This document shows, piece by piece, positions 1-43,014 of a DNA stretch of 43,014 nt; the stretch's first letter is position 1; the number at the start of each line of letters is the position of its first letter. Under the pieces are notes generated by a model. That model was not told where the DNA came from and ran no database searches. It saw only the letters and a list, made by a program, of their open reading frames with translations. The stretch comes from a virus: IMG/VR virus record IMGVR_UViG_3300017772_000022, positions 1-43,014 of that record. One strand, written 5' to 3'. A program made the translations under genes and the position numbers.

Positions 1-1
1 A

Positions 2-280
2 TCGTTCGCAACCGCTGACATCGTACCTATATCTCTGATATATGTAGACAAGATGCTTACAGCTAACAAGATGCAATCATGTGTCGTAAACTCTGTACAC
101 GATTCCTTAGTGATAGATGTACATCCAGATGAAGAGGACAAAGTACTACGCATTATCAACTCTGCAAACGACAGGTTGGCAGAACTGGTAAATGTTAAGT
201 GGGGTATAGACTTTAACGTACCCTTATTATTAGAAGCAAAGATAGGCCCAAATTGGCTTGACACAAAAGACGTACTGTGA
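2..280 (+). CDS. Family A DNA polymerase, C-terminal fragment
   Basis: This is the 3' end of a gene that enters from beyond the left edge; the frame is open from base 2, so the ATG at 53 is internal. The visible 92 residues contain VHDSLVIDV, which matches motif C of family A polymerases (VHDE in Pol I and T7), where the Asp binds catalytic metal in the palm domain. The Glu usually following HD is Ser here. It should synthesise phage DNA. The position just upstream of an ssDNA-binding-like gene and two nucleases fits a replication and recombination operon. I am fairly sure of the family from motif C and context, although fingers and exonuclease domains are outside the window. Confidence 0.8.
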   Translation, partial: SFATADIVPISLIYVDKMLTANKMQSCVVNSVHDSLVIDVHPDEEDKVLRIINSANDRLAELVNVKWGIDFNVPLLLEAKIGPNWLDTKDVL

Positions 281-324
281 TATAACCACCGTCTGTCTTA
301 AATGAAATATAGGAGAATATAAAC

Positions 325-1221
325 ATGACACAAGTAACAACAGCAACAGATAACTATGCAGCAATGGCCCAACAGATGGGCATGTCAACCGCTATGCCTT
401 CCTCTGAGAAGAAGAAGTCTAGCAACCTTCCACGTTTGCGTATCCACCACAACCCATTGATGGGTGAGATGGAAGTCAAAGGTAAGATGGTAAAGGTTGA
501 GGTAGTTGATGGTGGTACATACAAACTAGAAGTACCAGAAGACCAGACCTACTATGCTGGTAGTGCAATCATTCGCCCATTCTTACAGCGCTTTATGTAC
601 AAGCGTTTTATCATGGGCACTGACAACTCACCTAATCGTTATGTCAAAACTGTTATGGCTAATGACCTTAACAGTGACATGAAGGACAACGACGGCGGCT
701 TCAACTGTGGTAAACCTTCTGGTTGGATTGAAGACTTCGCTGCGTTGCCTGACACGATGAAGGATCTTATTCGCTCTATCAAACGAGCGCGTGTTCTGCT
801 TGGTACAGTAGAGCTTGTAGATCCTGTGGATGAAGATGGTAACAGCGTAACACTTACGCCTAGCCCATTCATCTGGGAGATTGAGAATCGTGACGCCTTC
901 AAAACAGTTGGCGGCATCTTTACTCAACTCACAAAAATGCGGCGTCTACCACCGCAGCACACCTTCACTGCTACCACAGAGAAGCGTGAGTTACCTAATG
1001 GTAATTGCTTCTACCTGCCTAACGTGCAGTTAGATGCTGCAAACACTATCGACATTGCAGATAGTGACTCACAGGAAACGTTGGCTAACTTCCTAGCTTG
1101 GATTTCAAACTACAACGAGTACATCTTAGGTGCTTGGGATGAGAACAAGCATAAGAATGATGACGTTGACGAAGAGCTTGTTGACTCTTTCGTTGACATC
1201 GACGCTGACGAGTTCGTGTAA
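325..1221 (+). CDS. Probable ssDNA-binding protein
   Basis: This is a 298-residue protein with a clear Shine-Dalgarno (aggaga) before the ATG. The middle is a mixed, beta-rich core. The last 20 or so residues are strongly acidic (many Asp and Glu, ending DADEFV), the kind of tail by which T7 gp2.5-like and other SSBs contact polymerase and helicase. It sits directly between the polymerase and an exonuclease gene, where many marine podoviruses carry their SSB. I recognise no sequence motif that proves the function. The assignment is inference from the acidic tail, size and position, and it could be another replication accessory factor. Confidence 0.5.
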   Translation: MTQVTTATDNYAAMAQQMGMSTAMPSSEKKKSSNLPRLRIHHNPLMGEMEVKGKMVKVEVVDGGTYKLEVPEDQTYYAGSAIIRPFLQRFMYKRFIMGTDNSPNRYVKTVMANDLNSDMKDNDGGFNCGKPSGWIEDFAALPDTMKDLIRSIKRARVLLGTVELVDPVDEDGNSVTLTPSPFIWEIENRDAFKTVGGIFTQLTKMRRLPPQHTFTATTEKRELPNGNCFYLPNVQLDAANTIDIADSDSQETLANFLAWISNYNEYILGAWDENKHKNDDVDEELVDSFVDIDADEFV

Positions 1222-2060
1222 TGAACCATCCTGCTGAACTGTCTATTCATTCTTACTTAGTCAATGCAACTAAGGGTGAGTCCTCTATGTCTGAGGATAC
1301 CATCCAACAAGTAGGAGCAGAGGTTATGGAAGCAATGCGTAAACAGTTTGGTGGGGGCAATAGGCGTGACAAGTTTCGCTTACGTATGTCTAACATAGGT
1401 AGGCCAACTTGTCAGCTTTGGTTTGAAAAGAACAAGCCAGAGACTGCGTTGCCCAAGCCAACCACATTTGTAATGAACATGTTACTGGGAGACATAGTTG
1501 AAGCTGCTTTCAAGGGCATCCTAAAAGAAGCAGGCGTAGCGTATCGTGATGCAGAACACGTAACACTTGACTTAGACAAGACAAAAGTAAATGGTACGTA
1601 TGATCTAATTATAGACGGTGCCGTAGACGACGTTAAGTCTGCCTCTGATTGGAGTTACAGAAATAAGTTTGAGTCTTTTGATACACTAAAGAATAGTGAT
1701 CCATTTGGATATGTAGGTCAGTTAGCTGGGTATGCTAAGGCATCTGACAGTAAAGCTGGTGGCTGGTGGGTAGTCAATAAAGCCAATGGAAATATTAAAT
1801 ATGTTCCTGCGGATACCCTTGACATGGAAGAAGAAATCACTATATTGAATAAGACAGTTGATACTGTCGAGAGTAATGAGTTTAAACGTTGCTTCAGCCC
1901 TGTACCTGAAACATTCAGGGGGAAGGCAACGGGTAATACTATTCTCAATGATAGCTGTAAGTTTTGTGACTACAGGTTCAGTTGCTTTGAAGGGCTGAAA
2001 GAAACTGAATCACGAGTATCACAAGCGAAGAACAAACCTACAGTTGCGTACATAGATTAA
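1221..2060 (+). CDS. Cas4/RecB-like PD-(D/E)XK exonuclease with Fe-S cysteines
   Basis: This 279-residue nuclease carries the RecB-type core: GDIVEAAF near residue 92, NGTYDLIIDG then DDVKSAS near 130-145 (the D...D-x-K active site) and YVGQLAGYA (motif with Gln). Cys64 together with Cys246, Cys249 and Cys255 (C-x2-C-x5-C near the C-terminus) reproduces the four-cysteine pattern that holds a 4Fe-4S cluster in Cas4 and AddB-type nucleases. It probably degrades host DNA or processes ends for recombination. The ATG at 1221 overlaps the previous stop by one base but has no good ribosome site. An in-frame ATG at 1287 follows aagggtgag and may be the true start, without loss of any conserved motif. 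Confidence 0.85.
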   Translation: MNHPAELSIHSYLVNATKGESSMSEDTIQQVGAEVMEAMRKQFGGGNRRDKFRLRMSNIGRPTCQLWFEKNKPETALPKPTTFVMNMLLGDIVEAAFKGILKEAGVAYRDAEHVTLDLDKTKVNGTYDLIIDGAVDDVKSASDWSYRNKFESFDTLKNSDPFGYVGQLAGYAKASDSKAGGWWVVNKANGNIKYVPADTLDMEEEITILNKTVDTVESNEFKRCFSPVPETFRGKATGNTILNDSCKFCDYRFSCFEGLKETESRVSQAKNKPTVAYID

Positions 2061-2071
2061 AGGAGAACTAT

Positions 2072-2299
2072 ATGTTAGGTGATGAAGAAATAAAAGAAAT
2101 GCATGAACAAATTCATGCTATGGAAAAGGATCTTGCGGAACGTAAGAAGGAACTGCATGACGCTAAGTATGCAGGACTTCGTTCAGCTATGGAAGCACGT
2201 AAGGCTGCAGAAGATGCGGTGCGACAGGAACTAAGATCACTGGGTGTATCTACTGTAAGTAGTTTGCCTAGTCCTTGGAATGGGTTGTGGCGTATCTAA
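2072..2299 (+). CDS. Small coiled-coil protein, unknown function
   Basis: This is a 75-residue protein behind a strong Shine-Dalgarno (aaaggaga). Residues 1-55 are highly charged and Ala/Glu/Lys/Arg-rich with no Pro or Gly breaks, so they should form a long helix or coiled coil. The tail (SSLPSPWNGLWRI) is short and aromatic. The stop is immediately followed by the ATG of the endonuclease gene, so the two are probably translationally coupled. I do not recognise the family. A role with the neighbouring nucleases is only a guess from position. Confidence 0.65.
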   Translation: MLGDEEIKEMHEQIHAMEKDLAERKKELHDAKYAGLRSAMEARKAAEDAVRQELRSLGVSTVSSLPSPWNGLWRI

Positions 2300-2752
2300 A
2301 TGCGGGGAAAGCAATACTCTGCTGCCCTGAAACATGGGTATAGGAGTGGTCTTGAGGTAAGAAACAAAGACTATCTTAATGAACTTGGACATCCATTCAA
2401 GTACGAAGCCATTAAGATAGAGTGGGAAGACCTCATGTACCGCACCTATACTCCTGACTTTATTTTGAAGAATGGTATTATCATTGAAACTAAAGGCAGG
2501 TTTACAGCAGACGATAGGCGCAAACATTTAATGATACAAAAGCAACATCCCAAGTTGGATATACGTTTTGTATTTACCAGTAGCAGAGCTAAACTAAGTA
2601 AGGGTGCTAAGACTACATATGGACAGTGGTGTGAAAAGAATAAATTCATGTACCATGATAGAATCATTCCAGAGGAATGGCTGCATGAGAAGGGTAAGGA
2701 CAAACATCCCCCTTTGATACAGTTCCCTCTAAAGAAAATAAAAAGGAGTTAG
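2300..2752 (+). CDS. Endonuclease I, T7 gp3-type Holliday junction resolvase
   Basis: This 150-residue protein matches the T7 endonuclease I family in length and active site: Glu19 (SGLEVRN), Asp53 (YTPDFIL) and Glu63-x-Lys65 (IIETKGRF) correspond to T7 Glu20, Asp55, Glu65 and Lys67. The enzyme is a dimer that cuts branched DNA such as four-way junctions. In T7 it also breaks down host DNA and clears replication branches before packaging. The start directly abuts the preceding stop. Together with the upstream exonuclease and SSB-like gene it forms a recombination and host-DNA-degradation set. All catalytic residues are present. Confidence 0.92.
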   Translation: MRGKQYSAALKHGYRSGLEVRNKDYLNELGHPFKYEAIKIEWEDLMYRTYTPDFILKNGIIIETKGRFTADDRRKHLMIQKQHPKLDIRFVFTSSRAKLSKGAKTTYGQWCEKNKFMYHDRIIPEEWLHEKGKDKHPPLIQFPLKKIKRS

Positions 2753-2753
2753 A

Positions 2754-3119
2754 ATGAGTAGTGAAAAAATATTTATGGACTTTGACCAGAACGATTACAT
2801 CATACGACTAAGCCCCTTCTTAAATAAAAAGGGAGATTGGACAGGGGAAATAATGGTAGGCACTTGCACTACAGATGATAATGTGTTATCAGACTTTGAC
2901 AATGCTCAACTAATGAAACTAGCACATATGATGTGTGCCTCACTACCCGTAATGGAAGAGGATGCAGCAGTTCGCAGGTTGCTGGAGAATGAGGTAGAAA
3001 AAACTATAGATGACGCACTAGAAGAAGAAGAGGAAGTTAAGCCAGCCATTGAGGTTGCAGGGGTATCAGACAATGTAATATCTGTACTATTTAATAGCAA
3101 AGGAGACAAAGATGGTTGA
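2754..3119 (+). CDS. Acidic hypothetical protein
   Basis: This is a 121-residue protein with a perfect Shine-Dalgarno (aaaaggag) ahead of the ATG. The N-terminal half is compact (DFDQNDYIIRLSPF, then a Gly-Asp-Trp turn and a beta-like segment). Residues 68-100 are a helix ending in a run of Glu. There is no signal peptide, membrane segment or motif I recognise. Its last eight bases overlap the next gene. The position between endonuclease I and DUF3310 suggests an early, cytoplasmic role, but no function can be named. Confidence 0.7.
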   Translation: MSSEKIFMDFDQNDYIIRLSPFLNKKGDWTGEIMVGTCTTDDNVLSDFDNAQLMKLAHMMCASLPVMEEDAAVRRLLENEVEKTIDDALEEEEEVKPAIEVAGVSDNVISVLFNSKGDKDG

Positions 3120-3342
3120 CGTAGTAAACAAGCCGCCGCATTACAATACATCTAACATAGAATGCATTGATGCTATGGCAGCTATGGTAGAGGATGCTGA
3201 TGTAACAGCACACGAAGCATATTGTTGGCAGAACAGCTTCAAGTATCTGTGGCGTTGGAACTACAAGAATGGAATAGAGGATCTACAAAAAGCTAAGTGG
3301 TACATAGAACGTTTGATTGAGGAAGTGGACAGTAGGAAATGA
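3112..3342 (+). CDS. DUF3310 family protein
   Basis: This 76-residue protein shows the DUF3310 pattern: an N-terminal KPPHYN motif, IECIDAM, a helix with the central signature SFKYLWRW-x-YKNG, and the C-terminal DLQKAKWYIERLI. The family is common in tailed phages and is sometimes labelled a phage nucleotide kinase, without a demonstrated reaction that I can vouch for. A strong aaaggaga site precedes the ATG, which lies inside the end of the previous gene. Its place just before the ribonucleotide reductase is consistent with a link to nucleotide metabolism. Confidence 0.88.
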   Translation: MVDVVNKPPHYNTSNIECIDAMAAMVEDADVTAHEAYCWQNSFKYLWRWNYKNGIEDLQKAKWYIERLIEEVDSRK

Positions 3343-3497
3343 TAATCAAAACATTTCTTACACTTGAGCTTGATGAGGATGACTATCCTGTACCATCTGA
3401 CGGGAATATTGAAGAGGAAATTAGGGCATTGATTCTTGAATACATATATGATATTGATGGCCTAGACGTAAAACATTTGAAACTATTTATGGAGTAA
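3339..3497 (+). CDS. Small acidic hypothetical protein (52 residues)
   Basis: This short gene starts at an ATGA overlap with the stop of the DUF3310 gene and ends eight bases before the reductase start. The product begins MIIKTFLTLELDEDD and continues with an acidic, helical second half (EEEIRALILEYIYDI). Evidence for coding is the overlap typical of this operon, the agtagg site upstream, an uninterrupted frame that fills the gap, and a sensible amino acid mix. The function is unknown. Confidence 0.65.
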   Translation: MIIKTFLTLELDEDDYPVPSDGNIEEEIRALILEYIYDIDGLDVKHLKLFME

Positions 3498-3504
3498 TGA
3501 TAAT

Positions 3505-5412
3505 ATGAACAACTATTTACCAACTGACTACCAATCGTTCATCCACAAATCTCGCTATGCTAGATGGATGCAAGGCGTAGGAAGGCGTGAGACATGGGAT
3601 GAGACTGTGGGAAGATACATCGACAACGTAGTGAAGCGGGTACTGCCCGACAGATTACATTACCTTGCATTGGAGTGTGAGCAAGCTATCTTAGGCTTAG
3701 AGGTTGCACCTTCCATGCGAGCTATGATGACTGCAGGCCCAGCCCTCGACAGAGATAACACCGCTGGGTATAACTGTAGCTACCTACCCGTAGATGACCC
3801 TAAGTCCTTCGATGAGGCTATGTATATCTTGCTCTGTGGTACTGGTGTTGGGTTCAGTGTCGAGCGTCAATATGTTACTAAACTCCCTGAGATCCCTGAG
3901 TTGTTCTACAGTGATACAACTGTCGTTGTCAAAGACAGTAAGGAAGGTTGGGCTAAAGCGTTCCGTCAAGTTCTTGCTCTCCTCTGGGCTGGTGAGATCC
4001 CTAAGTGGGATGTCTCTCGTGTTCGTCCTGCAGGTGCTAGACTAAAGGTGTTTGGCGGTAGGGCTAGTGGCCCAGCACCCTTGATTGATCTGTTTAACTT
4101 CGCTATCACAACATTTAAGAATGCACAAGGACGTAAGCTTACAAGTATCGAGTGCCATGATCTTATGTGTTTCATTGGTCAGATCGTTGTTGTTGGTGGT
4201 GTGCGTAGGTCAGCTATGATTAGTTTGTCTAACTTGTCTGATGATCGTATGCGTCATGCTAAGTCAGGACAGTGGTGGGAGACTGCAGCTTGGAGAGCGT
4301 TGGCTAATAACTCAGTTAGTTATACAGAGAAGCCTGACATGGAAACGTTTATGCGTGAGTGGACAGCACTGGTAGAAAGTAAATCAGGAGAGCGTGGTGT
4401 ATTTAACAGACAAGCTAGTAAGGATCAAGCGAAGAAGTATGGCAGACGTAACCCTGACTACGAGTTTGGAACTAATCCCTGTTCAGAAATCATACTACGT
4501 CCGTATCAGTTTTGCAACCTTACTGAAGTTGTTATCAGGGCAACAGATACAATGGCAGACTTGGAACGAAAGGTAAGGATCGCAACTGCATTAGGTACAA
4601 TACAATCTTCTTTAACTAACTTCCCTTATCTACGTAAGGTCTGGAAGAACAACACAGAGGAAGAGCGTTTGCTTGGAGTATCCTTGACAGGTATCATGGA
4701 TAACCCTCTTACTACATCAGAAAACCAAGGATTGGAGAAGACCCTTGCACATCTTCGTGGAGTTGCTGTCAATACTAACGCTGAACTTGCTGACACTCTT
4801 GATATACCTCATAGCACTGCAATCACGTGCGTTAAACCATCAGGAACAGTATCGCAACTGGTGGATTCAGCCTCTGGGATTCATGCTCGCCATAGTGCCT
4901 ATTATATCCGTACTGTTCGTGGTGATAACAAAGATCCATTGACACAGTTTATGAAAGATCAAGGCATCCCTAATGAGCCATGCGTTATGAAGGGAGACAC
5001 GACTACTGTGTTTAGTTTCCCTGTCAAGTCACCTAGCAAGTCAATCACTCGTAACGATATGACAGCTATTGAGCAGTTACAAACTTGGCTGTTGTACCAA
5101 CGACATTGGTGCGAACATAAGCCAAGTGTGACGATCTCAGTTCGTGACGATGAATGGATGGAAGTGGGTGCGTTTGTATATAAACACTTTGACGAAATGT
5201 CAGGTGTGTCTTTCTTGCCACACTCAGATCACACATATCAACAGGCACCCTATCAAGACGTAGACAAGGACACATATAATGTGCTACTAAAGTCTATGCC
5301 TAAGAAGATTGATTGGGCTGGGCTGTCTGAGTACGAGAAAGACGATAACACCGCTGCAATGCAAACTATGGCTTGTACTGGTGATGCATGTGAAATAGTA
5401 GACATAACATAA
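3505..5412 (+). CDS. nrdJ: Class II (B12-dependent) ribonucleotide reductase
   Basis: This 635-residue enzyme reduces ribonucleotides to deoxyribonucleotides using adenosylcobalamin to make the thiyl radical, so it works with or without oxygen and needs no small subunit. Visible active-site residues are Cys326 (radical) and Glu328 in NPCSEI, Asn324, and the redox pair Cys91 (YNCSYL) and Cys337 (FCNLTEV). The phosphate-binding turn PSGTVSQLVDSASG is intact. The C-terminal Cys624-x4-Cys629 is the swinging pair that re-reduces the active site, with the same spacing as in the Lactobacillus enzyme. It is monomeric-type but about 100 residues shorter than that enzyme. A glutaredoxin lies two genes downstream. 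It supplies dNTPs from host RNA pools during phage DNA synthesis. Confidence 0.95.
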   Translation: MNNYLPTDYQSFIHKSRYARWMQGVGRRETWDETVGRYIDNVVKRVLPDRLHYLALECEQAILGLEVAPSMRAMMTAGPALDRDNTAGYNCSYLPVDDPKSFDEAMYILLCGTGVGFSVERQYVTKLPEIPELFYSDTTVVVKDSKEGWAKAFRQVLALLWAGEIPKWDVSRVRPAGARLKVFGGRASGPAPLIDLFNFAITTFKNAQGRKLTSIECHDLMCFIGQIVVVGGVRRSAMISLSNLSDDRMRHAKSGQWWETAAWRALANNSVSYTEKPDMETFMREWTALVESKSGERGVFNRQASKDQAKKYGRRNPDYEFGTNPCSEIILRPYQFCNLTEVVIRATDTMADLERKVRIATALGTIQSSLTNFPYLRKVWKNNTEEERLLGVSLTGIMDNPLTTSENQGLEKTLAHLRGVAVNTNAELADTLDIPHSTAITCVKPSGTVSQLVDSASGIHARHSAYYIRTVRGDNKDPLTQFMKDQGIPNEPCVMKGDTTTVFSFPVKSPSKSITRNDMTAIEQLQTWLLYQRHWCEHKPSVTISVRDDEWMEVGAFVYKHFDEMSGVSFLPHSDHTYQQAPYQDVDKDTYNVLLKSMPKKIDWAGLSEYEKDDNTAAMQTMACTGDACEIVDIT

Positions 5413-5425
5413 AAGGAGATATACT

Positions 5426-5641
5426 ATGGCTAAATTAAATATAGATGGTGTAGATGTTTACACTGATGACTTTGATGAAGATCAAGGTAAAATTTTTCAA
5501 GAGGTACAACAGGTAGCTAATGAACTAGCTAGGCTAGAGTTCTTGACACATTGCTTACAGCAGCGTCAAAGTTCCTTAGCACCCCTTCTTCTACCCAATG
5601 AAGAAAAGAAAGAAGAAATAAAAAAGGATACTAAAAAATAA
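5426..5641 (+). CDS. Small hypothetical protein, DUF6447-like
   Basis: This 71-residue product starts with MAKLNIDGVDVYTDDF and continues with a helix (QQVANELARLEFLTHCLQQR) and a Lys/Glu-rich tail. The short beta start with an I-D-G motif followed by one long helix resembles small phage proteins I know as DUF6447, though I cannot confirm the match. A strong aaaggagat site precedes it. Its stop shares a base with the start of the glutaredoxin gene, so the two are co-translated. The function is unknown. Confidence 0.65.
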   Translation: MAKLNIDGVDVYTDDFDEDQGKIFQEVQQVANELARLEFLTHCLQQRQSSLAPLLLPNEEKKEEIKKDTKK

Positions 5642-5865
5642 TGTATACTGTAATTTCACGTAACGAATGCATCTTCTGTGACAAGGCTAAGGAGTTGTTA
5701 AATGTAGATCGCATTGGTTACGTAGAGTACAATGTACAATCCCCAAGCAGCAAGTGGTTGTTGCATCTTTTTAAACAAGCAAACATAAAAACTGTACCTC
5801 AGATATTTGACAGTAATGGAAAACATATTGGTGGGTACACTGAACTCAAGGAGTATTTAAAATGA
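5641..5865 (+). CDS. Glutaredoxin-like protein
   Basis: This 74-residue protein has the glutaredoxin layout: a first beta strand MYTVISRNE, the redox motif Cys10-Ile-Phe-Cys13, the cis-proline loop TVPQIF, and GGYTELKEYL for the glutathione-binding end. It should reduce disulfides in the cytoplasm. The likely client is the class II ribonucleotide reductase encoded 228 bases upstream, whose C-terminal cysteine pair needs a reductant. The start overlaps the preceding stop and its own stop overlaps the next start (ATGA). The CIFC active site differs from the CPYC of host enzymes, as is common in phage versions. Confidence 0.88.
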   Translation: MYTVISRNECIFCDKAKELLNVDRIGYVEYNVQSPSSKWLLHLFKQANIKTVPQIFDSNGKHIGGYTELKEYLK

Positions 5866-6362
5866 TTATTGAAGTACCAGTTACAGAAGAAATGATTATT
5901 GAAGCAACAAAAAAAGCCAGAGAGATGGGCCAACTCAAAGGTTCAATGATGAACGGTGGGCGCAATCTTTCTGGCTTTCTGGGGGAACTGGCAGTGCATT
6001 CTCTGTTGGGTGGGGAGATCCACAACACATATGATTATGATATCCTTCTAAATGGTAAGAAGATAGATGTAAAGGCTAAGAGTACCAACTACAAACCTAA
6101 ACCTGAGTATGCAGCTACGATCTTTAAGTACTCTGAGAAACAAGGCTGCGATTACTTTGTGTTTACAAACGTAAAGAAAGACTTGTCTAAGGTGTGGGTA
6201 TGTGGTACATATGAACGTGACGGGTTCGTAAAGGATGGTGTACTAAAGCGTAAGGGCGAAAAGTTTTACGCAGGTACTAGAGAAATCGAATACCGTAGAG
6301 ATAACTACGAAATGAAGATAGGTGATCTTAAGCCTATAGATGTATTAAAAGAAGCAGCGTAA
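5862..6362 (+). CDS. PD-(D/E)XK-like putative nuclease
   Basis: This 166-residue protein has a restriction-endonuclease-like signature: Glu42 in SGFLGELAVHSLL, Asp60 in YDYDILLNGKK and Asp69-Val-Lys71 in KIDVKAKS. This spacing (E, D, D-x-K) is the core of the PD-(D/E)XK fold. The second half (DYFVFTNV, KVWVCGTY) looks like the outer strands of the same domain. The function is inferred as DNA cleavage, for example of host DNA, or binding without cleavage if the site is degenerate. It is co-translated with glutaredoxin. It is distinct in sequence from the two nucleases further upstream. Confidence 0.6.
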   Translation: MIIEVPVTEEMIIEATKKAREMGQLKGSMMNGGRNLSGFLGELAVHSLLGGEIHNTYDYDILLNGKKIDVKAKSTNYKPKPEYAATIFKYSEKQGCDYFVFTNVKKDLSKVWVCGTYERDGFVKDGVLKRKGEKFYAGTREIEYRRDNYEMKIGDLKPIDVLKEAA

Positions 6363-6369
6363 GGAGAGT

Positions 6370-6630
6370 ATGATGGGCAACAATAAAAACATGAGAAAGC
6401 AACGTGGTTTAGGTAAGCACGATGCACCATTGCGTGTCCAATACAATCAGGGGTCACAAGACTTCAGAGCAGGGCGTGTCACTAACCCATTTCACAAGGA
6501 CACAATGCAGCACAGGGAATGGGAGAGAGGGTTTAGCAAATCCTATTTTGAAACATTGAAACGGCAGAAGGAATATGAATCTAAAAGAAGAAGCAAAGAA
6601 ATTTCTACAGGAGAAGTACAGCATGTCTGA
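6370..6630 (+). CDS. RMF-like small basic protein
   Basis: This 86-residue basic protein has a central stretch whose spacing resembles ribosome modulation factor: G-S-Q-D-F-R-A-G-R, then N-P-F, then R-E-W-E-R-G-F, compared with GYQAGIAGR, CPY and SQWLGGW in E. coli RMF. RMF binds 70S ribosomes and drives hibernation dimers. A phage copy could alter host translation, but similar motifs occur in many small phage proteins of unknown role. The site ggagag precedes the ATG (the first of two adjacent Met codons). The end overlaps the MazG gene. Confidence 0.6.
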   Translation: MMGNNKNMRKQRGLGKHDAPLRVQYNQGSQDFRAGRVTNPFHKDTMQHREWERGFSKSYFETLKRQKEYESKRRSKEISTGEVQHV

Positions 6631-6952
6631 CTTTAATTCGTATCAGCGCAACGCAAGTTCAACTGCCATCTACCCAGAGGAACATCGTATCCTCTACCCT
6701 GCGTTAGGGTTAGCTGGTGAGGCAGGTGAAGTAGCTAACAAAGTAAAGAAGCTTATACGTGATGGGCCTGATAAGCGGCCTGACACATGGCGAGAGGACA
6801 TAGCCAGTGAGATTGGTGATGTACTCTGGTACTGTGCTGCACTAGCTACTGATCTGAACTTGTCATTAGGTATGATAGCAGGACAGAACGAAAAGAAACT
6901 AGGGCAACGAAAACAATCTGGAACTCTAGGCGGCAGTGGTGACACACGATAA
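6623..6952 (+). CDS. MazG-like nucleoside triphosphate pyrophosphohydrolase
   Basis: This is a 109-residue single-domain MazG protein. Metal ligands are visible as Glu33-x2-Glu36 (AGEAGEVANK) and Glu63-x2-Asp66 (SEIGDVLWYC). The end (NEKKL..RK..G.LGGSGD) is typical of the short phage form. Such enzymes hydrolyse NTPs or dNTPs to the monophosphate, possibly (p)ppGpp in some proposals, helping to recycle nucleotides or clean the pool. I chose the ATG at 6623 because it follows ggaga at the right distance. An in-frame upstream ATG at 6575 would add 16 residues with no better ribosome site. It is the last gene of the plus-strand operon. Confidence 0.9.
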   Translation: MSDFNSYQRNASSTAIYPEEHRILYPALGLAGEAGEVANKVKKLIRDGPDKRPDTWREDIASEIGDVLWYCAALATDLNLSLGMIAGQNEKKLGQRKQSGTLGGSGDTR

Positions 6953-6957
6953 ACTAA

Positions 6958-6977
6958 AGGGGGCTTAATCGCCCCCT
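6958..6977. terminator. Bidirectional intrinsic terminator between convergent operons
   Basis: AGGGGGC (6958-6964) pairs perfectly with GCCCCCT (6971-6977) around the loop TTAATC. On the plus strand it is followed by a T-rich run, and on the minus strand by TTTAGTTTAT. It lies between the MazG stop and the stop of the last late gene, so it can end transcription from both sides. Confidence 0.88.
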
Positions 6978-6980
6978 CTT

Positions 6981-9900
6981 TTATTTACTAAGTACGCCCT
7001 TGTAGATTCTTCCTAGCTCTATTAGAGCCTCCACTTCACTTGCGTCTGACATTTCAGGTGGCTCACCATTCTGGCGCATCCACTCACTCATAGCAAGCTT
7101 ACGTGTATCCTTGTCAAGCTTACGAAACTTCTCGTGTGCTAGTAGCAGTGGGTCAGTTCTAGCTCCGCTAACTTCCTTAGCTAAATCTAAAAACTTATTC
7201 TTCTGCGCCTTGAGGTAAGGAACAATACGTTTGTTTACAAACTTATCTATACTTTCAGACTTTCTTACAGCCCTCATATCAGGATCTGTACTGTTTAAGT
7301 ATTCCTTACGTAATGCTGTCTCATATGATTTTGAAATGTCTACAAGAGCAGGAACTGCTTCTTGCATGTATGCATTCTCAATACGCTTACGAGATGGTAT
7401 CTTAGATTTGCTACCCATTTCCCAGTCATTGAAACCTTTGTCCTTAAGGTACTCACCTGATGGGTTGTCCATTGAGTATTGTGTAATACCTGCGACAAGA
7501 CCCAAACCCATAGACTTACGTTCTTTGTCAGGTTGAAATATATCTACACGCTCTTCTCTTTCAAATTCTTTCGATGGAGTAAATACATTGGTCAATCCAG
7601 CCTGTCTAAATGACCTAGAGGTTTCCTCCAAAGAAGCATCAAGATAACTTTCTGTAAGCGTGGCTCTATCGTCAGCCTGATCTGCATACCATGCAGGTCT
7701 ATACCCTGTAGCTCTCTGTAACTCAGGTATCTGTGTAAGAGGTATAGCCCATGTACGTAAGTAATCTGCAACGCCCCTTGATACAAGCTTCTTAGCAGAC
7801 TCACTAGACACTAAGTCTTTTTCACTCGCAATGATGTTACGTATTTCTTCGACGTAAATGTTTGCAACGCCTGTTCTTGCAGCAGTACCTAAGAAAGTTT
7901 CTTGTACATCTTTTACGTCGAACCAAGAACCAAATGTACCTTCACTTAATCTACGCGCACCTTCAGCTATCCACAGTGCTTGACGCATAGGGAAAAAGGA
8001 AGTAGCATCCCAGACTGTACCCTCTTCTGTTTGTATTTCTTTGTAGTCTGAGGGAGCGTCATCAGAATTTCTGTACTGTACCGCCGCCAATATACCTAAA
8101 CCACCAGTTAAGTTACGTGCTATATTCTGCCTGTCTTTACGATCAAACTTATCGCCAAACTTTTTACCATCAATATTAAACGCACGTTTAATCATAGGGT
8201 TAAGTGCACCACCACCATACTGACCCATAAGTTCTAATGATTTAAACATAAATCGTGGGAAGGGAGTGGTAACTGCAGTAAGACCATTACGAGTTAAGAA
8301 GTTACTTATGTTATTAAACACAGGTATCTCAGGTGGGCTTGCATACGTAATGTCTAACGCCCTTCTTGTACTGTCTTCAATTAATTCTTCAAAGGCAGGT
8401 GCACCTTTAGGTCTAACCTTACTACTGTTAGCAATAAGATCATCTATCTTACCTTCTTTAAGAAGCTCCATGAGATCTTTACCATAGTCGCGTTTTACTA
8501 GACGCTCTAGCTCACCAATAAACGCAGCCCTACGTATTGTAAATTCTTGTATTCTGTTTGGTGTATTGAGTAGTGTTACTGCATCTTCTACTTTAGATAA
8601 GCCCTTATCGATAAAGCCACCCTGACCCCTACCTGTAGCAGTCTGATACTCATTAACTAGATCAAACATATTAGTGTGCTGCTTCATAAACTCAGGGCGT
8701 TTAAGTACAAAGTCTGTAACTTCTTTAGACAGCACAGGATTTAAATACATTCTCTGCAGCATTCGAGTGCTACCAGCATAACTATCCCAGCTTGCTAGTG
8801 TTCTACCACCTGCACCCAATGCTTTAGCGCCAGCCTTTAGTAAACCTATATCACCTCTTTTTTGAAACTGATCAGACATATTAATTAAGATGTTATCAAA
8901 AACATTTTCAAGTGTTTCTAGTGGAGTACGTATAGCCGCAGATCCAGCGTTACGAAACGCAGTCTTAACCATAGATACCATGCCACCACGACGAATGTTT
9001 TCAATTCGACGCCAACCTTTTACAAACCTGTTTTGTTTGTCAGCCTGTACTTTTTCTTTAGCCCTAGTTAAATCATCTAGTGATGCAGCCTTACGTATCT
9101 GTGATAACTTATTAAGTATTTTACCAGCTTCTGATCCACCAGAAACAACCATGTGCACGTAATCATCAAACGACAGGCCGTACTTAGACAGAACATCAGC
9201 CAACTCTTGACTGTCTGCAAAGCCACTGTCTACATCTGTAGTAAGTCTAAACAGACCTTCAATAATTGTCTCATTTTTACGGAATGCTTTAGGGTTTTTC
9301 TTTTTAAACTCAGACGCTACTGCCACAATAGCATTAAACTTTTCTGGTTTAAGTAATGGGTTGACTAGTTCATCAGCTTCATCTGTTAAACCAGTTAGTG
9401 CTTTTTCTTCTGTTACCTTATACTTACGTTCAGCGGTAACTCTATCAGACACAAAGTCAGCAGCACGAATGTCCTGCATAGCCTTTACATCTTCTGCAAC
9501 CTCAAGGCCATGTGCTTTAGCTGCATTAAAGTCTAGTGTCTTTTTACCGTTAACTGTCTTTGAAACTACAACAGCCTTACCTGTAGCCTCAGATATACTA
9601 GCTTCGTATTCGTCAATAAGCTGATCTGCAATGTCAGAGTTTTCGTCAGCTACCTTTTTAGCTTCTGCTTGTTTAGCAGCCGTAACAGAAGCAGAGTTTT
9701 TCTCTATCTCTGCCATAGTACGAGCGCCTTTAGTTTTGTTCTTAAGACCTTTCAGTATGGGTGCTGCTAGTTGTTTTGTTCCTGTGATAGTAAATGCAAG
9801 TTCTGCTGCACTAATACCAAGGTTAACAGCCATAACCCCGTACTCACCATCTTCATAAGCCTGTCTTGCATTAGCTACATTCTCAGGGATGTCAGCAATA

Positions 9901-10541
9901 CCCATAGCAGCGCCTAAAAAAGGTGACCACTCAGCGCCTTCGATTATATATGTAATAGTTAAGGGTGAATAACCTTGATCCACTAGAGTAGTAGCTAACT
10001 CACTACGTATAGGATTATCACTCTTTATCATTTCATCTACCATGTATGCACGATCTTCACGCTCTATCATGTAGTCACGTAAAACTTCTTCACGTGTAGG
10101 TTTTCTTACGTCATCCCCTAATTGTATATTAGTAATGTCTTCTACTTCTACTTTGTAGTATCTATCATCTTTTAATACACGCTCACGCTCCCAGTTAGCA
10201 ACGGCTGTAGCGTAAATATTATCTATGTTTTCTTCCGCAAAGTCAAAGTCTTTATTCATCAAAGCGTCAACACGAGGGTCTAATCCCTCTGGCTCTTCTG
10301 TTACTTCCTGTTGCTGTTGCGCTTTTTCATATATACTTTTATCAGGAGCCTTATACAAGGGAGCCTGTATGGTAGCCTCACCGTCTTCCGTTTCCTCCTC
10401 GTCAACTGTAGATATCACAGGTGCAAAACTATCCTCTACAATAGTAGATTCCACAACAGGACTTGGCTCAAAAAGATCATCATCCCTTTGTTCCTCTGCA
10501 CCATCAAAGGATGGTAGCTTAGGTGCAAACATGTCTTCCAT
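6981..10541 (-). CDS. Large internal virion / DNA-ejection protein
   Basis: This 1186-residue product is the last and largest gene of the late region. The first 100 residues are acidic and low-complexity (many Glu, Asp and Pro). A hydrophobic stretch lies around residues 225-260 (WSPFLGAAMGIADI..., then LGISAAELAFTITG), followed by long Ala/Lys/Glu-rich helices. The size, helical content and position after the tail genes match the large ejection proteins of podoviruses, which leave the capsid with the DNA and form a channel across the cell envelope. I see no transglycosylase motif. The ATG at 10541 shares a base with the preceding stop; a GTG 18 bases upstream is less likely. Confidence 0.65.
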   Translation of the reverse strand: MEDMFAPKLPSFDGAEEQRDDDLFEPSPVVESTIVEDSFAPVISTVDEEETEDGEATIQAPLYKAPDKSIYEKAQQQQEVTEEPEGLDPRVDALMNKDFDFAEENIDNIYATAVANWERERVLKDDRYYKVEVEDITNIQLGDDVRKPTREEVLRDYMIEREDRAYMVDEMIKSDNPIRSELATTLVDQGYSPLTITYIIEGAEWSPFLGAAMGIADIPENVANARQAYEDGEYGVMAVNLGISAAELAFTITGTKQLAAPILKGLKNKTKGARTMAEIEKNSASVTAAKQAEAKKVADENSDIADQLIDEYEASISEATGKAVVVSKTVNGKKTLDFNAAKAHGLEVAEDVKAMQDIRAADFVSDRVTAERKYKVTEEKALTGLTDEADELVNPLLKPEKFNAIVAVASEFKKKNPKAFRKNETIIEGLFRLTTDVDSGFADSQELADVLSKYGLSFDDYVHMVVSGGSEAGKILNKLSQIRKAASLDDLTRAKEKVQADKQNRFVKGWRRIENIRRGGMVSMVKTAFRNAGSAAIRTPLETLENVFDNILINMSDQFQKRGDIGLLKAGAKALGAGGRTLASWDSYAGSTRMLQRMYLNPVLSKEVTDFVLKRPEFMKQHTNMFDLVNEYQTATGRGQGGFIDKGLSKVEDAVTLLNTPNRIQEFTIRRAAFIGELERLVKRDYGKDLMELLKEGKIDDLIANSSKVRPKGAPAFEELIEDSTRRALDITYASPPEIPVFNNISNFLTRNGLTAVTTPFPRFMFKSLELMGQYGGGALNPMIKRAFNIDGKKFGDKFDRKDRQNIARNLTGGLGILAAVQYRNSDDAPSDYKEIQTEEGTVWDATSFFPMRQALWIAEGARRLSEGTFGSWFDVKDVQETFLGTAARTGVANIYVEEIRNIIASEKDLVSSESAKKLVSRGVADYLRTWAIPLTQIPELQRATGYRPAWYADQADDRATLTESYLDASLEETSRSFRQAGLTNVFTPSKEFEREERVDIFQPDKERKSMGLGLVAGITQYSMDNPSGEYLKDKGFNDWEMGSKSKIPSRKRIENAYMQEAVPALVDISKSYETALRKEYLNSTDPDMRAVRKSESIDKFVNKRIVPYLKAQKNKFLDLAKEVSGARTDPLLLAHEKFRKLDKDTRKLAMSEWMRQNGEPPEMSDASEVEALIELGRIYKGVLSK

Positions 10542-11716
10542 TAACCTGAATGACCCCACAGTAAATTACCAAAAGTAGTTTTTACTGCGCTATACACTAG
10601 TCCATTATGAACGTACTGTATGACAGTATTAGCATCGAAGCTTTGTTTTTCTTCAAGTACATCTTTGACACTACGAGGTGTACCATCAGATTTGGTAGAA
10701 GGTTTAAATTCATTATTACCATTAACCATTAATTGAGTAGCTAAAACTTGATCTTCTGCACTACCTGCATTTAATTCTGCAACTGCTGTGTTGTAATTAG
10801 TCTGTACTCTATTAACTAAAGTTGCTTTGTATTTAGTATATTCTTTAAGCACCTCATTGATAGCAGTTTTAGCGCCTGCATCATCCTTCCAAGGCTCTGC
10901 TCGCCTGCGAGCATCTAATGCTAGATAAGAATCTAGGTATAACGCTGCAACATCCCCTTCATTACCAGTCTGAAAAGATTTAATTAAACCTTCAGGAGTT
11001 AGTTCTACAAACTCTTTGCCTCTAAACTTACTCTTAACAGCATTATTAACAATACTATCTAACGATTGCTTACTAAAATAATCACCGCCTAAATCGTTTT
11101 TCTTTTTAAACTCTAGGTATTTTTCGTGTGTATTAGTATACATACTTTCAAGAGCTTCCTTTTCATCTGCATCCTTAGCTTGTGACATAGCAAAGTCTAG
11201 CTCAACAAGTCTTGCTTCAAATGTTTTAGCCTTAGTCGTAAGGGTCTTAGGTAAAGGTTTAAACTTTTCTGCAAAAGGAATAGCTTTTCCTTGACTAACT
11301 GCTGGTCCAGCCGTAGCCTCAGTACGTAGAGATGTAGCAACAGGGGAAACTTTTGAACGTTCTAGCTCATAGTCTCGAACTTCATACATGGTTCTAGGGT
11401 CTAAGTCTTGAGCACTGTATGCTTCAGCTTTATTTAAAGCAAACGTCGCACCTGCCTTACCTGATTTAAGTATGTTAGTGGTCTGTTCTGGGCTGTAATA
11501 TAAAGCTAACTGTCCTGTTAGTAACTCTAACTCACGTTCCTGTGTACGCCTAGCTGCTTCATCTGCCCTTGCTGAAGCACGTGCCTCTTTATCTATCATG
11601 CGCTGCTCAAGGCGCTCTTCTTCACGTATACGTGCAGCTTCTTTATTGCTCTCTTGTATGCGTGCTGATACGGCCTGTGAAAAGCCACCTATGAATGCAC
11701 CTGCATTAAACGCCAT
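10541..11716 (-). CDS. Putative internal virion protein, helical
   Basis: This 391-residue protein begins with a short hydrophobic segment (AFNAGAFIGGFSQAV), followed at residues 20-75 by a highly charged Arg/Glu/Ala helix (RIREEERLEQR, then ARADEAARR) that should form a coiled coil. The rest is mostly helical. A taggag site lies before the ATG. It sits between two other suspected internal proteins and is coupled to the 1186-residue ejection protein by a stop-start overlap. By position it is likely part of the same ejection apparatus. I do not recognise a named family. Confidence 0.6.
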   Translation of the reverse strand: MAFNAGAFIGGFSQAVSARIQESNKEAARIREEERLEQRMIDKEARASARADEAARRTQERELELLTGQLALYYSPEQTTNILKSGKAGATFALNKAEAYSAQDLDPRTMYEVRDYELERSKVSPVATSLRTEATAGPAVSQGKAIPFAEKFKPLPKTLTTKAKTFEARLVELDFAMSQAKDADEKEALESMYTNTHEKYLEFKKKNDLGGDYFSKQSLDSIVNNAVKSKFRGKEFVELTPEGLIKSFQTGNEGDVAALYLDSYLALDARRRAEPWKDDAGAKTAINEVLKEYTKYKATLVNRVQTNYNTAVAELNAGSAEDQVLATQLMVNGNNEFKPSTKSDGTPRSVKDVLEEKQSFDANTVIQYVHNGLVYSAVKTTFGNLLWGHSG

Positions 11717-11718
11717 TG

Positions 11719-12231
11719 TTATCTCCTAGCCATTAAACCTTTTACGCTGTCTACTACATCTTCAGCAACAGCCTCTACGTTTTCTTCTTCACCCTGCTCT
11801 ACCTCATCATCTTCCTTCATGTTTTTTCTAGCACGTTTTACTGCCAGAGCAATCTTGGAATCTGGAAACTTATCAGGATCAATGTCGGGATCACGCAATC
11901 CCATGTCGTATTTAACACCATTCTTATCACCTACAAAAGCAAGCATTTCTAGTATGACGGGTTGGATAAGTATACCAACATCTAATGTGTGCAGCCCCTG
12001 CATTACACCGCCTAGTTGAATTGAATTAGACAGAGCAGCAAGAGGCGTACCTAACTCCATAACATCAAGCAGTTCCTCTTGGAACTTAGGTTCAAGTAAA
12101 CGAGATGAGTAAAACTCTAACGCTTCATCTATTGTATCATACTTAGCTGGTTGCTGCCAAGGCATACTGCCCATCTCAGCTACCATTCCCTGTCCACCTA
12201 CAGGTGCATCAAAGCTTGGACCTTTATCCAT
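11719..12231 (-). CDS. Hypothetical late protein (170 residues)
   Basis: The N-terminus is flexible (Gly/Met/Pro-rich). The central part (DEALEFYSSRLLEPKFQEELL, then PVILEMLAF) is helical. A conserved-looking segment KYDMGLRDPDIDPDKF precedes ALAVKRARKNM. The tail is very acidic. I associate this type with virion gene clusters of marine podoviruses, but no function is known to me. Its start lies inside the end of the 68-residue gene (8-base overlap), and three bases separate it from the next gene, so it belongs to the internal-protein block. Confidence 0.6.
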   Translation of the reverse strand: MDKGPSFDAPVGGQGMVAEMGSMPWQQPAKYDTIDEALEFYSSRLLEPKFQEELLDVMELGTPLAALSNSIQLGGVMQGLHTLDVGILIQPVILEMLAFVGDKNGVKYDMGLRDPDIDPDKFPDSKIALAVKRARKNMKEDDEVEQGEEENVEAVAEDVVDSVKGLMARR

Positions 12232-12430
12232 CTGCTAGAGCCTTTCTTGCCATGTTAATTTCACGTACATACTCAACAACCATTTCACTAGGTTCTTTAG
12301 TAGCCTCAGTTTCTTCTGGCTTCATTGTTCTACGTAGCAGACCACCCTTATCTGATGTAGTTCCCGTAGCTACTTTCTTAGCCTGTGCCTTTCGTAGTAC
12401 ATTTAAATACGCTGTTCTATGATTGTTCAT
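12224..12430 (-). CDS. Small hypothetical late protein (68 residues)
   Basis: This is a basic, soluble, Lys/Arg-rich protein. Residues 1-30 are strongly positive (VLRKAQAKKVATG) and the C-terminal helix (SEMVVEYVREINMARKAL) is amphipathic. A good ggagaaa site lies before the ATG, and the gene fills the gap between the 639-residue and 170-residue genes, overlapping the latter. There is no recognisable domain. It may be a minor virion component or assembly factor, which is inferred only from context. Confidence 0.6.
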   Translation of the reverse strand: MNNHRTAYLNVLRKAQAKKVATGTTSDKGGLLRRTMKPEETEATKEPSEMVVEYVREINMARKALADG

Positions 12431-12445
12431 ACAGTTTCTCCTTAA

Positions 12446-14365
12446 TTAAAACCACCCACCGACAATAGAATCTGCATCTGCAGTTATAATACTTCCTACA
12501 AGATTTCCTGCGGCAGACCACCAACCAGCATTAGCGGAGTCATCAGCACGATCCTTGTATCCTTTTTGACGCATCTCTTCCATAGTCATATTGGCTACTC
12601 TATCTTTTTCACTTTCAGAAGCGTCAAACGCCCACTTCATTGTATCGTTATAAAAACTAAACATATTATTATAGGCAGTGTTAGATATGTCTAAAGCATT
12701 CTTTGCATTTAATTCATTGACCCTGTTTACAGTAGCATTGTCTACAGTAGCAATCTGCCTACGCCAGTTAGCATTAAATTGATCTACTACCAATCTGTTG
12801 TTGGCATTAAATTGCTCACGTTGGTTCTGTACATTAGCGTTAAACTGAGACATAGCATTCTTCTGACCTGAATTGTACTGTGCAATAGCATTAGCTTGAG
12901 AAGAATTAAATTGATTGACCTGTGTACTTAAGTTATCATAGAACTGGTTAGTTTGATTTTCTGATGTAGCGTTAAAAGCATTAGCAGCGTTCTCAGCGGC
13001 AGCATCAGTAAACATACTCTGTACCCTAGACTGTGCTTGGAACATATTAGCAGCCTGTTGATTAGACAAGTTAGTCATATCCATTGTCATAAAGTTCTGT
13101 GCGTTCTGAACTGCAGCTTGCTGACGGTTGCTAAGATTAGCCATATCTAAGTTAGATAATGCAGCAGCTTCTGCCATTACCACAGCTTGCTTGTTATTTA
13201 AATTAGCTAAGTTCATAGTGTTAGCAATACGACTATTTTCTAGTGCAATAGTTTGCTCTGCAGTAAAGTTCATGTTAGCTACGTCAGATACTTTACTTGC
13301 ATTCATAACACGCGACTGAAAAGCTTGATCGAACTCTTGCCCTATGAATGTCGCCCTTTGCTGCGCTGCTAACATAGCACGTTGCTGACGGTTAGACAAG
13401 TTCTGAGCTTCAAATTGTGCGAAGGTAGATGCATCAGCCTGTGCAATAGGCAGCGCACTTTCCATCGCAGCTTGCACCATAGCCTGACCTGCCATACTAG
13501 ATGCAGATATACCACGAGAAGCCATCTTAGACATAACACCACGTAGTGCACCCGCCGCCCATGCAGGGGGATTGTTGGCATCAAAGTCTTTAGTTAACTC
13601 ACCTAGCTGTCCTTGTACAGTAGCTTTCTCAGAAGGTGTAGCTGTTGCAGCCTGTACTTCTTCTGTAAACTTAGCAGCTTTTTGTGCATTAGCTGCACCA
13701 GATATAAGCTCACCGTCTTGTATCTCACGTTGTACAGGGTTCTCCATAAGAATAGCTTCACCCTGTTCAGCTTCTAATTCAGATACGGAACTTTCTGTTT
13801 GTTGTTCAGCAGTTACTTTAGCATCCTCTGATACTTCACCTTTAACTACGTCAACCTTTGCGGCCTCATCAACTTCACCTTCAGTTTTTACAGCAGTTAC
13901 AGTAGCGGCATCTCTAGGATCTACAGTGCCTACCTTATCTACGGTATCTACAGTAGACACTGTTCCAGTTTCTGCTTCCCCTATTTGACCTGTACCTGTA
14001 CCTACAACTTGATTCGTATCTGTATCTACTTTTACAGGGTCTACAACTGTACTCGTTGGCATTGAGCCTGTAGGATCTTGTAATCTTTCAATAGTAACCT
14101 CTGCAGCAGACTTACCTTTGCCTTCTGTGGGTGGGTTTGTACCCGCTTCATCATCATCACCAGCGGCATCCCCCCCTTCGTTATACTTTTTAACCATACC
14201 ACCTTTAGCCATAGCCATAGCTGCCTGTCGGTACGAGTCCATTTTTTGCATGGCACTAGGATTACCCTGTAAGTATTGGTCAAAGTTATTCATATCTCCT
14301 GTGTAGCCAAGAGAACCTGCAATACGATTCATCGCATCTGGTTTAAATCCTTTAAACTGCATCAT
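12446..14365 (-). CDS. Internal virion protein with hendecad coiled coil
   Basis: This 639-residue protein has three parts. Residues 1-75 include a short basic tag (AKGGMVKKYNEGG). Residues 75-230 are a low-complexity Thr/Val/Asp/Glu linker. Residues about 320-557 form a Gln/Asn-rich helical rod with strict 11-residue periodicity (for example AIAQYNSGQKN, AMSQFNANVQN, QREQFNANNRL) and an earlier 22-residue repeat starting NLSNRQQ or NLNNKQA. The C-terminus has a small hydrophobic region (SAAGNLVGSIITA). Such a right-handed coiled coil suits a DNA-ejection tube or a rod inside the capsid. The position next to other internal proteins supports a virion role, but the exact function is inferred. 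Confidence 0.6.
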   Translation of the reverse strand: MMQFKGFKPDAMNRIAGSLGYTGDMNNFDQYLQGNPSAMQKMDSYRQAAMAMAKGGMVKKYNEGGDAAGDDDEAGTNPPTEGKGKSAAEVTIERLQDPTGSMPTSTVVDPVKVDTDTNQVVGTGTGQIGEAETGTVSTVDTVDKVGTVDPRDAATVTAVKTEGEVDEAAKVDVVKGEVSEDAKVTAEQQTESSVSELEAEQGEAILMENPVQREIQDGELISGAANAQKAAKFTEEVQAATATPSEKATVQGQLGELTKDFDANNPPAWAAGALRGVMSKMASRGISASSMAGQAMVQAAMESALPIAQADASTFAQFEAQNLSNRQQRAMLAAQQRATFIGQEFDQAFQSRVMNASKVSDVANMNFTAEQTIALENSRIANTMNLANLNNKQAVVMAEAAALSNLDMANLSNRQQAAVQNAQNFMTMDMTNLSNQQAANMFQAQSRVQSMFTDAAAENAANAFNATSENQTNQFYDNLSTQVNQFNSSQANAIAQYNSGQKNAMSQFNANVQNQREQFNANNRLVVDQFNANWRRQIATVDNATVNRVNELNAKNALDISNTAYNNMFSFYNDTMKWAFDASESEKDRVANMTMEEMRQKGYKDRADDSANAGWWSAAGNLVGSIITADADSIVGGWF

Positions 14366-14380
14366 TGTGTTACTTCCTTA

Positions 14381-14848
14381 TTATCCATTTACTACTTCGT
14401 TTAATCCCCATGTCAAAGCGCCTAAGCCTATTATAAATATTAGTACACCTGCTGTCAATGATAAACCCCAAAATAATTTATCTCTAGCTGCAGCCTGTTG
14501 CTCTAAAGCTTCTTTATGACGTTGCCTAGCAGCAGCTTGCTCCTTGACAACTAGATCCCACATTCCTGGTGGTCCATATAACTGACACGCTGAACGTAAT
14601 TCATCCATACATTCTTTATGTTTCATCTTAGCTTGCGCTATAGCAAAGCCTTCTTCTTCAGATGATGATAGTCTACCTAATGGGCCTTTATGTCTACCCT
14701 TTTCAGCCAGTTGTATTTCAGAGTCAAGTTTAGCTAGTTTACCAAAGTGAGGTAGTAGATCAGCTACATCCCCACCAGCTTTAACTGCAGAACTAACAGC
14801 ACCTGCTATCTTAGTTACTGCGCCAGCAAGTGCTAGTACTTCAATCAT
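14381..14848 (-). CDS. Membrane-anchored late protein (155 residues)
   Basis: The N-terminus is hydrophobic (MIEVLALAGAVTKIAGAV). A charged helical middle follows (EEEGFAIAQAKMKHKE, then YGPPGMWDLVVKEQAAARQR). A strong membrane segment lies near residues 125-150 (LSLTAGVLIFIIGLGALTWG). The segment with YGPPG resembles small virion-associated proteins of marine podoviruses, whose role is not established. With the neighbouring single-span protein it may help the genome cross the envelope or act in lysis. A gggaag site precedes the ATG, and one base separates it from the gene read just before it. Confidence 0.6.
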   Translation of the reverse strand: MIEVLALAGAVTKIAGAVSSAVKAGGDVADLLPHFGKLAKLDSEIQLAEKGRHKGPLGRLSSSEEEGFAIAQAKMKHKECMDELRSACQLYGPPGMWDLVVKEQAAARQRHKEALEQQAAARDKLFWGLSLTAGVLIFIIGLGALTWGLNEVVNG

Positions 14849-15097
14849 TTATCTTCCCACTTGCATCCATAATGCAGTAGTTATAAATGTAAGTACTGCT
14901 ACAGTTCCTAGTTGTACTAGTGTCTTCCACACACTTCTTTTAGTATCACGCCATGAGTCTAACAAACTACGCAACTCTTTAATATCACTAGCTGCGTCCG
15001 TATCAGATAACCCTAAGTCACACAGAGCCTGTTTAGCACCCTTTTTAGCAGCCCTATCTAACATAGCTTCTAGTTTTTCTGGTGTTAAAGTATCCAT
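14849..15097 (-). CDS. DUF6127-like single-span membrane protein
   Basis: This 82-residue protein has an N-terminal charged helix (LTPEKLEAMLDRAAKKGAKQAL), a second helix with RSLLDSWRDTKRSVWKT, and a C-terminal membrane span (LVQLGTVAVLTFITTALWMQV). The architecture matches small phage proteins I know as DUF6127, which are sometimes suspected to be holin-like or virion membrane proteins. Its ATG shares a base with the fibre gene stop. The orientation is probably N-in with the tail in the membrane. The function is not known. Confidence 0.65.
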   Translation of the reverse strand: MDTLTPEKLEAMLDRAAKKGAKQALCDLGLSDTDAASDIKELRSLLDSWRDTKRSVWKTLVQLGTVAVLTFITTALWMQVGR

Positions 15098-16461
15098 TAT
15101 GTATTTAACTCATAATAAGTTACGAATACAGCGCCGCTAGACCCTGCACCAGTAGTACCTGAACCATTTTCTGAGGCAGAACCACCGCCCCCCGCCCCTA
15201 AATAACCATTCCCAGCGCCACCAGCAGAACCACTAGAGTGCTGTACAGCAAAACCACCTTGGAATGTATTTGATACATCGCTGCCCCATTCAGAAGGCTT
15301 TGTGGGAGCGGCTGTTCGATTACCAGCGGCATATCCTGACCCGCTTGCGGTAGAACCATTTACACCACCAGAGCCTAAATCTGGACTACCACCACCTGTA
15401 GCCCCAGAATGGTCACTACCTAAAGATAAACCAGGACCATTCCCACCAGTATAGTTTGATTCTCCCCCAGATCCAGAGCCACCCAATGATGCAGGACAAG
15501 TACCCCAAGCACCAATAGTTGTTGAACTAGAGCTTTCACCTACAGGTAAAGACGCGGTTATAGTAGCATCTATAGCACCCTGCCTACCACCAAAACCTCT
15601 TGAGCCACCTGTAGCAGAGATAGTTGCGCCAGAACCTGTGGGGTTAAACGAGGTAGGTCCACCGTTTCTTCCTGATAAAACTGTTCCACTACCACCGCTG
15701 TAAACAACTCCCCCACCCCCTGCGCCAATACTAATGCTTGCACCATTAATTGTAAGCGAGCCAGAGGCGCTACCTGTTAGAGCTATAGAGCCGCCTGCCC
15801 CGCTACCCAATGTGAGATCAACCTCTACAAAATTATTAACTGAATCAGCGTCTGTAACAGTTTGACTTGTGTTGTTAAGAGTCGTAACATCAACGCCCAG
15901 AGATGTAAACGCAGATGGTTGAGATGTTAGGTTAGTAATAGCAACTATGTCACCCGTAATAATATCACTAGGTGCTACTAAAAATCTAACTTTTGCGGCG
16001 GTTGAACCGCTGGTTAAAACTATTTGTACCTGTGTGAAACTTGAAGTAACGGATGTAATATCATCTGGTACAGAATATCTGCGAAAAGCTGTGCCCCCCG
16101 CAGCCCCGCCTGACGCAACCTTTTCACGACCTGAATCAGTAGAGTGACCACCGCCAGAACCACCACCACCTAAAACATATACATTATATTGCACACAACC
16201 TGATTGTGCTGGCGACCAAAAAGTACCACTAGATTTTGTTTCTGTAGTACCTTTCTTTTTAAGTATTCTATTTTTACTACGATAATTAGAGAAAGAAGTA
16301 GTGGCACCAGAAGCAGGTAAACTACTAGGTACAGGATTAGAACCTCCATTAAGATCTGCGTTAAGGGATACAGCACCAGACTGACCATAGTAGTCACGCA
16401 ACTCACTCATAGATATTGAGCCAGAAGCATGACCAAAGTTATCTAATGAGGTGATAGTCAT
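15097..16461 (-). CDS. Glycine-rich fibre-tip / adhesin protein
   Basis: This 454-residue protein has an N-terminal segment (ISMSELRDYYG) of the type found at the start of phage fibre or tip proteins. A beta-rich central part follows, then an extreme glycine/serine-rich half with many short Gly runs (VLGGGGSGGG, IGAGGGG, GAGGGGSASENG) and an end VTYYELNT. Gly runs like these form polyglycine type II sandwiches in T-even gp38 adhesins and give a rigid receptor-binding head with variable loops. It directly follows the 581-residue fibre gene with a stop-start overlap and probably sits at its tip. The receptor cannot be inferred. Confidence 0.65.
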   Translation of the reverse strand: MTITSLDNFGHASGSISMSELRDYYGQSGAVSLNADLNGGSNPVPSSLPASGATTSFSNYRSKNRILKKKGTTETKSSGTFWSPAQSGCVQYNVYVLGGGGSGGGHSTDSGREKVASGGAAGGTAFRRYSVPDDITSVTSSFTQVQIVLTSGSTAAKVRFLVAPSDIITGDIVAITNLTSQPSAFTSLGVDVTTLNNTSQTVTDADSVNNFVEVDLTLGSGAGGSIALTGSASGSLTINGASISIGAGGGGVVYSGGSGTVLSGRNGGPTSFNPTGSGATISATGGSRGFGGRQGAIDATITASLPVGESSSSTTIGAWGTCPASLGGSGSGGESNYTGGNGPGLSLGSDHSGATGGGSPDLGSGGVNGSTASGSGYAAGNRTAAPTKPSEWGSDVSNTFQGGFAVQHSSGSAGGAGNGYLGAGGGGSASENGSGTTGAGSSGAVFVTYYELNT

Positions 16462-18206
16462 TATAATGTACCAAACGCAGTTACGTCACCCTTAACAACT
16501 AAATTCCCGCTAGTATCTATCCTAGCTAGTGAGGTTCCGTTGTACTGGATCACTAAACGATTGCTACCGTCTACTTCAAAAGTCCAATCTTGAGCGCCCC
16601 CTGTAAGTACAACTTCCCCGTCTGAAATTAGATTACTACCTGCCGTGACATTAGTACCTGCCGTAATAAAACCACCCGCAACCATAGATTGAGCTGCTAC
16701 AATATCACCTGTAGCATAAATATCATTATCCGTAGGTGCTGTAGTATCTCCAACACGCAAACCATTTATAACATTTACGCCATTTCCAGTAATACGCATC
16801 TCTTCGTTAATAACACCCGCATAAAATTTAAGAGTGTTAGATGTAGCAAAATCAATCTTTGCGTTAGCTTGGCTGTCATCAGCAAACGATATAACTCCGT
16901 CACTAGAGTCAATAAAGACAGTGCCGCCAATATCTAAGTTAATATCTCCAGAAGTAGTTATGTTACCTGTTAGCGCCCCTGCTGATGTAGCGGTAGAAGC
17001 ATTACCAGTAACAGCCCCTGTAAGATTCCCTTCAAATGTACCTGCTACAAATGTCTCACTGCCTACAGTCCACTTATCATCTGTCTCATTCCATACAAGG
17101 GTTTTGTTTGTTTCAGTACCGCGTTCAATCTCAATACCGCCGTTTTGTGATGGAGTACCTGTCTCATTGGAGTTTAATAAGATCTGATTATCAGCTAAGT
17201 TAATAGTCTCAGTGTTTACTGTAGTAGTGGTGCCTGATACAGTTAAGTTTCCCCCAACAATAACATTACCTGATGTAGTAAGGCTACCTACTGTAACTGC
17301 ACTAGGTAAGCCAATTTGAATCTGGTTATTACTTACTGCAGTCTCAACTTCATTAGCTGTACCAACAAAGTTTAAAGTGTCTGTGGCTAGAGCCACACTA
17401 TCGTCATCACCGCTATCAGCACCTACAGTTAATGCAGTAGTAATAGAAGCAGTGCTTACACCCGTAACTAAACCCTTACCATTTACAGTAACAACAGGAA
17501 TAGCAGTAGAGCTACCAAACGAGCCTACATTAGAGTTTACTGTATCCAAAGTTGTTGTAAGGATAATGTTACCTGTACCATCAAAGTTAGTAGCACTAGC
17601 ATCTACATCCCCATCAATAGTAATACTTCTTGCAGTAGCCAATGCAGTTGCAGTATCTGCATTACCTGTTACATCACCTGTAATGTCACCTGTAATCTGA
17701 CCAGTTACACCTAAAGTACCACCTACTGTAGCATTATTTGTAACTGCAGCACTGGCTAATGTGGATGCACCCGTAACCCCTAATGTACCACCTACTGTAG
17801 TGTTTCCTGTAATAGCCGCCGTACTAGACAGGGTTGCTGCCCCTGTCACACCTAGTGTGCCACCTACTGTAGCGTTACCCGACAGTGTAGAGTTAGCTGT
17901 CACAGTAAGTGCATCTGTTACTACAGTGCCATCAAAAAAACTATCTTTAAATTTTGCACTATTAGAACCTAAGTCTAGCGTGTTTGTAGTCTTAGGTAAA
18001 ACAGTACCAGATGAAACAATAAGATCTTGGCTTGGCCCTACTTTTGTGATAGGGGCACCTTCACCTGCAGTACCATCATGTTTATGTCCAGTAGAAGCAT
18101 TGAACCCAGATTCAATCGCATTGTATTCTGCGTCAAAATCATCAGCGTCAATAACATTACCATTAGCAATATTGTTTGCGGTGTCTTGTCTTGTATAACC
18201 TGCCAT
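16461..18206 (-). CDS. Tail fibre protein with short tandem repeats
   Basis: This 581-residue protein starts MAGYTRQDTANNIANGNVI, then ADDFDAEYNAIE and TGHKHDG, an N-terminus typical of tail fibres that attach to the tail. The next part is built of short Gly/Thr/Asn beta repeats, including three copies of a 23-24 residue unit containing VGGTLGVTG, followed by segments rich in GNVIVGGNLTVSG-like strands. The C-terminus is beta-rich (NRLVIQYNGTSLARIDTSGNL). It is expected to be trimeric. It begins right after the tail stabilisation gene, behind an aagga site, and is followed by the Gly-rich tip gene. Confidence 0.75.
   Translation of the reverse strand: MAGYTRQDTANNIANGNVIDADDFDAEYNAIESGFNASTGHKHDGTAGEGAPITKVGPSQDLIVSSGTVLPKTTNTLDLGSNSAKFKDSFFDGTVVTDALTVTANSTLSGNATVGGTLGVTGAATLSSTAAITGNTTVGGTLGVTGASTLASAAVTNNATVGGTLGVTGQITGDITGDVTGNADTATALATARSITIDGDVDASATNFDGTGNIILTTTLDTVNSNVGSFGSSTAIPVVTVNGKGLVTGVSTASITTALTVGADSGDDDSVALATDTLNFVGTANEVETAVSNNQIQIGLPSAVTVGSLTTSGNVIVGGNLTVSGTTTTVNTETINLADNQILLNSNETGTPSQNGGIEIERGTETNKTLVWNETDDKWTVGSETFVAGTFEGNLTGAVTGNASTATSAGALTGNITTSGDINLDIGGTVFIDSSDGVISFADDSQANAKIDFATSNTLKFYAGVINEEMRITGNGVNVINGLRVGDTTAPTDNDIYATGDIVAAQSMVAGGFITAGTNVTAGSNLISDGEVVLTGGAQDWTFEVDGSNRLVIQYNGTSLARIDTSGNLVVKGDVTAFGTL
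17700..17890. repeat. Tandem 69-72 bp repeats inside the fibre gene
   Basis: The string CCACCTACTGTAG recurs near 17719, 17788 and 17860, giving units of 69 and 72 bases that encode the VGGTLGVTG repeats of the 581-residue fibre. The copies are imperfect, mostly by third-base changes, which indicates selection on the protein and an older duplication. Confidence 0.8.
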
Positions 18207-18215
18207 GTTGTTTCC

Positions 18216-19787
18216 TTATTGTCTATCTTCTTGGCTGTATTCTAATAGCGCAGTGTCTAATGTAAAAGTAGGATTAGTAGAAAAATCTTCTAGTCTTATT
18301 GCCACAGTCTTACCAGAACCAATAATATTAGTATTGTAAACTTTGTCTAACTCACCGCCAAATTTAGCAGAATTAAATACAGAAGAGGATGCACCAAAGA
18401 AAAACACCTCGCTACCAGTACTAGATATTTGTTGCGTAGAAGGCTGAACTACTTTTGTATCTGTAGATGATGCAAAATCGTATTTAATATTTAAATCTAT
18501 AGCCATGTTTGCAGTAGGCTCTGCGTATAAAGTCATTTTATAAAATGTTTTACGTACTTGTGGATCTGATATAGGCATAAAGGGCGACTCGTAGATAGCC
18601 TCTATAGATGCACCATTAAAGTTAGAACCTGTTTCCATAATATAAATATAACCATCACTATTAGCAAACGCTAATGTTTCTAATGTAGATGTATATCTGC
18701 TATCTGCAATAAATGCTTTTATACCTTTAGTAGTAGACCACGCTAATCCACCTGCACCTTGAGATATAAATTTAGTTGCTATTAAACCTTTAGCAGCTTC
18801 TGGTTGCTCAGATTCAATATATGAAAATATTCTATATTGAGCTTTTTCTTTTAGTACAATAGAACAATAATTAGGAGACTGAGCTAGAAATTTAGTTGCG
18901 TCTTTTACTATAGAATCAGATGCAATATCCAAACCAAAGTCACCAATACGATCTGTCGCACTTAATAGTCTTATACCATCAGGGGCAAGATACATAATAT
19001 CACCGCCAACTTCCTGAATAGTATCACCGTTAATACAACCAATACGGTCTGTAATAGGAGCTACCTGAAAGTCTGCGGAACTACTTCCAGTAAGTCTTTT
19101 AATTGTATCAGTAGTAAATATAATAAGTTGTTCACGAAAAACTGCTAACCCTGTAATATCGTTTGCTACATTTATACTTCCCGCACCATTAGCTACATTA
19201 AAATCATGTGTAGTAAAAGGAGCAGTAAAATATAAATTATTTCCTTTGGCATAAAAGGCAGTGTTTTTAAAGATAGCTACGTCTGAAGCACCTTGTGGAT
19301 CATTTGTCCCAATGTCGTAAGGATCTCCGCTACTATCATTTTTAAAAAAGTCAAAAGAATTTCCTGATGTATTGTATATAGCAGGAAAATTTTTACTGTC
19401 TACAAATACAACTCTATCATCACCATCTAAATTATACAAAATACTTTTGGTTTTACCACCATTGGTAAGTGCGCTTTCACCTAGACTAGTCCATGTAGTA
19501 CCAGTACCATAGTAGTATTGAGTTTTATTGCTACTATTTTTACGTGCAGTTACAATACGACCTGAACTAATAACTTTTAGTGAAAGTATAGGTCCACTGC
19601 CTGTAACTTGTTGGGTACTATACTTTGAATACCCACGTAGTTTAGAGTAGCCACCTTCTTTATTTACCTCAAAGTTTTGTAATAATGTAGCAGATCCTAT
19701 AGCATTAGTACCCTGCTGTAGTGCAGTAAGATTAGAGATAAGACCACCTCTAAACTCAATAGGGAATGTTTGCCATTGCGTTGCCAT
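18216..19787 (-). CDS. Tail stabilisation / nozzle-like protein
   Basis: This 523-residue, almost wholly beta protein starts MATQWQTFPIEFRGGLIS and has repeated blade-like units (RVVFVDSKNFPAIY, LAVFREQLIIFTTDTIKRL, GDIMYLAPDGIRLLS). The pattern LTGSSSADFQVAPITDRIGC is typical of P22 gp10-like or T7 gp12-like tail nozzle proteins, which form a propeller below the adaptor and close the tail. The position directly after the adaptor gene, with a one-base overlap, fits. It should be a hexamer in the virion. The family assignment rests on architecture and neighbourhood. Confidence 0.75.
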   Translation of the reverse strand: MATQWQTFPIEFRGGLISNLTALQQGTNAIGSATLLQNFEVNKEGGYSKLRGYSKYSTQQVTGSGPILSLKVISSGRIVTARKNSSNKTQYYYGTGTTWTSLGESALTNGGKTKSILYNLDGDDRVVFVDSKNFPAIYNTSGNSFDFFKNDSSGDPYDIGTNDPQGASDVAIFKNTAFYAKGNNLYFTAPFTTHDFNVANGAGSINVANDITGLAVFREQLIIFTTDTIKRLTGSSSADFQVAPITDRIGCINGDTIQEVGGDIMYLAPDGIRLLSATDRIGDFGLDIASDSIVKDATKFLAQSPNYCSIVLKEKAQYRIFSYIESEQPEAAKGLIATKFISQGAGGLAWSTTKGIKAFIADSRYTSTLETLAFANSDGYIYIMETGSNFNGASIEAIYESPFMPISDPQVRKTFYKMTLYAEPTANMAIDLNIKYDFASSTDTKVVQPSTQQISSTGSEVFFFGASSSVFNSAKFGGELDKVYNTNIIGSGKTVAIRLEDFSTNPTFTLDTALLEYSQEDRQ

Positions 19788-20470
19788 TAAAAGTGTACTC
19801 TCAAATCACGTACATACTCTGTACGATTTATATTTATACTACGTAAGTGCTTAATACCTTGTGTAAATTTTTGCATAGCTAATTGTGCCGCTTGCATATC
19901 GCTTCTAAATTGATATACGTAGTACATTGCACCATCTACTATAACATAACGATATTGTTCAGGAAGATTAGGTACATCAGAATGTAAATCAAGATCAAAT
20001 CCTGTTGTATAATATTCATAGACTAACTCATACTCTTTGTCAGGAGTAGGTACTACTAAAAGTTCTCTACTAGGTGCACGTACTATATAACGTGGTGTTC
20101 CTGTACTACTAGAGTTATACTCAGTATCTACGTACTTGTCAAGGTACTCTTCGTAACTAAGTACTTTAAGTTTAATAGTATTTGTTGCTAGTGTATCGTC
20201 ACGTTTAATTCTAAAACTATTTAAGTTAATTGTTTTTGCGTCATAAGGATAGCTATAGCGTGTTTCACCTGCAAGCAATACTTCCGTTTCTTCTACATGA
20301 TTCCAAGGCCACTCATATTCTTCTTGTTGTATATGACGAATAGAAGAGTTTACTGCGTCTTTAGCAAAACTATAAAAACCTGTAGTAGCAGAAAAGTTAG
20401 CAGAAGTTAATTCGACTTCATTAAGCCTACGATTTATATCATTAACTATCCCAAGATAATCGTATGCCAT
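19787..20470 (-). CDS. Head-tail adaptor (P22 gp4 / T7 gp11-like)
   Basis: This 227-residue protein begins MAYDYLGIVNDINRRLNEVEL and has an early helical part (FAKDAVNSSIRHIQQEEYEWPWN) followed by the beta part YIVRAPSRELLVVPTPDKEYELVYEYY. A C-terminal helix carries the conserved-looking PEQYRYVIVDGAMYYVY. This combination is typical of phage adaptor (tail tubular A) proteins that form a dodecamer on the portal. A strong ggagaag site lies before the start. The gene order adaptor then nozzle then fibre supports the call. Confidence 0.8.
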   Translation of the reverse strand: MAYDYLGIVNDINRRLNEVELTSANFSATTGFYSFAKDAVNSSIRHIQQEEYEWPWNHVEETEVLLAGETRYSYPYDAKTINLNSFRIKRDDTLATNTIKLKVLSYEEYLDKYVDTEYNSSSTGTPRYIVRAPSRELLVVPTPDKEYELVYEYYTTGFDLDLHSDVPNLPEQYRYVIVDGAMYYVYQFRSDMQAAQLAMQKFTQGIKHLRSININRTEYVRDLRVHF

Positions 20471-20471
20471 A

Positions 20472-20789
20472 TTACTTCTCCTTCACCCGCAAAAACACAG
20501 AACGTTCATATACTAGTGCACCTACAGTAGTTATCTTACACGTAATCTTATATCTTTTATTATTAGTACCTAAGCTTAGTCTAATAGTAGCTATAGTTAA
20601 TGTATTTGTAGCTTGTACAAACTGTAGTCCGTCTACAACTTGTGTAGGGCTTACTTCTGTTTTAACATTACTTGCGTCATCTATAAACCAATCAACACCA
20701 GAAATAGTATCTGTACCTAAAAAACGTGACCAATCAATATTGTAGTCAAGTAATTCGTCTTTATCTTTATCAGGCCATTTGTATGACAT
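20472..20789 (-). CDS. Fibre-tail adaptor protein
   Basis: This 105-residue product starts MSYKWPDKDKDELLDYNIDW, then SRFLGTDTISGVDWFI, and continues as an immunoglobulin-like beta domain (ATIRLSLGTNNKRYKITCKI). The K-W-x-D-K-D-x-x-E-x-LDY-x-x-DWS start is characteristic of small phage proteins annotated as fibre-tail adaptors, which join fibres to the tail ring. It lies immediately before the head-tail adaptor gene (one base apart) and behind an aaagga site. The product is a minor virion component. Confidence 0.75.
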   Translation of the reverse strand: MSYKWPDKDKDELLDYNIDWSRFLGTDTISGVDWFIDDASNVKTEVSPTQVVDGLQFVQATNTLTIATIRLSLGTNNKRYKITCKITTVGALVYERSVFLRVKEK

Positions 20790-20799
20790 TGTTCATCCT

Positions 20800-21930
20800 T
20801 TAAGCTGCTATGTAAACAGTATTGTTAGTTGAGCTACGTCCTATGTAAACAGAACGTTCTTCTACTTGCACATGTACTACATTACTGGTAGTTAAACTAG
20901 GAGAATTAGCAGAGCGTAATTCCGTACCATGAGGTTTTTGTCTAAGTATATACAGTACACGAGATTTAGAATACTGTTCTGCATATGGACCATAATCAAA
21001 TATTACTGCAGTAGGTGTACCTATGTTAGTAAAGGAAGATAGTAAAGTTGCCTCTAATGTTGTAGTGGCTTCACCCTTTACTTCTTCAAAAGCAGTAACT
21101 AAACCCGTAAATGTTGCAGATGGTATTGTTATATTTGCCTTAGCTTTTACATCAGCAAAATTATTTATAGTAATATTGTTGGGTATAGAAGCTACAGTTA
21201 AATTAGCTTTAGCATCAAAACTAAGTGTATCTGTTACGGATGTAGCACTTACACCATTTGAAATTATATTTGCTGCACCTTTAACTATGATGTCTTCAGC
21301 AGATATATTAGAAGTAACGTTACTTAAAGTATTATTAGCTTCAGCCTTTACGTCAGCAAAATCATTTACTGCTGTAGTAACTAGCGCACTTGTTATACTT
21401 AAATTAGCTTGAGCATCAAAGTCAATATCTAAAGAAAATGTAGCTGTAATACTAGGTACTGTAAAGTTAGCTAATCCAAAGCTAATTAGTTGACCTGAAG
21501 TAAAAGCAGCAGACGTTGAAGTTAATGTACGGTTAGCTTCTGCACTCACATCTGCAAAATCGTTTACGCTGAATATAGAAGCAGTACTAGGTATTATAAA
21601 ATTAGCTAGTCCAGTACCTACAAGTTGACCTGAAGTAAAAGCAGCAGTAGCTGGGTTTAATGTAAAGTTAGCCTTACCTAAAACAGAAGTAAAATCATTT
21701 ACTGTTGTAGTAGACTCAGTACCTGTTAAACTAGAAGTAGCTTTAGCATCAAAATCAATATTTAAAGAAAGTGTGGCTGCAGTAGAGTCTGCTGTTACAT
21801 TTGCAATACCTTCAAATAAAAGATTACTAGCAGTTATTGTTGCTAAAGTAGTAGATAAATAACCTAATGCTGCAGAACTAACAGTAGCCTGAGATATAGG
21901 CGCTTCTGATATGGCAGAAAAGCCTAGCAT
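20800..21930 (-). CDS. Repetitive virion protein (376 residues)
   Basis: The protein starts MLGFSAISEAPISQ, which I associate with virion genes of marine podoviruses. Residues about 40-290 consist of repeated beta units: VNDFADVSAEAN, VNDFADVKAEAN and INNFADVKAKAN alternate with LDIDFDAQANLS-like and FTSGQLISFGLANF-like segments. The last 90 residues differ (YSKSRVLYILRQKPHGTELRS, then VERSVYIGRSSTNNTVYIAA), where the YIGRSS end looks like a decoration or fibre tip. It precedes the fibre-tail adaptor. It is likely an exposed structural protein; the exact role is unknown. Confidence 0.65.
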   Translation of the reverse strand: MLGFSAISEAPISQATVSSAALGYLSTTLATITASNLLFEGIANVTADSTAATLSLNIDFDAKATSSLTGTESTTTVNDFTSVLGKANFTLNPATAAFTSGQLVGTGLANFIIPSTASIFSVNDFADVSAEANRTLTSTSAAFTSGQLISFGLANFTVPSITATFSLDIDFDAQANLSITSALVTTAVNDFADVKAEANNTLSNVTSNISAEDIIVKGAANIISNGVSATSVTDTLSFDAKANLTVASIPNNITINNFADVKAKANITIPSATFTGLVTAFEEVKGEATTTLEATLLSSFTNIGTPTAVIFDYGPYAEQYSKSRVLYILRQKPHGTELRSANSPSLTTSNVVHVQVEERSVYIGRSSTNNTVYIAA

Positions 21931-21931
21931 A

Positions 21932-22291
21932 TTACTCTATAACTACATTAGGAATTGGCTGAATAGCTGTTAGTTCATCAGGGGTTGAGGCGGCATCAAT
22001 GCTTGCTAAAGCAGGAGCATCCCGCAACGCTTTCTTGTCAGCTACAATCTGAGTTGTGCTTGCGCTTGTTTCTTGCGCTTTCATAAACGCAGTGTCCAAA
22101 GCAGCCAACGGTTCAACTCTAGCTCTGCGTATTTTATCACGCCAGATGTCTTTAGCCTTTGCCATGTTTACAGAAATTACCCCTGTGTCTGCATTAGCTT
22201 CCCACCCATCACGAAACGTGCGCTCCGCTGGGAGTCCGTAGTCTGCGGCGTTATATTCTGTAGCGCCTATTTTAATAAAAGTTTGTGTCAC
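21932..22291 (-). CDS. Tail fibre assembly-like protein (119 residues)
   Basis: This short protein has the motif LPAERTFRDGW, a variant of the D-R-x-F-R-N-A-W signature of phage fibre-assembly and chaperone proteins, followed by VNMAKAKDIWRDKIRRAR and an Ala-rich helical tail with DAASTPDELTAIQP. I place the start at the GTG at 22291. It overlaps the previous stop (GTGA), follows gggag, and is the only sensible start; a TTG 15 bases upstream is less likely. It should help fold or trimerise the fibres encoded just upstream. Confidence 0.65.
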   Translation of the reverse strand: MTQTFIKIGATEYNAADYGLPAERTFRDGWEANADTGVISVNMAKAKDIWRDKIRRARVEPLAALDTAFMKAQETSASTTQIVADKKALRDAPALASIDAASTPDELTAIQPIPNVVIE

Positions 22292-22689
22292 GCCACCATC
22301 TCCCAAGCATTTCTAAACTGTCTATTGCTAGGCACTTCTTCTGTACGCACAATCTTAAACATTGGGCGGTTATGTTCTTCTGCCCAGCACTTGCGGGGCA
22401 AATCTTTCATACACAAATATTCCATAGCTTCCTCTTCCGTAAGAGGCCCAATGCGAGGAGCAGTCCATTGCAAAGCGTGTTTCTCAGGATCATGTTTAAA
22501 TTCGCTATGGCGACCCTCTTTTATTGCTTTGGCTTCATCGTCTTGAAGCTGCCAGTAAACCCAGATAGGGGGCAAGTTTCCAGCTATAGCTTCATCAAGC
22601 CATTGTTGCGCTGGAACCAAAACTTTAGTCGGCTCATCAGGGGAATCAGGGTCATCAAACACGACACGATATTTTGTATACTTACTCAT
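22288..22689 (-). CDS. Hypothetical protein with fibre-assembly-like motif
   Basis: This 133-residue acidic protein has VPSNRQFRNAWEMV at its very end, the same R-x-F-R-N-A-W pattern seen in fibre-assembly proteins, and Trp/Pro-rich middle segments (LPPIWVYWQLQDDEAK, LQWTAPRIGPLTEEEAMEYL). The next gene starts with a related motif, so the pair may be one split functional unit or a duplication. It overlaps both neighbours by four bases. The function is inferred as assembly of the adjacent fibre proteins. Confidence 0.6.
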   Translation of the reverse strand: MSKYTKYRVVFDDPDSPDEPTKVLVPAQQWLDEAIAGNLPPIWVYWQLQDDEAKAIKEGRHSEFKHDPEKHALQWTAPRIGPLTEEEAMEYLCMKDLPRKCWAEEHNRPMFKIVRTEEVPSNRQFRNAWEMVA

Positions 22690-23582
22690 GCCAGATCCCC
22701 TGCTATTAATAGCCCTGTGAGACCATCTGCAGCATTCTCAGGCCAACAGCCTACGGCACACGCTCCTGTTGTTCGTGCATAGTCTATGTTTCCACCAGTA
22801 TATTCACCAGATAACCATCGCCCGTAAGTAGAACCCCCATAAGAAGAAACACCACAAGCGTAATAATTTGCGTCACTCATATTGCTTGATAAATTATACT
22901 GATAGTTCCCTGTTCCCAGATCAGTTAGCGATGAACAGCCATCACTTTTGTCAAAGGTAGGCGTCCCACCTGTACCGTCAGCAACAGCAGCAACTGGATT
23001 AACATCACTTGTAAGCGCAACGGTGCCGCTTGCGTCTGGCAGAGTAATTGTTCGCGCCGCTGTAGGGTTGGTTTTGGTTAAAGTGGTACTTGCGGCGGTA
23101 AATCCCACTTTTAACTGAAGAGCGCCATTATTTGCGACCGCAAAGTTTCCAACGCCAGAAACAAAGTCTACATCGATAAAATGGGCTAATGATGAAGTAA
23201 ATATGCTTGAATCGTTTACTTCATAAACCCCATAATTTGAAGAGTTGATCCAGACTACCAGTGTGTCTCCGTCAACTATTGACGCTAGTGTTGAAGCTAC
23301 ATTATTCGAACTGCTATCGCTTACGCTACACACTAATGTTGCCGCCCCCGACCAGTTTGCGTTTTGATTTAATCGATAGTACCAAATGCCTCCTGATCTA
23401 ATGTATAACCCTCCAGATGTTGCACCATTCGCGTTTACAGTGCTTTGTGCTGGATTAATGTAATTTATTGAAGTTGTTGCGTTTGTTACATCTATATTCG
23501 TCCCAGCCAGTTTTAACGTGTCAATATTTTCTATTTGCCTACTGTCATTTATGACTGTTGTGCCGCTTACTTTAATAGCCAT
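22686..23582 (-). CDS. Second tail fibre / receptor-binding protein
   Basis: This 298-residue protein begins MAIKVSGTTVINDSRQIENI, a start widely used by short phage fibre subunits. A beta-rich central part follows (VNDSSIFTSSLAHFIDVDF), then the stretch TNPTAARTITLPDASGTVAL. The last 90 residues are Gly/Ser/Tyr/Cys-rich (YYACGVSSYGGSTYGRWL, then TTGACAVGCW). The Cys-containing tip probably binds a receptor or carries disulfides. It is encoded between the fibre-assembly genes and the 1527-residue fibre, and the ribosome site is weak. Confidence 0.7.
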   Translation of the reverse strand: MAIKVSGTTVINDSRQIENIDTLKLAGTNIDVTNATTSINYINPAQSTVNANGATSGGLYIRSGGIWYYRLNQNANWSGAATLVCSVSDSSSNNVASTLASIVDGDTLVVWINSSNYGVYEVNDSSIFTSSLAHFIDVDFVSGVGNFAVANNGALQLKVGFTAASTTLTKTNPTAARTITLPDASGTVALTSDVNPVAAVADGTGGTPTFDKSDGCSSLTDLGTGNYQYNLSSNMSDANYYACGVSSYGGSTYGRWLSGEYTGGNIDYARTTGACAVGCWPENAADGLTGLLIAGDLA

Positions 23583-23615
23583 CTTCGTGCCCTTTCACTA
23601 TTAGCTAAATATATC

Positions 23616-23954
23616 TTATGCCCAAGGCATGTCTGGCTCTGCTACAGTTTTCTCGTCGATCTGTTTCTGTATCTGCTCATTAACATGTTTCTCGTATCCA
23701 CCAACAACTACAGCTTTAATCCACTCTAAAACAGCATCCTCTTTAAGATCCGCAAAAGCTACAAACGAGTCTGCTGGTGTCTCTGCTGCCGTGAAGGGCG
23801 TTGCACCAGAAAAGCTACCAGTATTTCCATCAGCATCTGTACCAGTTTTTTTCCAGTAGGTTTGTACGACAGCATTTTCTAATGTATCACCAAGAATATT
23901 AGTTTGGTTTTGTGTTTTAAGGGAAGTAATTTCCCAAGTGTATGTCATGCTCAT
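23616..23954 (-). CDS. DUF7936-like fibre-associated protein
   Basis: This 112-residue protein starts MSMTYTWEITSLKTQNQTN and continues with VVQTYWKKTGTDADGNTGSF, FTAAETPADSFVAF and EDAVLEWIKAVVV, ending PDMPWA. The W-x-I-x-x-L start and the final P-W match small proteins found right after fibre genes in marine phages, which I know as DUF7936. The role is probably fibre folding or capping. A ggagaa site lies before the ATG, and one base separates it from the S74 fibre stop. The role is inferred from context. Confidence 0.65.
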   Translation of the reverse strand: MSMTYTWEITSLKTQNQTNILGDTLENAVVQTYWKKTGTDADGNTGSFSGATPFTAAETPADSFVAFADLKEDAVLEWIKAVVVGGYEKHVNEQIQKQIDEKTVAEPDMPWA

Positions 23955-23955
23955 T

Positions 23956-26900
23956 TTAATTCTCCAATTTTGTTAAGCGTGATTTTAGTATTGCAATTTC
24001 TTCAGACTGCTCTTTGACAGCCTCAACAAGCAGAGCGATAGTTGCTTGATAATCTAAAAGCTTTTTGCTTTCGTCTCCTTTTACGGCTTCTGGAAGTACA
24101 TCCTCTACCTCTTGTGCAATTAAGCCAGCTTTGCGATCATCGTGATCTTTAAGCATGTAGGTGTAGCCGCTAATCGTTTTTAACTTATCAACAGCGTTTT
24201 CTATTTTTTGCAGATCAGACTTAAAACGAATATCAGAAGTTGAATTTAACGTAGTGACGTTGATCTGGTTAAATACAGATGTAACTGCGAGATCTGCGTA
24301 GTAAGCTGTGTTGTTGCGGTCATAGTAAACAGGAAACTGTGCGCCCATTTCTGAGTAAACCCTAGAACCAGCACTACTCCACCAACCTAAATATATATTT
24401 TGTGATCCTTTTGCATCTAAAAATAGGTCACCACTTGAGTTTGTTCTGATGCGGGAATAACTAGTATTAGCACCTTCACCCTCGTCACCTATGCGGATGT
24501 AGTTGCTGCCATCACCAACAAGCAGACGTGAGATGCGGCTATCACTATTAGGGTTTACGTAGTAACTTGTATTATTACTATCGTAGAAGATAGGTGCCCG
24601 CATTTGATTAATCGCAATTGCATAACCATCTGAAACTCTAAACTGTTCCGACCAACTGCCACTTGAATTATTGTAGTAAAAACGAAGGCCGTTAGATTGG
24701 TCACTATCAATGGCTCCGTATGGAGTGTTGCCGTTCCCCCACCAAACTGATGCGCCAACACCGCCCCCGTCAAAATAACAAGCTCTACCACTTTGACCGC
24801 CTACAGTAACTGCGCCTAGCACATTTGAAAATTGTGTCCCATTTGGTGTGTCATCAATAGTACCCCCCACATACAAGCGATATAACCTAGTGCTCTCTGC
24901 TGGATTAACGTAGTAAGCTGTGTTGTTAATATCATAATAATTTCCTGCATAAAGAGTGTTACTGACCCTTACATTGGTATCTCCTTCACCTACAGAAAAT
25001 AGTCTAGTACCTACGTCTTCACTATCAAAGATACGCACACCACCATACTGTGCTTGCGCACCCATGCGAATACCAGTGTGCCAACGTAAATCTAGCTTGG
25101 TGTAGTTGCCACCATAGTTCTCTAGATTAGTGCCTAAAAAATAGTTATTTGGATCGTTGCCGCCGCCAAACAGCAAACGTGTACTACTGACTGATGAATA
25201 AGCATTGTTAGTAAAGTTGCCTCCAATAACGACCGTAGAAGCAGTTGTTAGTGAGTAGATGTTAGATGTAGCAGCAGGGTTTGCATAGTAACCAGTGTTA
25301 TCACTGTCGTAGAAGATAGGCGATCTGGTTTGATTTAGAATTGTTGTATAATTAAAACCTTCTCCAACTTGTAGATTATTTCCATCAGTCGAACCCTCTA
25401 TTGTTCTATAACCGTGGAACCATATACGACTGTTAGAACCAGTAAATTTAAGGCCGTGAGTATTTGAAGATCCACCGTTGTTAATTGCAATAGTACCATT
25501 AACATTTAAGGCTGTACCCGTACTTGCTGGATTAACGTAGTAACCTGTGTTGTCGGTATCGTAGAAGACAGGTGCACGAAGAGAAGATGCTGCAAATCCA
25601 TCACCAGCTTGTGTGAATTGGAATTTATCACCAATACCATTGAAGTGTATAATAAATGCACCAGTGCTATTATAACTATCGTGCACGATCCAAGGGTAGT
25701 TACCGCCTACAGCTGAGTATCTAAAACTTGCTAGGTATCTGTTGTTATGGTGTACTTGTAATCCATAAGTCGTGTTTGAAGTGTGGGTTGTTTGATTACC
25801 AACAAGTAAAGCGTTAACTTTAGAGTAACCAGCGGGGCTTGTGAAATAAGCAGTGTTTCCACTATCGTAGAAGATAGGGGCACGAGCATCTGAAGTTGCT
25901 GTTAGTATACCGTTAGAAGTGACTGCCCCAAAGTTATGGGCAGACCAGTTAGTGCTAGTACCCGCTCTCCAATACCAAGTTGACGGGGTATGGTTGCTTG
26001 TTCCATTATTGCAGGTACGATAATTAATACTCATTGCCGTAGACTGTGAGCCAATCATCAACTCACCGCCATAACCTTGCAATTCAAGAGTATTATATGC
26101 GTGATTGCGGCCTACACGACCACCTTGACTTGTTTCTGCTACAATCTCGTTAAAATCAATAGACCCCATAACAGAACGGCTTGCAGGATTAACGTAGTAA
26201 GCTGTATTGTCGCTGTCGTAGAAGATAGGGGCACGAACACTAGCTGTACCAAACCAGTTACCGCTAGTATCAGCATAAGCTGACCAAGACCCCCAGTTAG
26301 ACTTTAAAAAGCCTTGCTGACCGTTTTGATGCCCATATAATTGCAAAGACCAAGTACCATTTGAACTATACCCAGATATACCAACATCGTTTCCAGCAGA
26401 GCCTTGCAGTTTAAGGTTTTGATCTCTTTCTTGTGATAAAATAGGGCCAGCAGTGTCTCCAAACTCTATGTTGGTAGCAATGACTTGATTGACAACAGAT
26501 GTACTAGCAGGGTCAGTGTAGTAGGCTGTATCGTTGCTGTCGTAGAAGATGGGTCCACGAACACTAGAATTGTGGAATAACTGACCACTGCTTATACCTG
26601 ACACAGTTGACCCAGCGCCCAAAACCCTAAAGCCATAACTAAAGCTTGAACCCATGCGAATATCTACGCCATATTCAGATGCACTAGAATTGTATTTATT
26701 TACTACTAAGCCCCAATCGTTATTGCTTGTGGCTGTAATGTAAACAGTAGCATCGTTAGTATTATTTCTTGTGCCGCCGTTTACGTTTAATTCCTGTATG
26801 TCAGTACTAGTGCCCGTAATATTGTTTACGTTAGTAATACTATTACTGTTTGCGTTGATCGTAGACCTTGCAGTAATAACCGCATTGGCTGTTCCAAGAT

Positions 26901-28539
26901 ACAAAGTATTGGCTGAGTGGTCACGCCAAATAAAGTTAGTTACACTGTCGCCATTATCCCTAACAACAAAGTCAGTATTATCAGCGCGTATATCCACAGT
27001 ACTTTGGTTTGTACCATCACCACGAACAAAGCCACTTGCATGTACACCATCCAGCAAATCAGCATCTAGGCCAGAGCCTGATCCGTCAGAAGTACTTGTC
27101 CACACCTGCTGCCAAGGATACCAACTACCGTTATTCCAACCTGTCCTTATAGCTATTTTGTTTCCTGTATGTGGTGTATACAGTTGTGCAATACCGTTTC
27201 CGTTTGCCTCAAAAACATTTAATACGCCGTAAGTATAAATTCCAGATATTGCAGAAGATGGATTATTTGTTCCAGTAAATGTACTACCAGAACCAACTCC
27301 ATACATTCCAGGTGCTGTCACATCCCAACTTGAAGAGCTTCCTATTTGGGTAGTACCTTTGTCATAAAAGATTGAAGACGCATGTATACCGTCAACAGTA
27401 TCAGCATCACCGACACTCACACTAAGCGTAGCATTCGCAGACCCATCCCAAGAGACAGAACCAGAAGCGTCACCAGATAAGGTTAAAGTGCGTGCTGTTG
27501 TCCACGCATCAGCATTGGGGTGGTAACCATCGTGGAAGATAATGTTAGAAGCGCCTGCTTTAAGCGTACCATCACCGTAAACTCTAAAAAGATTGTTATT
27601 ACCCCAATGCCCTAAAGAAACGTAATTGCTGTTAGAACCAGCACTAGACCAGTTAAACCCTAAATAACCACTATTTTTAGTAGAGCCTTCTTTACCAATA
27701 ACTAAAATATTTGTTTGAGTTGAAGCTAGATTAGCAGCAAGGTTTTCCTGAGAATGGACAAAAGCAGATGAAGAACTAACATCAATAGCTAACGCGGGTG
27801 AGGCAGCTACACCTGTAGTAGCTACGGTTATTGCGCCCGTCATAGTCCCGCCAGCTAAAGGCAATTTAGTAGCGATTGAATTAGTGACAGTAGTGCTAAA
27901 GTTAGCATCATCCCCTAAAGCCGCTGCTAACTCGTTAAGGGTATCTAAAGTAGAGGGTGCTGAGTCAACAAGACTAGATACTTCTGAGTCTACATACTGC
28001 TTTGTAGCGGCTCCTAATGCGGCACTAGGGTTAGCATTAAGAACTAGATTACCTGTCATAGTGCCGCCAGAACGCATTAAAGCACCTGCAGCAGTTACAT
28101 TAGCTGTATCTGTTACATCTGCACTAGCTTCAACACCGTCTAGCTTAGTTCCATCTGCAGCTATATCTCTACCGTCTACAGTACCTGTAACTGTGATATT
28201 AGCAAAAGCTGCATTCTCACCTGAAACAATAGCCTTGCTTGCAGGGTAAGTCATAAACACATCTTTAGTACCTGCAGAAAAGTTTACTGCAGATGTACCA
28301 TTAGATCCCGCTAATACAGATGTACGTGAAAGTGTGTTACCTGTATTCCAAGTAGCTAGGCCTACTTCCCACTCATCAACACCAGAAGAGGTATGAACAA
28401 TAGCATAAAAAGTCGTGTCTCCATTCGAAAGGAAAGATTGGAAGGTATCGAAAGTAGCAGCGGCACCGCCAAGACTTATGTTGCCAGTGCCTGTAGTAGT
28501 GCTAGTTTCTTTTACACGATCTTTTAAAGTAAATGCCAT
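23956..28539 (-). CDS. Large tail fibre with C-terminal S74 intramolecular chaperone
   Basis: This 1527-residue fibre begins MAFTLKDRVKETSTTTGTGN and has an N-terminal part with GGTMTGNLVL-type strands. Residues about 660-1423 carry eight repeats of a unit reading near APIFYDSDNTAYYVNPAS. The C-terminus is a peptidase S74 domain: Ser1435 and Lys1440 in SDIRFK form the expected self-cleaving dyad, followed by TISGYTYMLKD, AGLIAQEVEDVLPEAV and a trimerising coiled coil. The domain helps fold the trimeric fibre and then cuts itself off. It is read after the small capsid-associated gene and followed by assembly proteins. It is probably the main host-recognition fibre. Confidence 0.88.
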   Translation of the reverse strand: MAFTLKDRVKETSTTTGTGNISLGGAAATFDTFQSFLSNGDTTFYAIVHTSSGVDEWEVGLATWNTGNTLSRTSVLAGSNGTSAVNFSAGTKDVFMTYPASKAIVSGENAAFANITVTGTVDGRDIAADGTKLDGVEASADVTDTANVTAAGALMRSGGTMTGNLVLNANPSAALGAATKQYVDSEVSSLVDSAPSTLDTLNELAAALGDDANFSTTVTNSIATKLPLAGGTMTGAITVATTGVAASPALAIDVSSSSAFVHSQENLAANLASTQTNILVIGKEGSTKNSGYLGFNWSSAGSNSNYVSLGHWGNNNLFRVYGDGTLKAGASNIIFHDGYHPNADAWTTARTLTLSGDASGSVSWDGSANATLSVSVGDADTVDGIHASSIFYDKGTTQIGSSSSWDVTAPGMYGVGSGSTFTGTNNPSSAISGIYTYGVLNVFEANGNGIAQLYTPHTGNKIAIRTGWNNGSWYPWQQVWTSTSDGSGSGLDADLLDGVHASGFVRGDGTNQSTVDIRADNTDFVVRDNGDSVTNFIWRDHSANTLYLGTANAVITARSTINANSNSITNVNNITGTSTDIQELNVNGGTRNNTNDATVYITATSNNDWGLVVNKYNSSASEYGVDIRMGSSFSYGFRVLGAGSTVSGISSGQLFHNSSVRGPIFYDSNDTAYYTDPASTSVVNQVIATNIEFGDTAGPILSQERDQNLKLQGSAGNDVGISGYSSNGTWSLQLYGHQNGQQGFLKSNWGSWSAYADTSGNWFGTASVRAPIFYDSDNTAYYVNPASRSVMGSIDFNEIVAETSQGGRVGRNHAYNTLELQGYGGELMIGSQSTAMSINYRTCNNGTSNHTPSTWYWRAGTSTNWSAHNFGAVTSNGILTATSDARAPIFYDSGNTAYFTSPAGYSKVNALLVGNQTTHTSNTTYGLQVHHNNRYLASFRYSAVGGNYPWIVHDSYNSTGAFIIHFNGIGDKFQFTQAGDGFAASSLRAPVFYDTDNTGYYVNPASTGTALNVNGTIAINNGGSSNTHGLKFTGSNSRIWFHGYRTIEGSTDGNNLQVGEGFNYTTILNQTRSPIFYDSDNTGYYANPAATSNIYSLTTASTVVIGGNFTNNAYSSVSSTRLLFGGGNDPNNYFLGTNLENYGGNYTKLDLRWHTGIRMGAQAQYGGVRIFDSEDVGTRLFSVGEGDTNVRVSNTLYAGNYYDINNTAYYVNPAESTRLYRLYVGGTIDDTPNGTQFSNVLGAVTVGGQSGRACYFDGGGVGASVWWGNGNTPYGAIDSDQSNGLRFYYNNSSGSWSEQFRVSDGYAIAINQMRAPIFYDSNNTSYYVNPNSDSRISRLLVGDGSNYIRIGDEGEGANTSYSRIRTNSSGDLFLDAKGSQNIYLGWWSSAGSRVYSEMGAQFPVYYDRNNTAYYADLAVTSVFNQINVTTLNSTSDIRFKSDLQKIENAVDKLKTISGYTYMLKDHDDRKAGLIAQEVEDVLPEAVKGDESKKLLDYQATIALLVEAVKEQSEEIAILKSRLTKLEN
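24270..26560. repeat. Eight dispersed repeats inside the S74 fibre gene
   Basis: On the plus strand a block close to GTAGTAAGCTGTGTTGT, then TCGTAGAAGATAGG and GCACGA, recurs near 24300, 24560, 24910, 25280, 25540, 25830, 26200 and 26530. Translated, each gives the Y-Y-x-N-P-A-S element with flanking FYDSxNT. Spacing varies from about 250 to 350 bases because different inserts sit between the copies. Confidence 0.85.
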
Positions 28540-28555
28540 TTAGTGTAACCTTATA

Positions 28556-28987
28556 TTATGCAATACGAATTACTGCATTTGAAGCATCTGCTGCTGGAAA
28601 TACAACAGTAAAGTCACCTGATGTAGATGTTACCGTAGAACCAAAACTAAATACTGCAACAGCTTTATTTGATTGTGAGGAATTGTATATTAACGCCCCT
28701 GCCGCTGAAATAGTTAAGTTCGTAAATACTTCATCTGCAAAGTCAACAAAGGCTGTTGAACCTGATAGTGTAATAACTGCAGAGCCAAGTGCCTGACCCG
28801 CCGCTGTGTAGTTAGTTCCTGTAGCTTCATCAGAACCTAAGTCAGAGTAATTAGTAGTAGCTGCACCATACGAACCTGTAGGTGAAACTTTAATTAGAGC
28901 TATTTTTAAAGTATCTGTATCTAAATCGTGAACACCGCCAAGTAGCTCTTGCTTAAACGTGTTGCACATTGCTGTAGTAATTGCCAT
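28556..28987 (-). CDS. Virion structural protein following the capsid gene
   Basis: This 143-residue protein reads MAITTAMCNTFKQELLGGVH, DTLKIALIKVSPTGSYGAAT, NYTAAGQALGSAVITLSG and ends TVVFPAADASNAVIRIA. It is entirely beta-rich after a short helix. This type follows capsid genes in many marine podoviruses and is likely a decoration, neck or tail component, though its exact place is not known to me. An aagga site lies before the ATG. It is read after the MCP terminator, so it probably depends on read-through. Confidence 0.7.
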   Translation of the reverse strand: MAITTAMCNTFKQELLGGVHDLDTDTLKIALIKVSPTGSYGAATTNYSDLGSDEATGTNYTAAGQALGSAVITLSGSTAFVDFADEVFTNLTISAAGALIYNSSQSNKAVAVFSFGSTVTSTSGDFTVVFPAADASNAVIRIA

Positions 28988-29012
28988 TTGAAGGTATCCT
29001 TTATATGCAAAG

Positions 29013-29044
29013 AAAGGTAGGCCACAGTTAAGCAGCCTACCTTT
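29013..29044 (-). terminator. Strong intrinsic terminator after the major capsid gene
   Basis: AAAGGTAGGC (29013-29022) pairs over ten bases with GCCTACCTTT (29035-29044) around a 12-base loop. Read on the minus strand the stem ends in TTTCTTTG. It lies 12 bases beyond the capsid stop and before the next structural gene, so it would reduce expression downstream relative to the capsid protein. Confidence 0.8.
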
Positions 29045-29056
29045 ATAGGTGTATTA

Positions 29057-30154
29057 TCAGGCGATATTATATTTCGCTGATACCAGAGCTTCTGGACGTA
29101 AAATTTTACGACCATAAAGATGCATACCACGTACAATATCTGCGAATGAGTCTGGGTCACGATAAGTCTCAGTTTTGTTGATCTGCTCTGCAGATGCAAC
29201 GGCTGAGTCATGTCCAGCACAGATAACACCATAGTTAGCGTTCTGGTTTGCAGAACCTGAAGTTCCTGCACCAGTACCAACTGCTGGCAAGTTTGAAGTT
29301 ACGTAAACGCGGAAGCCATGAAAGTTATTCAGAACCATACCGTTCTGTAACCCTGAACCACCAAAGTCTGCATTCAACAAACGTGAGTCTTCATCACGTA
29401 AGATTTCCATCATTACGGGATCAATGACCAACCAGCGACCTTGTGAGTCAACTTGCTGTTGATCCAACAAACGTGCCATACGCGATACAATCATCGCAGG
29501 AGACACAGTTGCTGTTGGCAATGCTGTAGCGCCAGAAAGACGTGCAGCTACTGGGATTGAATGATCGCCAGCAGAAGTTGTAGTGATGTTACCAAAGTCA
29601 CCTTTTTTCAGCTTGTTAGCTGCGAGCAATTCGTCGCCACCAGCCGTTGAGTTAGCTTTAGTTCCATTGACAACGTTGTTTACAGTGTCAGCAGATTCAC
29701 CTTCCAAGATGTTGCCAGTTGCACCAGCAGCAGGTGTTTGTTTATAACCTGCCATGTAACCTAGTACATCTTTGTCAAACTGGTCAGCCAAACGATAGGC
29801 TGCACGATCTGATGCAAGACTTTGGAAATTGACGTGGGAGTGCGCGTCCTCAATATCATCGACCTTGAAGGCAAAATAATTGGCTTTGTCGATATTAAGG
29901 CTAAAGTCGGAGTCAATTAAATTTTGTGCGGCAACAGTTGTACCACGCAGATAAGGCTTAACTTCTACTTCAGGTTCTTTAACGATTTTCACGCTATCGC
30001 CCATGTTGGCAATCTCGCCAAAATAGTCGTTGTTAGTAATTGCTTCACAGATAGCAGACTTGCGGAATGCAAGTTGTACCTGTTTGCTGTAGATTACTGG
30101 TGACCAAACCCCATTGGGAAGGTTACCATATCCACTCGCTGATCCAAATGCCAT
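29057..30154 (-). CDS. Major capsid protein
   Basis: This 365-residue protein begins MAFGSASGYGNLPNGVWSPV, then IYSKQVQLAFRKSAICEAIT. It contains the stretch MGDSVKIVKEPEVEVKPYLRG followed by DYDxVDDI-like FAFKVDDIEDAHSHVNF, and later VARLSGATALPTATVSPAMIV and WLVIDPVMMEILRDED. These elements are typical of HK97-fold coat proteins of podoviruses of this group. Position after the scaffold gene agrees. A strong aaaggaa site lies before the ATG. A separate promoter and terminator bracket the gene, which fits the need for hundreds of copies per virion. Confidence 0.88.
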   Translation of the reverse strand: MAFGSASGYGNLPNGVWSPVIYSKQVQLAFRKSAICEAITNNDYFGEIANMGDSVKIVKEPEVEVKPYLRGTTVAAQNLIDSDFSLNIDKANYFAFKVDDIEDAHSHVNFQSLASDRAAYRLADQFDKDVLGYMAGYKQTPAAGATGNILEGESADTVNNVVNGTKANSTAGGDELLAANKLKKGDFGNITTTSAGDHSIPVAARLSGATALPTATVSPAMIVSRMARLLDQQQVDSQGRWLVIDPVMMEILRDEDSRLLNADFGGSGLQNGMVLNNFHGFRVYVTSNLPAVGTGAGTSGSANQNANYGVICAGHDSAVASAEQINKTETYRDPDSFADIVRGMHLYGRKILRPEALVSAKYNIA

Positions 30155-30329
30155 TGTTTATTCCTTTCGCATTATTGGTTCCAAGATACAAACTAAAACA
30201 ATTTCAAGTTTAGAGGCTAATATAATGGGTGCATCAATTACAAGAATGGCCTTTCTTGTATATAATGGGCCAATAGTGACTAGGTAGTTCCGTAAGAGTA
30301 TTGCTGTTTGTGAATAGTAAAGTTTAATT

Positions 30330-30372
30330 TAGTATAGAATAGGTTGCTATTTAATAGGGCTACCCTATACTA
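30330..30372 (-). other. Stem-loop in the capsid mRNA leader
   Basis: TAGTATAG (30330-30337) pairs with CTATACTA (30365-30372). The GGT and ACC next to it can extend the stem after a small bulge. A second small hairpin, CAAGAA with TTCTTG, lies near 30245. There is no T-run, so these are unlikely terminators; they may stabilise the capsid mRNA. The rest of 30155-30385 holds no gene that I can see. Confidence 0.5.
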
Positions 30373-30385
30373 AAGGATTGTACAT

Positions 30386-30416
30386 ATAGTTATACCATAG
30401 TATTTCTATATGTCAA
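30386..30416 (-). promoter_or_regulatory. Promoter upstream of the major capsid gene
   Basis: On the minus strand TTGACA (30411-30416) is followed after exactly 16 bases by TATAAC (30389-30394) and TAT, with TG at the extended -10 position. It is an almost ideal sigma-70 type site. The same layout occurs at 41831-41861 and 42038-42068. Transcription would start near 30379 and give a leader of about 225 bases before the capsid ATG. Confidence 0.75.
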
Positions 30417-30420
30417 TAGC

Positions 30421-31296
30421 TTAACGAGCATTTCCTGATATATCATAGATAAATTTTCCAGTACGGATAGATTCCATAATATCATCAGCGTATTTCTCGT
30501 ATTCTTGCGAAGACATTTTATTTACCTGAGATTCTTTTAGGTAGTTACTTGTCTCATCAGTTTCAGGGCGAGTACGTGTAGATTTAGTTTCTACTGATTT
30601 CGCCGCATCTTTGTTAGTAGTTTTACTTTTAGCTTTTGTAATGCCTCTATCACTTTTGTATAAGTCGATAGCACGAGAAGCTGAACGAGCATCTTCAGTG
30701 TTTTCATACAGAGCATCCTGAACCCACTTAGGCTGCTCTTCAGCCCACTCATGGAAATCATCGCTGTCACGTATGTCACCAAAGTCTGGGTGTATTCGCA
30801 TAAGTTCTGCTTCAGCCTTTTCACGTGTGGCCTCATATCGCATTTCATCAATAGCTTTAACACGATCTTCTAAATCCTTTGATTGTTCTCTTGCCTTTTT
30901 AATTGCAATAGTTTCTACGATAGCTGCTACATCAGGGTATTCTGCTGCCCACTTGTCTAAGTCTTCATCGCTAGTAGGTAGTTTAATTCCTTGTGCTGCA
31001 GATTCGCTAAGTTGTTCTTCTAGTTTTTTAATTCGATCTTCGTAACCACGTTCTTTTTCTTGAGTATGCCTACGCAAATCACCATAACGTTTTTTAAAAC
31101 TACGCTCTTCTGCTGTTTCAGGTACTTGCTCTTCTTTTTGAACTTCCTGTTCTTTTACAGACTCATCTTGTTCGTCCATTAATTTTTGTAGTTCTTCTTC
31201 TTCTATCTTTCGTTTATCTTCGTTTGAGTACTTGCGATTTGCAAATGCTACTTTTTTTGGCGTTTCCATTTCGCCAGCCATTACCGTATCGTTCAT
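30421..31296 (-). CDS. Capsid scaffold protein
   Basis: This 291-residue protein is very charged and mostly helical. Residues 20-100 are Glu/Lys/Gln-rich (KRKIEEEELQKLMDEQ, RGYEDRIKKLEEQL). A central part (LPTSDEDLDKWAAEYP, then KAIDEMRYEATREKAEAEL, HPDFGDIRDSDDFHEW) is conserved-looking in podovirus scaffolds. The C-terminus is basic to neutral and ends KFIYDISGNAR, a possible capsid-binding tail. It sits between the virion gene cluster with portal and the capsid gene, the normal place for a scaffold. There is no protease motif. Confidence 0.8.
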   Translation of the reverse strand: MNDTVMAGEMETPKKVAFANRKYSNEDKRKIEEEELQKLMDEQDESVKEQEVQKEEQVPETAEERSFKKRYGDLRRHTQEKERGYEDRIKKLEEQLSESAAQGIKLPTSDEDLDKWAAEYPDVAAIVETIAIKKAREQSKDLEDRVKAIDEMRYEATREKAEAELMRIHPDFGDIRDSDDFHEWAEEQPKWVQDALYENTEDARSASRAIDLYKSDRGITKAKSKTTNKDAAKSVETKSTRTRPETDETSNYLKESQVNKMSSQEYEKYADDIMESIRTGKFIYDISGNAR

Positions 31297-31374
31297 TTAA
31301 TTACTTTCTTTTCTGGGGCCACCGTAGCCTAGTGTTGTTGTTAGGGGGATGAGTAGCCAGACAAATATAGCAGA

Positions 31375-33261
31375 TTACTTACGTGCCGCTAAACCACGTT
31401 TCTTTTTAGGCATACCACCTTTTGCTAAACCTGATATACCGTATGCTTTATCTAACTCTGCACCACCTGTTTTTTGTGTAGGTGATAAGTTAGCTGTTTT
31501 TGTTTTAGCTTCTTTAGTTGCTTGTTTTGCAGCCTGTTTTGGAGTAGGTTTTGGTGGTGGTGGGGAGCTATCATTATCGTTACTACTACTGCCTTGACTT
31601 ACAGGAGCAGATGTTGTTGTAGCTCCTGCACGACTTTGTGGTTTAGGTGAAGGTGGGGATGTAGAAGAAGAAGACTGTATTCCAGATTCTCTAGGAGTAT
31701 TTCCATCTACTTCCATAGTTGTCCCAACTAAAGGAGCAGTAACCTGTGTACCTGTAATTGCATTTTTAACTACGTCAAGTACACTTTGAGCAGACTGTGC
31801 TTGTATGTCTGCAAGTTGTTGTTTAGCTTGATTACCTGCCACAGACGTTACTAAAGGCAACGTAGATCCACTACTTGATAGCATACCCGCACGAGAGAAT
31901 TGATCTAGGGCAGAACCACCTACTGTTTGAGGAGCAGAAACAGGTATTGCTCGCGACGTAGATGTGTCTGCAATACCTAGTGCTGGTGAGGCACCATATA
32001 GTGTAGGTGTTACAGGGTCAATTTGAGATTGTACTGCAGGAGCAGGTCCTTGCGATCTATCAAACGAAGCTTCTTGATTTGTAAGAGCCGTAGTACCTGC
32101 AGTTGCTTGTCTATCAAAAGAAGCTTCTTGTTTCTTTTTAGCTATATAATCATACGCATCAATAAAATCGTTATCTGCAGTAGGAAGCATGTCTGAAGGT
32201 TTTAAGTTATATACAGTTTTTGATTCTTTAGTTGCATCTTCTTTATCTAAATCTGGATTGCCAGTTGTTGTTGTTGTAGTGTCTGCGGAAGAGACAGTAG
32301 CAGCCGCAGTCGTAGCTGTTTTAACTTGCTCATCATTAAGACCTAGCGCACCCTTTACCGTACCTATAATTTTACCAAGTATAGATGTGTTTTCTTTTTC
32401 ACCTTTACCCATTAACTTATCTTTAGCAGCACGTAAGGCAGCTACCTGACCTACTACGTCAGTCTTTTTAGCCTGCTCAATTCTTTCATCGATTGTAGAA
32501 AGTATTTGCTTTTTATTAAACTTATTACCTGCGTACACTGCAGCGCCAATTAAGGGTCCACCTAATGCACTAGCAATACCTGCAACAATAGTAGGTGTAG
32601 AACCCGTAAACTTATCTAGTTCTTTAATATACATATCTAGTGGGGCGTCTTTCCAACTACCCGCTTCTACAAATGGATTCTTAGGTGTAGGTCCATCTGA
32701 GCTACTACCATCACCACCCTGACGTGGTGCTACAGGTTGGGGCACAACTACTTGACCTGTAAATAATACATAACCATCAGGTATGGTGTCAAGAGGTTTA
32801 TCGCCTTGGAACCTAATATTTATTTTATTACCTGCTGCATTAACGTATACTTTAGTTTCAATAGGAACGTCTGCAGGAGATACAGGCCACTGAATACCCC
32901 CAATAGCAAAGTTATTTTCTTCACTATCATCTTCGCCTTCTACGATAATTAAGTCAGCCATACCAAAGGGTAAGTCATCAGGCATAGTAGCTTCATCAGA
33001 ATTACCCATCTGACCCATAGCTTCCATTTCTTTTAAACCCATCTTAGCCATCTGACGCATTTGCATAAGTTTTTCAAGACCTAAATACCTAACTACATCT
33101 GCAGGAAATATAAACTCACCTTCGCTAATGTTAGCTGGAATATCATCACGAACTTCTTTACGTGTACTTCCAGATGGAACCTCGTTACCAGATACTTCAT
33201 CTACCATACCTCCTTCATCTTTTAGTCCACCGTCTTCAAAGAAACTCATTTGATCTTTCAT
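31375..33261 (-). CDS. Putative virion protein with N-terminal conserved domain (628 residues)
   Basis: The N-terminus reads MSFFEDGGLKDEGGMVDEV, then ISEGEFIFPADVVRYLG and LMQMRQMAKMGLKEMEAMG, a block I associate with marine podovirus portal-scaffold clusters. Residues about 215-250 include a small hydrophobic stretch (IVAGIASALGGPLIGAAVYAG). The remainder is a low-complexity Ser/Thr/Pro/Ala-rich linker, and the end is the basic tag AKGGMPKKKRGLAARK. It overlaps the end of the previous gene (ATGA). It may be an internal or assembly protein; no catalytic motif is visible. Confidence 0.6.
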   Translation of the reverse strand: MKDQMSFFEDGGLKDEGGMVDEVSGNEVPSGSTRKEVRDDIPANISEGEFIFPADVVRYLGLEKLMQMRQMAKMGLKEMEAMGQMGNSDEATMPDDLPFGMADLIIVEGEDDSEENNFAIGGIQWPVSPADVPIETKVYVNAAGNKINIRFQGDKPLDTIPDGYVLFTGQVVVPQPVAPRQGGDGSSSDGPTPKNPFVEAGSWKDAPLDMYIKELDKFTGSTPTIVAGIASALGGPLIGAAVYAGNKFNKKQILSTIDERIEQAKKTDVVGQVAALRAAKDKLMGKGEKENTSILGKIIGTVKGALGLNDEQVKTATTAAATVSSADTTTTTTGNPDLDKEDATKESKTVYNLKPSDMLPTADNDFIDAYDYIAKKKQEASFDRQATAGTTALTNQEASFDRSQGPAPAVQSQIDPVTPTLYGASPALGIADTSTSRAIPVSAPQTVGGSALDQFSRAGMLSSSGSTLPLVTSVAGNQAKQQLADIQAQSAQSVLDVVKNAITGTQVTAPLVGTTMEVDGNTPRESGIQSSSSTSPPSPKPQSRAGATTTSAPVSQGSSSNDNDSSPPPPKPTPKQAAKQATKEAKTKTANLSPTQKTGGAELDKAYGISGLAKGGMPKKKRGLAARK

Positions 33262-33467
33262 TTTAAAACCTCATCCTTTAATAGTTTTAATCTACGTAAT
33301 TGATTTATTGCACCCTGCGCTCTATGCACAATAGTAATACTATCTGTTTGTTCCATTATTCTGTGTTGTTCAGTAATAAGATAGTCAAAATATTCCTCTA
33401 ACGCATTAGCCTGTTGGGGGTTGCCCAGCGTTGGCTTGAGGCGGTTGAGCAGTTGGTCCTTGTTCAT
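33258..33467 (-). CDS. Small hypothetical protein overlapping the portal gene
   Basis: This is a 69-residue helical protein (MNKDQLLNRLKPTLGNPQQA, then ALEEYFDYLITEQHRIMEQ, AQGAINQLRRLKLLKDEVLK). I start it at the ATG at 33467, because the GTG six bases upstream is weaker. Its first 62 bases overlap the portal C-terminal coding region in another frame, which is unusual for this genome. It resembles small proteins found after podovirus portals. Its role may be in capsid assembly. Confidence 0.6.
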   Translation of the reverse strand: MNKDQLLNRLKPTLGNPQQANALEEYFDYLITEQHRIMEQTDSITIVHRAQGAINQLRRLKLLKDEVLK

Positions 33468-35529
33468 TTCCACTAAATCCTTGTTCTTGAGGTGTAGGTA
33501 CTTGACCTGTTCCTATGTTACCACCCCCTGCTCCTGTAGGATCTAAAGGGTTGGCTCCCTGTTGTTGTTGCTCTTGGGCTGGGGCCGCAAAGCCTTTCAT
33601 AAGCTCTGCTTGTATTGCTGCCTCATCCATATTGTTAGTTACTTTATCTGGATCTAGCTCCATTGATTTAGCTATTTCTCTGATAATATATTGGAACTTA
33701 GCATACGGTGCTAGTGAAGGATTAGATGCTACTTGTAAAAACTGCATTAAGCGTTGGCTACGTACTTCGTTAGCCATAAGGCTTTCTGTACCACGAGCCT
33801 TAACTTCTAAGTCTCCACGCAACTCAGGATCATAGCTAAACTGCATGTTAAAACTAAACAATCCCTCACCTAATGGGCGAAGTAAGTAATCATCAATGTT
33901 TTTAATTACTGTTTTTATACCGCCTTGTGCGGCACCCATAAGCATAGAAATGCCAGAAGCAGTACGACCCACACCACTGACCCCTGTTTGACCATGAGCG
34001 AAAGATGGAAATCCAGTTGACTCATCTGCTAATACCCTTGCTTTATCAAATAGCTGTAGGTTTTCCCCTGCAACATTGGGGAACTTAGTTCCAAATACTG
34101 CTTGTCCTGGGGCACCACCTTGGCGTCTAAACACTTTCCCAGGATATACTGATAAGTCTTGGCCTGGAACTAAGTTAGTTTCATCTACTTCAATCAATAG
34201 GTTACCAGATAATACAGCATTGTCAACTGCCATTCGCATAAAACCATTCATTAAAGTTTGCGTATCATCCATATTTTCCGCTAGACCTACACCAAAGAAA
34301 CCGTATGGGTTTAGTTCATACGGAGAGGCGTGATACGGAATCTTAGCAGGTTTGAAAGGGTTAAGTACCATGCGAAGTAGTTTGCCATTACAGATCCAGA
34401 CGTTTGCTTGTAATTCATCAAAGCCAGATAATTCACTAGGAATATCTACGCCTTGCTCTTCTAGTAGCTCTACGTCTACCATACCCCAATATTCTAATAC
34501 TTCAAAACGATCAATACCATGTTCAGGTGCGAAGTCAGCTAAGTCATGTTCCCAATTTTTTCGTGTGTAATCTTCACCATAACCAATAGCTTCATCAATT
34601 AAAGAGGCTCTAAAGTAAGGACGTTTCTTAAGGGCACGTAGTTGTGTACGTGATAGTTTATGTCGTTCAATAACATACTGAGCTTCATCCATGTTATTTG
34701 CATCTGGATCTGGGTAAAAGTTCCATACAGATACATGAGATACCTGTGGTACTGTTTTAATCATAGGGGAGTACTCACCCTCTTCGTTCCAGTTAGCGTA
34801 CTCTTTATCTACAGCAAATGGACCTTTCATAACACCAGTACCAAATAATGCCATTTCAAATACTGTACTGCGTAAATGTTTACCTGCACTCGACTCATCT
34901 AACTGGTCATGTATTTTCTTTTGCATTTTCTTAGCTGCAATCATAGCTGGGCTAAATGTAATTGCAGATGGCGTAAGTCCTGTAGTACCTTTTAAGTTAT
35001 CTATCTCTGAAAGTTTATCTTTTAGTGGGCCAAGACTTTCCATAAGAGTTTTTTCTGTCGCACCCTTAACCCACTCTTTACCATCTCCCTTATAACCATA
35101 AGGAGACACAACTTCATCCTTTGTATCTTTACGTAGTTGTTCTGGTTCTTTAGGATCAAAGCTAACATCCGCTACAACACCGTCTGGTAGCTCTGTAGGA
35201 TCTACGCTTAATGGAAATCTATTATTAGCAAATAGTACATCAATCATTTGTCCATAAGCAGCTAATGTTTTTGTTTTAGTTACTTTAATAAATACACGAG
35301 ATTTTTCAGCTTCTGTAAATTGAACATCAGAACTATATAGTCCCCTATAGTTTCTGTAAGATTTAAGCCAACGTTGTTCGTCTTGCTCACGATAATCTTC
35401 AGAACGTTTATATCTTTCCATAATAAATGGAATTATTTTAGCTGCATCAGAATCTTCAACATCAGAGTTTTCTGTGTCTTCAAGGGCAATCGAATCGTCC
35501 TCAATAAAAATTTCATCAATATCTGACAT
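33406..35529 (-). CDS. Portal protein
   Basis: This 707-residue protein forms the dodecameric DNA gate. The N-terminus is acidic (MSDIDEIFIEDDSIALEDT), followed by IIPFIMERYKRSEDYREQDEQRW, RVFIKVTKTKTLAAYGQMID, VSVWNFYPDPDANNMDEAQYV and PYGFFGVGLAENMDDTQTLM, all typical of large podovirus portals. The C-terminus is Gln/Pro/Gly-rich. The ATG at 35529 follows aaggaaag at the right distance; a TTG 24 bases upstream gives a longer but unlikely product. It directly follows the large terminase gene with a 13-base gap. Confidence 0.88.
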   Translation of the reverse strand: MSDIDEIFIEDDSIALEDTENSDVEDSDAAKIIPFIMERYKRSEDYREQDEQRWLKSYRNYRGLYSSDVQFTEAEKSRVFIKVTKTKTLAAYGQMIDVLFANNRFPLSVDPTELPDGVVADVSFDPKEPEQLRKDTKDEVVSPYGYKGDGKEWVKGATEKTLMESLGPLKDKLSEIDNLKGTTGLTPSAITFSPAMIAAKKMQKKIHDQLDESSAGKHLRSTVFEMALFGTGVMKGPFAVDKEYANWNEEGEYSPMIKTVPQVSHVSVWNFYPDPDANNMDEAQYVIERHKLSRTQLRALKKRPYFRASLIDEAIGYGEDYTRKNWEHDLADFAPEHGIDRFEVLEYWGMVDVELLEEQGVDIPSELSGFDELQANVWICNGKLLRMVLNPFKPAKIPYHASPYELNPYGFFGVGLAENMDDTQTLMNGFMRMAVDNAVLSGNLLIEVDETNLVPGQDLSVYPGKVFRRQGGAPGQAVFGTKFPNVAGENLQLFDKARVLADESTGFPSFAHGQTGVSGVGRTASGISMLMGAAQGGIKTVIKNIDDYLLRPLGEGLFSFNMQFSYDPELRGDLEVKARGTESLMANEVRSQRLMQFLQVASNPSLAPYAKFQYIIREIAKSMELDPDKVTNNMDEAAIQAELMKGFAAPAQEQQQQGANPLDPTGAGGGNIGTGQVPTPQEQGFSGNEQGPTAQPPQANAGQPPTG

Positions 35530-35542
35530 ATAGTTTCTTTCC

Positions 35543-37117
35543 TTAATATCCAAATGTTGCGTCTGCTACTTGCATTCCGCTTGCCATAGTAGGCCCACCA
35601 AATTCAAAGTTAGTAAATCGTGGTCGTGACATAATACCGTATCTTAAAGCATCATACAAGTGATCTTCTGAGGTTGTGTCAATATCTTCTGGGTTTCGTT
35701 TGTCGATGGGGAGGGCGGGAAGTTGTGCAATAAGATTGGTGCAATTATTAAAAAAAACCATACGAGGCTCTTCTGTGTATTCGTCAACCTGCAATCTCCT
35801 GTGCACCTCGTTTTTGCCAGCTACACGAGAACCTTTTGATCTATCTGATGGACGCCAGCGACATCCTTTCATAATCATTTGTTCAGCCAATGACGGGCCA
35901 GTATCACCACGCTTGTGCCATAAAGAACTATCCAAAACACCATATCTAATTGAGCCATCTTCAGCCTCTGCGTCTAATACCATATCAGCTAAATCTGTAG
36001 CTAATACTTTGCCTACATACAGTTCCCTGTATACTACTAACTGCTCACTAGGAGATACTGCAAACCAAATAACTCCTGACTTACTTCCGTATCCGTAGTC
36101 ACATGCTCTAAACTTAACCCAGTTATGTGGTATAGCAAACGGCTCAACTACATGTATCTGTCTATTAAACTCAGTAAATGCTGCGCCCTCTTTAATATCC
36201 CAGTCACCTTCTAGTAACTGTCTACGTTGCTGTTCAGGCAGCGACAGAAGCATTGCTTCATAATCACCAGTCTCTGCTAAGTAAGGATTGTCGGAAAGAC
36301 GGGCAGGTATAAACCTACGCTTGAATAAAGGTTTGCCAGCTTTTGAGTGTCCAGCAGGATAGCGTAATACTTCACTTGTTTCAATATCAGTTGCATCAAA
36401 AGATTCCCCAGAGGAGGCGGGGTCAATAAACATTTTCTTTACCCAATGATGCCCCCTACCTCCTGGGTTTGTAGTGGCTCTCATATATACTGGTAAATCA
36501 TTTGCAGTAGATCTCAAGCGACTTCGCATGTAATTCCAAGCGAATGGAGTAGGCCATTGCGTTAATTCGTCAAAGCCTATCCAGCTAAACGCAAGACCTT
36601 GGTAGCGAAGTACGTCATCTTCTTTGTCTAAGTAAGACATCCATAGTCTAGCACCAGAAGGTGCAGTCCACTGCATCTTACGTTCTGACCACTTAATTCC
36701 AGGCCAGATCTTAGGGTACATCTCTTGTGACTTGAAGATAAGTTCCCTTAGTTCTTCTGTAGTATGTCGAAGAAGCAACCCTGAAAATGCTGGGTGACCC
36801 ATAAAGCGTAAGGGGTCAGCCAACATAGCGTAGGACTTACCCCCACCTGCAGAGCCACCATACAAAACCTCACGTTCACCTGCAGCTAAGAAGTCTGTTT
36901 GTGGTCCAGCATTAGGCTTAAAGATTACGTTATGGTCTTCTTCTACCTGCTGGGTAAACTCTTCTAGTATATCAGGCTGCGGATTGGGATTCGCTTTGCG
37001 TTTTCGTGGTGGCTCCTGTGCGGCTATTTTCGATTTCTTCCGCTTTGGCGATTGCCTTTTTCGCATAGTCTGCCCATCTGCGTAAGCTGCCAGCTTTGTT
37101 TTTTCTTCTTCGTTCAT
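35543..37117 (-). CDS. terL: Terminase large subunit
   Basis: This 524-residue packaging motor has both domains. ATPase: Walker A GGSAGGGKS at residues 87-95, Walker B FDE at 182-184, coupling motif TTNPGG at 215-220. Nuclease: Asp340 (FRACDYGYG), Asp396 (GVLDSSLW) and an Asp in HLYDALRYGI near 483. It cuts and pumps phage DNA into the procapsid through the portal. The N-terminal 50 residues are basic and low-complexity, and they overlap the previous gene by 146 bases. A non-ATG start further in is possible, since no other ATG lies before Walker A except the one at residue 18. Confidence 0.95.
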   Translation of the reverse strand: MNEEEKTKLAAYADGQTMRKRQSPKRKKSKIAAQEPPRKRKANPNPQPDILEEFTQQVEEDHNVIFKPNAGPQTDFLAAGEREVLYGGSAGGGKSYAMLADPLRFMGHPAFSGLLLRHTTEELRELIFKSQEMYPKIWPGIKWSERKMQWTAPSGARLWMSYLDKEDDVLRYQGLAFSWIGFDELTQWPTPFAWNYMRSRLRSTANDLPVYMRATTNPGGRGHHWVKKMFIDPASSGESFDATDIETSEVLRYPAGHSKAGKPLFKRRFIPARLSDNPYLAETGDYEAMLLSLPEQQRRQLLEGDWDIKEGAAFTEFNRQIHVVEPFAIPHNWVKFRACDYGYGSKSGVIWFAVSPSEQLVVYRELYVGKVLATDLADMVLDAEAEDGSIRYGVLDSSLWHKRGDTGPSLAEQMIMKGCRWRPSDRSKGSRVAGKNEVHRRLQVDEYTEEPRMVFFNNCTNLIAQLPALPIDKRNPEDIDTTSEDHLYDALRYGIMSRPRFTNFEFGGPTMASGMQVADATFGY

Positions 37118-37397
37118 TATCCAACCGTTTCTTGAGTCCTACGTGCGATATAGTTCTACCTGTATTTCTGGTCAACCAGTTCGCTACTTCACGATACGAA
37201 TACTGTTTAAGATATTGTTTCGCTTCCTCAAGCATATCAAGCTCTAAACTAATTGGCAAGAGTATTCCGTCATCTTCTGGATTTAATTCATATCCAAATG
37301 GAACCGTTCTTGCTACTCGTGGAATAGGCGTCCACTCATTGTCTTCTTTAAGATCTGTTGGTTGGGGTAGTTTCCATTTACCTAATGGTTTAGTCAT
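36972..37397 (-). CDS. Putative DNA-binding packaging protein
   Basis: This 141-residue protein has a probable helix-turn-helix at residues 65-100: YSYREVANWLTRNTGRTISH, then VGLKKRLDNERRR. The N-terminus is Pro/Trp-rich (GKWKLPQPTDLKEDNEWTP) and the C-terminus is basic, helical and Ser/Gln-rich. It is encoded between the small and large terminase genes and overlaps both. It may be a second small-terminase-like DNA-recognition component, or a cofactor. An aggaag site lies before the ATG. Confidence 0.6.
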   Translation of the reverse strand: MTKPLGKWKLPQPTDLKEDNEWTPIPRVARTVPFGYELNPEDDGILLPISLELDMLEEAKQYLKQYSYREVANWLTRNTGRTISHVGLKKRLDNERRRKNKAGSLRRWADYAKKAIAKAEEIENSRTGATTKTQSESQSAA

Positions 37398-37764
37398 CTT
37401 CTTCCTGTGCTTGTTTAGCTGGCATTAGCATAACACCACCCTTAGCTTCTACCTGCATCTTTTCAGTTTTAACTAAACCAGTACGATCTAGTAGTTCTTT
37501 GGCTGCTGCCATCTTGTCACGAATACCTAACTCAGTAGGATCATACAGAGCACTAACCATAGCCATAGCAGCTTTAGGTACGTTACGTGCTAAGTAACTA
37601 TGTGTAACATCTAGGATCTCTTCCTTAAGACTATTAGTAATCTCAGTGTTAGTAGTGTTAGGTGAGTATCCTGCCAGCTTCTTAGCCATAGTAACATCGC
37701 CACCTGCCTCGTCCATAAGGACTGCAAGAAACTTTTGCTGACGCTCTGTTAGTTCTCGTGCCAT
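37390..37764 (-). CDS. Probable terminase small subunit
   Basis: This 124-residue protein reads MARELTERQQKFLAVLMDEA, then MAKKLAGYSPNTTNTEI, LARNVPKAAMAMVSALYDP and IRDKMAAAKELLDRTGL. An N-terminal helix-turn-helix-like part (T-x-R-Q-x-x-F-L ... A-x-x-x-A-G-Y-S) followed by a helical oligomerisation part is typical of small terminases. The last part (KGGVMLMPAKQAQEEDD) is flexible and acidic. It should recognise packaging sites and recruit the large subunit. An agagga site lies before the ATG. Gene order (endolysin, small, large, portal) is typical. Confidence 0.7.
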   Translation of the reverse strand: MARELTERQQKFLAVLMDEAGGDVTMAKKLAGYSPNTTNTEITNSLKEEILDVTHSYLARNVPKAAMAMVSALYDPTELGIRDKMAAAKELLDRTGLVKTEKMQVEAKGGVMLMPAKQAQEEDD

Positions 37765-37765
37765 A

Positions 37766-38281
37766 TTAGTCCTCTATCATACGGAGTGCTTGCTCCAATG
37801 TTTCTTTATTACGGCGTGTCCAACCGCGACCAAATGTCTCAAATGTTTTTAACGACTCATAAAATGATTGACGTTGTGTATATACATTTTCAATAATAGC
37901 TTTAGGTTCTTTATTCATAATAGCTTGTAGTGTACGTGGTCCTATAGCACCATCTGCAGTTGCTCCGACAGCACGTTGAATAGCTTTAGCTGGACGACCG
38001 CTACCAGAATTAACGGCCCAGTCAAAGGCACACCAGTCAACACCGCTAGGAAGATCATCACCTCGTACCCTATCCCAATAATTCTTCTTATAAATAGGAG
38101 CTACCTCAATAGAAGTAAGCTCGCGCATCTCTTCTTCTGTAGACTCTCTACCTATCCACTTATCGTAAACAGCTTTAGTAACGCCAAGGTTAGTCATACC
38201 CCCAGGATCTTTAGGATGATTTACAAATCCACCTTCGTGGTGAAGTAACATCGATAAACATTTGTTAAAGTTTTTATTCAT
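37766..38281 (-). CDS. Endolysin, GH108 N-acetylmuramidase
   Basis: This 171-residue enzyme carries the GH108 signature: His-Glu16-Gly-Gly followed by DPGGMTNLGVT, with Glu16 as the catalytic acid. The next part, YWDRVRGDDLPSGVDWCAFD, continues the family pattern, and a peptidoglycan-binding domain (VGATADGAIGPRTLQAIM) lies at about residues 104-125. It cleaves the glycan backbone of peptidoglycan to release virions. There is no signal peptide, so it depends on the holin encoded two genes earlier in the transcript. The gene ends one base before the small terminase start. Confidence 0.92.
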   Translation of the reverse strand: MNKNFNKCLSMLLHHEGGFVNHPKDPGGMTNLGVTKAVYDKWIGRESTEEEMRELTSIEVAPIYKKNYWDRVRGDDLPSGVDWCAFDWAVNSGSGRPAKAIQRAVGATADGAIGPRTLQAIMNKEPKAIIENVYTQRQSFYESLKTFETFGRGWTRRNKETLEQALRMIED

Positions 38282-38282
38282 A

Positions 38283-38738
38283 TTATTTAGGCTTTCTTGG
38301 TGGGCGCATAGATCCTGCTACTGCAGGTTTTTTAATGGGACGTTTATTAGGAATCTTAGCCGCGTCTTTAGTTTTAGCTGCGTTAGCTTTAGCTACTTCT
38401 TTTTCAATACGAGCCTGTAACTGTGCACGTTTCTTAGCGTCAGTTTCAGCTTTGAGTTTTTTACGCATTTCAGCAATCTTAGCTGCACCTGTTAAACCCG
38501 CACCTACTGCGCCTACACCAAAGCCAATACGTTGAGCTTTACGTGAGGCACGTTGTCCTCTAGTAGCTTGCTCTACTTGACGTTGACCTGCTTTAGGTTT
38601 AGTAGTCATATCTTTAGCATGTTTAGCGCCTTGCTGCGCTAGTTTTTTACCGTACCTTTTAACTGCTGCTGCCATGCCTTTACTAGCAATAAACCTAGCT
38701 ACGGCTGCTGCGCCTGCTACCACTAATGGTGCTACCAT
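38283..38738 (-). CDS. Basic Ala/Lys-rich hypothetical protein in lysis block
   Basis: This 151-residue protein has a hydrophobic N-terminus (MVAPLVVAGAAAVARFIASK). A basic stretch follows (VKRYGKKLAQQGAKHAK), then a second hydrophobic, Gly/Ala-rich segment (IGFGVGAVGAGLTGAAKIAE). The C-terminus is a very basic Lys/Ala-rich helix ending PVAGSMRPPRKPK. It might bind DNA or membranes. It lies between the holin and endolysin genes and shares a base with the holin stop, so co-expression with lysis is likely. The function is not recognised. Confidence 0.6.
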   Translation of the reverse strand: MVAPLVVAGAAAVARFIASKGMAAAVKRYGKKLAQQGAKHAKDMTTKPKAGQRQVEQATRGQRASRKAQRIGFGVGAVGAGLTGAAKIAEMRKKLKAETDAKKRAQLQARIEKEVAKANAAKTKDAAKIPNKRPIKKPAVAGSMRPPRKPK

Positions 38739-39094
38739 TATTTCTTTCCCCCAAAGAATTTACTTACGGAACGAATGCCTATACTGGCACTAACTATCCC
38801 ACCTAATGAATACTGATACCACGATGGCATAGTTTCAAGTGCAGCAAAACCAGCTTGCACAATGTTATTACCCCAGTCTCCACAAAACGCTAAAATTAAT
38901 GGTATAGAAAAAAGTAAAGTTATCCACTCATCTTTCCAGCTATTCTGTGTAGCTTGTATAGCAGCTAGATCCCAGTCAATCTCACCTGTAAGCTGTTTCT
39001 TTTTAATCTCAGCTTCAGTTAATTTGATTTGTGTTTTACTGTCGATTATACTTGTTGCTAGTCCAGCAACACTACTTAATACTTGACCAATCAT
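38738..39094 (-). CDS. Holin, GTA 3TM family
   Basis: This 118-residue protein has an N-terminal part MIGQVLSSVAGLATSIIDSK, a charged helix (KLTEAEIKKKQLTGEIDWDL), then AIQATQNSWKDEWITLLFSI and PLILAFCGDW as a membrane segment, and SLGGIVSASIGIRSVSKFFG at the end as another. This is the layout of the three-transmembrane holins known from gene transfer agents of Rhodobacterales. It should permeabilise the inner membrane and let the endolysin reach the wall. The ATG at 39094 overlaps the previous stop (ATGA); a TTG upstream is unlikely. Confidence 0.8.
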   Translation of the reverse strand: MIGQVLSSVAGLATSIIDSKTQIKLTEAEIKKKQLTGEIDWDLAAIQATQNSWKDEWITLLFSIPLILAFCGDWGNNIVQAGFAALETMPSWYQYSLGGIVSASIGIRSVSKFFGGKK

Positions 39095-39297
39095 TTTTCG
39101 TGACCTAACCAAACTGCAAAGGCACCAGTCATTGCACCAGTTACAGTTGCAGTAAGTGCAGTAGCTTGTGATGTCATATCAGTTGAAGATAACGCCATAA
39201 ACCAAAACAAAACTTCTATATACATCCATGTCATTACTAACATCATTAGTCTTGGCATAATCTTCCAAGCTAACACTCGTTCCATTGCTATAGTCAT
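39091..39297 (-). CDS. Small two-span membrane protein, holin-like
   Basis: This 68-residue protein is largely hydrophobic. The first segment (LMMLVMTWMYIEVLFWFMAL) and the second (TALTATVTGAMTGAFAVWLG) would both span the membrane. Short charged ends give an N-in, C-in topology. A gagga site lies before the ATG. It directly precedes the 3TM holin with a stop-start overlap, so it could be a second holin, antiholin or pinholin. No family is recognised. Confidence 0.6.
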   Translation of the reverse strand: MTIAMERVLAWKIMPRLMMLVMTWMYIEVLFWFMALSSTDMTSQATALTATVTGAMTGAFAVWLGHEK

Positions 39298-39300
39298 AAA

Positions 39301-39546
39301 TTATCCTCGTCTGTATTTAGCGGTCTTCTTTGCAATCTCTTTAGGTTGAGCCACAAACTGCTGACCTGCCTTAGTGCCTTGTCGTTTTGCTCTAGTAGTG
39401 GCTGCGTACTCACTAGAACTAAGAGCATTGATAGCCTTAGTAGGTAAATAGCGTTCACCAGTTTTAGCACTAGGCTTCCCGCTTTTAGTACGCCACTTTT
39501 CCTTAGTCCACTTGTTAAGACTTTTTTGACTTTTTGCTAGTGCCAT
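39301..39546 (-). CDS. Small basic phage protein (81 residues)
   Basis: This product reads MALAKSQKSLNKWTKEKWRT, then KSGKPSAKTGERYLP, TKAINALSSSEYAATTRAKR and KEIAKKTAKYRRG. The W-R-T-K-S-G-K-P-S ... RYLP ... AATTRAKRxG pattern is a widespread small basic family in phages, possibly DUF5872. It is predicted to be nucleic-acid- or ribosome-binding, with no established function. I start it at the ATG at 39546; the upstream TTG at 39564 is less likely. It overlaps the previous gene by 32 bases. Confidence 0.65.
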   Translation of the reverse strand: MALAKSQKSLNKWTKEKWRTKSGKPSAKTGERYLPTKAINALSSSEYAATTRAKRQGTKAGQQFVAQPKEIAKKTAKYRRG

Positions 39547-39682
39547 GTACTTTCTGTACCTCAAAATTAGCAGTTAAGCTTGCACCTTTATGGGGTACAA
39601 ACTTTCCTGTTTGCTTCATAAGTTTAAAGCCACCATTAGATTGTTTCATCCAGTGGTAGCCTTTAGGTGCTTCTACTTTCAT
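39515..39682 (-). CDS. Small hypothetical protein (55 residues)
   Basis: This reading frame starts with an ATGA overlap with the preceding gene and fills the gap before the 81-residue gene, which it overlaps by 32 bases in another frame. The product begins MKVEAPKGYHWMKQSNGGFK and continues LMKQTGKFVPHKGASL; the P-K-G-Y-H-W-M start is one I associate with small phage proteins. It is basic and soluble. The short length is why it could be missed, but the overlap and composition support coding. Confidence 0.65.
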   Translation of the reverse strand: MKVEAPKGYHWMKQSNGGFKLMKQTGKFVPHKGASLTANFEVQKVHGTSKKSKKS

Positions 39683-39903
39683 TTATAACCCCCACCCGCT
39701 TTTTTGTATTCACTTGCGAGGAGTTGGGCTTTACGTGCAGACCATTGACCCGCCTTCCCGCCTTTGGTTCCCCGTTTAATCCGCTCAAACAAACGTTTAC
39801 GCATAGCAGGCTTAGTATAATTTCCTGCCTCATTAACCTTGGATTTTGCTTTCTTCGCCGTAGATTTTGTTGTAGATTTCGCCACGAGAAATTCCCATAT
39901 CAT
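39679..39903 (-). CDS. Small basic phage protein (74 residues)
   Basis: The protein has an N-terminal Lys/Thr/Ser-rich part (KSTTKSTAKKAKSKVNEAGN). The C-terminal motif is YTKPAMRKRLFERIKRG, then GGKAGQWSARKAQLL, ASEYKKAGGGYK, a motif that recurs in marine phages. It may bind nucleic acids, but the function is unknown. The first 71 bases overlap the DUF1127 gene in another frame. A GTG at 39885 gives the more typical start (V/M-A-K-S) and may be the true one, leaving 68 residues. Confidence 0.65.
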   Translation of the reverse strand: MIWEFLVAKSTTKSTAKKAKSKVNEAGNYTKPAMRKRLFERIKRGTKGGKAGQWSARKAQLLASEYKKAGGGYK

Positions 39904-39994
39904 GCAGATGTTTATCTGACATATTTTGAAGAACCCAATAGTCTGCTCTTCGTTGTTGATGTGCTTGAATTTTATTAAGTACTTTTTTAAACAT
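39833..39994 (-). CDS. DUF1127 family protein
   Basis: This 53-residue protein carries the DUF1127 signature: RRADYWVLQNMSDKHLHDMG, then ISRGEIYNKIYG, matching the R-x-x-x-x-L-x-x-M-S-D-x-x-L-x-D-I-G-I-S-R-x-x-I pattern. Host members, common in alphaproteobacteria, are small Arg-rich proteins linked to RNA binding and to phosphate or carbon regulation. A phage copy could retune host gene expression. A perfect aggaga site lies before the ATG, with its own upstream region containing a promoter-like site and a leader hairpin. It overlaps the 74-residue gene. Confidence 0.8.
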   Translation of the reverse strand: MFKKVLNKIQAHQQRRADYWVLQNMSDKHLHDMGISRGEIYNKIYGEESKIQG

Positions 39995-40017
39995 GTTCTA
40001 TCTCCTGTATATGTTAA

Positions 40018-40034
40018 GGTAAGAATTACTTACC
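40018..40034 (-). other. Leader stem-loop before the DUF1127 gene
   Basis: GGTAAG (40018-40023) pairs with CTTACC (40029-40034) around AATTA. It lies between the candidate promoter and the ribosome site of the DUF1127 gene, so it may affect translation or mRNA stability. It has no T-run. Confidence 0.45.
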
Positions 40035-40043
40035 CTTATGGAG

Positions 40044-40090
40044 ATAGTTATATCATACTTAGTTATAACATAGTACAGCTAAGTTTGCAA
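40044..40090 (-). promoter_or_regulatory. Candidate promoter upstream of DUF1127 gene
   Basis: On the minus strand TTGCAA (40085-40090) is followed after 17 bases by TATAAC (40062-40067), and a second TATAACTAT lies at 40044-40052. The -10 part equals that of the capsid promoter, but the -35 is imperfect. It sits in the 108-base gap between the 119-residue gene and the DUF1127 gene. Confidence 0.4.
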
Positions 40091-40102
40091 CCCCGTTATG
40101 CA

Positions 40103-40462
40103 TTATCCTACAGGCATAAAGGTTTCTGTTACTGTGAGTATTGTATCTATATGTCCTGCGCTAGTAGGAGTTATTCTAATCTGATCGCTAGGCTGTATTA
40201 CTAAATCTATTTGACTGAAGCTTATAAAGTCACCTGATGTAAGAGACTTACCCTTTAAAAAGTGTGAAGTATAATTATCTGCTGCTACATACCACTCAAC
40301 TTCAATTGTATTCGTGGCACCGCCACCATTAACTACGTGAATAAAAGTAATCTCAGCTACACAGTTTGCAGGACATGTGTATACTGTTTCTGCTGCTGTA
40401 CCTGTATTGTGTCCATACACAGACTTAATACGTGCTGGCTTACCTTGATTCACAAAAGACAT
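40103..40462 (-). CDS. Beta-rich hypothetical protein (119 residues)
   Basis: This protein reads MSFVNQGKPARIKSVYGHNT, then TVYTCPANCVAEITFIHVVN, TNTIEVEWYVAADNYT, SLTSGDFISFSQIDLVIQPS and a threonine-rich end. It is a beta sandwich with one Cys pair (C-P-A-N-C) and no charge clusters, like small phage decoration or fibre-head proteins. It is encoded far from the main tail block, near the start of the late transcript. There is a moderate ribosome site (ggaaat). It is likely a structural component, but this is not certain. Confidence 0.6.
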   Translation of the reverse strand: MSFVNQGKPARIKSVYGHNTGTAAETVYTCPANCVAEITFIHVVNGGGATNTIEVEWYVAADNYTSHFLKGKSLTSGDFISFSQIDLVIQPSDQIRITPTSAGHIDTILTVTETFMPVG

Positions 40463-40473
40463 TAATGTATTTC

Positions 40474-40722
40474 CTACGCAATTATAAAGTCTACGATCTG
40501 ACCATCAGGTTTACGTAACTTATTAGGGTTTGGGTTATATGCATACATCTGATTAACCAGCTTAAGATCTTCTACTGGGGTATCAGGAGTTACTTTATTA
40601 GGTTCAGGTTTGTATTCTTCGTTATTTCTACTTGACCTATCCCTGTCTGCTTTTTCAAATACTATGTTATCATGTGTCTGAAAAGGGAAGCTAGGTAAAG
40701 GGAAGTGAGATATAAGAGTCAT
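40474..40722 (-). CDS. Hypothetical protein (82 residues)
   Basis: This is a soluble, Pro/Asn/Asp-rich protein (MTLISHFPLPSFPFQTHDN, then PNKVTPDTPVEDLKLVNQMY, ending GQIVDFIIA). There are few predicted helices, so it is probably extended or partly disordered. The start shares a base with the previous stop. There is no recognisable domain and no signal peptide. It is in the small-gene block at the head of the late transcript, where host-takeover or accessory virion proteins can occur. The function is unknown. Confidence 0.55.
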   Translation of the reverse strand: MTLISHFPLPSFPFQTHDNIVFEKADRDRSSRNNEEYKPEPNKVTPDTPVEDLKLVNQMYAYNPNPNKLRKPDGQIVDFIIA

Positions 40723-40916
40723 TACACCTTAGAGCCTACGTTTAGTTTAAAACATTTTGTACGGATGTATAGCCCCTGTTGTGCCAAAGCCTTAGCTGCA
40801 TTAGCTACTTCCTCTTGACACAACTTTTCAGTTGCTATCAATCCACTGGTACGTATCATTACGTCACAGGATGTTGCTGCTGGGCTATAACAACCCAGCA
40901 ACACTGCAAGCCACAT
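40722..40916 (-). CDS. Small exported, Cys-containing protein
   Basis: This is a 64-residue product starting MWLAVLLGCYSPAATSCDVM. The hydrophobic start followed by LLGC resembles a short lipobox, with Cys9 as a possible lipidated residue; alternatively a signal peptidase could cut after PAATS. The rest has three more Cys and a helix (EEVANAAKALAQQGLYIR). It could be a periplasmic or outer-membrane protein, for example a spanin-like partner, but no spanin signature is clear. I start at the ATG at 40916, which shares a base with the previous stop; a GTG lies 15 bases upstream. Confidence 0.55.
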   Translation of the reverse strand: MWLAVLLGCYSPAATSCDVMIRTSGLIATEKLCQEEVANAAKALAQQGLYIRTKCFKLNVGSKV

Positions 40917-41353
40917 TAACCCGCTGTCCACTTCTGTGTGCCACCTACAGATGCACCTGCATTCGCCATGCCACCTTTGCTGTACATGTTTTTCTTTTTA
41001 GCGTAGCCACCCTTATTCATATCTGCGAAGGGATTAGGTAGAGGTTTAACTTTCTTGTTGCCAGCTTTTGTATTAGCACCTTTAGTAGAAGACTTTTGTG
41101 CTTGAGCAGCATCTGCAGCATCAATCTTCCTTTCGATAGCATCAAATTCTTTTTGTGTAATATTACCTGCACGTAAATCTTTACCTGCCTGTATCATAGC
41201 ATCTGCACGTTGCTTATCTGTAAATGAACGGTACGCAGCCATTGATAGTGGCTTGTCACCAGCTTTAGTTGTGATAGCTGAGATACGTCCTGATGCAGCA
41301 CGTCCACGTTCTGTTCCTGTCTGCTTCTGTTTAAACTTAGGTAGTTTTGCCAT
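40916..41353 (-). CDS. Basic low-complexity protein with KGGM motif (145 residues)
   Basis: The protein is Lys/Ala/Gly/Gln-rich. The N-terminus reads KLPKFKQKQTGTERGRAASG, a helix follows (QRADAMIQAGKDLRAGNITQ and FDAIERKIDAADAAQ), and the end is MNKGGYAKKKNMYSKGGMAN. The K-G-G-[YM]-x-K-K element recurs in two large virion proteins in this window. A virion or assembly role is therefore possible. It has a weak ggaac site and overlaps the next gene. No family is recognised. Confidence 0.6.
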   Translation of the reverse strand: MAKLPKFKQKQTGTERGRAASGRISAITTKAGDKPLSMAAYRSFTDKQRADAMIQAGKDLRAGNITQKEFDAIERKIDAADAAQAQKSSTKGANTKAGNKKVKPLPNPFADMNKGGYAKKKNMYSKGGMANAGASVGGTQKWTAG

Positions 41354-41371
41354 TGGTATAGTTCCTTCTAT

Positions 41372-41656
41372 TTACCATTTAACTTTATCAGCCCAGTAAG
41401 CTGCACTCAACTTACCACGCTTTATGTTCTTTGCATGACGTGCTTTAAAGCTTGCACGTTTCTTTTTCATTTTATCTGATTCACCTGACTTAGGCTTACC
41501 TGCAGTCTTAGCGCCTTGCTCACCAAAGCGAATAGTCTTAACTGTATCACCCTCTTTAGCTACAACTACGTGCGACTTCTTAGGGTGGTTAGGTGTACGC
41601 TTAGGTTTGTTAAAGCCAGATACACCTGCACGTTCTAATCTAGGGTCTTTAGGCAT
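41372..41656 (-). CDS. DUF6321-like small basic protein
   Basis: This product reads MPKDPRLERAGVSGFNKPKR, then TPNHPKKSHVVVAKEGDTVK, FGEQGAKTAGKPKSGESDKM and FKARHAKNIKRGKLSAAYW. The S-F-K-A-R-H-x-K-N-I-x-x-G-K-x-S-A-A-Y-W end is a strongly conserved phage signature, which I know as DUF6321, with unknown function. It is basic and soluble. I start at the ATG at 41656 because it follows gaagga and gives the family-typical MPKDPR start; a GTG 18 bases upstream is less likely. It overlaps the 68-residue gene. Confidence 0.8.
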   Translation of the reverse strand: MPKDPRLERAGVSGFNKPKRTPNHPKKSHVVVAKEGDTVKTIRFGEQGAKTAGKPKSGESDKMKKKRASFKARHAKNIKRGKLSAAYWADKVKW

Positions 41657-41855
41657 CTGTCCATCCTTCTTCACGCATAGCCCACTCTACATGTTCTAAA
41701 GTAAAAGGTCTACCGTAGTGAGCCTGTACAGCCTCTCTTACGTAGAATACATCACTGTGGGGGATATGTAAGTTCTCAAGGTTACCGTCTAATACGTGTT
41801 TATAAAACTCTTCAAGAACATTGTCTGTGTATAGTTTTACGGATTTCTTTGCCAT
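41649..41855 (-). CDS. First late-region gene, hypothetical (68 residues)
   Basis: This product reads MAKKSVKLYTDNVLEEFYKH, then VLDGNLENLHIPHSDVFYVR, HYGRPFTLEHVEWAMREEGW. It is a soluble, helical protein with a compact composition. The start is the ATG at 41855; a TTG six bases upstream is in frame but unlikely. The ribosome site is weak (taggt). A promoter-like element (41831-41861) overlaps its start, so some transcripts may begin inside the gene. The function is unknown. Confidence 0.6.
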   Translation of the reverse strand: MAKKSVKLYTDNVLEEFYKHVLDGNLENLHIPHSDVFYVREAVQAHYGRPFTLEHVEWAMREEGWTDA

Positions 41856-41861
41856 TGTCAA
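41831..41861 (-). promoter_or_regulatory. Promoter-like element overlapping the first late gene
   Basis: On the minus strand TTGACA (41856-41861) is followed after exactly 16 bases by TAAAAC (41834-41839) and TAT. It is the same layout as the capsid promoter. It overlaps the start codon of the 68-residue gene, so it would transcribe from within that gene. It may be a second late promoter or chance. Confidence 0.5.
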
Positions 41862-41889
41862 TACCTAAGTTAAGATAATATACAAACGC

Positions 41890-41906
41890 CTCCGCATAAA
41901 GCGGAG
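41890..41906 (-). other. Leader stem-loop of the late transcript
   Basis: CTCCGC (41890-41895) pairs perfectly with GCGGAG (41901-41906) around ATAAA. It lies 35 bases upstream of the first late gene start and downstream of the 42038 promoter. It could act as a leader hairpin, or as a weak attenuator since TTTGTATATT follows on the minus strand. Confidence 0.5.
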
Positions 41907-41917
41907 TACATTTAAGT

Positions 41918-42157
41918 GTTACACTGTACATGTTTATGTTATGTGTAATTTATTAAGAGATTATTTTTAAGAGTAACATTGTAAGGACATTCTAAATGAT
42001 ACATTGTACATGTATACACCTTAACTATTACTATTACATAGTTTTACACATATAATATGGTATGTCAAGTGTTAATATTGTCACTGTAACATTAAGTGAT
42101 ACACTGAAACATTACGTTATCTGTGTATGTCATCACGAATTGTTACAACAATGTAAC
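41918..42157. repeat. Cluster of TACA/TGTA half-sites
   Basis: Related words recur: GTTACACTGTACATGT (41918), GTAACATTGTAAGG (41973), GATACATTGTACATGTA (41998), GTCACTGTAACATT (42080), GATACACTGAAACATT (42098) and the perfect inverted repeat GTTACAACAATGTAAC (42142-42157). The surrounding 41862-42240 has no convincing gene. Such iterated dyad half-sites suggest binding of a phage regulator or an origin protein, but this is inference. Confidence 0.5.
42038..42068 (-). promoter_or_regulatory. Late promoter at the head of the minus-strand region
   Basis: On the minus strand TTGACA (42063-42068) is followed after exactly 16 bases by TAAAAC (42041-42046) and TAT. The expected start near 42031 is about 175 bases before the first late gene. 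The layout equals the capsid promoter. It lies within the half-site cluster, where a regulator could control it. Confidence 0.65.
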
Positions 42158-42170
42158 CATTGTATATGTA

Positions 42171-42194
42171 AACCACCTTATGTGTATAGTGGTT
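42171..42194. other. Inverted repeat AACCAC / GTGGTT
   Basis: AACCAC (42171-42176) and GTGGTT (42189-42194) form a six-base dyad around 12 bases. It lies just beyond the TACA/TGTA cluster and may be an operator or cruciform. There is no T-run on either strand. Confidence 0.4.
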
Positions 42195-42240
42195 AACAGT
42201 GTATTTTACTGATCTGTGTGTATATTCATGCATACTATCT

Positions 42241-42308
42241 ACGCCACCCCCACTGGCCCCTGCGGCCCTTCGCTCTTCACCGCGCAATTGCGCCTATAAT
42301 GCAAGGTC
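42241..42308 (+). promoter_or_regulatory. GC-rich patch ending in a perfect TATAAT
   Basis: Bases 42241-42294 are far richer in GC than the AT-rich sequence on the left and include the perfect palindrome GCGCAATTGCGC (42282-42293). TATAAT (42295-42300) follows. No good -35 is present 16-18 bases upstream, so it would need an activator. It may be the plus-strand early promoter, with transcription starting near 42307. Confidence 0.4.
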
Positions 42309-42620
42309 ATGGCGCGTGGTGAGAGCAAACAGCATGTCACATTCCACCATCACATCGTAGATGTGTTTAAAAACAACCACTTACTTGTCTACGACAACTG
42401 TTATGGAATCAGTTGCCTGTCTTTAGACAGAATGGATAGGGGGATTTGCCACACTCTTAGTGTGTTGACAAGACGATGCTTATATTTCTACCCCATCCCC
42501 TCTGGGGCAATGCACATGATCCTACAAGCCACGTGCTGCTCTGCCAATGGTTCAAGTCAAGTCCGACGTTGGACCTATAACATCTTTGATGTTGCTAAAA
42601 TGTCACAGCTAAGGTGGTGA
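42309..42620 (+). CDS. Doubtful ORF (103 residues) over a hairpin-rich segment
   Basis: An open frame starts with ATG eight bases after TATAAT, with no ribosome site, so it would be leaderless. The product (starting MARGESKQHVTFHHH) is His/Cys-rich with no domain or helix pattern I recognise. The same bases hold many short perfect stems, which fits an RNA better than a protein. I list it as possible but think it probably not coding. Confidence 0.2.
   Translation: MARGESKQHVTFHHHIVDVFKNNHLLVYDNCYGISCLSLDRMDRGICHTLSVLTRRCLYFYPIPSGAMHMILQATCCSANGSSQVRRWTYNIFDVAKMSQLRW
42385..42593 (+). ncRNA. Candidate structured RNA or origin stem-loops
   Basis: Short perfect stems follow each other closely: TTGTC-TAC-GACAA (42385-42397), CAACTG-N9-CAGTTG (42395-42415), CTGTC-TTTA-GACAG (42417-42430), CACACT-CTT-AGTGTG (42450-42464), CCCC-TCT-GGGG (42497-42507), GTCC-N6-GGAC (42561-42574) and AACATC-TTT-GATGTT (42579-42593). 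The first two share bases and exclude each other. The density and the tiny loops suggest a folded RNA, or single-strand structure at an origin. The strand is assumed from the TATAAT upstream. No known RNA family is recognised. Confidence 0.35.
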
Positions 42621-42858
42621 AGCTGCGAGTTGAGGTCGCAAGTTTAGCGCATGAGTTTCAGAAAAATATTATCGAAGAGAATATTATTTCTTGCAACAGC
42701 GTGTAAAACGGCGGGCGCAGAGGATCACGAGGCAACTTTCCAACCTCCAAAACTTATACTATCTTCTTACATTTTTAATGATAGAACTATATCTCACTTC
42801 TTGTGAGAGATATAGATTCTCTCATATAAAAATAGAAGATAGATAAAGGAAGCTCAAA
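42621..42858 (+). promoter_or_regulatory. Leader region before the right-edge gene
   Basis: This 238-base stretch has no gene that I can support. It holds TGCGA-N7-TCGCA near 42625, a direct repeat AATATTAT (42665 and 42680), AT-rich sequence with TTATACTAT near 42762 as a possible -10, the stem-loops at 42787-42824, and the aagga ribosome site at 42846-42850. It is probably the 5' leader of the early operon. Confidence 0.45.
42787..42824 (+). promoter_or_regulatory. Two mutually exclusive leader hairpins
   Basis: CTATATCTCAC (42787-42797) pairs with GTGAGA and TATAG (42803-42808, 42811-42815) across a two-base bulge. Alternatively TGAGAG (42804-42809) pairs with CTCTCA (42819-42824). Both cannot form together. 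They lie 35 bases before the ATG of the right-edge gene, so they could switch its expression. Confidence 0.5.
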
Positions 42859-43014
42859 ATGGCAAATCTCGAAATTCAAAACATCTCAACCCTCGAAGAT
42901 CAAGGCAAGGTTCTTTCAGAACAGTGGGCTAAAATCGAAGCTGCTGACAAGAAAAGATTCAAACTTTCAACCAAAGCTGAAGGCTTTGATACACAGCTTG
43001 GAAAGCTGATGGTC
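42859..43014 (+). CDS. Early gene cut by the right edge
   Basis: This ATG follows aagga at a good distance and the frame stays open for the 52 codons to the window end. The visible start is MANLEIQNISTLEDQGKVL, then KKRFKLSTKAEGFDTQLG. It is soluble and Lys/Glu-rich, and its full length and function cannot be seen. It is likely the first gene of the plus-strand early region; the polymerase at the left edge would be further along that same region if the source molecule is circular. Confidence 0.7.
   Translation, partial: MANLEIQNISTLEDQGKVLSEQWAKIEAADKKRFKLSTKAEGFDTQLGKLMV

Follow-up and report, generated by a model that had tools for sequence, protein, structure and literature searches.

A conserved non-coding control element with covarying hairpins and an operator-like palindrome precedes the rightward early genes of HMO-2011-type marine phages

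Results

The window, a 43,014-nucleotide stretch of viral DNA (IMG/VR record IMGVR_UViG_3300017772_000022), is a fragment of an HMO-2011-type phage, and its control region matches those of CRP-1, CRP-345 and HMO-2011. The control region is situated between leftward genes, the last of which begins at 41861, and a rightward gene (Table 1). An earlier note, made from the letters of the window, had flagged positions 42385-42593 as a possible new structured RNA or origin. Covarying hairpins in and beside this stretch and a non-coding reading frame support an unannotated structured element, but the true element is larger; the flagged stretch forms only the middle part of a non-coding region of ~500-600 bases (~42170-42858).

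When the neighbouring protein and two DNA patterns were used as queries, 104 distinct homologous control regions were recovered from HMO-2011-type marine phages, among them the isolates HMO-2011, CRP-1 and CRP-345. The aligned relatives share one order of parts. In 104/104 homologues, 202-208 nt separate the conserved GTGGTTAACA block from the core hairpin P1, in spite of a poorly conserved sequence in between. Nine cellular contigs, all from Clostridia or Lachnospiraceae, also carry the core pattern. These were read as chance matches, and the model of the 3' domain described below fails on the fetched loci. An Rfam 15 cmscan of 41300-43014 with E values up to 5 returned seven matches, all far below the gathering scores and none overlapping 42385-42726. 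No tRNA or tmRNA gene was detected in the window by ARAGORN.

Table 1. Positions of the features in and around the control region, numbered along the window
Feature	Position	Strand	Remarks
Leftward promoter-like site, TTGACA - 16 nt - TAAAAC	42041..42068	-	read from sequence; conserved
Highly conserved DNA block	42169..42223	.	dyad TAAACCAC-N12-GTGGTTAA (42169-42176 / 42189-42196), then ACAnTnnATTTTMCTGATCTGTGT
Candidate -10 box CATACT	42231..42236	+	TATACT, CATATA or TACAAT in relatives; predicted from alignment
C/G-run-rich patch	42245..42275	+	position-conserved in alignment
Hairpin P0, TTGTC-TAC-GACAA	42385..42397	+	alternative to P1
Core hairpin P1, CAACTG-TTATGGAAT-CAGTTG	42395..42415	+	sequence nearly invariant
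Hairpin P2, CTGTC-TTTA-GACAG	42417..42430	+	significant covariation
Hairpin P3, CACACT-CTT-AGTGTG	42450..42464	+	covaries in a subset; other sequence in many relatives
Stem CCCC-ATCCCCTCT-GGGG	42491..42507	+	within length-variable part
Operator-like palindrome GTCCGACGTTGGAC	42561..42574	.	one of 3-9 genome-matched copies, the rest in the downstream early region
Hairpin AACATC-TTT-GATGTT	42579..42593	+	covaries below significance
3' domain	42642..42709	+	invariant closing helix GTTT (42642-42645)/AAAC (42706-42709), conserved internal loops, P4
P4 helix	42655-42664 with 42687-42697	+	strong covariation
Conserved 3' tail of the 3' domain, GRCNNGCGCAGAGGATC	42710..42726	+	
Long A+T-rich 5' UTR hairpin immediately preceding the first early gene	42762..42839	+	covariation-supported
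First rightward early gene	ATG 42859..43014	+	truncated at the contig end; the product of the near-identical relative L002 has 196 aa

Upstream of the element, ATAGTTTTACACA...TGTCAA is among the best-kept stretches in 78 relatives. A terminator-like hairpin on the minus strand (41887-41906), which separates the leftward promoter-like site from the first leftward gene, is a possible leader terminator. The A+T-rich part of the divergent region contains imperfect repeats (e.g. TAAGTGTTACACTGTACATG) at 41913-42120, which align poorly in the relatives, and the most hairpin-dense windows of the contig start at 41951 and 42001.

Both the GC-rich patch and the TATAAT reported in the earlier note are present (~42245-42275 and 42295-42300, respectively), but the TATAAT is not conserved among relatives and was rejected as a promoter. 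Instead, a conserved promoter-like block is located farther upstream, spanning 42169-42240. The left arm of its dyad is missing in a few outliers, while the right arm and the sequence onward are retained. Within the conserved block no consensus sigma-70 promoter for the rightward unit was found. The part at 42169-42223 is probably the promoter or regulator site of the rightward early unit, with a predicted transcription start near 42243. The C-run at 42245-42262, close to this predicted start, is swapped for a G-run in several relatives (e.g. L121, L063 and L102).

Open frames exist in the region. However, the 103-residue frame overlapping the flagged stretch is open in 1/78 aligned non-redundant relatives, namely in the window itself, and in relatives that share 95-97% identity with the window it contains a 1-base deletion and a 2-base insertion. 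Hence, this frame is ruled out as a gene, in line with the weak coding that had been suspected. A 51-residue frame starting at 42651 was rejected as well, because the length of P4 changes by non-multiples of three. We regard it as extremely improbable that the region codes for protein in either of these frames.

With a criterion of at least 5 bp and a loop of 3-9, six perfect stems are found in 42385-42593 (P0 to P3, the CCCC/GGGG stem and the hairpin at 42579). Dinucleotide shuffles give 1.27 +/- 1.11 such stems (P about 0.001), and as many perfect stems occur in 0.9% of the contig windows of 209 bases. The earlier note had counted seven; the additional one, at 42561-42574, is a 4-bp GTCC/GGAC palindrome belonging to the operator-like DNA sites discussed below. 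Three stems, rather than the four stated there, have three-base loops. P0 and P1 do exclude each other, as had been observed, but P0 is complete in only 25/61 relatives and a conserved two-state switch between them was rejected.

The minimum free energy, by contrast, is unexceptional on the plus strand (z -0.73; 45/200 shuffles as good) and only moderately low on the minus strand (z -2.20) in the comparison with shuffled sequence suggested in the earlier note. The mean z is likewise modest in the 78 relatives (-0.6 to -1.2). Minimum free energy is too weak a proof of structure here. The element is identifiable by comparative evidence, and energy alone would have missed it.

Covariation was assessed in 78 aligned relatives with an R-scape-like test (G-test with average-product correction, no named structure used). 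For the null distribution, Fitch-reconstructed substitutions were redistributed on the tree in 20 null alignments. This phylogeny-aware test gave 11 column pairs at E<0.05, all of them Watson-Crick and confined to three helices. Three pairs belong to P2 (42419-42421 with 42426-42428), the only helix inside the flagged stretch that passes. Further pairs fall in P4 (42655-42661 with 42690-42697), just 3' of the stretch, and four in the 5' UTR hairpin (42763-42766 with 42835-42838; 42787 with 42815). Thus compensatory changes, for which the earlier note had proposed to look, do exist, and hairpins within and beside the stretch covary strongly.

The counts of cells changed on both sides of a stem point the same way, with 108 in P1-P3 against 38.6 in shuffled data and 175 in P4 against 60.5 (0/500 shuffles in both cases), although the stem columns were picked by eye from the alignment and the counts therefore lean towards the named structure. 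Shifting the partner by 1-3 columns abolished the signal. P4 is formed by 17 distinct complementary stem sequences in 77/78 relatives and P2 by nine in 67/78. P1 is paired in 98.9% of cells with almost no variation; because it is nearly invariant, covariation is uninformative for or against its pairing. P3 has its complete 6 bp in 21/61 relatives, and its covariation is below significance in the phylogeny-aware test. The hairpin at 42579-42593 covaries among relatives with a best pair at E about 0.6. RNAalifold adds the invariant GTTT/AAAC helix that encloses P4.

A covariance model of the 3' domain (R1) matches CRP-345 at E 1.1e-26 and CRP-1 at E 2.1e-23, both of which were left out of the model; HMO-2011, also matched, was used in building it. 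Altogether 15 of the 18 tested genome records are matched, the exceptions being CRP-9, CRP-207 and CRP-603.

Neither G-U nor A-C pairs occur in P4 or in complete P2 stems (0 of each), so that wobble counts in these stems do not point to one strand as the RNA. Complete P3 stems contain five G-U and no A-C pairs. The 5' UTR hairpin likewise has no G-U bias.

The palindrome GTCCGACGTTGGAC recurs downstream of the element as part of a dispersed palindromic family. Over all loci, the first 6 kb downstream, amounting to 295 kb, contain 298 operator-like sites, whereas 556 kb of upstream sequence contain 14, the latter number being close to chance (about 17 expected for two 4-base half-sites and their complements). 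In 68/75 genomes (permutation mean 47, maximum 59) the control-region site belongs to the majority class of the downstream sites; this figure is inflated by closely related genomes. Two genomes have changed to CCCCAACGTTGGGG or CCCCGATGTCGGGG, both at the control-region site and in the downstream copies. Since the flanks (AACC..ACTT / AAGT..GGTT) and the centres (ACAT/ATGT) are found in both orientations, the palindrome is read as a double-stranded DNA site. The supposed stem at 42561-42574 belongs instead to this operator-like DNA family.

Besides this site, L002 carries copies at 5253, 5994, 6233, 6587 and 7832, and some operator-like copies fall within reading frames. Each of the 15 large genome records in which the 3' domain occurs contains 4-7 exact sites on the plus pattern, compared with 0-1 for a reversed-pattern control; the three HMO-type genomes lacking the domain have 0-1 exact sites. 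A GTCCAAGGTTGGAC copy is located inside the integrase gene at W01:7079-7092, W02:6868-6881, G005:13747-13760 and G006:53918-53931.

Adjoining the last operator copy, the early region encodes a 112-aa winged-helix protein (L002:7965-8300, plus strand). It matches HTH_24 at E 0.0026, which is below Pfam's cut-off, and a PHROG HTH family at E 3.4e-4; homologues are present in 59 loci, about 2-3.6 kb downstream. A comparison of operator class with the recognition-helix residues of this protein revealed no clean correspondence, and for this reason the protein stays a candidate regulator. A tyrosine integrase is encoded in 15/15 genome records with the 3' domain, and CRP-3 of the HMO-2011-type group was shown to integrate (PMC9038755). 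Consequently, a lysogeny-type regulator is plausible. The neighbouring L002:8350-8763 (plus strand) encodes an early protein related to mycobacteriophage L5 gp82 (Pfam PF25735, E 3e-33).

Discussion

The flagged stretch is part of a conserved non-coding, hairpin-containing control element that is absent from Rfam and larger than first supposed. Probably it represents an undescribed regulatory leader. On balance, we lean towards the view that in HMO-2011-type phages the region forms the structured untranslated leader of the rightward early operon, with an embedded operator. Transcription would begin in or just downstream of the block at 42169-42240, and the transcript would pass P1, P2, P3, the 42579 hairpin, the P4 domain and the long 5' UTR hairpin before reaching the gene at 42859. 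The position between a promoter-like block and the first early gene suggests that the element acts as RNA. The covarying hairpins would then function in cis, in all likelihood through modification or protection of the early RNA or its polymerase, and the long terminal hairpin at 42762-42839 may serve as a processing or stability element. The palindrome and its genome-matched copies would be bound by a dimeric regulator, encoded by the phage, through which rightward early transcription is blocked or timed; the conserved winged-helix protein beside the last copy is a candidate for it.

A more far-reaching version, in which a large (~500 nt) new leader-RNA family controls the early operon, co-evolving palindromic operators provide phage-specific early-gene specificity and whole stems are replaced without wobble intermediates, is put forward more tentatively and falls somewhat short of an even chance.

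The nearest working analogy is a cis-acting early leader such as HK022 putRNA. This structured element follows the promoter closely in the leader of a lambdoid phage early operon and has a proposed cis action on early transcription (PMC9378689). The leader position fits our element, albeit with a predicted promoter, whereas the present region is several times larger and comprises several hairpins in a row together with an embedded operator and a long UTR hairpin, and it has no Rfam match. There is also no sign of a terminator excess to overcome: on the plus strand of the early region intrinsic terminators are not in surplus, which speaks against an antitermination role like that of put; judged by terminator count, antitermination receives no support.

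For the operator set, a comparison with the stoperators of cluster A mycobacteriophages (L5, Bxb1) suggests itself, where a short motif resembling the repressor site is repeated through early genes and intergenic gaps in genome-specific variants (PMC6550527). The site described here likewise recurs across the early region, each genome having its own consensus. It differs in being palindromic with flanks in both orientations, while L5-type sites are asymmetric, and in its copy number, with 3-9 copies, most of them within 6 kb downstream and some in reading frames, compared with up to about 30 per genome for the L5 type. By analogy, the operators may work like stoperators, with a candidate binding protein.

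The early-mRNA processing hairpins of T7-like phages are RNase III sites. The hairpin at 42762-42839 appears to resemble these, as a long hairpin in the predicted early mRNA just before a gene, although the upstream string of hairpins is outside that class.

The earlier note had left the choice between a new structured RNA and an origin. A structured element is supported by covariation, and action as RNA is proposed here from its position. Single-strand initiation hairpins are known from G4-type complementary-strand origins, and the short, perfectly paired, small-loop hairpins clustered in our non-coding region are similar to them, but here they are placed as the leader of an early gene. An origin or single-strand initiation site acting at the DNA level, where cruciforms or single-strand hairpins start or prime replication, would agree with the perfect Watson-Crick stems free of wobble on either strand, with the location in the divergent region at the minimum of the window's cumulative GC skew, with the adjoining A+T-rich repeats and conserved dyad, and with the rigid spacing between dyad block and core hairpin. 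However, the GC skew is confounded by the direction of genes and transcription, and neither a DnaA-box array nor another known origin feature could be demonstrated. Nor can the missing wobble pairs be used as evidence for DNA, because the covarying 5' UTR hairpin, which is expected in the early mRNA, shows no G-U bias either. We consider an origin unlikely. A trans-acting small RNA, cut from the early leader (e.g. at the long UTR hairpin) and acting on host or phage targets, appears slightly less probable still. Conserved unpaired stretches such as TTATGNAAT and GCGCAGAGGATC would suit such a molecule and the separate terminal hairpin offers a possible cleavage site; against this, the plus-strand 3' end has no independent terminator, the element is always collinear with gene 1 and no target was identified.

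The discrete stem sequences without intermediates and the zero wobble pairs might also be explained as a mutational by-product, with the real function residing solely in protein-binding DNA sites. Perfect stems are known to arise and persist through template switching (PMC8794818), a process that could be the source of those found here. Yet the stem and loop positions, together with invariant single-stranded surroundings, are retained down to roughly 45% identity, and a mutational process alone would not hold the same hairpins in place. As a full explanation of the hairpins we judge it very improbable.

The main text of a paper on HMO-2011-type diversity contains none of the words promoter, repressor, palindrome, intergenic or non-coding (PMC9038755); hence, going by this paper, early regulation in these phages looks largely unstudied. 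As a group they count among the dominant viruses of the sea, and the element offers a testable early control region together with candidate operators and a candidate regulator, available in three cultured phages (HMO-2011, CRP-1 and CRP-345). Its wobble-free and strongly covarying stems are, in addition, a useful natural case for selection versus template switching as the keeper of perfect stems.
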